From a virus, in IMG/VR virus record IMGVR_UViG_3300009000_000010, positions 1-44,761 of that record: a stretch of 44,761 nucleotides of DNA; one strand, 5' to 3'. The translations under genes and the position numbers were made by a program. Position 1 is the stretch's first letter. Each line of letters opens with the position of its first letter. Under the pieces are notes generated by a model, which saw nothing but the letters and a program-made list of their open reading frames with translations, did not search any database and had not been told where the DNA came from. Positions 1 to 44,761 of this stretch are shown piece after piece.

Positions 1-1
1 A

Positions 2-1606
2 CTTGTTGAAGAACTGGATGAGAAACTTGGGTTCATTGAACTGACTCAGACCATGGCATACAATGCAAAGTGTAACTATGCAGATGTGTTTGGAATGGTG
101 AAGTATTGGGAAACCATCATCTATAACTTCCTTAAAGAACAGAACATTCAAACACCACCACAAAGACTGAAGACTGGTAACGATAAGACACATGCTATCC
201 AAGGTGCATATGTCAAAGAACCATTGGTTGGTGGACACAATTGGGTCATGTCTTTTGACTTGAACTCACTGTATCCTCACTTGATTATGCAGTTTAACAT
301 TTCACCTGAGAAGATGGTGAGGGGTAATCGTCAAGATGTCAACGTACAACGAATGTTGAATCAACAGTGTGACTTATCTTACATCAAACAGAAAGACTTA
401 AGTGTCACACCTAACGGTGTCATGTTCAAGAGAGACAAACAAGGTTTCCTTCCTGAACTCATGGAGAAGTTCTACGAAGAACGTAAGGCATGGAAACGTA
501 AGATGATTGAGTATCAGAAAGAACGTGAAGTTTGTAAAGACTCTAAACGTAAGAAAGAACTTGATACACTTATCAAACGTGCATACAACAATCAACAGGT
601 TCGTAAGATTGCACTCAACTCTGCTTATGGTGCTCTTGCAAATCAGTACTTTGCATTCTTTGATATAAACCTTGCAGAGGCAATTACACTAAGTGGTCAG
701 TTGGTTATCCAATGGGCAGAGAAGACCATCAATAAGTATCTGAACGAAGTGTTAAAGACAGACAATAAAGACTTTGTGATTGCAATCGATACTGACTCAG
801 TGTATATCACTATGGACGATATGGTCAAACAAGTGTTCCCTGAGGACACTCCAAAGGAAAAGGTTATCGACTTTTTGTCCAAGGCAGAAACACAGATTGA
901 AAACGTCCTTGCAAAGGGTTTTGATGAACTTAAAGATTACACTAATGCATTCCAACAGAAGATGGAAATGGGTCGTGAGGTAATTGCAGACAGAGGTATT
1001 TGGACTGCAAAGAAACGGTACATACTGAACGTACATGACAACGAAGGTGTTAGACTTGCAGAACCTAAACTCAAAATGATGGGTATCGAAACTGCAAAGT
1101 CTTCTACACCTCAATGGGTCAGAACAAAACTAACAGATGCTTTAAAGGTTGTTATGACTGGAACTGAACAAGAACTGTGGGAGTTCGTAGAAACTGCACG
1201 TAAGGATTTTAGAAATCTTCCTGTAGAGGATATTTCATCACCTCGTAGTTGCAACAACCTACAACAATACAAAGACTCTACGACTATTTACACTAAGGGT
1301 ACACCCATTCACGTAAGAGGGTCACTGCTTTACAATCATTACTTGGAAAAAAAGAACATCGACATGAGGTATGAAAAGATTAAGAACGGAGAAAAAATTA
1401 TGTTCACTTATCTGACTGTACCTAATCCAATCAATGAGAATGTCATTTCATTCACAGGAACACTACCACGTGAGTTTGACCTACACAGATTTGTAGATTA
1501 TGATATGCAATTTGATAAAGCATTCGTAGAACCACTGAAAGCAATTGTTAACTTGATTAACTGGAACGTAGAACCAGTTGCATCACTTGATTCATTTTTC
1601 GCATGA
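2..1606 (+). CDS. 43: DNA polymerase gp43, family B, 5'-truncated by the window edge
   Basis: C-terminal 534 residues of the T4-like replicative DNA polymerase; the frame is open to the window edge, so the exonuclease part lies outside. The palm motifs are visible: motif A DLNSLYP near nt 257, motif B KIALNSAYG near nt 604 and motif C IDTDS near nt 785, which together carry the metal-binding aspartates. The segment after motif C aligns with T4 gp43 (KKRY.LNV.D.EG, AEPKLK.MG.ET.KSSTP). The protein ends in ASLDSFFA, resembling the clamp-binding tail SLFDMFDF of T4 gp43. Motif C has Ala-Ile where T4 has Tyr-Gly before DTDS, as I recall for marine T4-like polymerases. It shares an ATGA with the next gene. 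Confidence 0.97.
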   Translation, partial: LVEELDEKLGFIELTQTMAYNAKCNYADVFGMVKYWETIIYNFLKEQNIQTPPQRLKTGNDKTHAIQGAYVKEPLVGGHNWVMSFDLNSLYPHLIMQFNISPEKMVRGNRQDVNVQRMLNQQCDLSYIKQKDLSVTPNGVMFKRDKQGFLPELMEKFYEERKAWKRKMIEYQKEREVCKDSKRKKELDTLIKRAYNNQQVRKIALNSAYGALANQYFAFFDINLAEAITLSGQLVIQWAEKTINKYLNEVLKTDNKDFVIAIDTDSVYITMDDMVKQVFPEDTPKEKVIDFLSKAETQIENVLAKGFDELKDYTNAFQQKMEMGREVIADRGIWTAKKRYILNVHDNEGVRLAEPKLKMMGIETAKSSTPQWVRTKLTDALKVVMTGTEQELWEFVETARKDFRNLPVEDISSPRSCNNLQQYKDSTTIYTKGTPIHVRGSLLYNHYLEKKNIDMRYEKIKNGEKIMFTYLTVPNPINENVISFTGTLPREFDLHRFVDYDMQFDKAFVEPLKAIVNLINWNVEPVASLDSFFA

Positions 1607-1833
1607 CAAAAGAAGAACTTATAGAACTAATAAACAATCTTCATCCTGAAGATACAAAGGGAGAACTAACAGGAGTATTCATTGGACGACATGGTGAGGT
1701 TATTACCACCGACAGTATTCGTGTTGATATGGATGGGGGTAGAGTTATATTAGCCCAAAGAGGAAGTGGCGAGGCAGAACAGAATAAGAAAAATTGGCAA
1801 CAAGAATTAGAATTTATAAGGAATAGAAAATGA
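1603..1833 (+). CDS. small acidic hypothetical protein
   Basis: 76 residues, start codon overlapping the polymerase stop in an ATGA. The N-terminal part is helical and acidic (KEELIELINNLHPED). It is followed by a short beta-like stretch with GVFIGRHGEVITTDSIRVDMDGGRVILAQ and a charged C-terminal helix. No signal peptide or membrane segment. I do not recognise a family. The tight coupling implies expression with the polymerase, but no function can be assigned. Confidence 0.7.
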   Translation: MTKEELIELINNLHPEDTKGELTGVFIGRHGEVITTDSIRVDMDGGRVILAQRGSGEAEQNKKNWQQELEFIRNRK

Positions 1834-2003
1834 AACACATGATACGATGGATGAAAATTAATGCTTTCATCAACTTATATCTCGGAATAATTTTAACATT
1901 CGTTTTGATTGCACTGGTAGTGGATATTACACTAGACAGTTATTGGCATTCAAATGACTTCAAAGATTTACTTTTAGATAAAGATGTGGCATCTACTGAT
2001 TAG
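1830..2003 (+). CDS. small single-helix membrane protein
   Basis: 57 residues, ATGA overlap with the upstream gene and 20 nt overlap with the downstream one. A basic N-terminus (MKHMIRWMK) precedes one strongly hydrophobic helix at about residues 15-33 and a short acidic tail, suggesting an inner-membrane protein. The overlap on both sides supports translation as part of the operon. Function unknown. Confidence 0.6.
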   Translation: MKHMIRWMKINAFINLYLGIILTFVLIALVVDITLDSYWHSNDFKDLLLDKDVASTD

Positions 2004-2223
2004 TATCAAGTTTTATGTGTACAGTGTGTTGGTTGCTCATATACTTGCACTCTTCTATCTATTCCCTATTGCAATGTTTAATATCGTAATATATTCATTT
2101 GCAGTATTTGTTTGTATGTCACTTATTATAGCATATGGACATTTCAGAATGCAAATAGAAGAGACTATGAAATTTTATGATTACGAACATCATAATCCAC
2201 AGGTTATCACCTTACATAAATAA
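1984..2223 (+). CDS. small two-helix membrane protein
   Basis: 79 residues with two hydrophobic segments at about residues 4-28 and 31-53, then a charged tail beginning near HFRMQIEE. It starts inside the previous reading frame. A late-promoter-like box (CATAAATA) overlaps its stop codon. Probably an inner-membrane phage protein; I do not recognise a family. Confidence 0.6.
   Translation: MWHLLISIKFYVYSVLVAHILALFYLFPIAMFNIVIYSFAVFVCMSLIIAYGHFRMQIEETMKFYDYEHHNPQVITLHK
2215..2222 (+). promoter_or_regulatory. putative late promoter CATAAATA
   Basis: T4-type late box overlapping the TAA stop of the membrane protein gene. The next gene starts at 2282 after a leader that contains a GTTAGA/TCTAAC hairpin and a GGAG ribosome site. 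Confidence 0.45.
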
Positions 2224-2281
2224 ATGAGGGGTTAGATTTGCAGTTGGCAGTCTAACGAAATACACCAATATTGGAGTAATT

Positions 2282-2557
2282 ATGAGAATAGTAATGTATA
2301 TGTTACTATTTTCTGTGGTATTACTTCCTTCATGTGCCTCAGTTGGAGCAGTTATTGAAGGTGGTAAAGAGTTTACAACTGGCGTTGTTGATGGAGCAGT
2401 CAAAGGAACTGCAACAATCACCAAGGCAGTTGCTAATGATGTAGTATCAGTCGGAACACTTGCTGTTGATACAGCAACAGGTATCGTTGATAACGTTGCT
2501 GAAGAAGTCGACAGACAGACAGACGAACTACAGAATGAGCAACCTGAAAAAAAGTAG
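2282..2557 (+). CDS. small lipoprotein
   Basis: 91 residues. Signal peptide with hydrophobic core (VMYMLLFSVVLLPSC) and a lipobox LPSC with the lipidated Cys at residue 18. The mature part is Ala/Val/Thr/Gly-rich with repeated short amphipathic turns (VVDGAVKG, AVANDVV, AVDTATGIVDNVAEEVD) and a charged C-terminus. A GGAG ribosome site lies upstream. Probably an envelope-anchored lipoprotein; entericidin-like small lipoproteins look similar, but I assign no family. It is followed by a strong terminator. Confidence 0.7.
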   Translation: MRIVMYMLLFSVVLLPSCASVGAVIEGGKEFTTGVVDGAVKGTATITKAVANDVVSVGTLAVDTATGIVDNVAEEVDRQTDELQNEQPEKK

Positions 2558-2636
2558 AGGATATCATTCCAACAGCAATGTTGCTTGAGGCAATGATGCT
2601 CTATTGTTCAGAGTTCCCACAGAAATGTAGAACTGT

Positions 2637-2663
2637 AAAGGGGAACTGAAGTTCCCCTTTCTT
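2637..2663 (+). terminator. rho-independent terminator
   Basis: Perfect 10-bp stem AAAGGGGAAC / GTTCCCCTTT (2637-2646 and 2651-2660) with a TGAA tetraloop, then CTT. It abuts the late promoter at 2663, so transcripts end and restart at the same spot. The stretch 2558-2636 upstream shows no convincing gene. Confidence 0.85.
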
Positions 2664-2670
2664 ATAAATA
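2663..2670 (+). promoter_or_regulatory. late promoter TATAAATA for the thermonuclease gene
   Basis: Exact T4 late consensus directly after a terminator. The start codon at 2678 is 7 nt from the box, which predicts a leader of about 2 nt. Confidence 0.75.
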
Positions 2671-2677
2671 AAGGATT

Positions 2678-3115
2678 ATGTATCAATATAATGTATCAGT
2701 AGTAAAAGTGGTTGACGGAGACACAATTGATGTCGACATCGATCTTGGATTTGGAATGACCTATAAAAAACAAAGGGTCAGACTTATGGGTATCGATACT
2801 CCTGAGTCAAGAACAAGAGACCTTGAAGAAAAGAAATTCGGAAAGGCATCCAAGAGACACTTAAAGAAACTTTTAGAGAGTGCAGAACGTATCTCTCTTA
2901 TTTCACACGACAAAGGAAAGTTCGGAAGAATCCTAGGTGAAATCTATATCCATTTTAATGAAGGTCATCCTGTTTTTGGAACAGAAATAAATGTCAATCA
3001 ACAGATGATTGATGACCATCATGCAGTAGAGTACAGTGGAGAGAACAAAGATTTAGTTGAATCTCTACATTTAGAAAACAGAAAAATCTTGATTGAGAAA
3101 GGACTTGTAGAATGA
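2678..3115 (+). CDS. thermonuclease (staphylococcal nuclease-like)
   Basis: 145 residues with the SNase fold signature. VVDGDTIDVDIDLG near residues 11-24 holds the calcium-binding Asp residues. RLMGIDTPE near residues 35-43 holds the active-site Arg and Asp/Glu, and GKFGRILGEIY near residues 82-92 carries the second catalytic Arg. The family cuts DNA or RNA in a Ca-dependent way. No signal peptide is seen, so it acts in the cytoplasm or as a virion component. Its late promoter suggests a late role, though it lies between replication genes. ATGA overlap with the next gene. Confidence 0.88.
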   Translation: MYQYNVSVVKVVDGDTIDVDIDLGFGMTYKKQRVRLMGIDTPESRTRDLEEKKFGKASKRHLKKLLESAERISLISHDKGKFGRILGEIYIHFNEGHPVFGTEINVNQQMIDDHHAVEYSGENKDLVESLHLENRKILIEKGLVE

Positions 3116-3291
3116 CACTTGATGCTCTAGATTGTTTCTTTATTATCATGGTACTCATCAATTTTGGGTTCATCATTCATTTAGAAACCCAAGTTCGTAT
3201 GCTCACAGCAATGATGCAAGAACACACAAGGTTTGATGATAAACTTTGTGAATTATCAAAAGAATTTCAAAAAACCCCTATACAAAAGTAA
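3112..3291 (+). CDS. small membrane-anchored protein
   Basis: 59 residues, ATGA overlap with the thermonuclease stop. One hydrophobic helix (CFFIIMVLINFGFIIH, about residues 8-23) is followed by a helical charged tail. No recognised family. The uvsX promoter -35 box lies over its last codons. Confidence 0.6.
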   Translation: MTLDALDCFFIIMVLINFGFIIHLETQVRMLTAMMQEHTRFDDKLCELSKEFQKTPIQK

Positions 3292-3307
3292 GTACATATC
3301 CTATAAT
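3279..3307 (+). promoter_or_regulatory. sigma70-like promoter for uvsX
   Basis: TATACA (3279-3284), 17-nt spacer, TATAAT (3302-3307), preceded by CCCC. The same CCCCTATACA -35 context recurs in the minus-strand promoter at 34547-34575. The leader contains a GAGAGG ribosome site. Confidence 0.6.
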
Positions 3308-3335
3308 GGTATTAACATTATGAGAGGTGTATATT

Positions 3336-4388
3336 ATGTCATTTATTAAAGACTTAGTAAAATCCAGTGGTAACGAATACGCTAGTGTCGTTGCTGATGG
3401 TGTTGCAGCTGGTGATGTAGACTCGTTTATTGACAGTGGGTCTTTCATCTTCAATGCATTATTAAGTGGTTCACTATACGGTGGACTTCCTTCAAACAAA
3501 ATTACTGCAATCGCAGGTGAATCTGCAACAGGTAAAACGTTCTTTGCACTAGGAATGTGTAAACAATTCTTAGAAGACCATCCTGATGCAGCCGTAATCT
3601 ATTTCGAATCTGAATCTGCAATCACTAAAGATATGATTGAAGAGAGAGGAGTCGACTCAAGTAGATTCGTCATCGTACCAGTAGTAACCGTACAAGAATT
3701 TAGGACTCAGTCCATTAACATTCTTGACAAATATCTTGAAACCCCTGAAGACAAGCGTCCACCAATGATGTTTGTTCTTGATTCACTTGGTATGTTATCT
3801 ACAACCAAAGAGATTGAGGACACTGCAGATGGTAAAGAGACAAGAGATATGACACGTGCCCAAGTAGTAAAAGGTGCATTCAGAGTTCTTACTCTTAAAC
3901 TAGGACGTGCAAAGGTTCCAATGATTGTTACCAACCACACTTATGATGTGATTGGTTCCATGTTCCCTCAGAAAGAAATGGGTGGTGGTAGTGGATTGAA
4001 GTATGCAGCTTCATCTATTGTCTATTTGTCCAAGAAAAAAGAAAAAGAGGGTACCGAAGTTATCGGAAATATAGTACACTGTAAGAATGCAAAATCAAGA
4101 CTTACAGTTGAGAACAGAGTTGTAGATGTCAGACTGACATACGACAAAGGACTCGACAGGTATTATGGTCTATTAGACCTTGCACTTGCATTTGGTGTCT
4201 TTAAGAAGTCATCTACTAGGGTAGAGTTGCCTAATGGTAAAACCGAATTCGGAAAAACTATTAACAACAACCCTGAGAAATACTTTACAGAAGATGTAAT
4301 GAAACAATTAGAAACGGTGGTACAAGATTATTTTAAATATGGAAGCAAGACTGGAACAGACAATACTGAAGAATCTGATACAGAGTGA
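3336..4388 (+). CDS. uvsX: UvsX, RecA-like strand-exchange recombinase
   Basis: 350 residues. It forms a filament on single-stranded DNA and carries out ATP-driven strand exchange in T4-type recombination-dependent replication. Walker A GESATGKT is at residues 61-68; Walker B is the hydrophobic strand ending in [19 protein letters not shown] and the Gly-rich [15 protein letters not shown] loop match UvsX DNA-binding loops. I choose ATG 3336, 8 nt after GAGAGG, rather than the in-frame GTG at 3327. The acidic C-terminus (TEESDTE) resembles regulatory tails of RecA proteins. The gp41 helicase gene begins within its last 50 nt. Confidence 0.96.
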
Positions 4389-5718
4389 GCAGTTTACACG
4401 GAAGTGTATTCCATTCATTAAGTCAGAATATTTCACAGACCCTGAAGAGAAGGTTATATTTGAAGAAGTAAAAACTTACTTCGACAAGTACACTAAAAAT
4501 CCAACAGTAGAAGCACTTCTCATCAACCTTGACAACAACACTAGTCTTAGTGATAATGTTGTTCAAAACTCTAAATCTATTGTTGATAAGATTAGAAAGG
4601 ATACGGATGATACACCACAAGAGTGGTTAGCCACTGAAACAGAACAGTGGTGTAAAGACCGTGCAATCTATATTGCCGTGATGGACTCCATCACCGTCCT
4701 TGATAAAAAATCTCAAAGGTCTACTGGTGAAATACCTGAGTTATTGAAGGATGCACTTTCCGTGTCCTTTGACACCCATATCGGTCACGATGTCTTAGAA
4801 GATGCCGATGCACGATTTGAGTTCTATCACACTGAAGAAGAGAAGATTCCGTTTGACTTAGAATACTTCAACAAGATTACCAAAGGTGGTCTACCAAACA
4901 AAACACTCAATATCGTACTTGCAGGTACTGGTGTTGGTAAATCATTGTTCATGTGTCATCAAGCTGCATCATGTTTGATGATGAACAAGAATGTTCTGTA
5001 CATTACTATGGAAATGTCAGAGGAACGTATTGCAGAACGTATTGATGCAAACATCATGAATGTTCCTATGAAAGAACTTGCTGACATGAACAAGAAGATG
5101 TACGACAAGAAGATTGAGAAACTCAAAGATAAGACAAAGGGTAAACTGATTGTCAAAGAGTATCCAACTGCATCAGCACACGTAGGTCACTTCAGACACT
5201 TGTTGCAAGAGTTGGATATCAAGAAAGACTTTCAACCTGACATTATCTTTATCGATTATCTAAACATTTGTGCAAGTCATAGAATCAGGCCAGGCTCAGG
5301 TGCAAACTCTTACACATTGGTGAAGAGTATTGCAGAAGAGTTACGTGGACTCGCAGTGGAATTTGATGTACCACTAGTGTCTGCAACCCAAACAACAAGA
5401 AGTGGTTATGGTTCTACTGACATTGGACTTGAAGACACTTCAGAGTCATTTGGTCTACCTGCAACTGCAGACTTAATGTTTGCATTGATTACATCTGATG
5501 AACTAGAAGAACTAGACCAGTTAGTAGTCAAACAGTTAAAGAATAGATACAATGACCCTACAGTGTTTAAGAGGTTTGTCATTGGTATTGATAGAAGTAG
5601 AATGAAACTCTATGATTGTGAACAAACAGCACAAGAAGAGTTGGTTGATTCTGCAGTAGATGATGACACTCCAGTGTTTGACAGAGGACGAGAAAAGTTT
5701 TCAGATTTTAAAATTTAG
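4339..5718 (+). CDS. 41: gp41 replicative DNA helicase (DnaB-like)
   Basis: 459 residues, hexameric 5'-3' helicase of the T4 primosome. The N-terminal helical domain (residues 1-150) aligns with T4 gp41 (SEYF..P, EEWL..ETE.W...RA, ALS.SFD...GHD). The RecA-like domain has Walker A AGTGVGKS at residues 195-202, TMEMSEE..A.RIDAN, Walker B FIDYLNIC and the ATQTTRSG / SFGLPATAD motifs. It overlaps uvsX by 50 nt. It partners with the primase encoded at 19430. The composite terminator/promoter at 5716 follows its stop codon. Confidence 0.96.
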
Positions 5719-5750
5719 GGGTTGACAATGCCCCTACTTTTTACTATAAT
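5716..5750 (+). promoter_or_regulatory. composite terminator hairpin and sigma70 promoter
   Basis: TAGGGG (5716-5721) pairs with CCCCTA (5731-5736); the 9-nt loop TTGACAATG carries the -35 box (TTGACA 5722-5727). A T-run (5738-5742) follows and TATAAT lies at 5745-5750, giving a consensus 17-nt spacing. The same core recurs at 26003, 34863 and 35376. It would end the gp41 transcript and start the tRNA transcript. Confidence 0.8.
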
Positions 5751-5759
5751 AGAGTAATT

Positions 5760-5834
5760 GCCCTGTTCGTCTAGTGGTTAGGACACATGGTTTTCATCCA
5801 TGCAACAGGAGTTCGATTCTCCTACAGGGTGCCA
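5760..5834 (+). tRNA. tRNA-Glu(TTC)
   Basis: 75 nt cloverleaf with encoded CCA. Anticodon loop TTTTCAT between CATGG and CCATG; T-arm GGAG TTCGATT CTCC. The acceptor stem has one G-U pair at 1-72. It starts about 10 nt after the -10 box at 5745-5750. Confidence 0.95.
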
Positions 5835-5911
5835 GGCCTGTTAGTTCAGTTGGTTAGAACGCTGCCCTGTCACGGCAGAGGTCAGGGGTTCGAGTCCCCT
5901 ACAGGTCGCCA
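5835..5911 (+). tRNA. tRNA-Asp(GTC)
   Basis: 77 nt cloverleaf with encoded CCA, beginning at the base after the CCA of tRNA-Glu (zero spacer). Anticodon loop CTGTCAC between CTGCC and GGCAG; T-arm AGGGG TTCGAGT CCCCT. Confidence 0.95.
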
Positions 5912-5920
5912 TTTTTGGTA

Positions 5921-5928
5921 TATAAATA
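5921..5928 (+). promoter_or_regulatory. late promoter TATAAATA
   Basis: Exact consensus box just after tRNA-Asp; the start codon at 5940 is 11 nt downstream, implying a leader of about 6 nt. Confidence 0.75.
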
Positions 5929-5939
5929 CCACTAGTATT

Positions 5940-6113
5940 ATGAAAACGTTGAAATCACAAGATGTAATTGACCTTCTGCAAAAGAAGATTAGATTGAAAA
6001 AAGAACTCCGTTCTGCAAAGAAAGAGGGAGACCAATCTTCTGTTACTGAATGTGCCACAAAAATTAAACAAATAGAAACAAAATTATCTCAGTCACCATT
6101 GTCAAAATCCTAA
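5940..6113 (+). CDS. small helical hypothetical protein
   Basis: 57 residues, Lys/Glu-rich and probably one long helix or helical hairpin (VIDLLQKKIRLKKELRSAKKEG, CATKIKQIETKL). A longer in-frame reading starting at 5787 runs through both tRNAs and is rejected; ATG 5940 follows the late promoter. I do not recognise it. Expressed late, so possibly a virion or assembly protein. Confidence 0.65.
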   Translation: MKTLKSQDVIDLLQKKIRLKKELRSAKKEGDQSSVTECATKIKQIETKLSQSPLSKS

Positions 6114-6116
6114 ATA
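6109..6116 (+). promoter_or_regulatory. late promoter CCTAAATA
   Basis: The box overlaps the TAA stop of the 57-residue gene. The next gene (6144) has a leader with a TAGGAGA ribosome site. Confidence 0.65.
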
Positions 6117-6143
6117 GTACTATACAAATTTAGGAGATTACCT

Positions 6144-6527
6144 ATGGCATGGGCAGATGAAATTGCAACTTTGAACGATAACATCGCAGAGACGCAAAAA
6201 CTAAAAGATTGGATAAACGGTGTATCAAGAGAGTACTCACTTGGTGCTGATGTTGATGGAACTGTAGAGTATGAAGTTAGAACAGCTGCAGGAAGGGATG
6301 GTTTCTTCGCAGATTGGAGAACTGATAATCCTACTGCATCAGCGTCTTCAACTGGATTAGAGTTAGCTACTTTTACTGCATGGGATGAATGGAATGGAAC
6401 AGACTTCACATCATATGATGCAGAAAAGACCACTGAATTAACTAATCAGATAAATGCATTAACTACAGATAGAGACGATTTACAATCAAAAGTTGACGAT
6501 GGAACCATCGTTGATGCAGGTTTATAA
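6144..6527 (+). CDS. hypothetical late protein
   Basis: 127 residues, acidic. Helical ends (residues 1-30 and 95-120, the latter coiled-coil-like: TTELTNQINALTTDRDDLQSKV) flank a middle rich in Thr, Ala and aromatic residues (FFADWR, FTAWDEWNGTDF). No signal or membrane segment. Preceded by a late promoter and a good ribosome site. Composition suits a small virion structural protein, but I recognise no family. Confidence 0.7.
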   Translation: MAWADEIATLNDNIAETQKLKDWINGVSREYSLGADVDGTVEYEVRTAAGRDGFFADWRTDNPTASASSTGLELATFTAWDEWNGTDFTSYDAEKTTELTNQINALTTDRDDLQSKVDDGTIVDAGL

Positions 6528-6529
6528 GA

Positions 6530-6547
6530 AATAAATAACCATAAATA
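6530..6547 (+). promoter_or_regulatory. tandem late boxes AATAAATA and CATAAATA
   Basis: Two late-type boxes (6530-6537 and 6540-6547) upstream of the ligase-like gene at 6584, with an AAAAGGTG ribosome site between. Which box is used cannot be told. Confidence 0.55.
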
Positions 6548-6583
6548 GTAGTATTACATCGAAAAAGGTGATATACTACTATT

Positions 6584-7792
6584 ATGGCAGTCAAAAATTT
6601 ACATTTAGAACACCTAGAAGACGAAATCATTAATAACGGAATTAATGGTGGTCGTGCATCTGTGTACTTTTTATTAAGTCTTCGTGACATGATGAAAGGT
6701 AATGCAAAGAAAGGGTTCAACATGACAGTGAAATGGGATGGTGCCCCTGCAATTTTTTGTGGGAAACATCCTGAAGACGGAAGATTTTTCGTTGCAAAGA
6801 AATCACTATTCAATCAAACACCATTATTTTACACTTCAGAACAAGAAATCAAAGATGCACCTGAACTCTCAGGTGACCTAGAATCCAAGTTTTTAGATTC
6901 ATTCAAATACCTATCCAAACTATCTTGGGGTGATGAAATACTCCAAGGTGATTTGATGTTCACAGAAAAAGATAAGAAAATGATAAAGGACGACTTTGAG
7001 TCCTATATTGCATTCGGGCCTAACACTATAGTGTATCGAGTGCAGACTAATTCTGAATTAGGTAAAAAAATTGCTTCAGCAAAACTAGGAATCGTCTTCC
7101 ATACTACATATAGAGGTGGTACAATAGAAGACCTTTCTGCATCCTTTGGGGCAGATATTTCTAAACTTGGTTCGTCAAAAGACGTATGGATGGATGATGC
7201 AACGTATAAGGATGTTTCGGGCAACTCAACTCTCACAGCAAAGGAGACGGTCAGTTTATCACGCAACCTCACAGAAGTCGGAAAACAATTCCACAAAATC
7301 AAAAAGAAAGACCTCGAAAAATTCAGAGAAGTTCAACGTGCAATAGAAAAGAAAGGTGCAGGTGCAACTTATAAAACATATTGCAATGCACAGATTCGTG
7401 CTGGTATTTTTAAACCAAACTACAACGGATATCTAAAACACTTTGAAAACTACTGGAGAGATAAGGTAGTCGCAAAAGTTAAACTAGAAAAGACTAAGAA
7501 CATCAAACGAGAGATTGGTGAACAGTTATATAATGAACTCAGAGGTTTGAAGTCTATGATTGATGCACTAACCAAATTCCAAGAGTTGATGGTAGTGTCA
7601 AAACAGATTATCATAGAAGGATTAAACAGAGTTAAAGGTATTGGAACCTTTGTTAAAACGTCCACAGGATTTAAAGCAGTAAATCCTGAAGGATATGTTG
7701 CAATTGACCAAGAAGGTAAGGCAGTTAAGTTAGTTGACAGGATGGAATTCAGTCAAAATAATTTTAACGCTGCAAAAAATTGGGATAAATAG
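6584..7792 (+). CDS. ligase-like covalent nucleotidyltransferase
   Basis: 402 residues. The sequence shows hallmarks of the DNA/RNA ligase and capping-enzyme superfamily. Motif I is K-x-D-G at residues 50-53 (VKWDGAPAIFCG), a motif III-like strand is ILQGDLM at 119-125, a motif IV-like element is PEGYVAI at 368-374 and motif V-like lysines lie at 379 and 382. The unusual length between III and IV (about 240 residues, helical) differs from standard ligases. By family knowledge, Lys50 would take up AMP or GMP. Late promoter control and the next two genes (nucleotidyltransferase-kinase, HNH protein) suggest a nucleic-acid end-processing role. Substrate unknown. Confidence 0.6.
   Translation: MAVKNLHLEHLEDEIINNGINGGRASVYFLLSLRDMMKGNAKKGFNMTVKWDGAPAIFCGKHPEDGRFFVAKKSLFNQTPLFYTSEQEIKDAPELSGDLESKFLDSFKYLSKLSWGDEILQGDLMFTEKDKKMIKDDFESYIAFGPNTIVYRVQTNSELGKKIASAKLGIVFHTTYRGGTIEDLSASFGADISKLGSSKDVWMDDATYKDVSGNSTLTAKETVSLSRNLTEVGKQFHKIKKKDLEKFREVQRAIEKKGAGATYKTYCNAQIRAGIFKPNYNGYLKHFENYWRDKVVAKVKLEKTKNIKREIGEQLYNELRGLKSMIDALTKFQELMVVSKQIIIEGLNRVKGIGTFVKTSTGFKAVNPEGYVAIDQEGKAVKLVDRMEFSQNNFNAAKNWDK
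7784..7791 (+). promoter_or_regulatory. late promoter GATAAATA, leaderless start
   Basis: The box overlaps the TAG stop of the ligase-like gene. ATG 7797 follows after 5 nt, so the predicted +1 is the A of the ATG. Confidence 0.65.
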
Positions 7793-7796
7793 TAAT

Positions 7797-8180
7797 ATGG
7801 AACTTAAATCATTCAGAGAAATTTGGGAAGAGATACAAGAAGCAGACTCTATGCAAACTCGTCTGAAGAAAAAGAAAGCATTCCAAAAGAACAAACATAA
7901 GATTCTTGCAAAACGTAAAAAGGCAATGAAGAAGAAGAATCTTGACCCTGCAAAGTTACAGAAACGTGCAGAGAAACAAGCACGTAATATGGTCGCAAAG
8001 AAGATGTTGAAAGACACAGATAAGAGTGACCTAGGTATGAGTGGAAAACAAGCACTAGAAAAGAAGTTAGACAAGAAGAAGTCTGCAATCAAAAAACTCG
8101 CAAAGAAACTTTTACCAATGATTCGTAAAAAAGAACAAATGAAGAATAAAAAACAAGGTGATACGAAAGATGGCGAATAA
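7797..8180 (+). CDS. basic Lys-rich late protein with capsid-targeting-like N-terminus
   Basis: 127 residues, extremely Lys-rich and helical (KKKKAFQKNKHKILAKRKK, KKLDKKKSAIKKLAKKLL). The acidic start MELKSFREIWEEIQEADS ends in I-Q-E followed by Ala at residues 13-16, the (L/I)xE form cut by T4 prohead protease. Removing it would leave a strongly basic DNA-condensing protein, like T4 internal proteins. ATG 7797 lies 5 nt after a late box; an upstream in-frame reading is not needed. It overlaps the next gene by 11 nt. Function is inference. Confidence 0.72.
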   Translation: MELKSFREIWEEIQEADSMQTRLKKKKAFQKNKHKILAKRKKAMKKKNLDPAKLQKRAEKQARNMVAKKMLKDTDKSDLGMSGKQALEKKLDKKKSAIKKLAKKLLPMIRKKEQMKNKKQGDTKDGE

Positions 8181-9474
8181 AAATTTTACAAGTTGGTTAT
8201 CAGAAGCAAAAGGTAAAGGTGCAGTGTTCACCTTTGGTCGATTCAATCCTCCAACTACAGGACATGCAAAGTTAGTAGACAGACTTCAAAAAGTTGCGAA
8301 GGGATACGGTGATGCATTGTTATTTTCTTCACACTCAAATGATAAAGTAAAGAACCCGCTGTCACACAAAGATAAAGTTAAGTATCTAAAAGCATTCTTC
8401 GGTAAACAAGTTAATGTAATAGATGCAGATGTAAAACAGATTTTTCAAATCCTCACCTTCTTACATGACAAAGGTTACACTAAGATTAGAATGGTAGTAG
8501 GGTCAGATAGGGTCAGAGAATTCGATACTATCATCAAAAAATATAACTCAGTAAAAGGTAGACACGGTTTCTATAAGTTTGATGAGATTCAGATAGTCTC
8601 TGCTGGTGAACGTGACCCTGATGCAGATGATGTGTCAGGAATGAGTGCATCTAAGATGAGAGAGTTTGCAGAAAAGGGTGACTTCGAATCATTTAAAGAG
8701 GGAGTACCCAAAACAGGACAACGATTTGCACAGAAACTTTACAAAGATATCCGTAAAGGAATGGGTCTAACAGAAGACTTACAACACCTACCTCAGTACA
8801 TGGTAGAAGATTTGATTACAGAGGGTGTCTATGACCCAGGCATCTTCAAAGCAGTATTCCTTATGGGTGGGCCAGGGTCAGGTAAATCAACTGTGGTGGA
8901 TCAATTAAACCTAGTCAATCTAGGACTTAAGATTGTTAACACCGACAAAGCATTCGAGAACGGTTTAAAGAAAGCAGGACTTGGTCTTGATTTGAGAAAC
9001 ATGGATGCAGACCTAAGAGACCCAATCAGAAGTCGTGCAAAAGAAATTACTGCAAAACAAATGGATGCGTATCTAAGAGGAAGACTTGGTATGGTCTTTG
9101 ACACTACAGGTGCAAAGGCAAGTAAAATTGTATCTTATAAAAACCTATTAGATAAAGCAGGATACGAATACAAGATGGTATTCGTTAACACTTCACTAGA
9201 TTTTGCACAACAAAGAAACTCTGAACGTGCAAGAAAGTTACCTAAAGAAGTGGTAACTGCAGATTGGAATGCATCACAAAAGAACGTAGACTATTTTAGA
9301 AAGTTGTTTAAGAAAGACTTTATTGAGATTCTAAACAACGATGACCACAAGGCATTGATTAAGAAATCGGATGCACTATACGGTAAGATGTTAACATGGA
9401 CAAGTAAGTTCCCTGCAAACAAACAATCACTTGCATGGAAAGAAGCACAATTACTTGCAAAGAGAAGTAAATAA
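8170..9474 (+). CDS. bifunctional HIGH-family nucleotidyltransferase fused to a P-loop kinase
   Basis: 434 residues. Domain 1 (about 16-200) has GRFNPPTTGHAKL (residues 23-35, the (H/T)xGH signature), MVVGSD and SGMSASKMR (156-164), as in NMN/cytidylyl-type transferases. Domain 2 (about 226-400) has Walker A GGPGSGKST at 233-241, a FDTTGA element and a zeta-toxin/polynucleotide-kinase-like helix set. The order matches NadR (adenylyltransferase then kinase) but the kinase looks zeta-like. The N-terminus SWLSE-A and the linker LITE-G resemble prohead protease sites. ATG 8170 follows AAGGTG by 9 nt. Confidence 0.75.
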   Translation: MANKNFTSWLSEAKGKGAVFTFGRFNPPTTGHAKLVDRLQKVAKGYGDALLFSSHSNDKVKNPLSHKDKVKYLKAFFGKQVNVIDADVKQIFQILTFLHDKGYTKIRMVVGSDRVREFDTIIKKYNSVKGRHGFYKFDEIQIVSAGERDPDADDVSGMSASKMREFAEKGDFESFKEGVPKTGQRFAQKLYKDIRKGMGLTEDLQHLPQYMVEDLITEGVYDPGIFKAVFLMGGPGSGKSTVVDQLNLVNLGLKIVNTDKAFENGLKKAGLGLDLRNMDADLRDPIRSRAKEITAKQMDAYLRGRLGMVFDTTGAKASKIVSYKNLLDKAGYEYKMVFVNTSLDFAQQRNSERARKLPKEVVTADWNASQKNVDYFRKLFKKDFIEILNNDDHKALIKKSDALYGKMLTWTSKFPANKQSLAWKEAQLLAKRSK

Positions 9475-9475
9475 T

Positions 9476-10516
9476 ATGTTAGACCTATTAAGAGAAAAGA
9501 TTAGAACTGCACAAGACAAAGATGTAGAGGACAAGAAAGGTACTCAACCTAAAAGGTATTTTGCAAAAGATGCCGAGGGTGATGAGATGTCTAAGTCCAC
9601 TAAAGATAAACGTGCATCTCATTTTGCAACCAATAGTAAGAAAGATGACGATGATGCATCTGCATACAAACCTGCGCCAGGCGATAAGTCTGCAGAAACC
9701 AAACCATCACAGTATACTAAACAATACAAGAAAATGTTTGGTGAAGATGCAGTGAGTGACATCAAAGCAAAACATGCAGATGAGATAGAGAAACTTAAGG
9801 CACGTCATGAGAGAGAACTAGAAGCACTTAAGGGTAGACAGGAAAGACAATCAGACACTGCAAAGTCTAGTGTTGATGCAGAGAAAGAAAGAGAGAAACA
9901 AAGAAAAGAAGTTGACACTCAATCAGAATCAATAGAAGAGGGTAAACTTGTTGCTAATGCATACAATATCATAGATGCACTTACCAGTGCATTTAAAAAG
10001 AGAGTACAAAAAGAGTACGATAGAAATCCTGAGAAAGGAATAGTCATGTTAAATCGTATGGGTGCATTGATTGGTGCAAAGGTCTCTAACAAGATGCAAA
10101 AAGACAACAAACTATTCTTAAAAATGGATATGGATGAAGAAACTATTGAAGAAGGATTTGCAGACAGACAGAGAGAAAAAACTAAGTCTCAACAGAAAGC
10201 ACATCAAAAGGCAATGATGAAGATTGCAAGAAAATCTATCAAAGACTACGAGAAAAGAAATAAAAAGGGTAAAAAAGAAGAGACTGAAGTTGAAGAAGAG
10301 AGAGATTACAAAAAAGAGTATGCAAACTACCATTCTCAACCTGAACAAATCAAAAGACGTGCAAAGAGAAATGAAGCACGTAGATTAATGAAAGACAATA
10401 AAGACATCAAAGGAAAGGATGTTCATCATAAGGATAACAATCCTATGAACAATGATAAGAAGAATCTTTCAGTGGTCACACAAAATTATAATAGAAAAGA
10501 ACCGAGGAATAGGTAA
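9476..10516 (+). CDS. late coiled-coil protein with C-terminal HNH domain
   Basis: 346 residues. A helical start (MLDLLREKIRTAQ) is followed by a polar linker, a coiled coil at about 95-150 (KHADEIEKLKARHERELEALKGRQER) and helical basic segments. The C-terminal HNH nuclease motif (about residues 313-346) has VHHKDNNPMNN and KNLSVVTQNYNR, as in HNH homing-type endonucleases. SESIEE-G and EETIEE-G look like prohead protease sites splitting it into modules. ATG 9476 chosen; an upstream in-frame extension lies within the previous gene. 1-nt overlap with the next gene. Role likely in the virion, inferred. Confidence 0.72.
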   Translation: MLDLLREKIRTAQDKDVEDKKGTQPKRYFAKDAEGDEMSKSTKDKRASHFATNSKKDDDDASAYKPAPGDKSAETKPSQYTKQYKKMFGEDAVSDIKAKHADEIEKLKARHERELEALKGRQERQSDTAKSSVDAEKEREKQRKEVDTQSESIEEGKLVANAYNIIDALTSAFKKRVQKEYDRNPEKGIVMLNRMGALIGAKVSNKMQKDNKLFLKMDMDEETIEEGFADRQREKTKSQQKAHQKAMMKIARKSIKDYEKRNKKGKKEETEVEEERDYKKEYANYHSQPEQIKRRAKRNEARRLMKDNKDIKGKDVHHKDNNPMNNDKKNLSVVTQNYNRKEPRNR

Positions 10517-11247
10517 TGGCAGGAAACAAACACGACAACGGAGTACACGAGATGGGCACAGAAGAAATGAGAAATGCATATCAGGAAGATACGCCTGGGC
10601 AAACAATCGAAGAGTATATTGAAGAGACTCAGAAACTGTTAAAACAACAGAAGAAGAAACACTTCAGTCAAGTGTTTCAAAATCCTCTAAAAGGATTCCC
10701 TTACAACGAAGAGTTTGAAGTAAAACCAATTAATGAAAAGGTAGAATACGTAGAGTATAAGTTTAAAAATAAAGGAGATGCTCAGAAAGCATTAGACTAC
10801 TTTAAAAGTCAACAGTTAATCAAACTAGACATCAACGATGATGGATTAAGTCAGGGTGAACTTACAATTGATGCTGGTAAAAAAGATATGACTAAGTATC
10901 ACAAAGAGGTAATGAGAAAGTTCAAACCAAAGGTTCAAACTCAGGAACAATCAGAAGATAAACTTCCTGATTTAGATGACATCGACAGTGGTCTCTTTGA
11001 GATAGAAGACTTAGAGAGAATGGAAAAACTGCATCAAGAAAATGCAGACAAGTCACTTGCTGCAAAGGCAGAGAAGTCAGGAGTGTCAGTTGGTACACTT
11101 AAAAAAGTTTACAACAGAGGTGTTGCTGCATGGAAGACAGGACACAGACCAGGCACAACTCCTGAACAGTGGGGTCATGCAAGAGTGAATGCATTCCTTG
11201 TAAAAAGAAAGAAGGGTAATCTAAACCACGATACAGATTTAGCATAA
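10516..11247 (+). CDS. late protein with conserved C-terminal domain (DUF5824-like)
   Basis: 243 residues, charged. The C-terminal 60 residues (SGVSVGTLKKVYNRGVAAW, TGHRPGTTPEQWGHARVNAF) match a small conserved domain I recall from T4-like marine phages and large DNA viruses (DUF5824-like; naming from memory). The N-terminal and middle parts are acidic and helical with IEEYIEE and FEIEDLE stretches. It may bind nucleic acid, since the domain begins with a helix-turn-helix-like GVSVGTLKKVY. Overlaps both neighbours by 1 nt (TAATG). No enzymatic motif seen. Confidence 0.68.
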   Translation: MAGNKHDNGVHEMGTEEMRNAYQEDTPGQTIEEYIEETQKLLKQQKKKHFSQVFQNPLKGFPYNEEFEVKPINEKVEYVEYKFKNKGDAQKALDYFKSQQLIKLDINDDGLSQGELTIDAGKKDMTKYHKEVMRKFKPKVQTQEQSEDKLPDLDDIDSGLFEIEDLERMEKLHQENADKSLAAKAEKSGVSVGTLKKVYNRGVAAWKTGHRPGTTPEQWGHARVNAFLVKRKKGNLNHDTDLA

Positions 11248-11786
11248 TGAAAACATTAAAAGAACAAGCATTAGAATCAGTACTCTTAGATTTACAAGAG
11301 ACTAAAACCAACTTTATCGACAACCCATTTAGATTGGGTTCGTTCATGTACTTTGAAACCATCAAAGAAGTTAGAAAACTGGTAGATGAACAGAAGTACA
11401 GACTTACAGAAGTCGATAAACACATCATAGAAACCGACTTAGGTGAATACGAAGTGTATGAGGGTCAGTTAGTAGCACTGGATTGTCCTATGATGGACAT
11501 CGCAGAAGAGGAAGAACCTGAACTCAACAAACCTAAGAAAGGTGGTTCAAAGAAATATTACGTATACGTCAGAGACCCCCAAACAAAAAACATTAAGAAA
11601 GTATCATGGGGTGACACTACAGGACTAAAAGTTAAGATTGATGACCCAAAAGCACGTAAATCATTTGCTGCAAGACACAATTGTTCAACTGCAAACGATA
11701 AGACGAAAGCATCCTACTGGGCATGTCGACTTCCCTACTACGCAAAACAACTTGGTTTGAGTGGTGGTGGCTCATTTTTTTGGTAG
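11247..11786 (+). CDS. late protein with conserved Cys/His C-terminal domain
   Basis: 179 residues. The N-terminus MKTLKEQALESVLLDL resembles the other capsid-targeting-like starts in this block. The C-terminal half (KKYYVYVRDPQ, then ARKSFAARHNCS and YWACRLPYYAK, about residues 103-170) is a conserved small domain I have seen in marine phages and large DNA viruses (DUF5872-like, from memory). The two Cys and one His could bind a metal. Ends in a Gly-rich GGGSFFW tail. Function unknown. Confidence 0.68.
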   Translation: MKTLKEQALESVLLDLQETKTNFIDNPFRLGSFMYFETIKEVRKLVDEQKYRLTEVDKHIIETDLGEYEVYEGQLVALDCPMMDIAEEEEPELNKPKKGGSKKYYVYVRDPQTKNIKKVSWGDTTGLKVKIDDPKARKSFAARHNCSTANDKTKASYWACRLPYYAKQLGLSGGGSFFW

Positions 11787-11787
11787 A

Positions 11788-11794
11788 CTAAATA
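11788..11794 (+). promoter_or_regulatory. late promoter CTAAATA
   Basis: The box lies just after the TAG stop of the previous gene. An AGGAG ribosome site at 11801-11805 precedes ATG 11812. Confidence 0.6.
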
Positions 11795-11811
11795 TTTGAC
11801 AGGAGTTAATT

Positions 11812-12078
11812 ATGAGTAATGTGATAAGTGAATATTGGAAGGATAACAGGAAAGCTGTTATCCGTCTTACAGAAGAAGGGTTTGAAGTAGACCTTTTAAA
11901 AGATACCGTCTTAAAGGAGACACGAAAACTACATGACCATGCAGAGAGTTATGCAGAATCTTGTGCAGAAAATTTTGTTGATGGGGTGTTTGATGTTGAT
12001 GATTCCAATCCTAATAGTATTGGGTACTATGGTTATAACGAAAAAACTGATAACTACTACCCTGAGATAGATGAATAA
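11812..12078 (+). CDS. acidic hypothetical protein
   Basis: 88 residues, acidic, with a helical middle (KLHDHAESYAESCAENFVDGV) and a Tyr/Asn-rich tail (YYGYNEKTDNYYPEID). Strong AGGAG ribosome site and a late promoter upstream; overlaps the cupin-like gene by 8 nt. Unrecognised. Confidence 0.65.
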   Translation: MSNVISEYWKDNRKAVIRLTEEGFEVDLLKDTVLKETRKLHDHAESYAESCAENFVDGVFDVDDSNPNSIGYYGYNEKTDNYYPEIDE

Positions 12079-12355
12079 ACCTTATACTGAAACAATAGAG
12101 TTACAGCACGGAACAGACAGACAATATCTTATTAGAGAGTTTACTGATGAGGTAGATATTGAAGAACTGGTCTGGCACAGAGACAGACAACATAGAAAAG
12201 TGCATGTTTTGTCTAGTGACGGTTGGAAACTTCAAATGGAAGATAGGTTACCTGTCCCCCTTGAAGCAGGAAAAGAGTACTTTATTGGTCAAAATACCTA
12301 CCACAGAGTAATAAAAGGTGAGGGAAACCTCATTGTAAGAATAGAGAATATATAA
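12071..12355 (+). CDS. small cupin-like protein
   Basis: 94 residues, almost all beta-strand: ELVWHRDRQHRKVHVLSSDGWKLQMEDRLPVPLEAGKEYFIGQNTYHRVIKG. WHRD and the later TYHRV resemble the first and second metal-binding motifs of cupins, and the pattern is familiar to me from T4-like marine phages. It lacks the length for a full dioxygenase. The late promoter at 12351 overlaps its stop codon. Activity unknown; it may be a sugar- or metal-binding late protein. Confidence 0.6.
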   Translation: MNKPYTETIELQHGTDRQYLIREFTDEVDIEELVWHRDRQHRKVHVLSSDGWKLQMEDRLPVPLEAGKEYFIGQNTYHRVIKGEGNLIVRIENI

Positions 12356-12358
12356 ATA
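12351..12358 (+). promoter_or_regulatory. late promoter TATAAATA
   Basis: Exact consensus overlapping the TAA stop of the cupin-like gene. ATG 12367 follows after 8 nt, so the leader is about 3 nt and there is no room for a ribosome site. Confidence 0.75.
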
Positions 12359-12366
12359 ATACTACT

Positions 12367-12951
12367 ATGAGTTATAAATCAGAAAACTGGAAAGAGAAAC
12401 TCGAACAAGTTCGATTGTATGGAACCTTTGCTGAACACAAAGAAGGTTCTATAGAAGAGACTGCAGATGACGTTCTCACAAGAGAAATCGAAGAAGAACT
12501 TCGATTAATCGATGAAGAAGAACGAGCAAACATCGATGAAGAAGTCATCCTTGAAGCATCTGCTGGTGAGATGATTGACAAATTATTCAATCTAAAAGGT
12601 GATAAAGACGCTAGTTATGGTGTAGCAAAGATGTTAAACATGACTGGTGTTAAAGTTATCCAACAAATGCAAAAACAAAATCCTCAAGGATTCTTAAAAA
12701 CTGTTCAAGCACTTGGTAGAGATAACAAAATCAAACTTGCAACTAACAATCAGTTAATGAAGATGTTTAAAGATGCAGGTGTAAAACCCCTCAAAGACGA
12801 AGTTGAACCAGTAAAAGAATCAGTAGAAAAGTCTATTGAAAAACTCACAGAAAAAAACATGTTGGGTCGTCTTGCAAAACAACTACAACTCAACGAAACA
12901 GGTAAAGAACAACTATTCAATTACTTTGAAAAAGGGGAATTAAAACAATGA
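12367..12951 (+). CDS. acidic late protein, prohead-core-like
   Basis: 194 residues. The first 63 residues are very acidic and helical (LTREIEEELRLIDEEERANIDEE) and end in EVILE-ASAGEM, an I-L-E/A junction at 61-64 resembling a prohead protease site. The rest is a helical domain (DKLFNLKGDKDASYGVAKML, LGRLAKQLQL). The acidic pro-part resembles T4 scaffold-type proteins. ATGA overlap with the next gene. Structural role is inferred from composition and context only. Confidence 0.68.
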   Translation: MSYKSENWKEKLEQVRLYGTFAEHKEGSIEETADDVLTREIEEELRLIDEEERANIDEEVILEASAGEMIDKLFNLKGDKDASYGVAKMLNMTGVKVIQQMQKQNPQGFLKTVQALGRDNKIKLATNNQLMKMFKDAGVKPLKDEVEPVKESVEKSIEKLTEKNMLGRLAKQLQLNETGKEQLFNYFEKGELKQ

Positions 12952-13274
12952 TTGACGAACTAACAAAAGCACTGATTGAGTCTTCAAGAGAACTTCTTGA
13001 GAAAGGATTAGATAAAGTCAATCCTACTGCAGTGAAGAAAGATTTCGATGACAGAAAAGACAAAGACATCGACAACGATGGTGACACAGACTCATCAGAC
13101 GAATACCTACACAAAAGAAGACAATCAATCTCTAAGGCAATGAAAGACGAAGGTAACAAGTTTACTGGTGCATTGAATGCTGCAAAAGAGAAAGGTGATG
13201 ACACCTTTATGTGTGCAGGTAAATCTTACAAAGTTAAAGACGTAGAAGAAGTTATTAAACAAGAGAGTAAGTAA
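12948..13274 (+). CDS. late protein with EF-hand/dockerin-like loop
   Basis: 108 residues. Residues about 28-52 contain KKDFDDRKDKDIDNDGDTD followed by SSDEYLHKRR, a DxDxDGDxDxxD calcium-loop pattern followed by a helix. I recall this segment from other T4-like marine phage head-region proteins. The flanks are helical and basic. ATGA overlap with the acidic protein upstream; 1 nt before the next start. Calcium binding is an inference from the loop; function unknown. Confidence 0.68.
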   Translation: MIDELTKALIESSRELLEKGLDKVNPTAVKKDFDDRKDKDIDNDGDTDSSDEYLHKRRQSISKAMKDEGNKFTGALNAAKEKGDDTFMCAGKSYKVKDVEEVIKQESK

Positions 13275-13275
13275 C

Positions 13276-14442
13276 ATGAATCTTTGGCAGGAACTCAAAG
13301 AAGAATCAAGAAATCTCGTAGAAAACTACAGAGAACTTGCAAAACATGGCATGGGTACTGAGACTAAGAACTCAATCAAAGTAGGAACAGAGATTGATTA
13401 TTATCGTGCTGACGGTGCTAAGTACATGGGTAAAGTCACCAAGATGACTCCAAAAGGTTACATTGTTAAAGATGATAAGAATGGTAAGAACTACCAGTTC
13501 ACATATCACGATAGAACGAAAGCAAAAAAACTACTCGCAAAAAAGACAGACAAACTTTCTAACATCATCAAAAAGAACACAATCAAAAAAGGTAAGTTTG
13601 CAGGATACATGACTGACGAAGTCGAAGTTCAAGAAGGAACAATGGCAATTGGTATCTTTGACAGCAATCCTGCAGAGAAAAGAAAAGCAATTGCAGGAAT
13701 GCAAAAACTTCTCAAAGGCAAACAAAATGTAAAAGTTGGTTCACCTGAAGGACGAAAGATTGGTGATCAGTTAGAGATGAAATATCTATCAGATGACGAA
13801 CTTGCTGATGATTTCATGAGATCATCAAATAAAAACATGACAATTTCACAACTTCTCAAAAAACATGAGAAAAGACTTGGATTGAAATTCAAAGAAGAAG
13901 TCGAAGAAGTAGTATCAGAGGGGTTTACCTCCAAAGAAATCAAGATGGCAATCGGTGTTGCATCTGATAAACGATATGCAGGTGGTAACTACACTGGTGC
14001 TGTCAAGGCAATCGAAAAGATCAAGAAAGGTTTGTCTAACCACAAACAGGTAGCTGCAGTACTTAAAAGTAAGAACGAAGCAGTATCACCTGAAGGTGAG
14101 AAACCTAAAAATGTTATGGATGCATACAGACAGATGTGGGAAGACGGGCAAAAGTATGCACCTCAGTTAGACGAAGAAGTTGCAAACATCACTGTAGACC
14201 CAAGAAATAAAATACCAACACCTGCTGGACAAAACAAACACTCATTAGAAATTGTAAAACAAGCAAGAAGATTTGGTATCAAAGCATCACAACTAGGTAA
14301 ACACATAAGAATTAAAGGTAATAAGAAGGCAGTTAATGACTTCTTAAGAATAGTTATTGGTAAGTCATCATATGGTGACCCAACAGAAAAGGACACATCA
14401 ACACCTCAGATTGACAAGATGTTGACTAAAGGTTTAAAATAA
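13276..14442 (+). CDS. modular late protein, putative head protein
   Basis: 388 residues, Lys-rich, built of several small domains. A helical N-terminus (MNLWQELKEESRNLVENYREL) is followed by an SH3-like beta segment (VGTEIDYYRADGAKYMGKVTKM, about 37-70). Then come helical modules separated by acidic joints ending in EVQEG (about 117-121) and VVSEG (about 211-215), which resemble prohead protease sites. A C-terminal KH-like strand set ends the protein (FGIKASQLGKHIRIKGNKKA). No enzymatic motif. The modular make-up suggests cutting during head maturation, which is inference. Confidence 0.66.
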   Translation: MNLWQELKEESRNLVENYRELAKHGMGTETKNSIKVGTEIDYYRADGAKYMGKVTKMTPKGYIVKDDKNGKNYQFTYHDRTKAKKLLAKKTDKLSNIIKKNTIKKGKFAGYMTDEVEVQEGTMAIGIFDSNPAEKRKAIAGMQKLLKGKQNVKVGSPEGRKIGDQLEMKYLSDDELADDFMRSSNKNMTISQLLKKHEKRLGLKFKEEVEEVVSEGFTSKEIKMAIGVASDKRYAGGNYTGAVKAIEKIKKGLSNHKQVAAVLKSKNEAVSPEGEKPKNVMDAYRQMWEDGQKYAPQLDEEVANITVDPRNKIPTPAGQNKHSLEIVKQARRFGIKASQLGKHIRIKGNKKAVNDFLRIVIGKSSYGDPTEKDTSTPQIDKMLTKGLK

Positions 14443-14443
14443 T

Positions 14444-14767
14444 ATGAACTTGTTGGAAACATACAAGGAAATGCATCAACTTGAAGAAGCAAGAATTCCT
14501 CAGTATAAACCTACTAAGTTTGAAGGTAAAGAGTTTGACAGAAAGAAAGAAATCAAATCTTTACAGACTATGCAAAAGGCAATTCATAAAGTTGCAAAGA
14601 TGCAAGATAGTATGCAGTATACTGCTGAAACAGGTGGGACTTCTTCAAGAGGAAATCCAAATGCAATATATCAAGGTCTAGTAGATGCTGAACAGGCAAT
14701 ATTTGCTTATATGGGTGGTATCGAAAGAGGAAACTTTGATGGTGTCATTGACATGGACAGAGATTAA
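14444..14767 (+). CDS. small late protein with capsid-targeting-like N-terminus
   Basis: 107 residues. MNLLETYKEMHQLEE-ARI has an L-E-E/A junction at residues 13-16, the same position as I-Q-E/A in the protein at 7797. The remainder is helical (EIKSLQTMQKAIHKVAKMQDSM), then a Gly/Ser/Asn loop and another helix. 1-nt overlap with the next gene. Unrecognised family. Confidence 0.64.
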   Translation: MNLLETYKEMHQLEEARIPQYKPTKFEGKEFDRKKEIKSLQTMQKAIHKVAKMQDSMQYTAETGGTSSRGNPNAIYQGLVDAEQAIFAYMGGIERGNFDGVIDMDRD

Positions 14768-15318
14768 TGGATAGAGTAGACGCAAGATACAAAATCTTTA
14801 AAGAGAAATTAAAGAAACTAGGTTACGTTAAGGACTCTGCAAAGAAAGTCAACAAAGTCATGACAGAGAAGACTGCAGACTTTGGAATGATGTCTGATGC
14901 TGGTAATAAAAAGATTGCACGTGCAGTTGCACAGGCAAAAGACGAAAAAGATTTAAGAAAGAGAATCGAAAAGATTTCTACGATGGCTGGGGGTAAATAC
15001 TCCGAGGCACAAGAAGACGAAGTTATTCAAAGAGCAATAAGTGCATTGGATGACAACGCAATGGGTTCACAAGCGTGGGCCGATAAGAACGTAATGGTTC
15101 AGTTAGGTAACTTTAAAGACTTGACAAAAGACGGTGAAATCTCTACTAATGACAATAAGAAAACTAAGGTCAAAAGAGATGATGCAGTTAAAGTTTATGA
15201 CACATTAATGAAAGTTAAAGCACCTGTTCGAACTAAATATATACAGTTATTACAGAAAGACTCCAAGTCTTTCAAAAAGACATTCAATAGTGTATTGAGT
15301 GTTGCAAACAGATTTTAA
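14767..15318 (+). CDS. helical late hypothetical protein
   Basis: 183 residues, Lys/Asp-rich and helical throughout. A middle segment (DNAMGSQAWADKNVMVQLGNF) precedes an Asp/Asn-rich turn (LTKDGEISTNDNKK) and a C-terminal helical pair (DAVKVYDTLMKV, SKSFKKTFNSVLSVANRF). Starts at the stop of the previous gene (TAATG). No signal, membrane or catalytic motif. Belongs to the presumed head block by position. Confidence 0.66.
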   Translation: MDRVDARYKIFKEKLKKLGYVKDSAKKVNKVMTEKTADFGMMSDAGNKKIARAVAQAKDEKDLRKRIEKISTMAGGKYSEAQEDEVIQRAISALDDNAMGSQAWADKNVMVQLGNFKDLTKDGEISTNDNKKTKVKRDDAVKVYDTLMKVKAPVRTKYIQLLQKDSKSFKKTFNSVLSVANRF

Positions 15319-15329
15319 AGGAGAAAAAA

Positions 15330-15620
15330 ATGGCACTTTGGGGATTATTAGACAACGAAGATTCAAAACCAAAATACCTTAACACCGCTGATAAGGCAAA
15401 CACTTATGGTGTTGACACTGCTGAAGTAACTGCAAATGCAGATTCAGGTGTTGTATCAGAAGGTTGGGCATTAAGAAAAGAAGTTGGTTCAAGAGTACAG
15501 TGGGAGACATTAGTCGCAATGTCTTCAGGTTCAATGGGTTCAGACGTTGCAGACTTTGATGACGATTCAGACGTAGCAACACCTGATGTAGATGACGATA
15601 CTGTATTAGCAGATAGTTAA
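15330..15620 (+). CDS. small conserved virion-type protein
   Basis: 96 residues. MALWGLLDNEDSKPKY, then VVSEGWALRKEVGSRVQWETLVAM and an acidic Asp-rich tail. The pattern MALWG...GW..R..G..R...ETLVA is familiar from T4-like marine phages as a small conserved protein of unknown function. Good AAAGGAG ribosome site. Likely structural, by recollection and position. Confidence 0.68.
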   Translation: MALWGLLDNEDSKPKYLNTADKANTYGVDTAEVTANADSGVVSEGWALRKEVGSRVQWETLVAMSSGSMGSDVADFDDDSDVATPDVDDDTVLADS

Positions 15621-15630
15621 GAGATAAATT

Positions 15631-15894
15631 ATGAAATATAAGTTATTGGCAGGACACGAAGCACTACAAGTTGGTTCAACCAACGGTAGTAACTTCGGTT
15701 CATCAACAGTAGTCAGATTGTACAACAGTGATTCTGCATTTCATGTGGTATCAGTGGAAACATCTGCAAATGTATTAATTGGTTCTATCCATATAGGTGC
15801 AGGTCAATCAATTGACTTACAAAAAGACCCAACTGATGAAGTTTTTTCAGATAGTGCAACTGTTTTTGGAACTCCAGTAGCAACAAACGCTTAG
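15631..15894 (+). CDS. small beta-rich late protein
   Basis: 87 residues, beta-rich and Ser/Val/Thr-rich (VVRLYNSDSAFHVVSVETSANVLIGSIHIGAGQSIDLQKDP). This composition resembles small phage decoration or head-completion proteins. No cysteine, no membrane segment. Placed between two other late genes with short gaps. Function not assigned. Confidence 0.64.
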   Translation: MKYKLLAGHEALQVGSTNGSNFGSSTVVRLYNSDSAFHVVSVETSANVLIGSIHIGAGQSIDLQKDPTDEVFSDSATVFGTPVATNA

Positions 15895-15902
15895 GACGTA
15901 TT

Positions 15903-16343
15903 ATGAAAAATTTTAAAGAATTTGTAACAGAACTTTACAGACCATCAACATTTTTTGGTGCAGGTCTTTCTTCAAAGAAAGTACCATACGATGTAACTGA
16001 TGAAGATGTTAAGTTGACAATCAACGCAATTTTAGGTCACACTGCAGTGTCAGAATTCCTAAATCCAAAGGCCGCAATCGGACAAGTAGAATCTAAACTT
16101 GCACAAGTTGGTATCAACAGAGTACAACATCCTTCAGATGACCCTAGAAACGAAGTTTCCGAAGAGGAATTTTCAGGGTCAGGTGAGACAGTAGTATCGT
16201 TCTCACAGTTTGGTGAAATCATCGGTAAATCCGTTGACACACCCATCGATGAACTAGAAAAGGAAGAAAAAGTTATCGATGTAAAATTCAAGTACGAACA
16301 GTTAGACAACGGAACTTTCAAAGTCTACGGTTCTTTAGTGTAA
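15903..16343 (+). CDS. late protein with T4 internal-protein-like N-terminus
   Basis: 146 residues. The start MKNFKEFVTE closely resembles, from memory, the T4 capsid-targeting sequence MKTYQEFIAE found on T4 internal proteins: Met-Lys, an aromatic, Glu-Phe, a branched residue and Glu in the same spacing. The rest is a globular domain (VTDEDVKLTINAILGHTAVSEFL, then VVSFSQFGEIIGKS and a beta-rich end KYEQLDNGTFKVYGS). Last gene of the block before a strong terminator. Packaging is inferred. Confidence 0.68.
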   Translation: MKNFKEFVTELYRPSTFFGAGLSSKKVPYDVTDEDVKLTINAILGHTAVSEFLNPKAAIGQVESKLAQVGINRVQHPSDDPRNEVSEEEFSGSGETVVSFSQFGEIIGKSVDTPIDELEKEEKVIDVKFKYEQLDNGTFKVYGSLV

Positions 16344-16348
16344 GACTT

Positions 16349-16372
16349 GGGGACTTTCTTGTCCCCTTTTTT
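16349..16372 (+). terminator. rho-independent terminator ending the late block
   Basis: GGGGAC (16349-16354) pairs with GTCCCC (16361-16366), loop TTTCTT, then six T. A late promoter follows within 4 nt. Confidence 0.85.
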
Positions 16373-16375
16373 ACA

Positions 16376-16383
16376 TCTAAATA
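16376..16383 (+). promoter_or_regulatory. late promoter TCTAAATA
   Basis: Just after the terminator; ATG 16393 follows after 9 nt, leaving a leader of about 4 nt. Confidence 0.7.
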
Positions 16384-16392
16384 CATTATATT

Positions 16393-16764
16393 ATGGGATT
16401 ATTTGACAAACTCACAGCAAAAAACTTTCAAGCATTCGCACTAAAATACTACGATGACCCTCAATGTGAGGACATGGAAGATTTCCAAGAAGACTTGAGA
16501 CGTTTCCGATATCTTAAACGATTACTGTATCGTCATCATGAATATGGTGAAGTACGTGAACGTCTAATGTTAAACCACATCATCACGTTGTTCAACGTCT
16601 TTGGATTTGAACCGTGCATGAGAATGCTAGAATTCAAAATCAAAGAAGAAACCTACTGGACAAGTATCAAAACTATGTTATTATACTTAGGATACGTCAG
16701 AGAAGACTTTAAGTCAGATATCCTAATAGATGATAAATTAGTTGAAAGACTAAGAGAACTATAA
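16393..16764 (+). CDS. conserved T4-like marine phage protein, unknown function
   Basis: 123 residues, helical and rich in Arg, Leu and Tyr. Pattern LTAKNFQAFALKYYDDPQC, then DLRRFRYLKRLLYRH, RERLMLNHIITLFNVFG and a C-terminal IKTMLLYLGYV. I recognise this as a conserved hypothetical of T4-like cyanophage-type genomes, always small and without known activity. No membrane segment despite hydrophobic helices. Transcribed from the late box just upstream, and followed after 1 nt by tRNA-Thr. Confidence 0.72.
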   Translation: MGLFDKLTAKNFQAFALKYYDDPQCEDMEDFQEDLRRFRYLKRLLYRHHEYGEVRERLMLNHIITLFNVFGFEPCMRMLEFKIKEETYWTSIKTMLLYLGYVREDFKSDILIDDKLVERLREL

Positions 16765-16765
16765 C

Positions 16766-16841
<76 letters not shown>

Positions 16842-16859
16842 TCTCTACCTTTCAAAACA

Positions 16860-16867
16860 CCTAAATA
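16860..16867 (+). promoter_or_regulatory. late promoter CCTAAATA, leaderless start
   Basis: ATG 16873 follows after 5 nt, so the predicted +1 coincides with the A of the start codon. No ribosome site is possible from this promoter. Confidence 0.75.
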
Positions 16868-16872
16868 GTACT

Positions 16873-17460
16873 ATGAGAGTCGTAGATACATTAATAGTTT
16901 TCCGTATTCTGAAGATGTTAACCACACCCTTCAATAAACAACCTGCATTCAAATTTGGGTTTATTGATGACAAGGGTAACAGAATTAAGTTCAAACAAGT
17001 TGAAGGTTCTAATCAGAAAGTAGAAAACAATCCTAAGACTGATGAGGAAAAGGCATCCCTTACACCTCTACATCGTCTTGTCTTTAACCTCAAGAAAATC
17101 ATTGAGAAAGTGCCTTTTGGTAAATCTGCATTTGCATCATATGCTGTTGCACTTGCACTACTAAAGGAATCAAATGAACTCAATGACGAACAAATGCAAA
17201 GACTTGAAGAAGAATTTTACCATTGGTTGAAAGACAACGACATGGTAACCACGGACATGATTACAGAATCTGCATTGTTAGATACACTTGAAAGGGGTAT
17301 GTATCGACTCAGAAGAAAATTAACTCAGAACGAATCAGAATATACTCCAAAATCCGAACTCTTTGTAAACAATGAGTATGCACAATACTATGGTGTAACA
17401 GTTTACGCTGGTGTTTGTGAGGGAGAAAGAGTGTTGGTAACTGCAGATGATGTATATTGA
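16873..17460 (+). CDS. conserved T4-like marine phage protein, unknown function
   Basis: 195 residues. The N-terminus MRVVDTLIVFRILKMLTTPF and the segment LHRLVFNLKKIIEKVPFGKS match a conserved hypothetical known to me from T4-like cyanophages, which supports the start codon. Residues 80-160 are helical with acidic stretches; the end (YYGVTVYAGVCEGERVLV) is beta-like. No catalytic motif. Overlaps the PAP2 gene by 14 nt, so the two are probably translated together. Confidence 0.72.
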   Translation: MRVVDTLIVFRILKMLTTPFNKQPAFKFGFIDDKGNRIKFKQVEGSNQKVENNPKTDEEKASLTPLHRLVFNLKKIIEKVPFGKSAFASYAVALALLKESNELNDEQMQRLEEEFYHWLKDNDMVTTDMITESALLDTLERGMYRLRRKLTQNESEYTPKSELFVNNEYAQYYGVTVYAGVCEGERVLVTADDVY

Positions 17461-18208
17461 AGCAATCCAAACCATCAATAATCTGAAGTTCTCAGATTTT
17501 GGTAATCACAAGAAAGTCAAGTACAAAGATATTGAAGTCTTTAGTGGTGACTGGAAAGACATTACATTACCCACACCTCCAAAGAATGATTCAAGACAAG
17601 TCCGTATGGAGCTCGATGAAATCAAAGACATACGAGACAACACAACCAAAGAACAAGAACTAGAATACATCAACACAGATGAGAACCCATACTTCTATAT
17701 TCAAGAATATATGGAGAAGGAAGGGTTAGAGTATGATGAAGAGAGAATGGTTTACTTAGGAGAACAAGTAAGACCCATCATACGACACTACAAGAACATG
17801 TTCGATAGACCAAGACCTTATCAAATTGCAAAGGAACTTGGTATCGACTTTGACAGATATAAAACAGAAACATCGAACACACCATCGTACCCCTCAGGTC
17901 ACACGGTGCAACCTAAGATTGTTGCGAACTATTATGCAACAATATATCCTGAACACAAAGACGGATTCTTTAAGGGTGCAGAAATCAGTGGACTAGGAAG
18001 AGTAAGAATGGGTGTACACTTCCCATCTGATATCGCTGCAGGTCATGAACTTGCAAACAAACTGATGAGGTATCTCAAGTTTGATATGATGGAAGATGCA
18101 CCAGTTAATGCAACTGGTAGTGCAGTCGTAGGGACTGGAAGTGATGTCGCAACATGGAGACCTAAAAAGAAAAGGAAACTCCATGATGTGATGAAACGAT
18201 TCACATAA
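17447..18208 (+). CDS. PAP2-family phosphatase
   Basis: 253 residues. All three parts of the PAP2/acid phosphatase signature are present: K116 with RPRP at 121-124, PSYPSGHT at 146-153, and R185-x5-H191-x3-D195 in GRVRMGVHFPSD. Members remove phosphate from lipids or small molecules using a His nucleophile. There are no transmembrane helices, so it resembles soluble acid phosphatases or haloperoxidases. The Gly/Ala-rich and then basic tail (NATGSAVVGTGSD, RPKKKRK) resembles tails I recall on marine phage head proteins. Substrate unknown. Confidence 0.85.
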   Translation: MMYIEAIQTINNLKFSDFGNHKKVKYKDIEVFSGDWKDITLPTPPKNDSRQVRMELDEIKDIRDNTTKEQELEYINTDENPYFYIQEYMEKEGLEYDEERMVYLGEQVRPIIRHYKNMFDRPRPYQIAKELGIDFDRYKTETSNTPSYPSGHTVQPKIVANYYATIYPEHKDGFFKGAEISGLGRVRMGVHFPSDIAAGHELANKLMRYLKFDMMEDAPVNATGSAVVGTGSDVATWRPKKKRKLHDVMKRFT

Positions 18209-18213
18209 ACATT

Positions 18214-19032
18214 ATGATTAAATTTTTGAATTACTTAGCACTATTGACTTCAATTGTCATTGCAGGAATCGCTGCATACTTCTCAGTTATCGGTATGGCA
18301 ACTATGTTTGCAGGTGCATACCTTGGAACAGTTGTAATGATGACTGCATTGGAGACAGGGAAGTTAGTCACCGCTGCATACCTACACTTAGTGTGGGATA
18401 GGTTAAACTACCTAAAGTACTATTTACTACTTGCAGTTGGTGTCCTCATGTTGATAACATCACTAGGTATATTTGGTTATCTATCTAAGGCAAACATCGA
18501 AGTCAATCTCGTAGGAGATGGTAACAATTTAGAACTGTCTGTATTGGACACACGTATCAGTGCAGAGAGAGACAAGATAGACAGACTCAATGACAGATTA
18601 GAGGGTTTAGACCTTGTTGTGACCACAGGAAGACCACAAGATAGAAACTATATCAACAGACAACAAAGAGATGAGAGACAACAGATTGCAGAAGATATTG
18701 ACACTTCTATTAATCTGATTACAGAGTACACTGAAGACAAACTACCTATACAACGTAAACAGTTGGAACAAGACTCAAAGATTGGGCCAATCAAGTACGT
18801 TGCAGAGGTAATATATGGTGAAGAAGAGGTTGTCAAGTACCTTGACAATGCAGTGAGATGGGTGATTTATGCACTTATTTTCGTGTTTGACCCCCTTGCA
18901 GTGTTACTACTAGTGTCATCAACTGGTATGATAGCACGTAAAAGAGATGAAGAAAAACCGAAAGTAGTTGAAAATAGATATGTAATTCAAGTACCAAAAA
19001 AACGAGTTAAAGACTTGTCAAAAACTAAATAA
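18214..19032 (+). CDS. four-helix membrane protein with central coiled coil
   Basis: 272 residues. Hydrophobic helices at about 5-27, 29-47, 68-91 and 213-238. Between the third and fourth lies a long polar helical segment (ISAERDKIDRLNDRLEGL, QQRDERQQIAEDIDTSINLITEY) likely to form a coiled coil on one side of the membrane. The C-terminus is basic. This layout is familiar from T4-like marine phages without a known role. A late box overlaps its stop codon. Confidence 0.72.
   Translation: MIKFLNYLALLTSIVIAGIAAYFSVIGMATMFAGAYLGTVVMMTALETGKLVTAAYLHLVWDRLNYLKYYLLLAVGVLMLITSLGIFGYLSKANIEVNLVGDGNNLELSVLDTRISAERDKIDRLNDRLEGLDLVVTTGRPQDRNYINRQQRDERQQIAEDIDTSINLITEYTEDKLPIQRKQLEQDSKIGPIKYVAEVIYGEEEVVKYLDNAVRWVIYALIFVFDPLAVLLLVSSTGMIARKRDEEKPKVVENRYVIQVPKKRVKDLSKTK
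19024..19031 (+). promoter_or_regulatory. late promoter ACTAAATA
   Basis: Overlaps the stop of the membrane protein gene; ATG 19065 has an AGGAG ribosome site at 19051. Confidence 0.6.
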
Positions 19033-19064
19033 TAGGTTAATATTAACAATAGGAGAAAACAATC

Positions 19065-19277
19065 ATGGCAGCACCTGAAGGATACGATACCCCAACAATT
19101 CCAGGCATGGATGACTTGGCAGGAAGACTTGCATGGTTCAATGGCGCAGGATTACCACCTCAACCTACTGGTTATGCAGACATGGAAGCAGACGACCCTC
19201 AAAAGGTTGCATATGATGCTTCAATGGTCACACATGGCGAACAGGTTGCAGAAATCCAAGCATTGATCGATGCATAA
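19065..19277 (+). CDS. small hypothetical late protein
   Basis: 70 residues, Pro/Gly/Ala-rich at the start (APEGYDTPTIPGMDDLAGRLAWFNGAG) with a helical C-terminus (VTHGEQVAEIQALID). Own late promoter and ribosome site, followed by two terminators, so it is expressed as a single gene. Possibly a structural or chaperone-like small protein; not recognised. Confidence 0.66.
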   Translation: MAAPEGYDTPTIPGMDDLAGRLAWFNGAGLPPQPTGYADMEADDPQKVAYDASMVTHGEQVAEIQALIDA

Positions 19278-19305
19278 TAGTTAGAGTAATTAACGGACAT
19301 TTTAC

Positions 19306-19325
19306 GGACAAACTGTCCACTTTTT
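19306..19325 (+). terminator. first of two tandem terminators
   Basis: GGACA/TGTCC hairpin with AAC loop, then AC and five T. An ACGGAC copy upstream and a GTCCGT copy downstream give alternative pairings. Confidence 0.55.
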
Positions 19326-19340
19326 GTCCGTTTACATAGA

Positions 19341-19375
19341 AACATGCATTTAGGGAACTGAATGCATGTTTTTTT
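19341..19375 (+). terminator. strong rho-independent terminator
   Basis: Perfect 10-bp stem AACATGCATT / AATGCATGTT with a 10-nt loop, followed by a T-run. Separates the late block from the primase operon. Confidence 0.85.
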
Positions 19376-19394
19376 ATCAGAGAGGAAAATCCCC

Positions 19395-19423
19395 TTGAAA
19401 TAACGTACATTTAGTGATATACT
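19395..19423 (+). promoter_or_regulatory. extended -10 sigma70 promoter of the primase operon
   Basis: TTGAAA (19395-19400), 17 nt, TATACT (19418-19423) with an upstream TGA extended -10 element. The primase ATG lies 6 nt beyond the -10 box, so the predicted +1 is the A of ATG 19430. Confidence 0.78.
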
Positions 19424-19429
19424 AGATGT

Positions 19430-20467
19430 ATGCTATGGTTAGAACGAAAATACCTTTCGATGGTCGTGTCATCACTCGACAGAGCATCATGGAAAGGTGA
19501 TAATACATTAAATCACCGATGTCTTTATTGTGGAGATTCACAGAAGAATCTCTATAAGGCACGTGCATATCATTTCACAGTTGACCAATCATTTGTCTAT
19601 AAATGTCACAACTGTGGTAAATCAACATCAAGTGTTAACTTTATAAAAGACCATTTCCCAACTATTCACAAAGAATATGTGAAAGAGTGGTTGAAAGAAA
19701 CTGGGCGTGGAAAACGTAGACCTCAAAAAATGTTGTCTGCAAATGCATTCAAGTTTAAGAGTAAAGTTGACCAACAAGATGTACTATATAAATCAATGGA
19801 GACACTCAAAGGAGTGTGTCACGGTGCATGGGACAAAGTAGTCGCAAGAGAATATCTACAAGAACGACTCATTCCTGATGAAATCATTAAAGCACTGTGG
19901 TTCGTCTCCAACTCACAATCTCTGTCACACTTAAGTAGTAAGTACAGAGACAGAGTTCTAGGGAATGACCCTAGGATTGTGTTACCATTTTTTGATGAAA
20001 ATGGGGAATTAGCAGGTGTCAGTGGACGTGCAATCAATGATTCACCTTTACGATACCTCACAATGAGATTCCTAGATGATGTTCCACTCATCTATAATAT
20101 AAGAAATGTGGACAAGTCAAAGACTGTTTATGTCACAGAAGGGCCAATAGACAGTCTATTCCTACCCAACAGTATTGCAGTAGGTGGTAGTGATTTTAAA
20201 AAACTTGATAATAGTTTTAAAGAGAATGCGATACTCATTTATGACAACGAACCAAGAAGTTCTGAAATATTAAAGAAAATAGACGAAGTCATTGACCAAG
20301 GATGGCAGGTCTGTATTTGGAATGACAAACGTGTCAGTAATTTCAAAGACATCAATGACATGGTTAAAGGTGGATTGGAAGTGGATGAGATTATCGATAT
20401 TATTAACTCTTGTACATATACTGGCCTTTCTGCAAAACTAACACTAACGGAGTACAAGAAAATATGA
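19430..20467 (+). CDS. 61: gp61 DNA primase
   Basis: 345 residues, T4-like primase making RNA primers in the primosome with gp41. A zinc-binding set C31-C34 (CLYC) and C59-C62 (CHNC) lies in the N-terminal domain. The Toprim core follows, with VYVTEGPIDSLF (catalytic Glu), IAVGGSD and ILIYDNEPR. The start MLWLERKYL matches the family start as I know it, which fixes ATG 19430, yet no ribosome site exists upstream. ATGA overlap with nrdA, so replication and dNTP supply share a transcript. Confidence 0.93.
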   Translation: MLWLERKYLSMVVSSLDRASWKGDNTLNHRCLYCGDSQKNLYKARAYHFTVDQSFVYKCHNCGKSTSSVNFIKDHFPTIHKEYVKEWLKETGRGKRRPQKMLSANAFKFKSKVDQQDVLYKSMETLKGVCHGAWDKVVAREYLQERLIPDEIIKALWFVSNSQSLSHLSSKYRDRVLGNDPRIVLPFFDENGELAGVSGRAINDSPLRYLTMRFLDDVPLIYNIRNVDKSKTVYVTEGPIDSLFLPNSIAVGGSDFKKLDNSFKENAILIYDNEPRSSEILKKIDEVIDQGWQVCIWNDKRVSNFKDINDMVKGGLEVDEIIDIINSCTYTGLSAKLTLTEYKKI

Positions 20468-22776
20468 GTAATACTGACATCAAAGTAGTCAAGTCAGACG
20501 GAACCAAAGAAGGAATTGAATTAGAAAAAATCCACAGAATGGTGGAGAAAGCATGTAAAGGAATTACAGGTGTATCTGAGTCATTGGTAGAAATGAACAG
20601 TGGTCTACAATTTTATGATGGTATTACCACAAAAGAAATTCAAAAGATTCTAGTCAAATCTGCAAGTGACTTAATCTCATTGGAATCACCAAATTATCAA
20701 TTCGTTGCAGCACGATTACTTCTGTTTGCAATTCAAAAACAAGTGTTCAACACCAAGTGGAAGGACAGTGAAATCTATCCTTCACTGTTAGAACTAACAA
20801 AAAGAAACATAGAGTATAGAGTGTACGATGAAGAGATTCTTACACTATACACAGAGGAAGAGTTTGATACACTGGACAAGTACATCAAACATGGTAGAGA
20901 CATGGACTTCACCTATGCAGGTTTACAACAGGTTGTAGACAAGTATTTGGTGCAAGATAGGTCTACATCAACCGTATATGAAACACCACAGTTCATGTAC
21001 ATGCTTATTGCAATGACACTATTCAGAGAATATAAGGAGAATAGACTTGATTACATTAAACGATATTACGATGCAATATCGACTTTCAAAATTAACATAC
21101 CGACACCAATTATGTCAGGAGTTAGAACCCCACTACGACAGTTTGCATCATGTGTGCTTGTCGACTCAGACGACACCTTGGGGAGTATTTTTTCCAGTGA
21201 CATGGCAATCGGAAGATACGTGGCACAACGTGCAGGTATCGGTATCAATGCAGGACGAATCAGAGGATTGGGTGCAAGAATCAGAGGTGGGGAAGTGCAA
21301 CATACTGGAGTTATTCCCTTCCTTAAGAAGTTCGAATCTACCGTTAGATGTTGTACCCAAAACGGAGTCAGGGGAGGTAGTGCAACTGTCCACTTTCCAA
21401 TCTGGCACCAAGAAATCGAAGACATTATCGTTCTCAAAAACAACAAAGGAACAGAAGACAACAGAGTTCGCAAGTTGGACTACTCCATTCAGTTATCAAA
21501 GTTGTTCTATGAACGTTTCCTTCGAAATGATGACATAACATTATTCTCACCACATGATGTGCCTGGCTTATATGAAGCATTTGGTACACCTGAGTTTGAT
21601 GAGTTATATGAAAAGTATGAACGTGCAACGTCCATACCTAAAACAAAAATAAGTGCAAGAGAGTTAATTACAGACCTATTAAAAGAACGTGCAGAGACTG
21701 GCAGAATCTATATCATGAATATAGACCATTGTAATGAGCACAGTAGTTTTCTTGACAAAGTGAACATGAGTAATCTTTGTCAAGAGATTACACTTCCCAC
21801 CGACCCCATTGACCATATTGATGGTAGAGGTGAGATTGCACTATGTATTCTAAGTGCAGTAAATGTTGGACTTGCGAAGGATGAGGAAATGGAGAATCTC
21901 TGTGACCTTGCAGTAAGAGGACTAGAAGAACTGATTGATTATCAACAGTATCCAGTTAAAGCTGCAGAGAGATCAACACTTGCACGTAGAAGTTTAGGTA
22001 TTGGATACATTGGACTTGCACACTTCCTTGCAAAGAATAAGGTGAAGTACAATGACCCACAAGCATGGAAGTTAGTACATGACCTCACAGAGAAGTTTCA
22101 GTACTTCCTATTAAAGTCATCTAACACTATTGCACAAGAGAAGGGTGCATGTGATTGGTTCCAAAGAACTAAGTATGCAGATGGTATTCTACCTATCGAC
22201 ACTTACAAGAAAGAAGTGGATGAGATTGTACCTAACAAATTATCCATGAACTGGAAACAACTAAGAAAGGATATACACAAACACGGTTTAAGACACTCCA
22301 CATTGACTGCACAGATGCCGTCAGAGAGTTCTAGTGTTGTGTGTAACGCAACAAATGGTATTGAACCACCACGTGACTATCTAAGTGTTAAGAAGAGTAA
22401 GAAGGGTACACTCAAACAAATTGTACCTCAGTACTCACACTTGAAGTCTGCATATACTCTATTATGGGACATGCCAGATAACACAGGTTATATCAATGTG
22501 GTTGCAGTTATGCAGAAGTTCTTCGACCAAGCAATCTCAGGAAACTGGTCATACAATCCTGAGAACTATGAGAACGGAGAAGTTCCAGTGTCAGTAATGG
22601 CACGTGACCTTCTAACCACATACAAGATGGGTTGGAAGACTTCATATTACCAAAACACTATGGACGGTAAAACAGAAGACGTTGTTGGTGATATGCCAAG
22701 TGCAGTAGACGATGCAGCTAATGTCATGAGTCAATATGACACAGATGAAGAGGATTGTGAGGCTTGTGCCATTTAA
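20464..22776 (+). CDS. nrdA: ribonucleotide reductase class Ia, large subunit NrdA
   Basis: 770 residues. Reduces NDPs to dNDPs with NrdB. An N-terminal ATP-cone (about 1-95) comes first. The barrel follows with ASCVLVDSDDTLGSI, NLCQEITLPTDP, the active-site region ALCILSAVN and SSVVCNATNGIEPPRD. The C-terminal EEDCEACAI carries the shuttle cysteine pair reduced by thioredoxin or glutaredoxin, here likely the one at 24881. ATG 20464 overlaps the primase stop; a longer in-frame reading at 20410 is not needed because GGAG precedes 20464. Confidence 0.96.
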   Translation: MSNTDIKVVKSDGTKEGIELEKIHRMVEKACKGITGVSESLVEMNSGLQFYDGITTKEIQKILVKSASDLISLESPNYQFVAARLLLFAIQKQVFNTKWKDSEIYPSLLELTKRNIEYRVYDEEILTLYTEEEFDTLDKYIKHGRDMDFTYAGLQQVVDKYLVQDRSTSTVYETPQFMYMLIAMTLFREYKENRLDYIKRYYDAISTFKINIPTPIMSGVRTPLRQFASCVLVDSDDTLGSIFSSDMAIGRYVAQRAGIGINAGRIRGLGARIRGGEVQHTGVIPFLKKFESTVRCCTQNGVRGGSATVHFPIWHQEIEDIIVLKNNKGTEDNRVRKLDYSIQLSKLFYERFLRNDDITLFSPHDVPGLYEAFGTPEFDELYEKYERATSIPKTKISARELITDLLKERAETGRIYIMNIDHCNEHSSFLDKVNMSNLCQEITLPTDPIDHIDGRGEIALCILSAVNVGLAKDEEMENLCDLAVRGLEELIDYQQYPVKAAERSTLARRSLGIGYIGLAHFLAKNKVKYNDPQAWKLVHDLTEKFQYFLLKSSNTIAQEKGACDWFQRTKYADGILPIDTYKKEVDEIVPNKLSMNWKQLRKDIHKHGLRHSTLTAQMPSESSSVVCNATNGIEPPRDYLSVKKSKKGTLKQIVPQYSHLKSAYTLLWDMPDNTGYINVVAVMQKFFDQAISGNWSYNPENYENGEVPVSVMARDLLTTYKMGWKTSYYQNTMDGKTEDVVGDMPSAVDDAANVMSQYDTDEEDCEACAI

Positions 22777-22791
22777 GGATTAACAATTATT

Positions 22792-23766
22792 ATGCCAATT
22801 AGAGAAGAAGATAGAACTGTACAATATATTCATGATGCTGGTGATGGTAGTAAAAAGGTTATGGGAAGAACCAATCCTGAAACATGGCAGTTCATGAAAG
22901 AAAGATACGTAGTGTTACGTAACTTCATACCTAAAGATATTATAAACATGTGTTTAGATACATGGAAGACAACTGAAAATAATCCTGATTGGGAAGATGC
23001 ATTCATGCATCGTGAGGTCACTGACATCACACATATGACTCCTGAACACCAAAAGAACAAATCTAAAGGTGGATATTGTACACCATGGGGTGTTGCAATA
23101 CATAGATGGATTCATGATGCATTAGATAACAAAATTGACCTTGACTTAGGAGAAACATACTCTTATACTAGAAGATACGAAAGAGGTGCTTATCTAACGT
23201 CTCATACAGATAGACCATCGTGTGAAGTAAGTGCAACTTTGTGTTTAGATTACAAATCAGATGACGGAAGTCCATGGAAGATATGGTTGCAAAACGACCA
23301 AGACTACATTGATTTCCATAACAATCAACAACTAGTTGAAGAAACTCAGGGAATTCCACCAAGACGTAGAGAGAAAGCAAAATGTGTTACATTAGAGGTA
23401 GGAGACGTGTTATTATATCAAGGGCCCAACATACCTCATTGGAGAGATACATTTGTTGGTGATTACTCTTATCACATATTTGTACATTTTTACAATAGAC
23501 AGAGTAACATGTTAAATCTGCCTTGGGGTAACCAAGAAGATAGACAGGGAATGGTTGGTGCTGTTCCACCAAATTCAGTATTAGAATTTGATGGTAGAAA
23601 AGATAGATATAGTGCAATTGATTCTACTACAGAACAACGACAGTACTTTGAAAAATTTAGTAAATTTTGGGACAGGGATATATTCAGAGAAGTGCCAGAT
23701 GTAGACAGGTCATTATTTTGTAACAACTATACCCATTTAACTAAATTAGAAACAAAGAAGAAATGA
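22792..23766 (+). CDS. 2-oxoglutarate/Fe(II)-dependent oxygenase
   Basis: 324 residues. The double-stranded beta-helix core shows the iron triad: H-x-D in LTSHTDRPSCEVSATLCLDY (about 138-157) and the distal His in PNIPHWRDTF. A following YSYHIFVHFYNRQ strand probably binds 2OG. It lies between nrdA and nrdB, a place where T4-like phages often carry small accessory genes, so a role near nucleotide or DNA modification is possible. The C-terminal 80 residues are extra. Substrate unknown. Confidence 0.78.
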   Translation: MPIREEDRTVQYIHDAGDGSKKVMGRTNPETWQFMKERYVVLRNFIPKDIINMCLDTWKTTENNPDWEDAFMHREVTDITHMTPEHQKNKSKGGYCTPWGVAIHRWIHDALDNKIDLDLGETYSYTRRYERGAYLTSHTDRPSCEVSATLCLDYKSDDGSPWKIWLQNDQDYIDFHNNQQLVEETQGIPPRRREKAKCVTLEVGDVLLYQGPNIPHWRDTFVGDYSYHIFVHFYNRQSNMLNLPWGNQEDRQGMVGAVPPNSVLEFDGRKDRYSAIDSTTEQRQYFEKFSKFWDRDIFREVPDVDRSLFCNNYTHLTKLETKKK

Positions 23767-23773
23767 GAAGAGA

Positions 23774-24871
23774 ATGACAGTATTTAACAAGAACAACATA
23801 GACTTCACTAAACAGAAATTATTCTTTGGTGAACCACTCAACACACAGCGATTTGATACATTCAAATATCCTATATTTGACAAGTTAACACAGACACAAC
23901 TTGGTTTCTTTTGGAGACCTGAAGAAGTGTCATTACAGAAAGATAGGTCTGATTATCAAACATTGAGTGATGCACAGAAACATATCTTTACATCTAACTT
24001 AAGGTATCAAACACTTCTTGATTCAGTTCAGGGAAGGGCACCATCCATAGCATTCCTACCTTTTGTGTCCCTACCTGAACTTGAGTCTTGTATCATCACA
24101 TGGGACTTCATGGAGACTATCCATAGTCGTTCATACACTCATATTATTAAGAACGTGTATGCAGACCCTAGTGATATCTTTGACACTATACTAGATGAAC
24201 CTGCTATTGTCAAACGTGCAGAAATGGTGACAGAGAAATACGACCAGTTTATTGAATTGGGTAGACGAAGACTCTTAGGTCTTAAAGTTGAAGATTATGA
24301 TTTGTATAAAGCATTATACCTTGCACTTATAAGTGTAAACATTTTAGAAGGAATTAGATTCTTTGTATCCTTTGCATGTTCATTCGGATTCGGAGAACTG
24401 AAACTCATGGAAGGTAGTGCAAAGATTATCTCGTTTATTGCAAGAGACGAATCACAACACCTTGCAGTGTCACAACACATTCTCAAGTGTTACAAGAACC
24501 ACGAGAACGACAAACTCATGAACCAAGTCATGCAGGATTGTGAACAGGAAGTGTATGAACTTTATGAAAGTGCCGTGCAACAAGAGAAAGAATGGGCAGA
24601 GTTTTTATTCAAGAACGGTTCGATGATTGGACTAAGTGTACCTTTGTTGAATCAGTATATTGAATACATATGTAATAAGAGATTAAAAGCAATTGGTCTT
24701 AAACCAATCTTTAGTATCTCTTCAACTAACAATCCTTTACCATGGACACAACACTGGTTCAACAGTAGAGGACTACAGAATGCACCACAAGAGACTGAGA
24801 TTGAATCTTATGTGATTGGTGGTATTAAACAGGACGTGTCAGACGATACGTTTGCAGATTTTAAACTATAG
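23774..24871 (+). CDS. nrdB: ribonucleotide reductase class Ia, small subunit NrdB
   Basis: 365 residues, the diiron-tyrosyl radical subunit. Ligand motifs are present: the METIHSRSYTHII helix (Glu, His and the radical Tyr), the helix VNILEGIRFFVSF and RDESQHLA (Glu, His). The C-terminal tail (DDTFADFKL) fits the NrdA-docking peptide. Follows the 2OG-Fe gene after 7 nt and is followed by glutaredoxin, forming a complete RNR operon. Confidence 0.96.
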   Translation: MTVFNKNNIDFTKQKLFFGEPLNTQRFDTFKYPIFDKLTQTQLGFFWRPEEVSLQKDRSDYQTLSDAQKHIFTSNLRYQTLLDSVQGRAPSIAFLPFVSLPELESCIITWDFMETIHSRSYTHIIKNVYADPSDIFDTILDEPAIVKRAEMVTEKYDQFIELGRRRLLGLKVEDYDLYKALYLALISVNILEGIRFFVSFACSFGFGELKLMEGSAKIISFIARDESQHLAVSQHILKCYKNHENDKLMNQVMQDCEQEVYELYESAVQQEKEWAEFLFKNGSMIGLSVPLLNQYIEYICNKRLKAIGLKPIFSISSTNNPLPWTQHWFNSRGLQNAPQETEIESYVIGGIKQDVSDDTFADFKL

Positions 24872-24880
24872 GAGTATATT

Positions 24881-25105
24881 ATGATTGAGATATTCAGTAA
24901 ACCATCGTGTCCTTATTGTGTTAAGGCAAAGTCTCTTTGTGAACAACAGGGATATGAATTTGAATACAAAATGCTTGATGAGGACTTTACTAGGGAAGAA
25001 CTGTTTGAACAGTTCCCTAATGCAAGGACTTTTCCCCAAATTAGGGTGAATGGAGAGTCCATTGGGGGGTATGATAACCTCCTAGAGTGGCACCTCAACA
25101 AGTAA
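24881..25105 (+). CDS. nrdC: glutaredoxin
   Basis: 74 residues with the CPYC redox site at residues 10-13, TFPQIRVNG (the cis-Pro loop) and a GGYDNL motif that binds glutathione. Normal length for a phage glutaredoxin. It probably reduces the C-terminal Cys pair of NrdA. GGAG ribosome site upstream. Confidence 0.93.
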   Translation: MIEIFSKPSCPYCVKAKSLCEQQGYEFEYKMLDEDFTREELFEQFPNARTFPQIRVNGESIGGYDNLLEWHLNK

Positions 25106-25145
25106 GTTATTGATTTTAAAGGAAAAAGAAATTTCAATTTAGGGG

Positions 25146-25175
25146 TTGACAAAGTGAGGCAATATAGGTTATACT
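25146..25175 (+). promoter_or_regulatory. sigma70-like early promoter
   Basis: GGGG then TTGACA (25146-25151), 18 nt, TATACT (25170-25175). Shares GGGGTTGACAAAG with the early family but not the CCCC/T-run part. Predicted +1 near 25182, just before the mini-frame ATG 25185. Confidence 0.65.
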
Positions 25176-25198
25176 TACCCAGTAATGACAAACAAGAC

Positions 25199-25420
25199 GT
25201 GATATGTGAGAGGTGGAAACACCTGTTTAAGATGATTGACCGTCAATATCAAGAAGTTCGAGTGTATACTGCAGGGATTGAGTTCTCTGAAAAGGATGCC
25301 AAACATCCACTTCCCTATGCAGTACTCGATGGTGAGAAGAAGTCCTTTGAAACCCTGTGGGATAAAATAGTAGTTAAGACAGGTAAAGCGGAGGACGATT
25401 ACGTACCAAAATATGACTAA
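25199..25420 (+). CDS. small hypothetical protein, start uncertain
   Basis: 73 residues from GTG 25199. The frame is open back to GTG 25154, but that codon lies between the -35 and -10 boxes and would not be transcribed from this promoter. A five-codon frame (ATG 25185) ends in a GTGA that overlaps GTG 25199, which would allow coupled starts. ATG 25232 is another choice. Sequence is mixed alpha/beta (YQEVRVYTAGIEF, HPLPYAVLDGEKKSFETLWDKIVVK). Unrecognised. Confidence 0.55.
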   Translation: MICERWKHLFKMIDRQYQEVRVYTAGIEFSEKDAKHPLPYAVLDGEKKSFETLWDKIVVKTGKAEDDYVPKYD

Positions 25421-25589
25421 GGTAAAACACGAAATTTATTGTGATAATTGTGAACTGGATATTGACATTCAGTACGATTTAGATGACAATTCAGAGTACC
25501 AAGAAGAGGAAAAGGAAGTAGAGTTCTGCCCCTTCTGTGGTGACATTATTAGTGATGAGGAAAGTGACTATGAAGAAGACGTTCATTGA
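25413..25589 (+). CDS. small zinc-ribbon protein
   Basis: 58 residues, overlapping both neighbours (8 and 20 nt). Two cysteine pairs, CDNC near residue 10 and CPFCG near residue 40, enclose an acidic linker and make a zinc-ribbon. The acidic tail ESDYEEDVH follows. Such proteins often contact RNA polymerase or nucleic acid; no specific role can be claimed. Confidence 0.68.
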   Translation: MTKVKHEIYCDNCELDIDIQYDLDDNSEYQEEEKEVEFCPFCGDIISDEESDYEEDVH

Positions 25590-25989
25590 CAACATTCATG
25601 TTGAGTTCAAAGGACAAATCAAAGACAAAAAACGTATAGAGAAATACGTCAAGTCAGTATTACACTATTTCATGCCACGACTTCGTAAGAACATCTTTGT
25701 CGAAGTCAAATTCACCAAAGACCTAGGTGGTGACTACGGTTACTGCATGGGTAACAAAGACTGTGTAGAGATTGAGATTGGTAAGTACAATTTCAGTCTC
25801 GACCAAATGATGGTCACCCTTGCACATGAACTCATTCATGCAAAGCAATTCCTAAAGGGTGAACTTACCCCCACTATGAGGAATTGGAAGACCCTAAACT
25901 ATGTGGGTATTCCCTACTCACGTCAACCATGGGAACGTGAAGCATACAAGAAAGAAGAGTTTATTTACGAACTATTTTGGGTGAAATAA
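25570..25989 (+). CDS. SprT-like zinc metalloprotease-family protein
   Basis: 139 residues. LAHELIHAKQFLKGE (residues 85-99) carries the HExxH-type motif (H86-E-L-I-H90), and a downstream Glu in PWEREAYKKEE could be the third ligand, as in SprT/WLM minimal gluzincins. Starts at ATG 25570 with GAGG upstream, inside the zinc-ribbon gene. The family is linked to DNA-protein crosslink processing; for a phage this is inference. Confidence 0.72.
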   Translation: MKKTFIDNIHVEFKGQIKDKKRIEKYVKSVLHYFMPRLRKNIFVEVKFTKDLGGDYGYCMGNKDCVEIEIGKYNFSLDQMMVTLAHELIHAKQFLKGELTPTMRNWKTLNYVGIPYSRQPWEREAYKKEEFIYELFWVK

Positions 25990-25997
25990 ATCCCCAA

Positions 25998-26032
25998 AGG
26001 GGTTGACAATGCCCCTCACTTTTTGTTATTAT
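25998..26032 (+). promoter_or_regulatory. composite terminator hairpin and sigma70 promoter, leaderless
   Basis: AGGGG (25998-26002), loop TTGACAATG, CCCCT (26012-26016), T-run to 26024. -35 TTGACA 26003-26008, 18 nt, -10 TATTAT 26027-26032. An upstream CCCC (25992-25995) can pair with the same GGGG. ATG 26039 lies 6 nt past the -10 box. Confidence 0.78.
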
Positions 26033-26038
26033 ATACAC

Positions 26039-26551
26039 ATGATGAAAAAAGACGTAAACAAAGTAAAAAGAATCTTCGTTGATATGGACGGAGTTGTTGC
26101 AGACTTCCTTGCTGGATGTTCTGAAATGATGGGTAAACCCCTCACCAGTGATGATGCTGGTCACTCTGAGTATGACCTCAGGAAAGAAGAATTAACTAAC
26201 AAAAGACTATTCGGAATGTTACCTCCAATGGTTGACTATGCAGATTTGATTGGATATATCAAACACACTGGTCTTCCTTGGGAGATACTCACTGCCGCAG
26301 GAACTGTGAACAGAGAGTTGGTAGTCTATGACAAGAACAAGTGGGTAAGAAAGTATATTGACCCCACAGTTGTTGTTACTTGTACTTACAGTGGAAGTCA
26401 AAAGGGTGCCTTTGCAAAAGAGGGATTCGTATTGATTGACGATAGACCAAAGAACATCAAAGCATGGGAAGATGCAGGTGGTATTGGTATCATCCACGAG
26501 AGTGCAGAAAAGACAATCAATATTTTAAAAGGTTTAAGAAACGGAGTATAG
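26039..26551 (+). CDS. HAD-family 5'(3')-nucleotidase-like protein
   Basis: 170 residues. FVDMDGVVADF (residues 14-23) is the HAD nucleophile motif DxDGVxxD of the 5'-deoxyribonucleotidase group; LTAAG is the motif II position and VLIDDRPKNIKAW is motif IV. Such enzymes dephosphorylate dNMPs and would fit dNTP-pool control beside RNR. A TTG start at 26003 lies on the -35 box and is rejected. ATGATG at 26039 sits at the predicted transcription start, so the gene is probably leaderless. Confidence 0.82.
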   Translation: MMKKDVNKVKRIFVDMDGVVADFLAGCSEMMGKPLTSDDAGHSEYDLRKEELTNKRLFGMLPPMVDYADLIGYIKHTGLPWEILTAAGTVNRELVVYDKNKWVRKYIDPTVVVTCTYSGSQKGAFAKEGFVLIDDRPKNIKAWEDAGGIGIIHESAEKTINILKGLRNGV

Positions 26552-26552
26552 T

Positions 26553-26954
26553 ATGGGATTAGATAGAATTAAAGATGGGACTGCAAGATGGTATGTGGTC
26601 AACACTCAGAATCTTGAGGAGTATGGAACTAACTTCCATAAGTTCAAAGGTGGTTCTGAGTATGTGATTGGATTCCACGTGGACAAACTAATCTATGAGG
26701 AAGATGCATTTGGTGAGGGTGAACACTCTTATTACAATTCACCTTCTCTTACGGAGGCATCTGTTGCTGCTCTTGTTATGAAACATGTCAACAGACTGAA
26801 TGGTCTGAGTGGTTCATTTGATTATATCACCAACATTGAAGTGATTGATTCACCTTTTAACACACCTGACCACCCAACATGGAGAGGTAGTGCAGAGGAC
26901 TTGATTGAGGAAATCGAGGACTTGAGAGAATACAATAAGAACATGGTGGCATAA
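26553..26954 (+). CDS. hypothetical protein
   Basis: 133 residues, mixed alpha/beta, acidic at the C-terminus (EDLIEEIEDLREYNKNM). The N-terminus (MGLDRIKDGTARWYVVNTQNLEEYG) and the middle GFHVDKLIYEEDAFG look globular. GGAG ribosome site, 1 nt gap after the HAD gene, then a strong terminator, so the two form one early unit. Family not recognised. Confidence 0.68.
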   Translation: MGLDRIKDGTARWYVVNTQNLEEYGTNFHKFKGGSEYVIGFHVDKLIYEEDAFGEGEHSYYNSPSLTEASVAALVMKHVNRLNGLSGSFDYITNIEVIDSPFNTPDHPTWRGSAEDLIEEIEDLREYNKNMVA

Positions 26955-26970
26955 CACTTGGGGAAGTGTC

Positions 26971-26995
26971 AGGGTGACTAGGGTCACCCTTTTTT
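26971..26995 (+). terminator. rho-independent terminator
   Basis: AGGGTGAC / GTCACCCT stem with a TAGG loop and a T-run; a smaller CACTT/AAGTG hairpin (26955-26968) lies just upstream. Confidence 0.88.
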
Positions 26996-27001
26996 ACATA
27001 C

Positions 27002-27009
27002 ACTAAATA
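27002..27009 (+). promoter_or_regulatory. late promoter ACTAAATA
   Basis: Directly after the terminator; ATG 27019 follows after 9 nt (leader about 4 nt). Confidence 0.7.
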
Positions 27010-27018
27010 AATATTATT

Positions 27019-27240
27019 ATGAAGAAGATTTTGGAAAAAATAAAGAGGTGGTGGAAACCTGAGTATAGGATTACTGTGTATCGGAAATCAGATGCAGGTA
27101 ACACTTTCACACATGTACATAATGTGAGTAAAATTCTGATTCAGAAAGAAAAACACTTGAAATTCAAAGAACATGAATCAGGTAAATGTGTGGAGTTTAG
27201 GTCAGCAGAAGGACTTACTTACACCATAGAGGAGTTATAA
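27019..27240 (+). CDS. small basic hypothetical protein before the spanin-like pair
   Basis: 73 residues, Lys-rich. N-terminal amphipathic helix MKKILEKIKRWWKPEY, then beta strands (YRITVYRKSDAG, KILIQKEKHLKF, CVEFRSAEGLTYTIEEL). Late-expressed and 1-nt overlapped with the i-spanin-like gene. No family recognised. Confidence 0.66.
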   Translation: MKKILEKIKRWWKPEYRITVYRKSDAGNTFTHVHNVSKILIQKEKHLKFKEHESGKCVEFRSAEGLTYTIEEL

Positions 27241-27620
27241 TGAATCAATTTTTTATTGCAATTATACTGGTACTAGGACTAGGGTCATGGTATTTGTATA
27301 ATGAGAATCAAACACTCACTGCAAACAACATCAAGTTGGAAGGTGCAGTCGAAGAACAGAAACGTACCATAGAGACCATCAAAGAAAACTTTGAAAGACA
27401 GGGTAAAGCACTACAGACCATGACTCGTGCAAATGCACGAATAGAGGCAGAGAAAGATAGATATCTTGACATCTTTCGAAGACATAATTTAGATAAACTT
27501 GCACTTGCAAAACCAGGCTTGATTGAAACAAGAATCAACAATGGAACTGCAAGTGTTTTTGAGGATATAGAGAATGATAGCAAGAACATTAGCAATCTCG
27601 ACTCTCCTGATTCTGATTAG
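27240..27620 (+). CDS. inner-membrane spanin-like protein (i-spanin)
   Basis: 126 residues. One N-terminal transmembrane helix (residues 3-20, FFIAIILVLGLGSWYLY) is followed by a long periplasmic coiled coil (NIKLEGAVEEQKRTIETIKENFERQG, ANARIEAEKDRYLDIF), the Rz layout. The lipoprotein gene at 27574 begins inside it, the usual Rz/Rz1 arrangement. By family knowledge the pair fuses inner and outer membranes at lysis. Assigned from topology and overlap, not from sequence identity. Confidence 0.65.
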   Translation: MNQFFIAIILVLGLGSWYLYNENQTLTANNIKLEGAVEEQKRTIETIKENFERQGKALQTMTRANARIEAEKDRYLDIFRRHNLDKLALAKPGLIETRINNGTASVFEDIENDSKNISNLDSPDSD

Positions 27621-28086
27621 TGGTTGTTCCTTATTAGGAACACGTCAGATAGAGGTTAAGTCGGAACCAGTAAAGTTGGAAATCATCCAACCCACATTAC
27701 CACGTCCAATTGATTTACAGAATCCTAAGTGGTACGTAGTGTCAGAAGCAGTCATCACCAATCCTTGTATTAAACGATTGCAAGACGATGGGTCTATGAA
27801 GAGACCAAAAGAATGTCTACCTGAAGACAGAGAGAATCCTGAGTGGCCTGAGGGTTATACATACTTAGATAGATTCTTAGATGAAATGAAAAGATTGAAT
27901 GGTGGTGACATAGTATTTGTTGCAACCACAATTGGAGACTATGAAATGATGTCTGCAAACATGCAAGAACTACGTAGATACATCCAACAAATGGGTGAGG
28001 TAGTTGTATATTATCGTAATGTAACCATCAATGACGAACCTGCTGTTGGTGTGGAAGTGAAAAAGAATGAGACCAAACAACCCTAA
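27574..28086 (+). CDS. outer-membrane lipoprotein, o-spanin-like
   Basis: 170 residues. Signal peptide MIARTLAISTLLILISGC with lipobox LISGC (lipidated Cys 18). A Pro-rich linker (EIIQPTLPRPIDL) is followed by a globular domain with Cys residues (TNPCIKRL, PKECLPEDRE). It is larger than classical Rz1, so it may combine an o-spanin with another function. Overlaps the i-spanin-like gene by 47 nt out of frame and the next gene by 20 nt. Confidence 0.65.
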   Translation: MIARTLAISTLLILISGCSLLGTRQIEVKSEPVKLEIIQPTLPRPIDLQNPKWYVVSEAVITNPCIKRLQDDGSMKRPKECLPEDRENPEWPEGYTYLDRFLDEMKRLNGGDIVFVATTIGDYEMMSANMQELRRYIQQMGEVVVYYRNVTINDEPAVGVEVKKNETKQP

Positions 28087-28822
28087 AACACAATATCAAC
28101 CTGCAAAAGGTGAACACTTACAACTGTTTGCAACACCCATGTTCAGAGGATTCTGTCCACTAAACTTAAACGAAGTTGCAGATGACGTAAGAGACATCAT
28201 TGCAGAGATAAAAGAACGTAATCCTGATGGTGAAGTGAACAACACATACACATCATATTTTCATGAAGATTCAAGAGAGAAGACTGAATCATTGCCATGG
28301 TTTGAGGATTTTGCAAACTGCATGAAAGACTCTTACATTGAGTTTATTAGATTGCATTACAATTATCAAGTAGATGCATTGAATAGGTCAGATATTCATT
28401 TTTGTGCATGGGTCAACAGATATGAGGGTGCAAATTGGCATGACACACATAACCATGTCAACTCTTTAATTTCAGGAACATTTTACGTCAAGACAGTTGA
28501 CACACAACCTATAAAGTTTTTTAGTCCAAATAACGTTGCAGAGTTTGCTACACGTGCAAAGATGGAATACTATGATGACATTCAAGGTTTAGAAAACATG
28601 AAAGTGTATGGTACTCCAACCATGCAACATGAAATACAAGTCTTCCCTAGAGAAGGAGAGTTCTTATTATGGCCCTCATATCTCATGCATGGTGTTCCTG
28701 CACCTGACCCTGAGAGGGCAGACAACTATGAACGTATATCAATATCCTTTAACCTTACACATAACGAACCATTGAATAACACTCAACATGGTACACCTAT
28801 GTCTTATAACTTTTTAAAATGA
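28067..28822 (+). CDS. 2OG-Fe(II) oxygenase-family protein
   Basis: 251 residues of the phage-type 2OG-Fe family (PF13759-like). The core includes CAWVNRYEGANWHDTHNHVNSLISGTFYV, with WHDTHNH giving the first His and neighbouring ligand, and FLLWPSYLMHGVPAP with the distal His, then RISISFNL with the 2OG-binding Arg. First of three consecutive oxygenase genes overlapping by 1-4 nt. Substrate unknown; such phage enzymes are common in marine myoviruses. Confidence 0.78.
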   Translation: MRPNNPKTQYQPAKGEHLQLFATPMFRGFCPLNLNEVADDVRDIIAEIKERNPDGEVNNTYTSYFHEDSREKTESLPWFEDFANCMKDSYIEFIRLHYNYQVDALNRSDIHFCAWVNRYEGANWHDTHNHVNSLISGTFYVKTVDTQPIKFFSPNNVAEFATRAKMEYYDDIQGLENMKVYGTPTMQHEIQVFPREGEFLLWPSYLMHGVPAPDPERADNYERISISFNLTHNEPLNNTQHGTPMSYNFLK

Positions 28823-29532
28823 AACCTTATATAACAGAAGAATTATGGGCATTAAGTCCAACGATTGAACCTCAATATGATGAGGAGACTCAAGTTATCA
28901 CAATTGATAACTTTTACGAGAACCCTGATGACATTTATGAACACTTAATGTCACGTCCAGTGCCGATGTGGAAATACAACTCAGAACGAAAGAATTCTAG
29001 AAACGGTATTGACTATAATGATTGTAGAGTTGTAGACACAGTTGGTCATCCAACAAGATTATACACTAACAGTAACGAGAGAATCAAAGACATATGCAGA
29101 CAGCATTTTTGGAAAGGTGAATACAGTTTTCAGAACATCATTGAAGTGAACTGTTTTCAAACTCTTACAGTGTTTGATAATAAACTGCAACACTACCCTC
29201 ATATCGACAGTGAACTTTCATGTCCTGATTTGAGTGCAACACTTAACATGCTAGTGTATTTGGACAAAGAGGATGATGGTGGTACTGCAATCTATGGTGG
29301 TGAATGGATACATAATGATGAACAGAAGAATCTATTGTATCCAGTAGAGAATGACTTTACAGTTGAACACATCATTCCTGCAAAGTTCAATAGATGTGTC
29401 ATATTCCCTGGCAACAGATTACATGGTGCATGGATTGATGATTATAGTAAATTTACAGGTGATAAGTGGAGATACACATTGGTGAGATTCTTCCACCCTT
29501 GGGGTAATCCTAACTACAATGGACAAGTCTAA
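28819..29532 (+). CDS. 2OG-Fe oxygenase-like protein (DUF6445-like)
   Basis: 237 residues. LQHYPHIDSELSCPDLSATLNMLVYLDKEDDGGTAIY has the HxD motif and the GGT strand, while CVIFPGNRLHGAW provides the distal His and WRYTLVRFFH a likely 2OG-binding Arg. The N-terminus VITIDNFYENPDDIYEHLMSRP matches a phage group I recall as DUF6445. ATGA overlap upstream and 1-nt overlap downstream. Substrate unknown. Confidence 0.72.
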   Translation: MKPYITEELWALSPTIEPQYDEETQVITIDNFYENPDDIYEHLMSRPVPMWKYNSERKNSRNGIDYNDCRVVDTVGHPTRLYTNSNERIKDICRQHFWKGEYSFQNIIEVNCFQTLTVFDNKLQHYPHIDSELSCPDLSATLNMLVYLDKEDDGGTAIYGGEWIHNDEQKNLLYPVENDFTVEHIIPAKFNRCVIFPGNRLHGAWIDDYSKFTGDKWRYTLVRFFHPWGNPNYNGQV

Positions 29533-30224
29533 TGAAAAGAAGAGATATTAAAAGAGTAAAACAAGATTTTGACGACAATGCACCTCCAATGTTAATTATT
29601 GGAGAAAGACTCTTGTCAAGAGAGGAATGTGATAATATAATTAATGAACACATGCGACTTCCCTTTTCAGAAATAACCATGGGACATGAAGGACAGGAAA
29701 ATAAGGTTGCTGCAGTAAATGAAGAGGACATGAACCACACTTGGAAGTACTCTATACCTGACACTAAAGAGTTTACAGTTCTCCAGCCAGGCAGTGTAGA
29801 GTTCGATAGATGTATAGAGTTTTGTTACGACTACTTACCTAAAGCACCTGAATATGGCAAAGTTAATTATGCACAAATTATTAGATATCCTGAGGGTACA
29901 TTATTTCCGTTTCATAAAGATGATGCAGACAGTGAGGACACTGCAACTGCAATATTCTTTCTTAATGAGGAGTATGAAGGAGGAAGACTGAATGTAGAAG
30001 GACATACAATTCAACCTCGTAGAGGTACAATGGTAACATTCAATCATTCAACCAAAAGATGGCATGGAGTGGAACCCATATACAAAGGTGAACGATGGGT
30101 CTTTGCAATTTGGTTTGGATTTCAAGACGAACAATTAGAAGAAGGAACAGACGATGAGTCAATTTCAGAAGTGCAGTCAGTGTCAGACGATGTTAGACCT
30201 GACTCAAGTGAAGTATTGGATTGA
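29532..30224 (+). CDS. 2OG-Fe(II) oxygenase, prolyl-4-hydroxylase type
   Basis: 230 residues. IRYPEGTLFPFHKDDADSEDTATAIFFLN carries HxD, EEYEGGRL is the typical following strand, and STKRWHGVEPIYKGERWVFAIWF carries the distal His and the 2OG-binding Arg/Lys. This is the prolyl-4-hydroxylase-alpha-like form. The acidic C-terminal tail overlaps the zinc-ribbon gene by 71 nt. Third of three in a row. Confidence 0.8.
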   Translation: MKRRDIKRVKQDFDDNAPPMLIIGERLLSREECDNIINEHMRLPFSEITMGHEGQENKVAAVNEEDMNHTWKYSIPDTKEFTVLQPGSVEFDRCIEFCYDYLPKAPEYGKVNYAQIIRYPEGTLFPFHKDDADSEDTATAIFFLNEEYEGGRLNVEGHTIQPRRGTMVTFNHSTKRWHGVEPIYKGERWVFAIWFGFQDEQLEEGTDDESISEVQSVSDDVRPDSSEVLD

Positions 30225-30342
30225 TGATAGCAATCTTCATGTATTTTGTGATGCATATTGCTCTCATGATTGGCATATAGAACGTGATAAGAAGAATAAA
30301 AAACCTGTTAACAGGGGTAGGGACGAAAAGAGAACTCGATAA
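30154..30342 (+). CDS. small zinc-finger-like protein
   Basis: 62 residues. CSQC near residue 7 and CDAYCSHDWH near residue 32 supply three to four Cys and two His for one zinc site; the C-terminus is strongly basic (KKNKKPVNRGRDEKRTR). AGAAGGAAC ribosome site upstream. Nucleic-acid binding is plausible. It starts inside the oxygenase gene and ends inside the next small frame. Confidence 0.62.
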   Translation: MSQFQKCSQCQTMLDLTQVKYWIDDSNLHVFCDAYCSHDWHIERDKKNKKPVNRGRDEKRTR

Positions 30343-30448
30343 GTTCTCTCCTAACTTAGCAAATGTGTTATTCACTGCACTCGGATTGGGTGCAGTGTTT
30401 TTCATTCTTATAACAATACTCATGTCACTGACACTACAGATTACATAA
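30284..30448 (+). CDS. small single-helix membrane protein (GTG start)
   Basis: 54 residues from GTG 30284. Basic N-terminus (MIRRIKNLL) then KFSPNLANVLFTALGLGAVFFILITILMSL with one long hydrophobic helix. It fills the gap between the zinc-finger gene and the sulfotransferase, and its TAATG overlap with the latter supports it. The start is uncertain because no good ribosome site is seen. Confidence 0.5.
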   Translation: MIRRIKNLLTGVGTKRELDKFSPNLANVLFTALGLGAVFFILITILMSLTLQIT

Positions 30449-31131
30449 TGTACGGATTACAAAATTTAGAAACACGTAAATTTGAAGGGTTGTTTTTTCA
30501 TGCACCTAAAACTGCAGGTTCACTTTTACTGAACTATGTAAAAATGAACTATGGGCATCAATATCGGTTTAGGACACTGCATGGTGTTCTTCCACTCTTT
30601 AATAATCCTAATTTAAAGATGGAAGAGGTTGAAATGCATGACCATGCTCACCTCACAATCGACCAAGCATTTGAACTCTATCCTACACTAGGTGACTGGA
30701 TAGATGAGAACAACATCGATGTGTTCACTATGACACGTGACCCATATGAAAGGTTTGTGTCTTGTCTTCGATTCATTCCAGTGATGATGAATTTAGATGT
30801 AGACGGAACTGGTGTCCCTAAGTTCAGAGGACAGATGAGTGAATCAAGATTCCATCAAGTGTACACTAACATGATTATGTCACCACAGGCACGATGGATA
30901 TGTAGAGACGGTAAACCTTTTGCACGTACCATACATATCAAGGACGTTAGAGGAGAGGTTGCACCCATCTGTAATAATGTGTCTGTAGATTTTACCACAA
31001 AAGTATGGACGAATGAAGATGCATCAAAAAAGATGCTAAATGATTTTATATTACCCAAATTTCCCCTTGACGAACAGACCAAACTGTTTGTACAATGGTT
31101 ATGGAAAGAAGATTTTGATTTGGGGCTGTAG
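30448..31131 (+). CDS. sulfotransferase-family protein
   Basis: 227 residues. [14 protein letters not shown] (residues 16-29) is the 5'-phosphosulfate-binding loop and [16 protein letters not shown] (about 94-109) the 3'-phosphate-binding motif of PAPS-dependent sulfotransferases. Acceptor unknown; phage versions may act on host surface glycans. The last three sense codons and the stop lie inside tRNA-Ala (10-nt overlap). Confidence 0.82.
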
Positions 31132-31197
31132 CTCAGTTGGGAGAGCACCTGCTTTGCAAGCAGGGGGTCGGCGGTTCGAACCCGCCCAGCTCCACCA
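31122..31197 (+). tRNA. tRNA-Ala(TGC)
   Basis: 76 nt with encoded CCA, anticodon loop TTTGCAA between CCTGC and GCAGG, T-arm GGCGG TTCGAAC CCGCC. All stems are perfect. Its first 10 nt are also the end of the sulfotransferase gene. Confidence 0.97.
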
Positions 31198-31201
31198 TGA
31201 A

Positions 31202-31289
31202 GGAGAGGTGCTAGAGTGGTCGAATAGACTGGTCTTGAAAACCAGCGAACCGAAAGGTTCCGTGGGTTCGAATCCCACCCTCTCCGCCA
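31202..31289 (+). tRNA. tRNA-Ser(TGA)
   Basis: 88 nt class II tRNA with encoded CCA. Anticodon loop CTTGAAA between CTGGT and ACCAG; long variable arm CGAACC GAAA GGTTCCG; T-arm GTGGG TTCGAAT CCCAC. Lies 4 nt after tRNA-Ala. Confidence 0.97.
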
Positions 31290-31312
31290 TTTTTTAACAT
31301 GAGGACTCAGTA

Positions 31313-31615
31313 ATGAGATACGATTTAGATGTACTAGAACAGAATATCAAACAATGGCACTACGATAGAAACCTTATCGAAGGTGCAAACGATAAAGACC
31401 AAGTATGCAAACTGATTCAAGAAGTCGGTGAACTCAGTGACAATGTATGCAAGGGTAAGGATGTTGCAGACGACATCGGAGACTGTATTGTAGTGTTAAT
31501 TAACATTGCAACACGAAACAATCTATCCTTGGGTGACTGTATGAACCAAGCATGGATGGATATCAAAGACCGTAAAGGAAAGATGGTCGATGGTATTTTT
31601 ATCAAAGAAGTCTAA
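31313..31615 (+). CDS. mazG: MazG-like nucleotide pyrophosphohydrolase
   Basis: 100 residues. The helical MazG fold shows KLIQEVGELSD (ExxE) and VADDIGDCIVVLINIA (the second metal-binding ExxD-like part, here DDIGD). Hydrolyses NTPs or dNTPs to monophosphates, or lowers alarmone levels as proposed for cyanophage MazG. GAGGA ribosome site after tRNA-Ser. Short single-domain form typical of phages. Confidence 0.85.
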   Translation: MRYDLDVLEQNIKQWHYDRNLIEGANDKDQVCKLIQEVGELSDNVCKGKDVADDIGDCIVVLINIATRNNLSLGDCMNQAWMDIKDRKGKMVDGIFIKEV

Positions 31616-31625
31616 GGAGACTAAA

Positions 31626-31844
31626 ATGACTGAACAAGATAGAGACCGTAGGTCGGTAACACTTCATGGATACGTTATTGAAGTGATGGAAAGTGGTATT
31701 CGATTAGATGCAGGGATTTCTCAACAGATGTTGGGACTGGAACTAGGTGACACTCTAGTGTGCAACGTGACAGACAACGGCATTGAACTCAGAGTGGTAG
31801 ACGATGACTACAAACTCATGTACAAAGACGAAGAACACTATTGA
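31626..31844 (+). CDS. small hypothetical protein
   Basis: 72 residues from ATG 31626, which follows AAGGAG. Beta-rich with a possible OB- or SH3-like pattern (RSVTLHGYVIEVMESGIRLDAG, LELGDTLVCNVTDNGIELRVVDDDYKLMY). Upstream in-frame codons lie inside mazG and are not used. Its stop overlaps the -35 box of the next promoter. Confidence 0.66.
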   Translation: MTEQDRDRRSVTLHGYVIEVMESGIRLDAGISQQMLGLELGDTLVCNVTDNGIELRVVDDDYKLMYKDEEHY

Positions 31845-31869
31845 CAGAACGACTCATCTGTAGTACAAT
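31841..31869 (+). promoter_or_regulatory. sigma70 promoter TTGACA-17-TACAAT
   Basis: TTGACA 31841-31846 overlaps the upstream stop codon; TACAAT at 31864-31869. Predicted +1 near 31876, leaving a 26-nt leader before ATG 31902. Confidence 0.72.
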
Positions 31870-31901
31870 AGAAGTATTACTGTATTATAAGTGAGTCAGT
31901 T

Positions 31902-32240
31902 ATGGGATTTTTAAATTTAGGTTCAAGTATCAAGTACGGGCCACATGGTAAGAAAAGAAAAACCAATGCTTTTAAGACTGTGTCAAAACGTACTAAATAT
32001 AATGAACTAATCTCTCAACAACAGAAGATTTATGACCAAGTGATGAGAGAAGTGAAGGAAGAAATTCCATCCCTAGTCACACATACAACTGGAAACTTGA
32101 CCCCACGTCAAGAACCCATGGTGTATAGTGGCGAGAGGAAATTGTTAGGAATCGCAACCATGCACAAATCTAACATGGTGCCTATCTTCATGGAAGACAA
32201 GGAACATGCAAAAGATATTGCACGGATGCGAAGAAGTTAA
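31902..32240 (+). CDS. conserved T4-like marine phage protein, unknown function
   Basis: 112 residues, basic. MGFLNLGSSIKYGPHGKKRKTNAF, YNELISQQQKIYDQVMREVKEEIPSL and ERKLLGIATMHKSNMVPIF match a conserved hypothetical I recall from T4-like cyanophages. The helical middle and basic ends suggest nucleic-acid or protein contact. Own sigma70 promoter, so early or middle expression. No catalytic motif. Confidence 0.7.
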   Translation: MGFLNLGSSIKYGPHGKKRKTNAFKTVSKRTKYNELISQQQKIYDQVMREVKEEIPSLVTHTTGNLTPRQEPMVYSGERKLLGIATMHKSNMVPIFMEDKEHAKDIARMRRS

Positions 32241-32265
32241 TTTATTATTGGAGATATAATATAAA

Positions 32266-33138
32266 ATGGCTATTGAATTAGTTTGTATAAAAACCAAGGA
32301 TAATGGTGTAACGACTGAGGACATCAATCGATTCAAATTATCCTTAGACCGTATTCGAGTCTTACGTGACGTAGGATTTCAAAATTGTCGTCTAAACGTA
32401 TTGACTGACGACAAGACAGGATTGGATGAAGACATTCGTGTTATTCCTTATTTGGGTAACGATAAAATCACCAACCCTAAATTTATTCCACTAGAACTGC
32501 ATAATTACGATGATTTCTTCGGTGCTGGTACTAAGACCATGTATTTCGATGCAAACATCATTGCACGTGACCTAGCAGGAGGATTCTGTTTTGATGGTAT
32601 CCCTGACAGAGGGACTACTAGTGAGACAACGTTTAAGTTCAATGCAGAACAAATTACCAATATCACAGACAACAACCTACCCTTTATTCATCTAACTGAA
32701 AAGTGGTGGGACACTGAACATACGTACAGTGACTGTTATTTTGGTTTTGTTGCAGGTGACACACGTGATGTTTATCGTAAGTTCATGACAGACCCTGAAG
32801 GGTATCAAACCAAGTACGATAACGTTGCTGATTTCTATGAGAACGAATTCGAAGGGTTTGTTTTACCAGTCAAAAAGGGTACCTTCGGTGGTTACCATGT
32901 CGACAATGTTGCAAAGAATAAGGAAGTCAATGACCTGTATGAGGACATCGTCAGACCTGAATTCGAATCTAATCCTGATAACTGGAGAGGTATGGGTGGT
33001 GAACCTGAAGCGAAATTCATCGAATTCAATCATGAATATCGTGACATCACCAAACAATGCTCATTCTTAGTGTTGGAAAGAGGAGAAGACAACAAAGACC
33101 CATTTACGGATAGGTACCTACACCTATGGGTTTTGTAA
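32266..33138 (+). CDS. hypothetical protein, glycosyltransferase-like in part
   Basis: 290 residues. IELVCIKTKDNGVTTEDINRF begins like a Rossmann strand, and TKTMYFDANIIARDLAGGFCFDG resembles the D-x-D region of GT-A enzymes (with D-A-N in place of D-x-D). PFIHLTEKWWDTEHTYSDCYFGFVAGDT could be an acceptor part. The similarity is weak and the metal motif incomplete, so another enzyme or a structural protein is possible. GGAGAT ribosome site. Confidence 0.5.
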   Translation: MAIELVCIKTKDNGVTTEDINRFKLSLDRIRVLRDVGFQNCRLNVLTDDKTGLDEDIRVIPYLGNDKITNPKFIPLELHNYDDFFGAGTKTMYFDANIIARDLAGGFCFDGIPDRGTTSETTFKFNAEQITNITDNNLPFIHLTEKWWDTEHTYSDCYFGFVAGDTRDVYRKFMTDPEGYQTKYDNVADFYENEFEGFVLPVKKGTFGGYHVDNVAKNKEVNDLYEDIVRPEFESNPDNWRGMGGEPEAKFIEFNHEYRDITKQCSFLVLERGEDNKDPFTDRYLHLWVL

Positions 33139-33809
33139 AACAAGAAATTCTCAAATATTATAACCAACAAGAAGACAGGTTATATCTTCAAGATAATAGG
33201 GGTCTCGACTTAGACCCCTATTATTATAATGAAGTTGATACATTCTTCACACCTGACGAATGCGACTATATGACTCATATCGTCCTCAGAGACGAAGAAA
33301 GAATCAAAGCCATACCAAACCCCTCCACTAAACCCTATAAGGGTCTCACAAGACAACATGATGTCTATAACTGGTTAAATCACCCTGACTTCCAACGTCT
33401 GAATATACCACAACGCTTGTTGGGACTGGATGAATTTAAAGACTTGGATTGGGTATTATTACAATGCTGGTGCAACGTTCTGAGACAAGGAGAAGACCTG
33501 CATAGACATTTCCATGAATATCACCCTAATCAGGTAATACCCTGCAACATGTTTTTATCAGGTAACCCCAAGACTGGTACACACTACTACAGGGACGCTC
33601 GACCCTCATATACACCAAACGAGGTAGGGAAACTCACCATAGTCGGACATAGACTCGAACACGAAGTCAAAACCAATCAATATCAACAACCACGTGTCTC
33701 CATGGCACTAGACGTATACGTAAAGAAACCCATGTATCAAAAGACGGTTAGTTATCAGAATCGATATGTGCTTTATTGTAAAAGTGACGGCGAATCAGAA
33801 ACACTCTAG
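33126..33809 (+). CDS. 2OG-Fe(II) oxygenase-like protein
   Basis: 227 residues. The beta-helix core has EDLHRHFHEYHPNQVIPCNMFLSG with a His-x-His pair, and GHRLEHEVKTNQYQQPRVSMALDVYV with the distal His and an Arg for 2OG, as in other phage oxygenases. The N-terminal EVDTFFTPDECDYMTHIVL matches their lead-in. A 13-bp perfect hairpin lies inside the gene at 33193-33224. The 3' end overlaps the minus-strand membrane gene by 62 nt. Confidence 0.65.
   Translation: MGFVKQEILKYYNQQEDRLYLQDNRGLDLDPYYYNEVDTFFTPDECDYMTHIVLRDEERIKAIPNPSTKPYKGLTRQHDVYNWLNHPDFQRLNIPQRLLGLDEFKDLDWVLLQCWCNVLRQGEDLHRHFHEYHPNQVIPCNMFLSGNPKTGTHYYRDARPSYTPNEVGKLTIVGHRLEHEVKTNQYQQPRVSMALDVYVKKPMYQKTVSYQNRYVLYCKSDGESETL
33193..33224 (+). 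repeat. perfect 13-bp inverted repeat inside a coding region
   Basis: ATAATAGGGGTCT (33193-33205) and AGACCCCTATTAT (33212-33224) with loop CGACTT. Codes for NRGLDLDPYYY. Could be a terminator-like or mRNA stability hairpin; resembles the GGGG/CCCC hairpins of the early promoters. Confidence 0.6.
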
Positions 33810-33987
33810 TGTATGCAACAAGTGTCATCCATAGGGTAATCGTAGTACCTATTAAAAACGTATCAGACCACCCCAATAGGTCAATACAAATATACAAACC
33901 CAATAGATTCAAAGGGTAATTAATCAGTAATCCTGTAAAGACTGTTGTAATAGTCTCTTGATGTATCTTTCTTGTTTTTGGACTCAT
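33748..33987 (-). CDS. small two-helix membrane protein (DUF7220-like)
   Basis: 79 residues on the minus strand, read from ATG at 33987 with AGGAGT 8 nt upstream. Two hydrophobic helices (about 12-35, TVFTGLLINYPLNLLGLYIC, and 41-62, FLIGTTITLWMTLVAYTRVFL) and a basic end RRHFYNKAH. The pattern resembles small membrane proteins I recall as DUF7220. Overlaps the upstream nuclease gene by 68 nt and the convergent + gene by 62 nt. Confidence 0.68.
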   Translation of the reverse strand: MSPKTRKIHQETITTVFTGLLINYPLNLLGLYICIDLLGWSDTFLIGTTITLWMTLVAYTRVFLIRRHFYNKAHIDSDN

Positions 33988-34468
33988 ATATCCAACTCCT
34001 AAATTCATTATATTCAAACACCAACCCACCTGCATCACGTATCGAATTCATCATGTTTTGCACTTCATTGTACTTATTATCAGGTACCAACCCTATAGAA
34101 TACACTAACACGAGCTGCGATTTATAACAATTATGTCTCAGGTTTAAGTCGATATATGCAAGTTTCTCTATATGACTCTCACAAGTGTTAAGTCTTTTAC
34201 ACTCAACATGATACTGTTTACCATTAATGATTGCAGTCATATCACCCTTTTTACCTCTTGCGCCCACATAATTAGTGTAGACAGGACGTGTAATAATTCG
34301 TTTATTATTACGGTAATGTGTAGGGACACTTATATCATTGTAGGTGAGGAAATCAAAGACTTCTTTTTCAAACTCTGCACCTGTTTTCTGACCTGATTTA
34401 CCTGCTGATGGAGGTGTATCATAGGTCTGTATGTGACCATCTAAGGTCTGACTTATTTCAAAGTTCAT
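33920..34468 (-). CDS. PD-(D/E)XK-like nuclease
   Basis: 182 residues on the minus strand. GAEFEKEVFDFL (residues 30-41) supplies an N-terminal Glu. GARGKKGDMTAIINGKQYHVECKR (69-92) supplies Asp76 and E89-C-K91, the catalytic D...ExK core. The fold covers restriction enzymes and Holliday resolvases; the narrow family is not recognised. AGGAG ribosome site and a TATACA/TATAAT promoter serve it. With the membrane protein it forms the only minus-strand unit in the window. Confidence 0.75.
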   Translation of the reverse strand: MNFEISQTLDGHIQTYDTPPSAGKSGQKTGAEFEKEVFDFLTYNDISVPTHYRNNKRIITRPVYTNYVGARGKKGDMTAIINGKQYHVECKRLNTCESHIEKLAYIDLNLRHNCYKSQLVLVYSIGLVPDNKYNEVQNMMNSIRDAGGLVFEYNEFRSWIYESKNKKDTSRDYYNSLYRITD

Positions 34469-34546
34469 AGGTTACTCCTATTGTTTTTGAGAGACGTGTA
34501 ACTATTCCACCTTGGATATATCTACGTTTCTCGGTTACTTAAAACT

Positions 34547-34575
34547 ATTATACCACTCTGAAACCCTTATGTATA
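34547..34575 (-). promoter_or_regulatory. minus-strand sigma70-like promoter for the nuclease cassette
   Basis: Read on the minus strand: CCCC-TATACA, 17 nt, TGG-TATAAT (extended -10). -10 complement at 34547-34552, -35 complement at 34570-34575. Nearly the same -35 context as the uvsX promoter at 3279. Confidence 0.72.
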
Positions 34576-34862
34576 GGGGGTTTTGAATATAATTTGTAGG
34601 CGATTATGGTGCAAGGGAATATATTGTGTGTAGAAGTGTGTCAAAGTGTGTAATAATAATCGAAATATAGGGGAGTGGGAGAAAGTGGATTATTTTGGGT
34701 TTTGGTGGTGCTGTTTGGGGAGACAAACACGATTTTTAACGTGGAGTCAAGGGGTTGACACGGCGGAGATTTTGTGGTAGGTCTCAGAGGTTTCTCCACA
34801 CGCACCCACACGCACACAGCATCTCAGAGAGATTCAGAGTCAAACCTGTGTGTCTCTGAGTG
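34576..34862. other. non-coding, G-rich stretch before an early promoter
   Basis: No convincing gene on either strand. It holds a TATAAT at 34588-34593 without a matching -35, G-tracts on the + strand at about 34671-34740, and a GGGG-TTGACA at 34755-34760 lacking a clear -10. CTCAGAG/CTCTGAG copies lie at 34783, 34823 and 34854; the last two can form an 8-bp stem. Looks like a control region with decayed or overlapping promoters. Confidence 0.5.
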
Positions 34863-34892
34863 TTGACAATGCCCCTCACTTTTTTATATAAT
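34863..34892 (+). promoter_or_regulatory. early promoter, leaderless type
   Basis: TTGACA 34863-34868, spacer with the conserved ATGCCCCTCAC and T-run, TATAAT 34887-34892 (18-nt spacing). ATG 34899 is 6 nt beyond the -10 box, and ATGATG repeats the arrangement at 26039. Confidence 0.8.
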
Positions 34893-34898
34893 GGCTAC

Positions 34899-34997
34899 AT
34901 GATGAGATTTATACAAGAACACGGACTTTTAGATGGTGACTTTATCGTCCCTATGGTATCAGTCTTTCTATTACTTACTATTGCAGAGGTTATCTAA
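34899..34997 (+). CDS. 32-residue membrane peptide gene
   Basis: MMRFIQEHGLLDGDFIVP, then a hydrophobic helix (MVSVFLLLTIAEVI). It starts exactly at the predicted transcription start and ends 1 nt before the next ATG. Its size and position suggest a small host-takeover peptide or a leader peptide for the next gene; neither can be shown. Confidence 0.5.
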   Translation: MMRFIQEHGLLDGDFIVPMVSVFLLLTIAEVI

Positions 34998-34998
34998 C

Positions 34999-35370
34999 AT
35001 GGCATACGTATCACAAGAACTTAAAAAGAAACTCTCTCCTTCTATTAAAGAAGTACTGAAGAAGTACGGTATGAAGGGGTCTATTGCAGTGAATAACCAT
35101 TCTACTCTAGTGGTTAACCTGAAGAGTGGTTCTATAGACTTTAAAAAAGATTCTAACTCTGATGGTGGTTATCATTATCAGATTAACCCCTATTGGTATC
35201 ATGAACACTTCAGTGGTGTGGCAAAGGACTTTCTTGTTGAGTTGTTTAGTGCTATGAAACCTGCAGATGTGTGGTATGATAACACTGATGCGATGATTGA
35301 CTACTTTGACACTGCATATTATGTGGATGTGAACGTAGGACAGTGGAATAAAGAGTATCAGGTGGTATAA
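34999..35370 (+). CDS. conserved small phage protein (LPD29-like)
   Basis: 123 residues from ATG 34999, after AGAGG. MAYVSQELKKKLSPSIKEVLKKYGMKGSIAVNNHSTLVVNLKSG resembles a small conserved phage domain that I recall as LPD29-like (name from memory). The rest has YHYQINPYWYHEHF and an acidic Tyr-rich end. Early promoter upstream. No catalytic motif visible. The coding frame continues upstream to 34933, but those codons belong to the peptide gene region. Confidence 0.66.
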   Translation: MAYVSQELKKKLSPSIKEVLKKYGMKGSIAVNNHSTLVVNLKSGSIDFKKDSNSDGGYHYQINPYWYHEHFSGVAKDFLVELFSAMKPADVWYDNTDAMIDYFDTAYYVDVNVGQWNKEYQVV

Positions 35371-35375
35371 AAGGG

Positions 35376-35405
35376 TTGACAAAGCCCCTCATTTTTTGAT
35401 ATACT
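35376..35405 (+). promoter_or_regulatory. early promoter of the structured RNA
   Basis: TTGACA 35376-35381, spacer AAGCCCCTCAT plus T-run, TATACT 35400-35405 (18 nt). Predicted +1 near 35412. AGGG/CCCT flank the -35 as a weak hairpin. Confidence 0.75.
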
Positions 35406-35410
35406 ACCTA

Positions 35411-35502
35411 TGTTGTTTGGGAAAACGTCTTCTGGCGTCCTCCAAGTGGGTGAGAATCCCATGATGATGGACTAGAGATTAACTGCTAGACGTTTTTTCC
35501 CC
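35411..35502 (+). ncRNA. candidate structured small RNA
   Basis: About 92 nt starting at a promoter. Outer stem AAAACGTCT (35422-35430) / AGACGTTTT (35488-35496), 9 bp, can extend with GGG/CCC; T-rich 3' side. Inside, GTCC (35437-35440) pairs with GGAC (35469-35472) around a GTGGG/CCCAT hairpin with a 7-nt loop. A 21-codon frame from ATG 35410 exists but looks non-coding. Could be a regulator RNA or an untranslated leader. No known class recognised. Confidence 0.5.
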
Positions 35503-35522
35503 TTTTAATTTGGTGAGAAGTA

Positions 35523-35531
35523 TGATATAAT
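35523..35531 (+). promoter_or_regulatory. extended -10 promoter TGATATAAT
   Basis: TG-A-TATAAT with no good -35 box; predicted +1 near 35538, directly before the pseudoknot candidate. Confidence 0.55.
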
Positions 35532-35539
35532 AGACACAT

Positions 35540-35593
35540 AAGAGTAACCAGTGCAGACTCTTGTATTTGTAATGAATAATGTGACGGCACTGG
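35540..35593 (+). ncRNA. candidate H-type pseudoknot in an mRNA leader
   Basis: AAGAGT (35540-35545) pairs with ACTCTT (35557-35562), and CCAGTGC (35548-35554) pairs with GCACTGG (35587-35593). The 1-2-1'-2' order is an H-type pseudoknot; alternatively the two stems exclude each other. A G5/C5 hairpin follows at 35620-35640. Could be a riboswitch-like or translational control element for the gene at 35679. Confidence 0.5.
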
Positions 35594-35619
35594 GGTAGAC
35601 ACCACCGAGACCATCCATG

Positions 35620-35648
35620 GGGGGAATGAGAAAGACCCCCACCTTTTC
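35620..35648 (+). terminator. terminator-like hairpin within the leader
   Basis: GGGGG (35620-35624) and CCCCC (35636-35640) with an 11-nt loop, then ACC and four T. Lies between the pseudoknot and the ribosome site of the next gene, as in attenuators. Confidence 0.5.
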
Positions 35649-35678
35649 TTGAACAAGGTTATAAACAAGAGGATAGAC

Positions 35679-35903
35679 GTGTATCTATTTGATGTGTACA
35701 GTATTGACACTAAGGTCGTCCCTATAACAGGTGATTGGACTCGTGTCAACAGTTATATGGGTTTAATGAAGCGCACAGAGACCCCTGTGAGTCTCTCAGA
35801 GGCAGATAGGATGCTCTCAGAGTTGCAATCAAAGGGTCATATCGTAGAACTGCGTAGACTGGTCTCTGAGGAGTTCAAAGAGTGGACTAAGGGGTACGTA
35901 TAG
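35679..35903 (+). CDS. small hypothetical protein (GTG start)
   Basis: 74 residues from GTG 35679, with AAGAGGA 5 nt upstream; the in-frame TTG 35649 sits on the terminator-like hairpin and is less likely. VYLFDVYSIDTKVVPITGDWTRVNSYMGLMKRTETP, then helical SLSEADRMLSELQSKGHIVELRRLVSEEF. No family recognised. Preceded by about 140 nt of structured leader. Confidence 0.55.
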   Translation: MYLFDVYSIDTKVVPITGDWTRVNSYMGLMKRTETPVSLSEADRMLSELQSKGHIVELRRLVSEEFKEWTKGYV

Positions 35904-35997
35904 GGGAACGTCTTAGAACAGTGCTGAGGGACTCCTAGACGGTCTGAGAAACGACTAAACCCCCCACCTTTAATATTCTCAGTGGATATATAAACAC
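35904..35997 (+). other. short non-coding stretch with a second CGTCT/AGACG element
   Basis: GGGGAACGTCTTAG (35903-35916) and CTAGACG (35935-35941) echo the ends of the RNA at 35419-35494. The stem is CGTCT/AGACG. TATATA lies 5 nt before ATG 35998 but has no -35. Confidence 0.4.
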
Positions 35998-36195
35998 ATG
36001 ACTAAAATTTTTTTTCTGGCCATTTTCACTTCCGTAACCTTTTTATCAGGTTGCAGTATTATCCCTAACGATAACCTTATTAAATGGAAGTGTGACAATC
36101 ATGAGTGTTTTGTTTGGACTAATGTGCTTATCTGCAACAAAGACAACACTCACTGCGAGTACATTGATTTCCCTATACTGAAGGAAGACCACTGA
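35998..36195 (+). CDS. small lipoprotein
   Basis: 65 residues. Signal peptide MTKIFFLAIFTSVTFLSGC with lipobox LSGC (Cys 19). The mature part has Cys residues (WKCDNHECFVWTNVLICNKDNTHCEY) and is Asn/Asp-rich. Early position; a superinfection-exclusion lipoprotein is one possibility, not shown. 1-nt overlap with the next gene. Confidence 0.66.
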   Translation: MTKIFFLAIFTSVTFLSGCSIIPNDNLIKWKCDNHECFVWTNVLICNKDNTHCEYIDFPILKEDH

Positions 36196-36419
36196 TGGTT
36201 GTCTCCTTTGACCGTCTACACAAGGATTTAAAGGGAAACCAAGTCCGTATTACGTTTAAGAGTATGAAAAGTGGAAGAATGATTACCTCTACTTACACTC
36301 TACATGACACTATTATTAAGTCACAGAAAGAGTCTGAGCGTATTATTTGCTACGACATACTCAACGATAGATACGAAGATATTTTTATTGCATCTATAAA
36401 AGATTATGAGATATTATAG
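36195..36419 (+). CDS. small SH3-like phage protein (DUF2693-like)
   Basis: 74 residues. VSFDRLHKDLKGNQVRITFKSMKSGRMITSTYTL, then ERIICYDILNDRYEDIFIASIKDYEIL. The two beta halves match the DUF2693-type small phage proteins I recall (strand pairs with a TFxKxxG.xR.M.xTL pattern and a YD...R.F...I segment). Likely binds a partner protein or nucleic acid; role unknown. Last gene before a 280-nt gap. Confidence 0.6.
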   Translation: MVVSFDRLHKDLKGNQVRITFKSMKSGRMITSTYTLHDTIIKSQKESERIICYDILNDRYEDIFIASIKDYEIL

Positions 36420-36699
36420 CTTGTGAGTCTGATTAATTAAGTCCCTTGCTTTGTGAGTGTATATACTGGGGAATATTCCGTGAATGATTAATATTCCTGC
36501 AATTTTCCAAGCGTGGACTAGGTGTACCATATAGGACATTCCGACTTCTTTTAGATGTTTATTCATCTTTTATTTATTTTTCCCCTAGACATTACACCCA
36601 TTATTGTGTATAATGAATATAATTAATAACGAATATGTTAAATTTAAGAAAGGTTCTTAAGACAACAACATATTTAAAAACGTCCATGGAGGACTGCTT
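36420..36699. other. non-coding region upstream of the DUF262-HNH gene
   Basis: No gene found. AT-rich, with the motif GGGGAATATTCC (36469-36480, containing the palindrome GGAATATTCC), a repeat of AATATTCC at about 36490-36498, and a T-rich run with CCCCTAGACA before the promoter. Ends with a GGAGG ribosome site at 36688-36692. Confidence 0.5.
36586..36614 (+). promoter_or_regulatory. sigma70-like promoter of the DUF262-HNH gene
   Basis: CCCC-TAGACA (36586-36591), 17 nt, TATAAT (36609-36614). 5 of 6 match at -35. Predicted +1 near 36621, leaving an 80-nt leader. Confidence 0.68.
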
Positions 36700-38271
36700 A
36701 TGACAAAACATAACTATGTACTAGACCCTGACAAAGAAAACTTTGTCACGGAATTTCAACCAACCTTCGATGAGGGGACTTCGACTTTTATTAAGGGTGG
36801 AGTGACTATCGATTGGTTATTCGACTCTTGTTTCAAAGAGAAAAACTTCTTCACAGGTGTACGTACCTACCAGCGTGAAAAGGTGGCTTCGGTACCGTGG
36901 AAACAGGAAGTCCTTAAAACTATTTTAGAGGAAGGATACAAGTCCATTCCTGAAATTCACATTCGAGTGATGAGTCCACTGAGGTTTGAACTCACCGATG
37001 GGCAACAGAGAACCTCTGCACCCCTAGACTATATGCAGGATGGGTTTCCTCTTGCACCTAAAACTATTTTTAGAAACACAGACTATAGTGGTCTCTTGTA
37101 TTCTGAACTTCCTGATGAAGTCAAGGATGCAATTCGCAACTATGAGATATCTTGTAAGTGGTATGTTAATTTAGACGACCAAGAAACGTCTAACTTGTTT
37201 ATTAAAATTCTGAACAATGTCAATACCATGAATCATCAAGAAATGCGAAACGCCGTGTTGGGTGTGTATTCTGACTTTGTTCGTAACACTGCAAGAGACG
37301 ATGGTCTTGCACAGTATTCACAATTTGTGCATCCTCTGTTTCAGAGAACCACCGATAGAAACGGCAAACAAACACTCAACTATTTCTCTAAAGGGTTTAA
37401 ACTCAACGGTAGAATGGAAGTGGACGAATGGTTACAGAACTTGTGTTACTTGTTTTCACACGGTAAAGATTGGAAAAAAGGTATATCCTCACAAGCAATG
37501 CAAACCAAGTGGGTAAAGGAAATTCAAAAAAGTGGTGGTATCTTTGCAGTAAACTATACCGATGAAAAACTTATCAGACAGATTCTTAACCTTGCACTCA
37601 ATATTATTTCGAACTATCCTAACAGACAACGTTTGTCGCCTATGGTTTCGTTGATAATGGTGTGTTATGCAGTGTCACTGATTGACATCACAGGTAAAGG
37701 CACTGGAAGAAAACTCACTCCAACAGTTTCGTTAGACCCTGTTAAGTTTGGTCTTCAATTCGACAAGATTTATACCGACTGGAGTTGCATGACGAAAAGA
37801 CTTTTTGAAAAAGAAACCATGTGGACTGCAGAGAAGGCAGAGAATTCCGATGATGCACCCCCAGCTGCTGTCATGCAACCCTTCAAACAATTGTTTGGTG
37901 GTAAGAATGCAGTTGCAATTGGGACGATTAAAAAAGTACTAGATACCTGCACTCCTAAAGAGTGGGGTATCACAAAAAAAGATGGTAAGCGTGCCTTTAC
38001 TGACGAAGAGAAAAGTCAAAGACTGACTGAACAAGGTGGTAAGTGTTTTTGGACTGGAGTGCCTTTGACACTTGACCGTGCAGTAGGAGACCACTATGTG
38101 TTACATTCACTTGGTGGTGAAACTACCATGGACAACCTAGTCGTAACATCAAAACAAATAAACGGTAAACGTTTAAATATGAGAGCAGACCACTTTGCAG
38201 AATATATTCAAGAGAATTATGACTTGGATTATGACCATGACACTTACTTTAAGGAGTTGACTGGTGCTTGA
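36700..38271 (+). CDS. DUF262 protein with C-terminal HNH nuclease domain
   Basis: 523 residues. YQRE (57-60) and TDGQQRT (99-105) are the nucleotide-binding signatures of DUF262, the ParB-like domain of GmrSD-type enzymes. The C-terminal HNH-like domain has GGKCFWTG near 446-453, the DH pair at 464-465, H469, N479 and N488-G-K. GmrSD/BrxU-type proteins cut modified DNA using NTPs. Here a phage encodes one, with its own promoter and a strong ribosome site. It may attack host DNA or exclude other phages. The middle 300 residues are not recognised. Confidence 0.75.
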   Translation: MTKHNYVLDPDKENFVTEFQPTFDEGTSTFIKGGVTIDWLFDSCFKEKNFFTGVRTYQREKVASVPWKQEVLKTILEEGYKSIPEIHIRVMSPLRFELTDGQQRTSAPLDYMQDGFPLAPKTIFRNTDYSGLLYSELPDEVKDAIRNYEISCKWYVNLDDQETSNLFIKILNNVNTMNHQEMRNAVLGVYSDFVRNTARDDGLAQYSQFVHPLFQRTTDRNGKQTLNYFSKGFKLNGRMEVDEWLQNLCYLFSHGKDWKKGISSQAMQTKWVKEIQKSGGIFAVNYTDEKLIRQILNLALNIISNYPNRQRLSPMVSLIMVCYAVSLIDITGKGTGRKLTPTVSLDPVKFGLQFDKIYTDWSCMTKRLFEKETMWTAEKAENSDDAPPAAVMQPFKQLFGGKNAVAIGTIKKVLDTCTPKEWGITKKDGKRAFTDEEKSQRLTEQGGKCFWTGVPLTLDRAVGDHYVLHSLGGETTMDNLVVTSKQINGKRLNMRADHFAEYIQENYDLDYDHDTYFKELTGA

Positions 38272-38422
38272 TTTTGCATGGAAAGGTTTTACGAATATCG
38301 TAGCAATCCTATGGTTCTTTCTAAACATGGTGACACTCGTCACCATGTTTATTTTAATAATTGCATTTGCGATTGACCCTAGTTGGTTAGCAAAGACGTT
38401 GGAGGTAACGTGCCAAAAATAG
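38264..38422 (+). CDS. small membrane protein (GTG start)
   Basis: 52 residues. GTG 38264 with AAGGAG 7 nt upstream, overlapping the DUF262-HNH stop by 8 nt. One long hydrophobic helix (IVAILWFFLNMVTLVTMFILIIAFAI, about 11-36). First of five small genes in a row; possibly a takeover or exclusion protein. Unrecognised. Confidence 0.62.
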   Translation: MLDFAWKGFTNIVAILWFFLNMVTLVTMFILIIAFAIDPSWLAKTLEVTCQK

Positions 38423-38721
38423 AATTTACAGAAGAACAAAAAGAACAGATTGGGAAATTAAAATCCCCACGAATATTTAAATCTGCAACTCCTAAGTATA
38501 CACTAGACTGGTATCTTAAATGGGTTGCATCTGCATTTGTTTTGGTTGCAATGTCGATGCGAGGAGTCGAAGGGTTTCAACTCTATGACCTAGTCATGTC
38601 CATCATCGGCATCGTCCTATGGTTAGTAGTGTCCGTCTTATGGAATGACCGTGCATTGATTATTTTAAACGGTGCAGGGTTATTCTTTTTATTAAGGAAT
38701 TTATTTAATACAATATCATGA
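38410..38721 (+). CDS. membrane protein (DUF6552-like)
   Basis: 103 residues from GTG 38410, just after GGAGG. Polar N-terminus (PKIEFTEEQKEQIGKLKSP) then three hydrophobic segments: WYLKWVASAFVLVAMSM, LYDLVMSIIGIVLWLVVSVLW and LIILNGAGLFFLL. NDRALIILN is a pattern I recall in a small marine phage family (DUF6552). ATGA overlap with the next gene. A longer upstream start (38383) lies in the preceding gene. Confidence 0.64.
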   Translation: MPKIEFTEEQKEQIGKLKSPRIFKSATPKYTLDWYLKWVASAFVLVAMSMRGVEGFQLYDLVMSIIGIVLWLVVSVLWNDRALIILNGAGLFFLLRNLFNTIS

Positions 38722-38897
38722 GAGTATTAGTAGAAAGTTATGGGGATGTTCGTATTTTTTATGAACGTCCTTATGGGTATAAACGATACATCGTTGAATG
38801 GCCTGATTCCACACAAATGTTTAGTGGACTTTGGTACAAAGAAAAAGATGTTCGTGAAATAGTAGAACGAAGGTTACACTTCGCTAAAGGAGAATAG
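38718..38897 (+). CDS. small soluble hypothetical protein
   Basis: 59 residues, beta-rich then helical (MRVLVESYGDVRIFYERPYG, RYIVEWPDSTQMFSG, KEKDVREIVERRLHFAKG). ATGA overlap upstream; the AAAGGAG near its end is the ribosome site of the next gene. Unrecognised. Confidence 0.62.
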   Translation: MRVLVESYGDVRIFYERPYGYKRYIVEWPDSTQMFSGLWYKEKDVREIVERRLHFAKGE

Positions 38898-38898
38898 T

Positions 38899-39087
38899 AT
38901 GTGGGATGTGTTTTGGAACTTTCCTCTTTTCATGTATCATTTAATATTTACACTTTTATTTTGGGTGATGATACTTACTGGGTTGTATGCAGTGGTAACA
39001 TTTTACTGGGATAAATACAAAGATAAGTTGTCGTTTCCTAAACGTAATAAGGATGACGATGACATCGATTGGGAGAATGGTATATGA
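38899..39087 (+). CDS. small single-helix membrane protein
   Basis: 62 residues. Hydrophobic segment FPLFMYHLIFTLLFWVMILTGLYAVVTFYW (about 8-37) followed by a charged tail with KRNKDDDDIDWENG. AAGGAG ribosome site. Overlaps the next gene by 4 nt. Function unknown. Confidence 0.62.
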   Translation: MWDVFWNFPLFMYHLIFTLLFWVMILTGLYAVVTFYWDKYKDKLSFPKRNKDDDDIDWENGI

Positions 39088-39248
39088 CCACAGATTTAAT
39101 TTTAATTCACGCTGTTTTTATTCTTGCATGTGCAGGAGGTTCTTGGTTTGCAGGATGGAAACAAGGTAAACGAGACATCATTAATATGTTTATTGACGAT
39201 GACTTGGTAACAATAGAGCAACTGGAAAGAAAATATTCGGACTCCTAA
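39084..39248 (+). CDS. small membrane protein
   Basis: 54 residues. N-terminal hydrophobic stretch (LILIHAVFILACAGGSWFAGW) and a helical acidic tail (MFIDDDLVTIEQLERKY). Starts in an ATGA overlap. A late box overlaps its stop codon, so this string of small genes ends where a late unit begins. Confidence 0.58.
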   Translation: MTTDLILIHAVFILACAGGSWFAGWKQGKRDIINMFIDDDLVTIEQLERKYSDS

Positions 39249-39251
39249 ATA
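39244..39251 (+). promoter_or_regulatory. late promoter CCTAAATA for the carbamoyltransferase genes
   Basis: Overlaps the upstream TAA stop. ATG 39282 has a CAGGA ribosome site and a leader of about 25 nt. Confidence 0.62.
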
Positions 39252-39281
39252 ACTATATAAAATAAAACAGGAAAATATATT

Positions 39282-40475
39282 ATGGAAATTCTTGCGATTA
39301 ATTCTTCACACGATACTTCGATTGTTACCTTTAAAGACGGTGAGATTACGAATGTGTGGGAAGAAGAAAGACACAGACGTGACAAGTATTGGTCACCTTC
39401 AGAGAGTGAAGCAGAACTCTTAACCATTGTTCAACGTGGTATTGAAACACCTGAACACCTTGCATTTGCATCCTTTGACCGTAGAGTTCTTCTCTTAGGT
39501 TTATCTGAAGAAGTTAAACAAGACCGTAGACTACAAATCGATATTGCAAATGCCTTTGCACACGAACAAGTAACTCGTAGTCGTCTTGAACTTATCATGG
39601 AAGAGTTCAATGTTAAAGGTGCAAAACCTCGTATTACGATTAAGGAAGAACTACTAGACGGTGATAACACTATCCATGACAAGATGGCACAACAACTTGG
39701 AGTGGACAAATATCATTTTGAAACTGAACATCATTTGTATCATGCAGAGTGTGGATATTATTTCTCACCTTGGTATGCAGACGATGAACCAGTGATTGCA
39801 ATCGCATGGGACGGTGGTGGTGCCATGAGACACTATGAACGTTATCCTAATTATCAAGAAATTGAATCCATCTATCGTATCGATTCTAAACACACAGAAC
39901 CCAAGTTACAATGGCAAAGACTCTCTAATCATAGAGGATTAAGTGAGTGGAAAGCTGATGGGTTTGTTAACATGTTAGAAAATTGTTTGGATTGTCCTGA
40001 CGATTTAGAAGTTGAGATTGAAGGTGTACCAACAGTGTTCACTTCCCTACCCTCATGTGGTATGAACTTTAGTAATCTGTCCTATGCATTAGGATGTGAT
40101 ACAAAAGGTCGTGCAGCAGGTAAGGTTATGGGTATGGCATCTTATGCACCTCAACCGATTACAGACAATGTGTTTTCTAGACATACAGTAGCACAACAAT
40201 GTGAACTGGAGTCCTTAGAACACTCCTGTGCAATTATTCAACGTGCATTAGACCTAAACCCTGACCTTAAGAAAATCGTCCTCTCAGGCGGTTACTCGTT
40301 GAACTGTACAAACAATTATAAGTACATGCAACGATTCCCTGATGTAGAATTTTTCGTTGACCCTATTGCACACGATGGTGGAACTGCAGTTGGAGTTACA
40401 TTAAATCTTGCAAGACACTTAGAGGATAAAATCGTTGAGGAAGTAACTGAAACATTAAATGGAGAAGAAGAATGA
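39282..40475 (+). CDS. carbamoyltransferase, N-terminal (ASKHA) part
   Basis: 397 residues, matching the N-terminal domain of NodU/CmcH-type carbamoyltransferases. MEILAINSSHDTSIVTFKDGEI is the first phosphate loop, HHLYHAECGYYFSPW holds metal-site His residues, IAIAWDGGGAMRHYE and LSGGYSLNCTNNYK follow. The family moves a carbamoyl group from carbamoyl phosphate via carbamoyl-AMP. The C-terminal half is a separate gene overlapping by ATGA. Late promoter, so possibly a virion, glycan or DNA-modification role. Confidence 0.82.
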   Translation: MEILAINSSHDTSIVTFKDGEITNVWEEERHRRDKYWSPSESEAELLTIVQRGIETPEHLAFASFDRRVLLLGLSEEVKQDRRLQIDIANAFAHEQVTRSRLELIMEEFNVKGAKPRITIKEELLDGDNTIHDKMAQQLGVDKYHFETEHHLYHAECGYYFSPWYADDEPVIAIAWDGGGAMRHYERYPNYQEIESIYRIDSKHTEPKLQWQRLSNHRGLSEWKADGFVNMLENCLDCPDDLEVEIEGVPTVFTSLPSCGMNFSNLSYALGCDTKGRAAGKVMGMASYAPQPITDNVFSRHTVAQQCELESLEHSCAIIQRALDLNPDLKKIVLSGGYSLNCTNNYKYMQRFPDVEFFVDPIAHDGGTAVGVTLNLARHLEDKIVEEVTETLNGEEE

Positions 40476-41107
40476 TTGTAACAAATATTATTCGTGATAT
40501 GGATGAGGTCTTAGACCAACTCATTGATGACCAACAAATCGTTGCAATCTATCAAGGTCAGTCTGAATGGGGCCCACGTGCATTAGGAAATCGTTCCATC
40601 ATATTTGACCCACGTCATCCTGAAGCAAAACAAATTGTCAACGAGGTCAAACAGAGAGAAGACTACAGACCTTTTGCATGTAGTGTTCTTAAAGAACATG
40701 CAAGTGAATACTTTGATATGTTGCAATTAGAAGAACACGGTTCACCTTACATGTCTTTTGCAATTCAAGCTAAAGACAAAGCATACGAAGAGATTCCTTC
40801 TCTCGTTCATGCAGATGGTACGTGTCGAATTCAAACCGTAACCGAAGAAGGCAATCCAGTCTACTACAATCTAATTAAAAAGTTTGGAGAAAGAACTGGG
40901 ACTCCTATTATTTTCAACACCTCGTTTAACTTGGGTGGAGAAAGTTTAGTGGAGAGTGTCTACGATGCAATCGACACTTGTAACCGTTCAATGATTAATC
41001 ACCTTTACATTCCTGAAGAAGAAGGTGACCTCTACATTCCTTACGAATGTCTAAGACAAAAATCACCCAACCCTGAAGATTATGAAAACAAGTTCAGCGA
41101 AAGCTAA
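40472..41107 (+). CDS. carbamoyltransferase, C-terminal part
   Basis: 211 residues. SEWGPRALGNRSIIFDPRHPEAKQIVNEVKQREDYRPFACSVL is the hallmark of the C-terminal domain; TGTPIIFNTSFNLGGESLV completes it. Usually fused to the ASKHA domain in one chain of about 550-600 residues; here the two add to 608. Own ATG with GGAGAAGAAG ahead. The parts are expected to form one enzyme. Overlaps the next gene by 26 nt. Confidence 0.82.
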   Translation: MIVTNIIRDMDEVLDQLIDDQQIVAIYQGQSEWGPRALGNRSIIFDPRHPEAKQIVNEVKQREDYRPFACSVLKEHASEYFDMLQLEEHGSPYMSFAIQAKDKAYEEIPSLVHADGTCRIQTVTEEGNPVYYNLIKKFGERTGTPIIFNTSFNLGGESLVESVYDAIDTCNRSMINHLYIPEEEGDLYIPYECLRQKSPNPEDYENKFSES

Positions 41108-41414
41108 GGGACGAAAACTACAACAATGGTTTGCGAGTCTTTTAGTTGAAACACTAGGTGCAGACGAAGAAGATATAGAGTCACGTCCAATGGGTTCTCA
41201 AGGTGAGGACATCATTATGGGAAAACAGACTAGACAAATCTTCCCTTATAGTGTAGAATGTAAGAATCAAGAAGCAGTAAATGTTTGGAAAGCATACGAA
41301 CAGGCAACTGAGAATTGCAAAGGGTATGAACCTCTTGTAGTTATCAAACGTAATCGTACCAAACCTTTAGTACTTGTTGATGCAGAATATTTTGTTAAAC
41401 TACATAAGAATTAA
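41082..41414 (+). CDS. Holliday-resolvase-like PD-(D/E)XK nuclease
   Basis: 110 residues. AKAKGRKLQQWFASLLVE, RPMGSQGEDIIMG and PYSVECKNQEAVNVWKAYEQA give the R-G-R, GxD (GED) and ExK (ECK) pattern of archaeal-type Holliday resolvases and related phage nucleases. Likely processes branched DNA during packaging or recombination. Starts inside the carbamoyltransferase gene; followed by a 2 nt gap. Confidence 0.76.
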   Translation: MKTSSAKAKGRKLQQWFASLLVETLGADEEDIESRPMGSQGEDIIMGKQTRQIFPYSVECKNQEAVNVWKAYEQATENCKGYEPLVVIKRNRTKPLVLVDAEYFVKLHKN

Positions 41415-41416
41415 TT

Positions 41417-42085
41417 ATGAATACAGGAATGCCAGAAGATTGGACTAAAACACAAGGTCATGTATTTGCACCTTTTGGGCCACCAGTTTATGTGGGTCAA
41501 TTAGATGTAAATATTTTACATGAACTTCAAACACATGTTGATACTGTTAGGAATGATGAGTCACGTGATATGGGTGACCGTCTTGCAGGACGTATCATTC
41601 AACAATACAATATTTCAGACCTCTGCTCTGATAGAGTCTATGCTCATCTACATCAACACTTAAGTAATATGTGTGATGGAATAGAAAAGGTTACTGGTTA
41701 TGAATTCGGAAATTTTGATATCAATCAATGTCTAGTTGATGCACTATGGGTTAACATTCAAAAAGCAAACGAGTACAACCCCCCTCACCTACATGATGGA
41801 ATGTGGTCATTTGTAATGTACACTAAGAATGATATCTCTTATGAAGAAGCATTGGATAATCATTTCGACAGACAAAAAGGTCAGTCACTAGGTGGTTCAC
41901 TTGAACTAAAATACGGTGAAATGAACTGGATGAACTTTTCACAATATCAACACTACCCTCAAGTAGGTGATATTATTATGTTCCCATCATGGTTGCAACA
42001 TTGTGTTCACTCTTTCTATAAAGAAGGTGCAGAACGAATTAGTATTGCAGGTAACTTCCAATTTGCAGGGAGTCAAGGTGGTTAA
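41417..42085 (+). CDS. 2OG-Fe(II) oxygenase-family protein
   Basis: 222 residues of the phage PF13759-like group. ALWVNIQKANEYNPPHLHDGMWSFVMY carries the H-x-H/D motif, VGDIIMFPSWLQHCVHSFY the distal His, and ERISIAGNFQF the 2OG-binding Arg. Sixth such protein in the window. Beside the carbamoyltransferase it could act on the same molecule, but this is inference. GTG of the next gene lies within its last codons. Confidence 0.76.
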   Translation: MNTGMPEDWTKTQGHVFAPFGPPVYVGQLDVNILHELQTHVDTVRNDESRDMGDRLAGRIIQQYNISDLCSDRVYAHLHQHLSNMCDGIEKVTGYEFGNFDINQCLVDALWVNIQKANEYNPPHLHDGMWSFVMYTKNDISYEEALDNHFDRQKGQSLGGSLELKYGEMNWMNFSQYQHYPQVGDIIMFPSWLQHCVHSFYKEGAERISIAGNFQFAGSQGG

Positions 42086-42779
42086 TATTCAAGAAAGAAT
42101 GCGACAGAAAGCACTGGATGCTTATGTTGAAGTCGATGCACAAATTGATAAGTTTGTAGATAACGACTGTAAGAATTCTTTCTCCATGTCCAAGTATTTA
42201 AAACAACTAGAATACAGTGGTAAGGTTGTTGCATACATGCGAGGACTATTAAACGAACAGATAAAGGAACTGGAAAACAAAGAAGGGTGTGAACAAATAG
42301 AAGAGGCATACAACTTCCTCACCAAACCTCAACGTAAACGATTCATCAAATTTTTACAAGACATCGAAAAAGATGTGGATGCATACGTTGAAGAATACAA
42401 ACCTGTACGTAAGGTTCGTATCAAAACACCTAAACAGATGGTTCGTAAATTACCTTACCAACAGAAGTTTACCAAGTACGAATCGATTAACCCTGAAGAA
42501 ATTATTCGTGCAAGGATGCTTTACACTTACAACACTTCATCTAAAAAACTTACACAGTTTGATGCAGGTAACGGAGGATTGTCAGTTAAGGGTTCTCGTA
42601 TTACAGGATATAATACTTGTAAAGAAAAGACCTTGACAGATTTGCAATTACTTGATAGACTGGTAGTGGGTGGTAATATTATTGCTAAAGGTTTCTTAGA
42701 TGAGATACCAAGGTCAAAAGAAAAGGACGGAAACAATTTGATTACCAAAAATACATTATTAGTAAAAGTGATAAAATGA
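42078..42779 (+). CDS. hypothetical protein upstream of RNase H
   Basis: 233 residues from GTG 42078 (GGGAG ahead); ATG 42099 is an alternative, and the longer frame from 41967 lies in the previous gene. Helical N-terminal half (ALDAYVEVDAQIDKFV, LTKPQRKRFIKFLQDIEKDVDAY). Beta-rich C-terminal half with a conserved-looking IIRARMLYTYNTSSKKLTQF and GSRITGYNTCKEK. Possibly DNA-binding, as it is coupled to RNase H by an ATGA. No family recognised. Confidence 0.62.
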   Translation: MVNIQERMRQKALDAYVEVDAQIDKFVDNDCKNSFSMSKYLKQLEYSGKVVAYMRGLLNEQIKELENKEGCEQIEEAYNFLTKPQRKRFIKFLQDIEKDVDAYVEEYKPVRKVRIKTPKQMVRKLPYQQKFTKYESINPEEIIRARMLYTYNTSSKKLTQFDAGNGGLSVKGSRITGYNTCKEKTLTDLQLLDRLVVGGNIIAKGFLDEIPRSKEKDGNNLITKNTLLVKVIK

Positions 42780-43618
42780 TTTTAATAGACTTTACTCAAA
42801 CCATTATTGCTGGTTTGATGGCACAACTTAAAATGAACGATGGTGAAATCTCTGAAGATTTACTTCGTCATATGATTATTAACTCTGTTCGTAACTACCA
42901 AAAAAGACACGGTGGTGACTACGGACAAATTGTACTATGTACCGATGCTGCAAATCCATGGAGACGTGACTTCTATCCTCAGTACAAAGCAAACAGAAAG
43001 AAAGCACGTGAAGCATCTGATATGGATTGGAAGATGATATTCGATACACTCCAAACAGTCAAAGAAGAAATCAGAGACAACTTTCCGTACAAGTATATGT
43101 ACGTAGAACAAGCAGAAGCAGATGACATCATTGCAGTCATCACTAAACACTACAGTGATAAGGAAGACATTCTTATTGTGAGTGGTGATAAAGACTTTCA
43201 ACAGTTACACAAATACAGGGGTGTACAACAGTTCTCACCTAACCTGAACAAAATGATTCAGTGTGATGACCCTAATGCATTCCTAAAAGAACATATCCTT
43301 AGAGGTGATAAGTCAGACGGTATACCAAACATCCTATCCAATGACAATTGTTTGGATGAAGGTATCAGGCAAACTCCACTTCGTAAACCAATGGTTGATA
43401 AGTATATGAGAATCACCATTGAAAATGACGATAAATACTATCGTAATTACTTACGAAACCAAACTCTTATTGATTTGGATTTCATTCCTAGTGACATGGA
43501 AGACAAAATTCTAAGTGAGTTTGATAATGTGGATGTACCAAGTGGAAAAGTATTTGACTACTTGAGAACACATCGTCTGAATGAATTGCTAAATAATATC
43601 GAGGATTTTAAATTATGA
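42776..43618 (+). CDS. rnh: RNase H / 5'-3' exonuclease (T4 rnh-like)
   Basis: 280 residues of the FEN/RNase H family that removes RNA primers and flaps. MILIDFTQ (first Asp), CTDAANPWRRDFYPQYKANRKKAR (helical arch entry), EQAEADDIIAVI and VSGDKDFQQL are the acidic metal-binding motifs, and LRGDKSDGIPNIL is the helix-turn. Overlaps both neighbours by 4 nt. Confidence 0.93.
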   Translation: MILIDFTQTIIAGLMAQLKMNDGEISEDLLRHMIINSVRNYQKRHGGDYGQIVLCTDAANPWRRDFYPQYKANRKKAREASDMDWKMIFDTLQTVKEEIRDNFPYKYMYVEQAEADDIIAVITKHYSDKEDILIVSGDKDFQQLHKYRGVQQFSPNLNKMIQCDDPNAFLKEHILRGDKSDGIPNILSNDNCLDEGIRQTPLRKPMVDKYMRITIENDDKYYRNYLRNQTLIDLDFIPSDMEDKILSEFDNVDVPSGKVFDYLRTHRLNELLNNIEDFKL

Positions 43619-44136
43619 CAGAAGAGAAAAAACGAGGTAGAGGAAGACCTAAGGGTGCTCCTAACAAACCTAAAATGGAACTCATCGAAAAGAGAGTTCG
43701 ACTAACTAACAATGCAGATGTCTACGAGATTCTATGTCAAACAGACTTGGTTCTTGCAGAGTCAGAAGAAAATGCAATCACTGGATTACAAGTATTCAGT
43801 GACCGTAACGGTGCAGTAAAACCTGTATTACAATGGTTGTTTGATGATAAGATTGTATCACAACTACCTGAAGGTAAAACACCATACGGTGAAAACTCAG
43901 CACCAGGCCCTGACTTAACTGAGACTGCATTACGATTTGAATTTAAGAAGTTCAAATATTTTGTAACGGAACAGGTACCACCTGTACGAAGAGAAGCAAT
44001 GTGGATTCAACTCCTAGAAGGTGTTACTGCTAAGGAAGCAGAGTTGATTGACCTAGTCAAAGACAAGGTAAATCCATTCAAAAACATTGATAAGAAGTTC
44101 GTACAAAAGACATTTCCGAACACAGTTTTTAACTAA
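43615..44136 (+). CDS. conserved late-region protein (DUF6433-like) with AT-hook-like start
   Basis: 173 residues. The basic N-terminus KKRGRGRPKGAPNKPK resembles an AT-hook (RGRP core). The C-terminal part FVTEQVPPVRREAMWIQLLEGVTAKEAELI is a pattern I know from T4-like marine phages (DUF6433). Minor-groove DNA binding is likely for the start; overall role unknown. ATGA overlap with RNase H. A late box covers its stop codon. Confidence 0.72.
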   Translation: MTEEKKRGRGRPKGAPNKPKMELIEKRVRLTNNADVYEILCQTDLVLAESEENAITGLQVFSDRNGAVKPVLQWLFDDKIVSQLPEGKTPYGENSAPGPDLTETALRFEFKKFKYFVTEQVPPVRREAMWIQLLEGVTAKEAELIDLVKDKVNPFKNIDKKFVQKTFPNTVFN

Positions 44137-44139
44137 ATA
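44132..44139 (+). promoter_or_regulatory. late promoter ACTAAATA
   Basis: Overlaps the TAA stop of the DUF6433-like gene. The next gene starts 115 nt downstream, an unusually long late leader with GTCCT (44145-44149) / AGGAC (44224-44228) complementarity. Confidence 0.6.
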
Positions 44140-44254
44140 CTTTTGTCCTCAGAGACTATACATATGATAAAAGGGAAAGTTATGTATATACATTTCCTAG
44201 TGTGTAGAACTTTCTAGTCGAGTAGGACTCCATGGATTTTAATTGGGATATATT

Positions 44255-44761
44255 ATGGCAGATGAAATAAACAAACCTTCGGAGTTTAGTCAAACTCCAC
44301 CTGAACTTTCCGAAAAGGAAAGAATTCAAAAACGTATTCAAGACTTTCGTATTGGTCTAAAACCTCAGACAGCACAAGTTGTAAATGCATTACTAGAGAC
44401 TCACCTTAAAAATGGTGGTGCAAAACTCAATGAACTAGAAGCAATGATTCTAGTACGTGATGATATTGGTAATGGATTAGGAGAGTACAATCTTGCAGTA
44501 GAAACTGCAACGAAAAGACTCAATGAGATTGTTGCAATAGAAGAACTTGAGAAACAAGAAGAGTTTGCAAAACGAATTGATTTGGAAAAAACCAAACTCA
44601 ATGAAGAACGACTTCGAAGAAAAGAACTTGAGAAGAGAGTTGAAGAACTGATTGCTCAAGTCAACGGTCAAGATATAAGACAGTCACCTGATTGGACACC
44701 TTATACTCCACCTGAGTTAACACCTCAAGAAGTTCAAGAACCTGAACCAACTCCTGCACCT
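44255..44761 (+). CDS. coiled-coil late protein, 3' end beyond the window
   Basis: 169 residues visible, open at the window end. MADEINKPSEFSQTPPELSEKERIQ, a helical domain (TAQVVNALLETHLKNGG), then a long coiled coil (AIEELEKQEEFAKRIDLEKTKLNEERLRRKELEKRVEELIAQ), then a Pro/Glu-rich stretch. Late promoter upstream. A structural or assembly protein is plausible; not identified. Confidence 0.7.
   Translation, partial: MADEINKPSEFSQTPPELSEKERIQKRIQDFRIGLKPQTAQVVNALLETHLKNGGAKLNELEAMILVRDDIGNGLGEYNLAVETATKRLNEIVAIEELEKQEEFAKRIDLEKTKLNEERLRRKELEKRVEELIAQVNGQDIRQSPDWTPYTPPELTPQEVQEPEPTPAP

Follow-up and report, generated by a model that had tools for sequence, protein, structure and literature searches.

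The window analysed here (44,761 nucleotides; IMG/VR record IMGVR_UViG_3300009000_000010) is from an uncultured marine T4-like virus, and its gene block at positions 5,921 to 16,343 is probably a T4-type internal-protein system whose cargo, made up of enzymes and modules, is new. Since at least two of the late-block proteins, one of them a two-domain enzyme, start with the T4 head-loading tag, the enzymes are probably packed beside the DNA in the virus head, and, by analogy with T4, they may be delivered at the start of infection. We give a probability of about 0.78 to the reading that a marine T4-like phage keeps its internal proteins, the cargo of the head, in this block, and that the products are targeted by the tag, cut by a gp21-type protease, packed and probably ejected.

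In the proposed mechanism, the tags of genes 8170 and 15903 (genes are named by their start positions) would bind the prohead core during head assembly, and a gp21-type prohead protease would cut after the Glu of the tag and at (L/I/V)xE sites between modules, so that the enzyme domains would be set free inside the capsid and packed with the DNA. The released proteins would probably be ejected into the host at infection, like the T4 internal proteins and Alt, which are injected with the DNA (PMC9026906). We infer both the cleavage itself and the location inside the head, and injection with the DNA would follow the T4 precedent.

Late promoters of the block

The following features mark the head of the block and a second promoter within it.

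5760-5911: two tRNA genes
5921..5928, plus strand: late promoter box TATAAATA (T4-type, exact match) at the block head, directly after the tRNA genes
5937..6113, plus strand: small ORF of 58 aa that opens the block (5787, listed as its start, falls inside the tRNAs)
12351..12358, plus strand: late promoter box TATAAATA ahead of gene 12367

Three copies of the box in the window are at chance level, and the count by itself was discarded as evidence of late expression; only conservation rescued it. Among distinct relatives, the box was found ahead of gene 5940 in 12 of 27 (the box at 5921..5928), ahead of gene 6584 in 16 of 25 and, in the same place, ahead of gene 12367 in 15 of 16, and never upstream of recA or gp41. 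The description of the block as late in the sequence-only reading is thus supported: late promoters would drive the block, yet the locus sits among replication genes.

Putative targeting sequences at the protein starts

The strict tag was defined by the T4 determinants, namely a hydrophobic residue at positions 4, 7 and 8 and E at position 10; in T4, genetics assigned residues 4 and 7 to targeting and residues 8 and 10 to processing (PMC9026906), and the annotation of T4 ipIII gives a signal of 10 residues. The genes concerned are as follows (a slash marks a predicted cut).

7797..8180, plus strand: Lys-rich basic protein with the tag-like start MELKSFREIWEEIQE/A
8170..9474, plus strand: tagged two-domain enzyme, with an HxGH nucleotidyltransferase (residues 1-205) and a polynucleotide-kinase-type P-loop kinase (225-434)
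8170..8205, plus strand: predicted capsid-targeting sequence MANKNFTSWLSE, with cleavage expected behind E12 (tag match and homologue alignment)
11247..11786, plus strand: conserved protein starting MKTLKEQALE (phrog_7595), N-terminus kept, not a tag
14444..14767, plus strand: protein with the tag-like start MNLLETYKEMHQLEE/A (relatives have MKSFAEYLEE and MKSFKEYLEE)
14767..15318, plus strand: conserved block protein, no tag (0/18 homologue N-termini strict)
15330..15620, plus strand: block protein, no tag (phrog_11617, a phrog common to S-CREM2 gp158)
15631..15894, plus strand: block protein, no tag (phrog_19805)
15903..16343, plus strand: small tagged internal-protein candidate
15903..15932, plus strand: predicted capsid-targeting sequence MKNFKEFVTE, with cleavage expected behind E10

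The sequence-only reading had listed six N-termini resembling capsid-targeting sequences, and each of these is present as quoted: the starts of 7797, 14444, 15903 and 11247 given above, NFTSWLSE/A in the ORF starting at 8170, and MNLWQELKEE at 13276. Within the window, however, a strict match was found only in 15903 (exact) and 8170 (shifted by 2 residues). A single copy of the DNA pattern ATGAARNNNTTYNNNNNNTTYNTNNNNGAR was found in the window, at 15903, and none of 100 shuffles contained it. All 14 distinct homologue N-termini of the 15903 family were strict, and so were 27 of 29 in the 8170 family, the other two having the tag behind a 4-residue extension. In the 15903 alignment, K2, F4 and E10 are invariant and F7 is conserved at 90% or more; the stretch that follows, residues 11-20, is hypervariable and contains indels. 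The homologues of 14444 (2/10 strict) and 7797 (1/10, most being MKxF-like with a later xE/A site) suggest that these two proteins are tag-like and canonical in some relatives, which makes them plausible but weaker candidates. A tag was rejected at 11247 and 13276, for which 1 of 22 and 0 of 10 homologues were strict. Thus, two of the six N-termini stood as tags, two stood in part and two did not.

None of the 111 homologue N-termini of the flanking genes was strict (block versus flank, P = 2.5e-8, with homologues that are not independent of one another). The relaxed motif M[KRQNT].[FYWL]..[FYW] showed enrichment within the block as well (7/88 versus 12/1043) and was set aside as noisy. Some ten proteins of the block start with conserved sequences other than the tag, and the earlier statement that the block encodes internal head proteins was therefore too broad. 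Some of these proteins may enter heads by other routes; the block proteins gp136 and gp139 of S-SZBM1 are virion-detected without a strict tag.

Conserved predicted cleavage sites and modular proteins

Predicted cuts within the proteins, and the remaining block proteins, are listed below.

6584..7792, plus strand: DUF6267 protein, untagged here (PF19782, 5e-95)
8821..8826, plus strand: predicted cut E218/G219 (LITE/GVYDPG) between the two enzyme domains of 8170
9476..10516, plus strand: modular low-complexity protein with a C-terminal HNH-like region (HNH_3, 1.7e-4, under the Pfam cut-off; phrog_4590, phrog_3041)
9938..9943, plus strand: predicted cut E155/G156 (SIEE/GKLV) ahead of a conserved module of 9476
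10151..10156, plus strand: possible cut E226/G227 (TIEE/GFAD) of 9476, unsupported
10516..11247, plus strand: module protein with DUF5824 (PF19141, 2.9e-17)
12367..12951, plus strand: modular acidic protein, predicted cut E63/A64 (EVILE/ASAG, 12553-12558)
12948..13274, plus strand: protein with an EF-hand-like DKDIDNDGD segment (phrog_22379, phrog_4359)
13276..14442, plus strand: modular protein, variable N-terminus ending [LI]xE/NYR; also E120/G and E215/G

The internal sites named in the sequence-only reading are all there: EVILE/A (E63 of 12367), SIEE/G and TIEE/G (E155 and E226 of 9476), and VQE/G and VSE/G (E120 and E215 of 13276). What gives weight to most of them is that (L/I/V)xE sites are kept at module borders while the surroundings vary. 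At the E155 border of 9476, E was found in 25 of 25 homologues and [LIV]xE in 23 of 25, in 20 distinct contexts, against a background of 1.7%; [LIV]xE precedes the module of 12367 in 11 of the 12 homologues having it; and in 13276 [LI]xE precedes NYR and GT(M/W) in 6/6 homologues having each. TIEE/G of 9476 was rejected as a cut site because its E is kept in only 6% of homologues. As putative gp21 substrates, the proteins have positionally conserved (L/I)xE motifs. Raw counts of [LIV]xE[AGS] in the block (14 versus 9.0 expected, z = 1.7) are only about 1.5-fold enriched and non-significant per genome, and were set aside as stand-alone evidence.

In 8170, whose catalytic motifs are intact and whose domains were assigned to PF01467 and PF13671, the linker site [LIV][TQK]E/GVYD was present in 19 of 19 homologues. 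In the structure model, the tag region has pLDDT <50 and the sole other low-confidence segment is 202-223, so that both predicted cuts lie in or at the edge of the only two low-confidence stretches. The kinase of HTVC008M, in which the tags are degenerate, is a separate ORF starting MIPFILKE/GLYDPG. The genomes of HTVC008M and Melnitz both have this locus, and in Melnitz gp18 (650 aa) the counterparts of four split genes of the window, namely the N-terminal part of 8170 together with 9476, 10516 and 11247, are fused.

The sequence-only reading had spoken of an encoded prohead protease, which is not in the window, itself a fragment. The gp21 gene is present in the closest relative of 151 kb, gp21 and the gp23 capsid protein were found together in the relatives G001 and G002, and the major capsid protein of the same lineage has a TLEE/A or TLDE/A site beside gp21, where a gp68-like protein also has MKTFASISKELNE/A. 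For 8170 and 15903 the central idea, T4-type capsid targeting with predicted cutting at xE sites, is well supported: the determinants are conserved, tagged syntenic relatives have been detected in virions, and close relatives encode a protease of gp21 type. The case for 7797 and 14444 is plausible, though less strong, and a tag finds no support at 11247 and 13276.

Virion proteomes of related phages

Published proteomes support the packaging of relatives. The nucleotidyltransferases S-CREM2 gp154 (MKNFSSFLTEA) and S-SZBM1 gp140 (MRFRQFIIEA), both at the same locus, were detected in virions, each by 2-3 peptides only, and the NMNAT of S-SCSM1 was reported in virions. In S-CREM2, 7 of 219 CDS have the tag at the exact position (0 of 500 shuffles reach 7), and 5 of the 7 are virion proteins, none annotated as shell or tail (Fisher P = 7.5e-4); F at position 8 was admitted after seeing gp136, and without F the counts are 4 detected and 2 not. 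Relatives of the S-CREM2 kinase gp14 in the viral contigs gave no pattern match, and a peptide search with S-CREM2 gp160 found no other phage. The phrog matches of 12948 are also found by the virion-detected S-SZBM1 gp139. On the other side, S-SZBM1 gp141, a DUF6267 relative, was undetected in virions, which counts against the head cargo reading. The DUF6267 relatives Melnitz gp16 and L263 have the tag.

Alternative explanations

The block might instead be an ordinary late accessory island of metabolic or repair enzymes acting in the cell, with amphipathic protein starts and with virion detection due to contamination by abundant proteins. Many block genes do lack a tag, the peptides per protein are few, and the authors of the S-CREM2 study allow for contamination. 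However, only the residues that serve targeting and processing in T4 are conserved, the same tag is found at the head of about 46 unrelated protein clusters, and the abundant cytosolic proteins SSB, NrdA/B and RecA are missing from the S-CREM2 virion list, in which the tagged enzymes appear; we consider this explanation very unlikely. It is less far-fetched, while still unlikely, that tagged proteins, some of them or all, belong to the prohead core or scaffold (like gp67/gp68, or IPIII in a morphogenetic role) and are lost at maturation, by degradation or expulsion, instead of being delivered. A gp68-like protein adjoining gp21 has the similar start MKTFASISKELNE/A, the known substrates gp21/22/23/68 are the most site-rich, and no enzyme domain was recognised in 15903 and 7797, which are small or basic. 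Against such a role, the catalytic motifs of 8170 are intact and mature virions still contain relatives of it.

If the block is a head cargo locus, the chemistry of its cargo would be directed at nucleotides or RNA ends, through the nucleotidyltransferase and the PNK-like kinase. Foldseek matched 8170 to bacterial and T4 PNK and to NaMN/PPAT adenylyltransferases, and 6584, in which the motifs KWDG and EGYV point to a possible covalent nucleotidyltransferase of ligase type, weakly to DNA ligase IV, T4 Rnl2 and REL1 (none below E 0.001); PDB sequence searches with 8170 and the DUF6267 protein gave nothing useful. An NAD-salvage or NAD-repair set (NadR-like), countering NAD-depleting defences at entry, is a tentative and somewhat doubtful proposal: the HxGH nucleotidyltransferase resembles NaMN adenylyltransferase, a kinase is present and relatives are named NMNAT in the literature, whereas the kinase half best matches polynucleotide kinases rather than ribosylnicotinamide kinases, and 8170 lies near the ligase-like DUF6267 protein. 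These last two points make RNA end repair an equal or better fit.

Distribution of the tag and comparison with known systems

In a scan of viral contigs, about 46 protein clusters were found to begin with the tag, and 76 of 77 complete ORFs start at the tag; nine of the contigs carry both gp21 and gp23. Tagged proteins include an S-adenosylmethionine lyase family and, in L281, an ART-PolyVal domain. The DKDIDNDGD segment of 12948 also occurs in other cargo-type families. A control pattern in which positions 7 and 8 were exchanged had 119 matches across the whole collection, of which 78 also fit the true tag (F at 8) and 41 the swapped form only; it is no clean null, because most of the 41 likewise lie at the start of small ORFs (MKTFKQMFDEEM...). 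When the 78 are scaled by the share of F at position 8 (3/127), a rough estimate is thousands of true tags versus the 41. We regard it as an evenly balanced question whether T4-like phages of aquatic and other habitats have a general cargo delivery system, in which one portable ten-residue tag would load dozens of unrelated enzymes (SAM lyase, nucleotidyltransferase-PNK, ligase-like DUF6267, HD hydrolase, ADP-ribosyltransferase, methyltransferase), several being polyproteins diced by the prohead protease into active modules in the capsid, and a host-disarming cocktail would arrive with the genome.

As in T4 IPI-IPIII and Alt (tag MKTYQEFIAE), residues 4, 7, 8 and 10 are conserved on otherwise unrelated proteins, gp21/gp23 are found in relatives and the promoters are late-type. 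Unlike the T4 internal proteins, the proposed cargo comprises enzymes of several domains and proteins built as strings of small modules, with conserved internal xE sites; the block lies between gp41 and primase/nrdA, and tags of the window type may have 2-4 extra N-terminal residues. The virion NMNAT/cytidylyltransferases of S-CREM2, S-SZBM1 and S-SCSM1 are homologous nucleotidyltransferases at the same locus, tagged in the first two, whereas in the window the protein also includes a fused kinase of PNK-like type; no packaging mechanism was found in the available parts of these papers. The head ejection proteins of phiKZ/SPN3US have propeptides cut after Glu by a gp21-related protease, as is predicted here, but in another phage group with another motif, and a short tag of the T4 kind is absent from them. 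A possible parallel is offered by the polyvalent proteins that phages and plasmids encode (Iyer et al. 2017, PMC5512222), in which many small enzymatic and other domains are joined; their release is by an embedded peptidase, whereas here a prohead protease would act in trans. In the literature searched, mostly outside subscription journals, the T4 targeting sequence was not reported from any marine T4-like phage.

If the head cargo reading is true, it would explain the recurring NMNAT-like proteins, kinases and SAM lyase in cyanophage virions, which the virion papers left as either cargo or contamination. Cargo would then be predictable from sequence alone in uncultured viruses, and phages of very abundant marine bacteria would bear an arsenal active before phage gene expression. 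The tagged SAM lyase suggests a delivery of anti-restriction activity analogous to that of T4 IPI.

Predicted capsid-targeting N-termini in the block

The sequence-only reading had proposed that the late block (5921-16343; genes are named by their start coordinates) encodes internal head proteins, six of which begin with capsid-targeting-like peptides. In T4, the first ten residues of IPIII are enough for targeting, with residues 4 and 7 responsible for targeting and residues 8 and 10 for processing, and gp21 cleaves after (L/I)xE (PMC9026906). When the window N-termini were judged by these residue rules and the families were compared across 80 related loci, two of the six fitted, namely the two-domain enzyme 8170 and the small protein 15903. 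Genes 7797 and 14444 were intermediate (relatives start with MKTFREFTED, MKSFKEFCET, MKSFAEYLEE and MKSFKEYLEE), and 11247 and 13276, which do not follow the T4 rules, were rejected as tags. The tag was found in 14/14 distinct N-termini of the 15903 family and 27/29 of the 8170 family, in which the remaining two carry it after a short extension, and in 0/111 from the genes flanking the block (block versus flank, P = 2.5e-8, which is overstated because homologues are not independent). In the 15903 alignment, K2, F4, F7 and E10 are fixed and the next ten residues vary freely in length and sequence, as expected of a removable tag. By their targeting signal and probable mechanism, we group 8170 and 15903 with the T4 internal proteins (probability about 0.85); that the whole block encodes processed head cargo is a weaker claim, which we favor only slightly, and injection of the cargo is only an inference.

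In two relatives the gene next to gp21 is gp68-like and begins with MKTFASISKELNE/A (slash, predicted cut). The closeness of this start to the tag of the cargo proteins hints at a possible origin of the tag in a core protein, or at mimicry of one:
G001 12710-13018 (L090), gp68-like gene
G002 118710-119012 (L104), gp68-like gene
A family of proteins of ~54 residues (L329-L443) has the variant start MKTFKQMFDEEMTTAADAGIPQDTKDMGPK, with tag residues 7 and 8 swapped.

Predicted internal cleavage sites

Raw site counts were uninformative (14 in the block versus 9.0 expected; the head core genes gp21/22/23/68 reach 2.1 to 3.6 times expectation), and the position of the sites was informative. Most of the internal xE sites listed earlier held their positions, and TIEE/G in 9476 was not conserved. 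In 9476 homologues, Glu precedes the GK(L/Y)V module in 25/25, as [LIV]xE in 23/25 and in 20 different contexts; a site precedes the module in 11/12 homologues of 12367, and in 13276 each of two modules has one before it in 6/6. The linker between the enzyme domains of 8170 has an xE site in 19/19 homologues, and the structure model of 8170 has just two low-confidence stretches (1-13 and 202-223), with both predicted cuts in or at the edge of them. In HTVC008M the kinase is a separate gene, which still starts with MIPFILKE/GLYDPG; Melnitz has the opposite arrangement, with the counterparts of four window genes fused into a single protein of 650 residues.

Detection in virions of relatives

The nucleotidyltransferase of the block was detected in purified virions of S-CREM2 (gp154, MKNFSSFLTEA) and S-SZBM1 (gp140, MRFRQFIIEA). 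The tag stands at the exact position in 7/219 S-CREM2 proteins (0.4 expected from shuffles), and the virion protein list includes five of these seven (SAM lyase gp6, gp13, kinase gp14, gp136 and gp154), or 4/6 without F at tag position 8, which was permitted only after gp136 was seen. None of the five has a shell or tail annotation. Contamination of the virions is argued against, because untagged replication proteins are missing from the list. The list also includes gp12, with the tag-like peptide LRFASFMAEA at residue 17.

Genomic position and probable late expression

The window, a 44.8-kb record of a T4-like phage whose nearest annotated kin are Pelagibacter phage HTVC008M and Methylophilales phages Melnitz, has the order polB, recA, gp41 helicase, block, primase, nrdA, nrdB. 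In Melnitz, HTVC008M and S-SZBM1 the block likewise has gp41 on one side and primase/nrdA on the other, and in S-CREM2 it lies immediately upstream of primase/nrdA. The uncultured 151-kb relative G001 (83% identity in 8170) has the same block order and also encodes gp20-gp23, including the gp21 protease. The proposal that the block is late agrees with the T4-type late promoter box TATAAATA, which is conserved in relatives before 12367 (15/16), 6584 (16/25) and 5940 (12/27), and was never found before recA or gp41 in the relatives examined; the block is thus probably late, judging from these boxes, although placed among replication genes. The window boxes (12351, 5921 and 2663) start 15-19 bases ahead of the start codon, so the transcripts would have hardly any leader. 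Two of the five tRNA genes directly precede the block and one just follows it:
5760-5911, 16766-16841 and 31122-31289, five tRNA genes (Glu, Asp, Thr, Ala, Ser)

The tag beyond the window

Relatives of the S-CREM2 SAM lyase gp6 have N-termini close to the T4 peptide (MKTFQEFMVE, MKTYKEFMQE), with the strict tag in 24/39, and are candidate injected anti-restriction enzymes. When viral contigs were scanned blind for DNA that encodes MK(S/T)FK(E/K/Q)Fx.E, the matches included at least 77 complete ORFs. Among the matches listed, the tag was at the ORF start in 76/77 complete ORFs, which fall into at least about 46 unrelated protein clusters (L209-L288). Four tagged genes lie near one another in L271. 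Among 25 tag-bearing contigs tested, gp21 was found in nine and gp23 in the identical nine; neither was seen in the others, mostly short fragments but including two of 71 and 95 kb.

Tagged families outside the window (clusters from the scan are among the matches listed)
L005 3837-5081 (S-CREM2 gp6) and L129-L208, SAM lyase family with near-T4 targeting N-terminus; S-CREM2 member detected in virions
L281, ART-PolyVal
L251, HD_4
L221, RlpA-like DPBB
L263, DUF6267

The tag is common to T4 and the window phage; unlike the T4 internal proteins, the probable cargo of the window phage consists of an enzyme and modular proteins. No report of such cargo of the T4 tag, or of its spread in marine phages, was found in the literature searched, and both appear unreported, the tag itself being already known from T4.

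Predicted function of the cargo

The enzyme 8170 is an HxGH nucleotidyltransferase joined to a P-loop kinase; Foldseek searches placed the kinase nearest to the polynucleotide kinases of bacteria and T4, and the nucleotidyltransferase half close to NaMN and phosphopantetheine adenylyltransferases. The DUF6267 protein (6584-7792) looks like a ligase-type covalent nucleotidyltransferase, with the ligase-like motifs KWDG and EGYV, and also KLVDR; its structure resembled those of DNA and RNA ligases weakly, in no case significantly. The cargo may be an RNA-end repair kit or an NAD-salvage enzyme. The family phrog_455 unites DUF6267 with a region that resembles the nucleotidyltransferase-kinase.

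Peptides like the major capsid protein's post-cleavage arm (GFTGAAAP-GP-AG-DP, APTNSVG, EDAPVNATGSAVVGTG) also occur in other small or cargo-type proteins, and S-CREM2 gp160 matches the major head protein family phrog_696:
L002 32343-33236, S-CREM2 gp160
L209, L254 and L285, capsid-arm-like peptides
Window 17447-18208, capsid-arm-like peptide at the C-terminus
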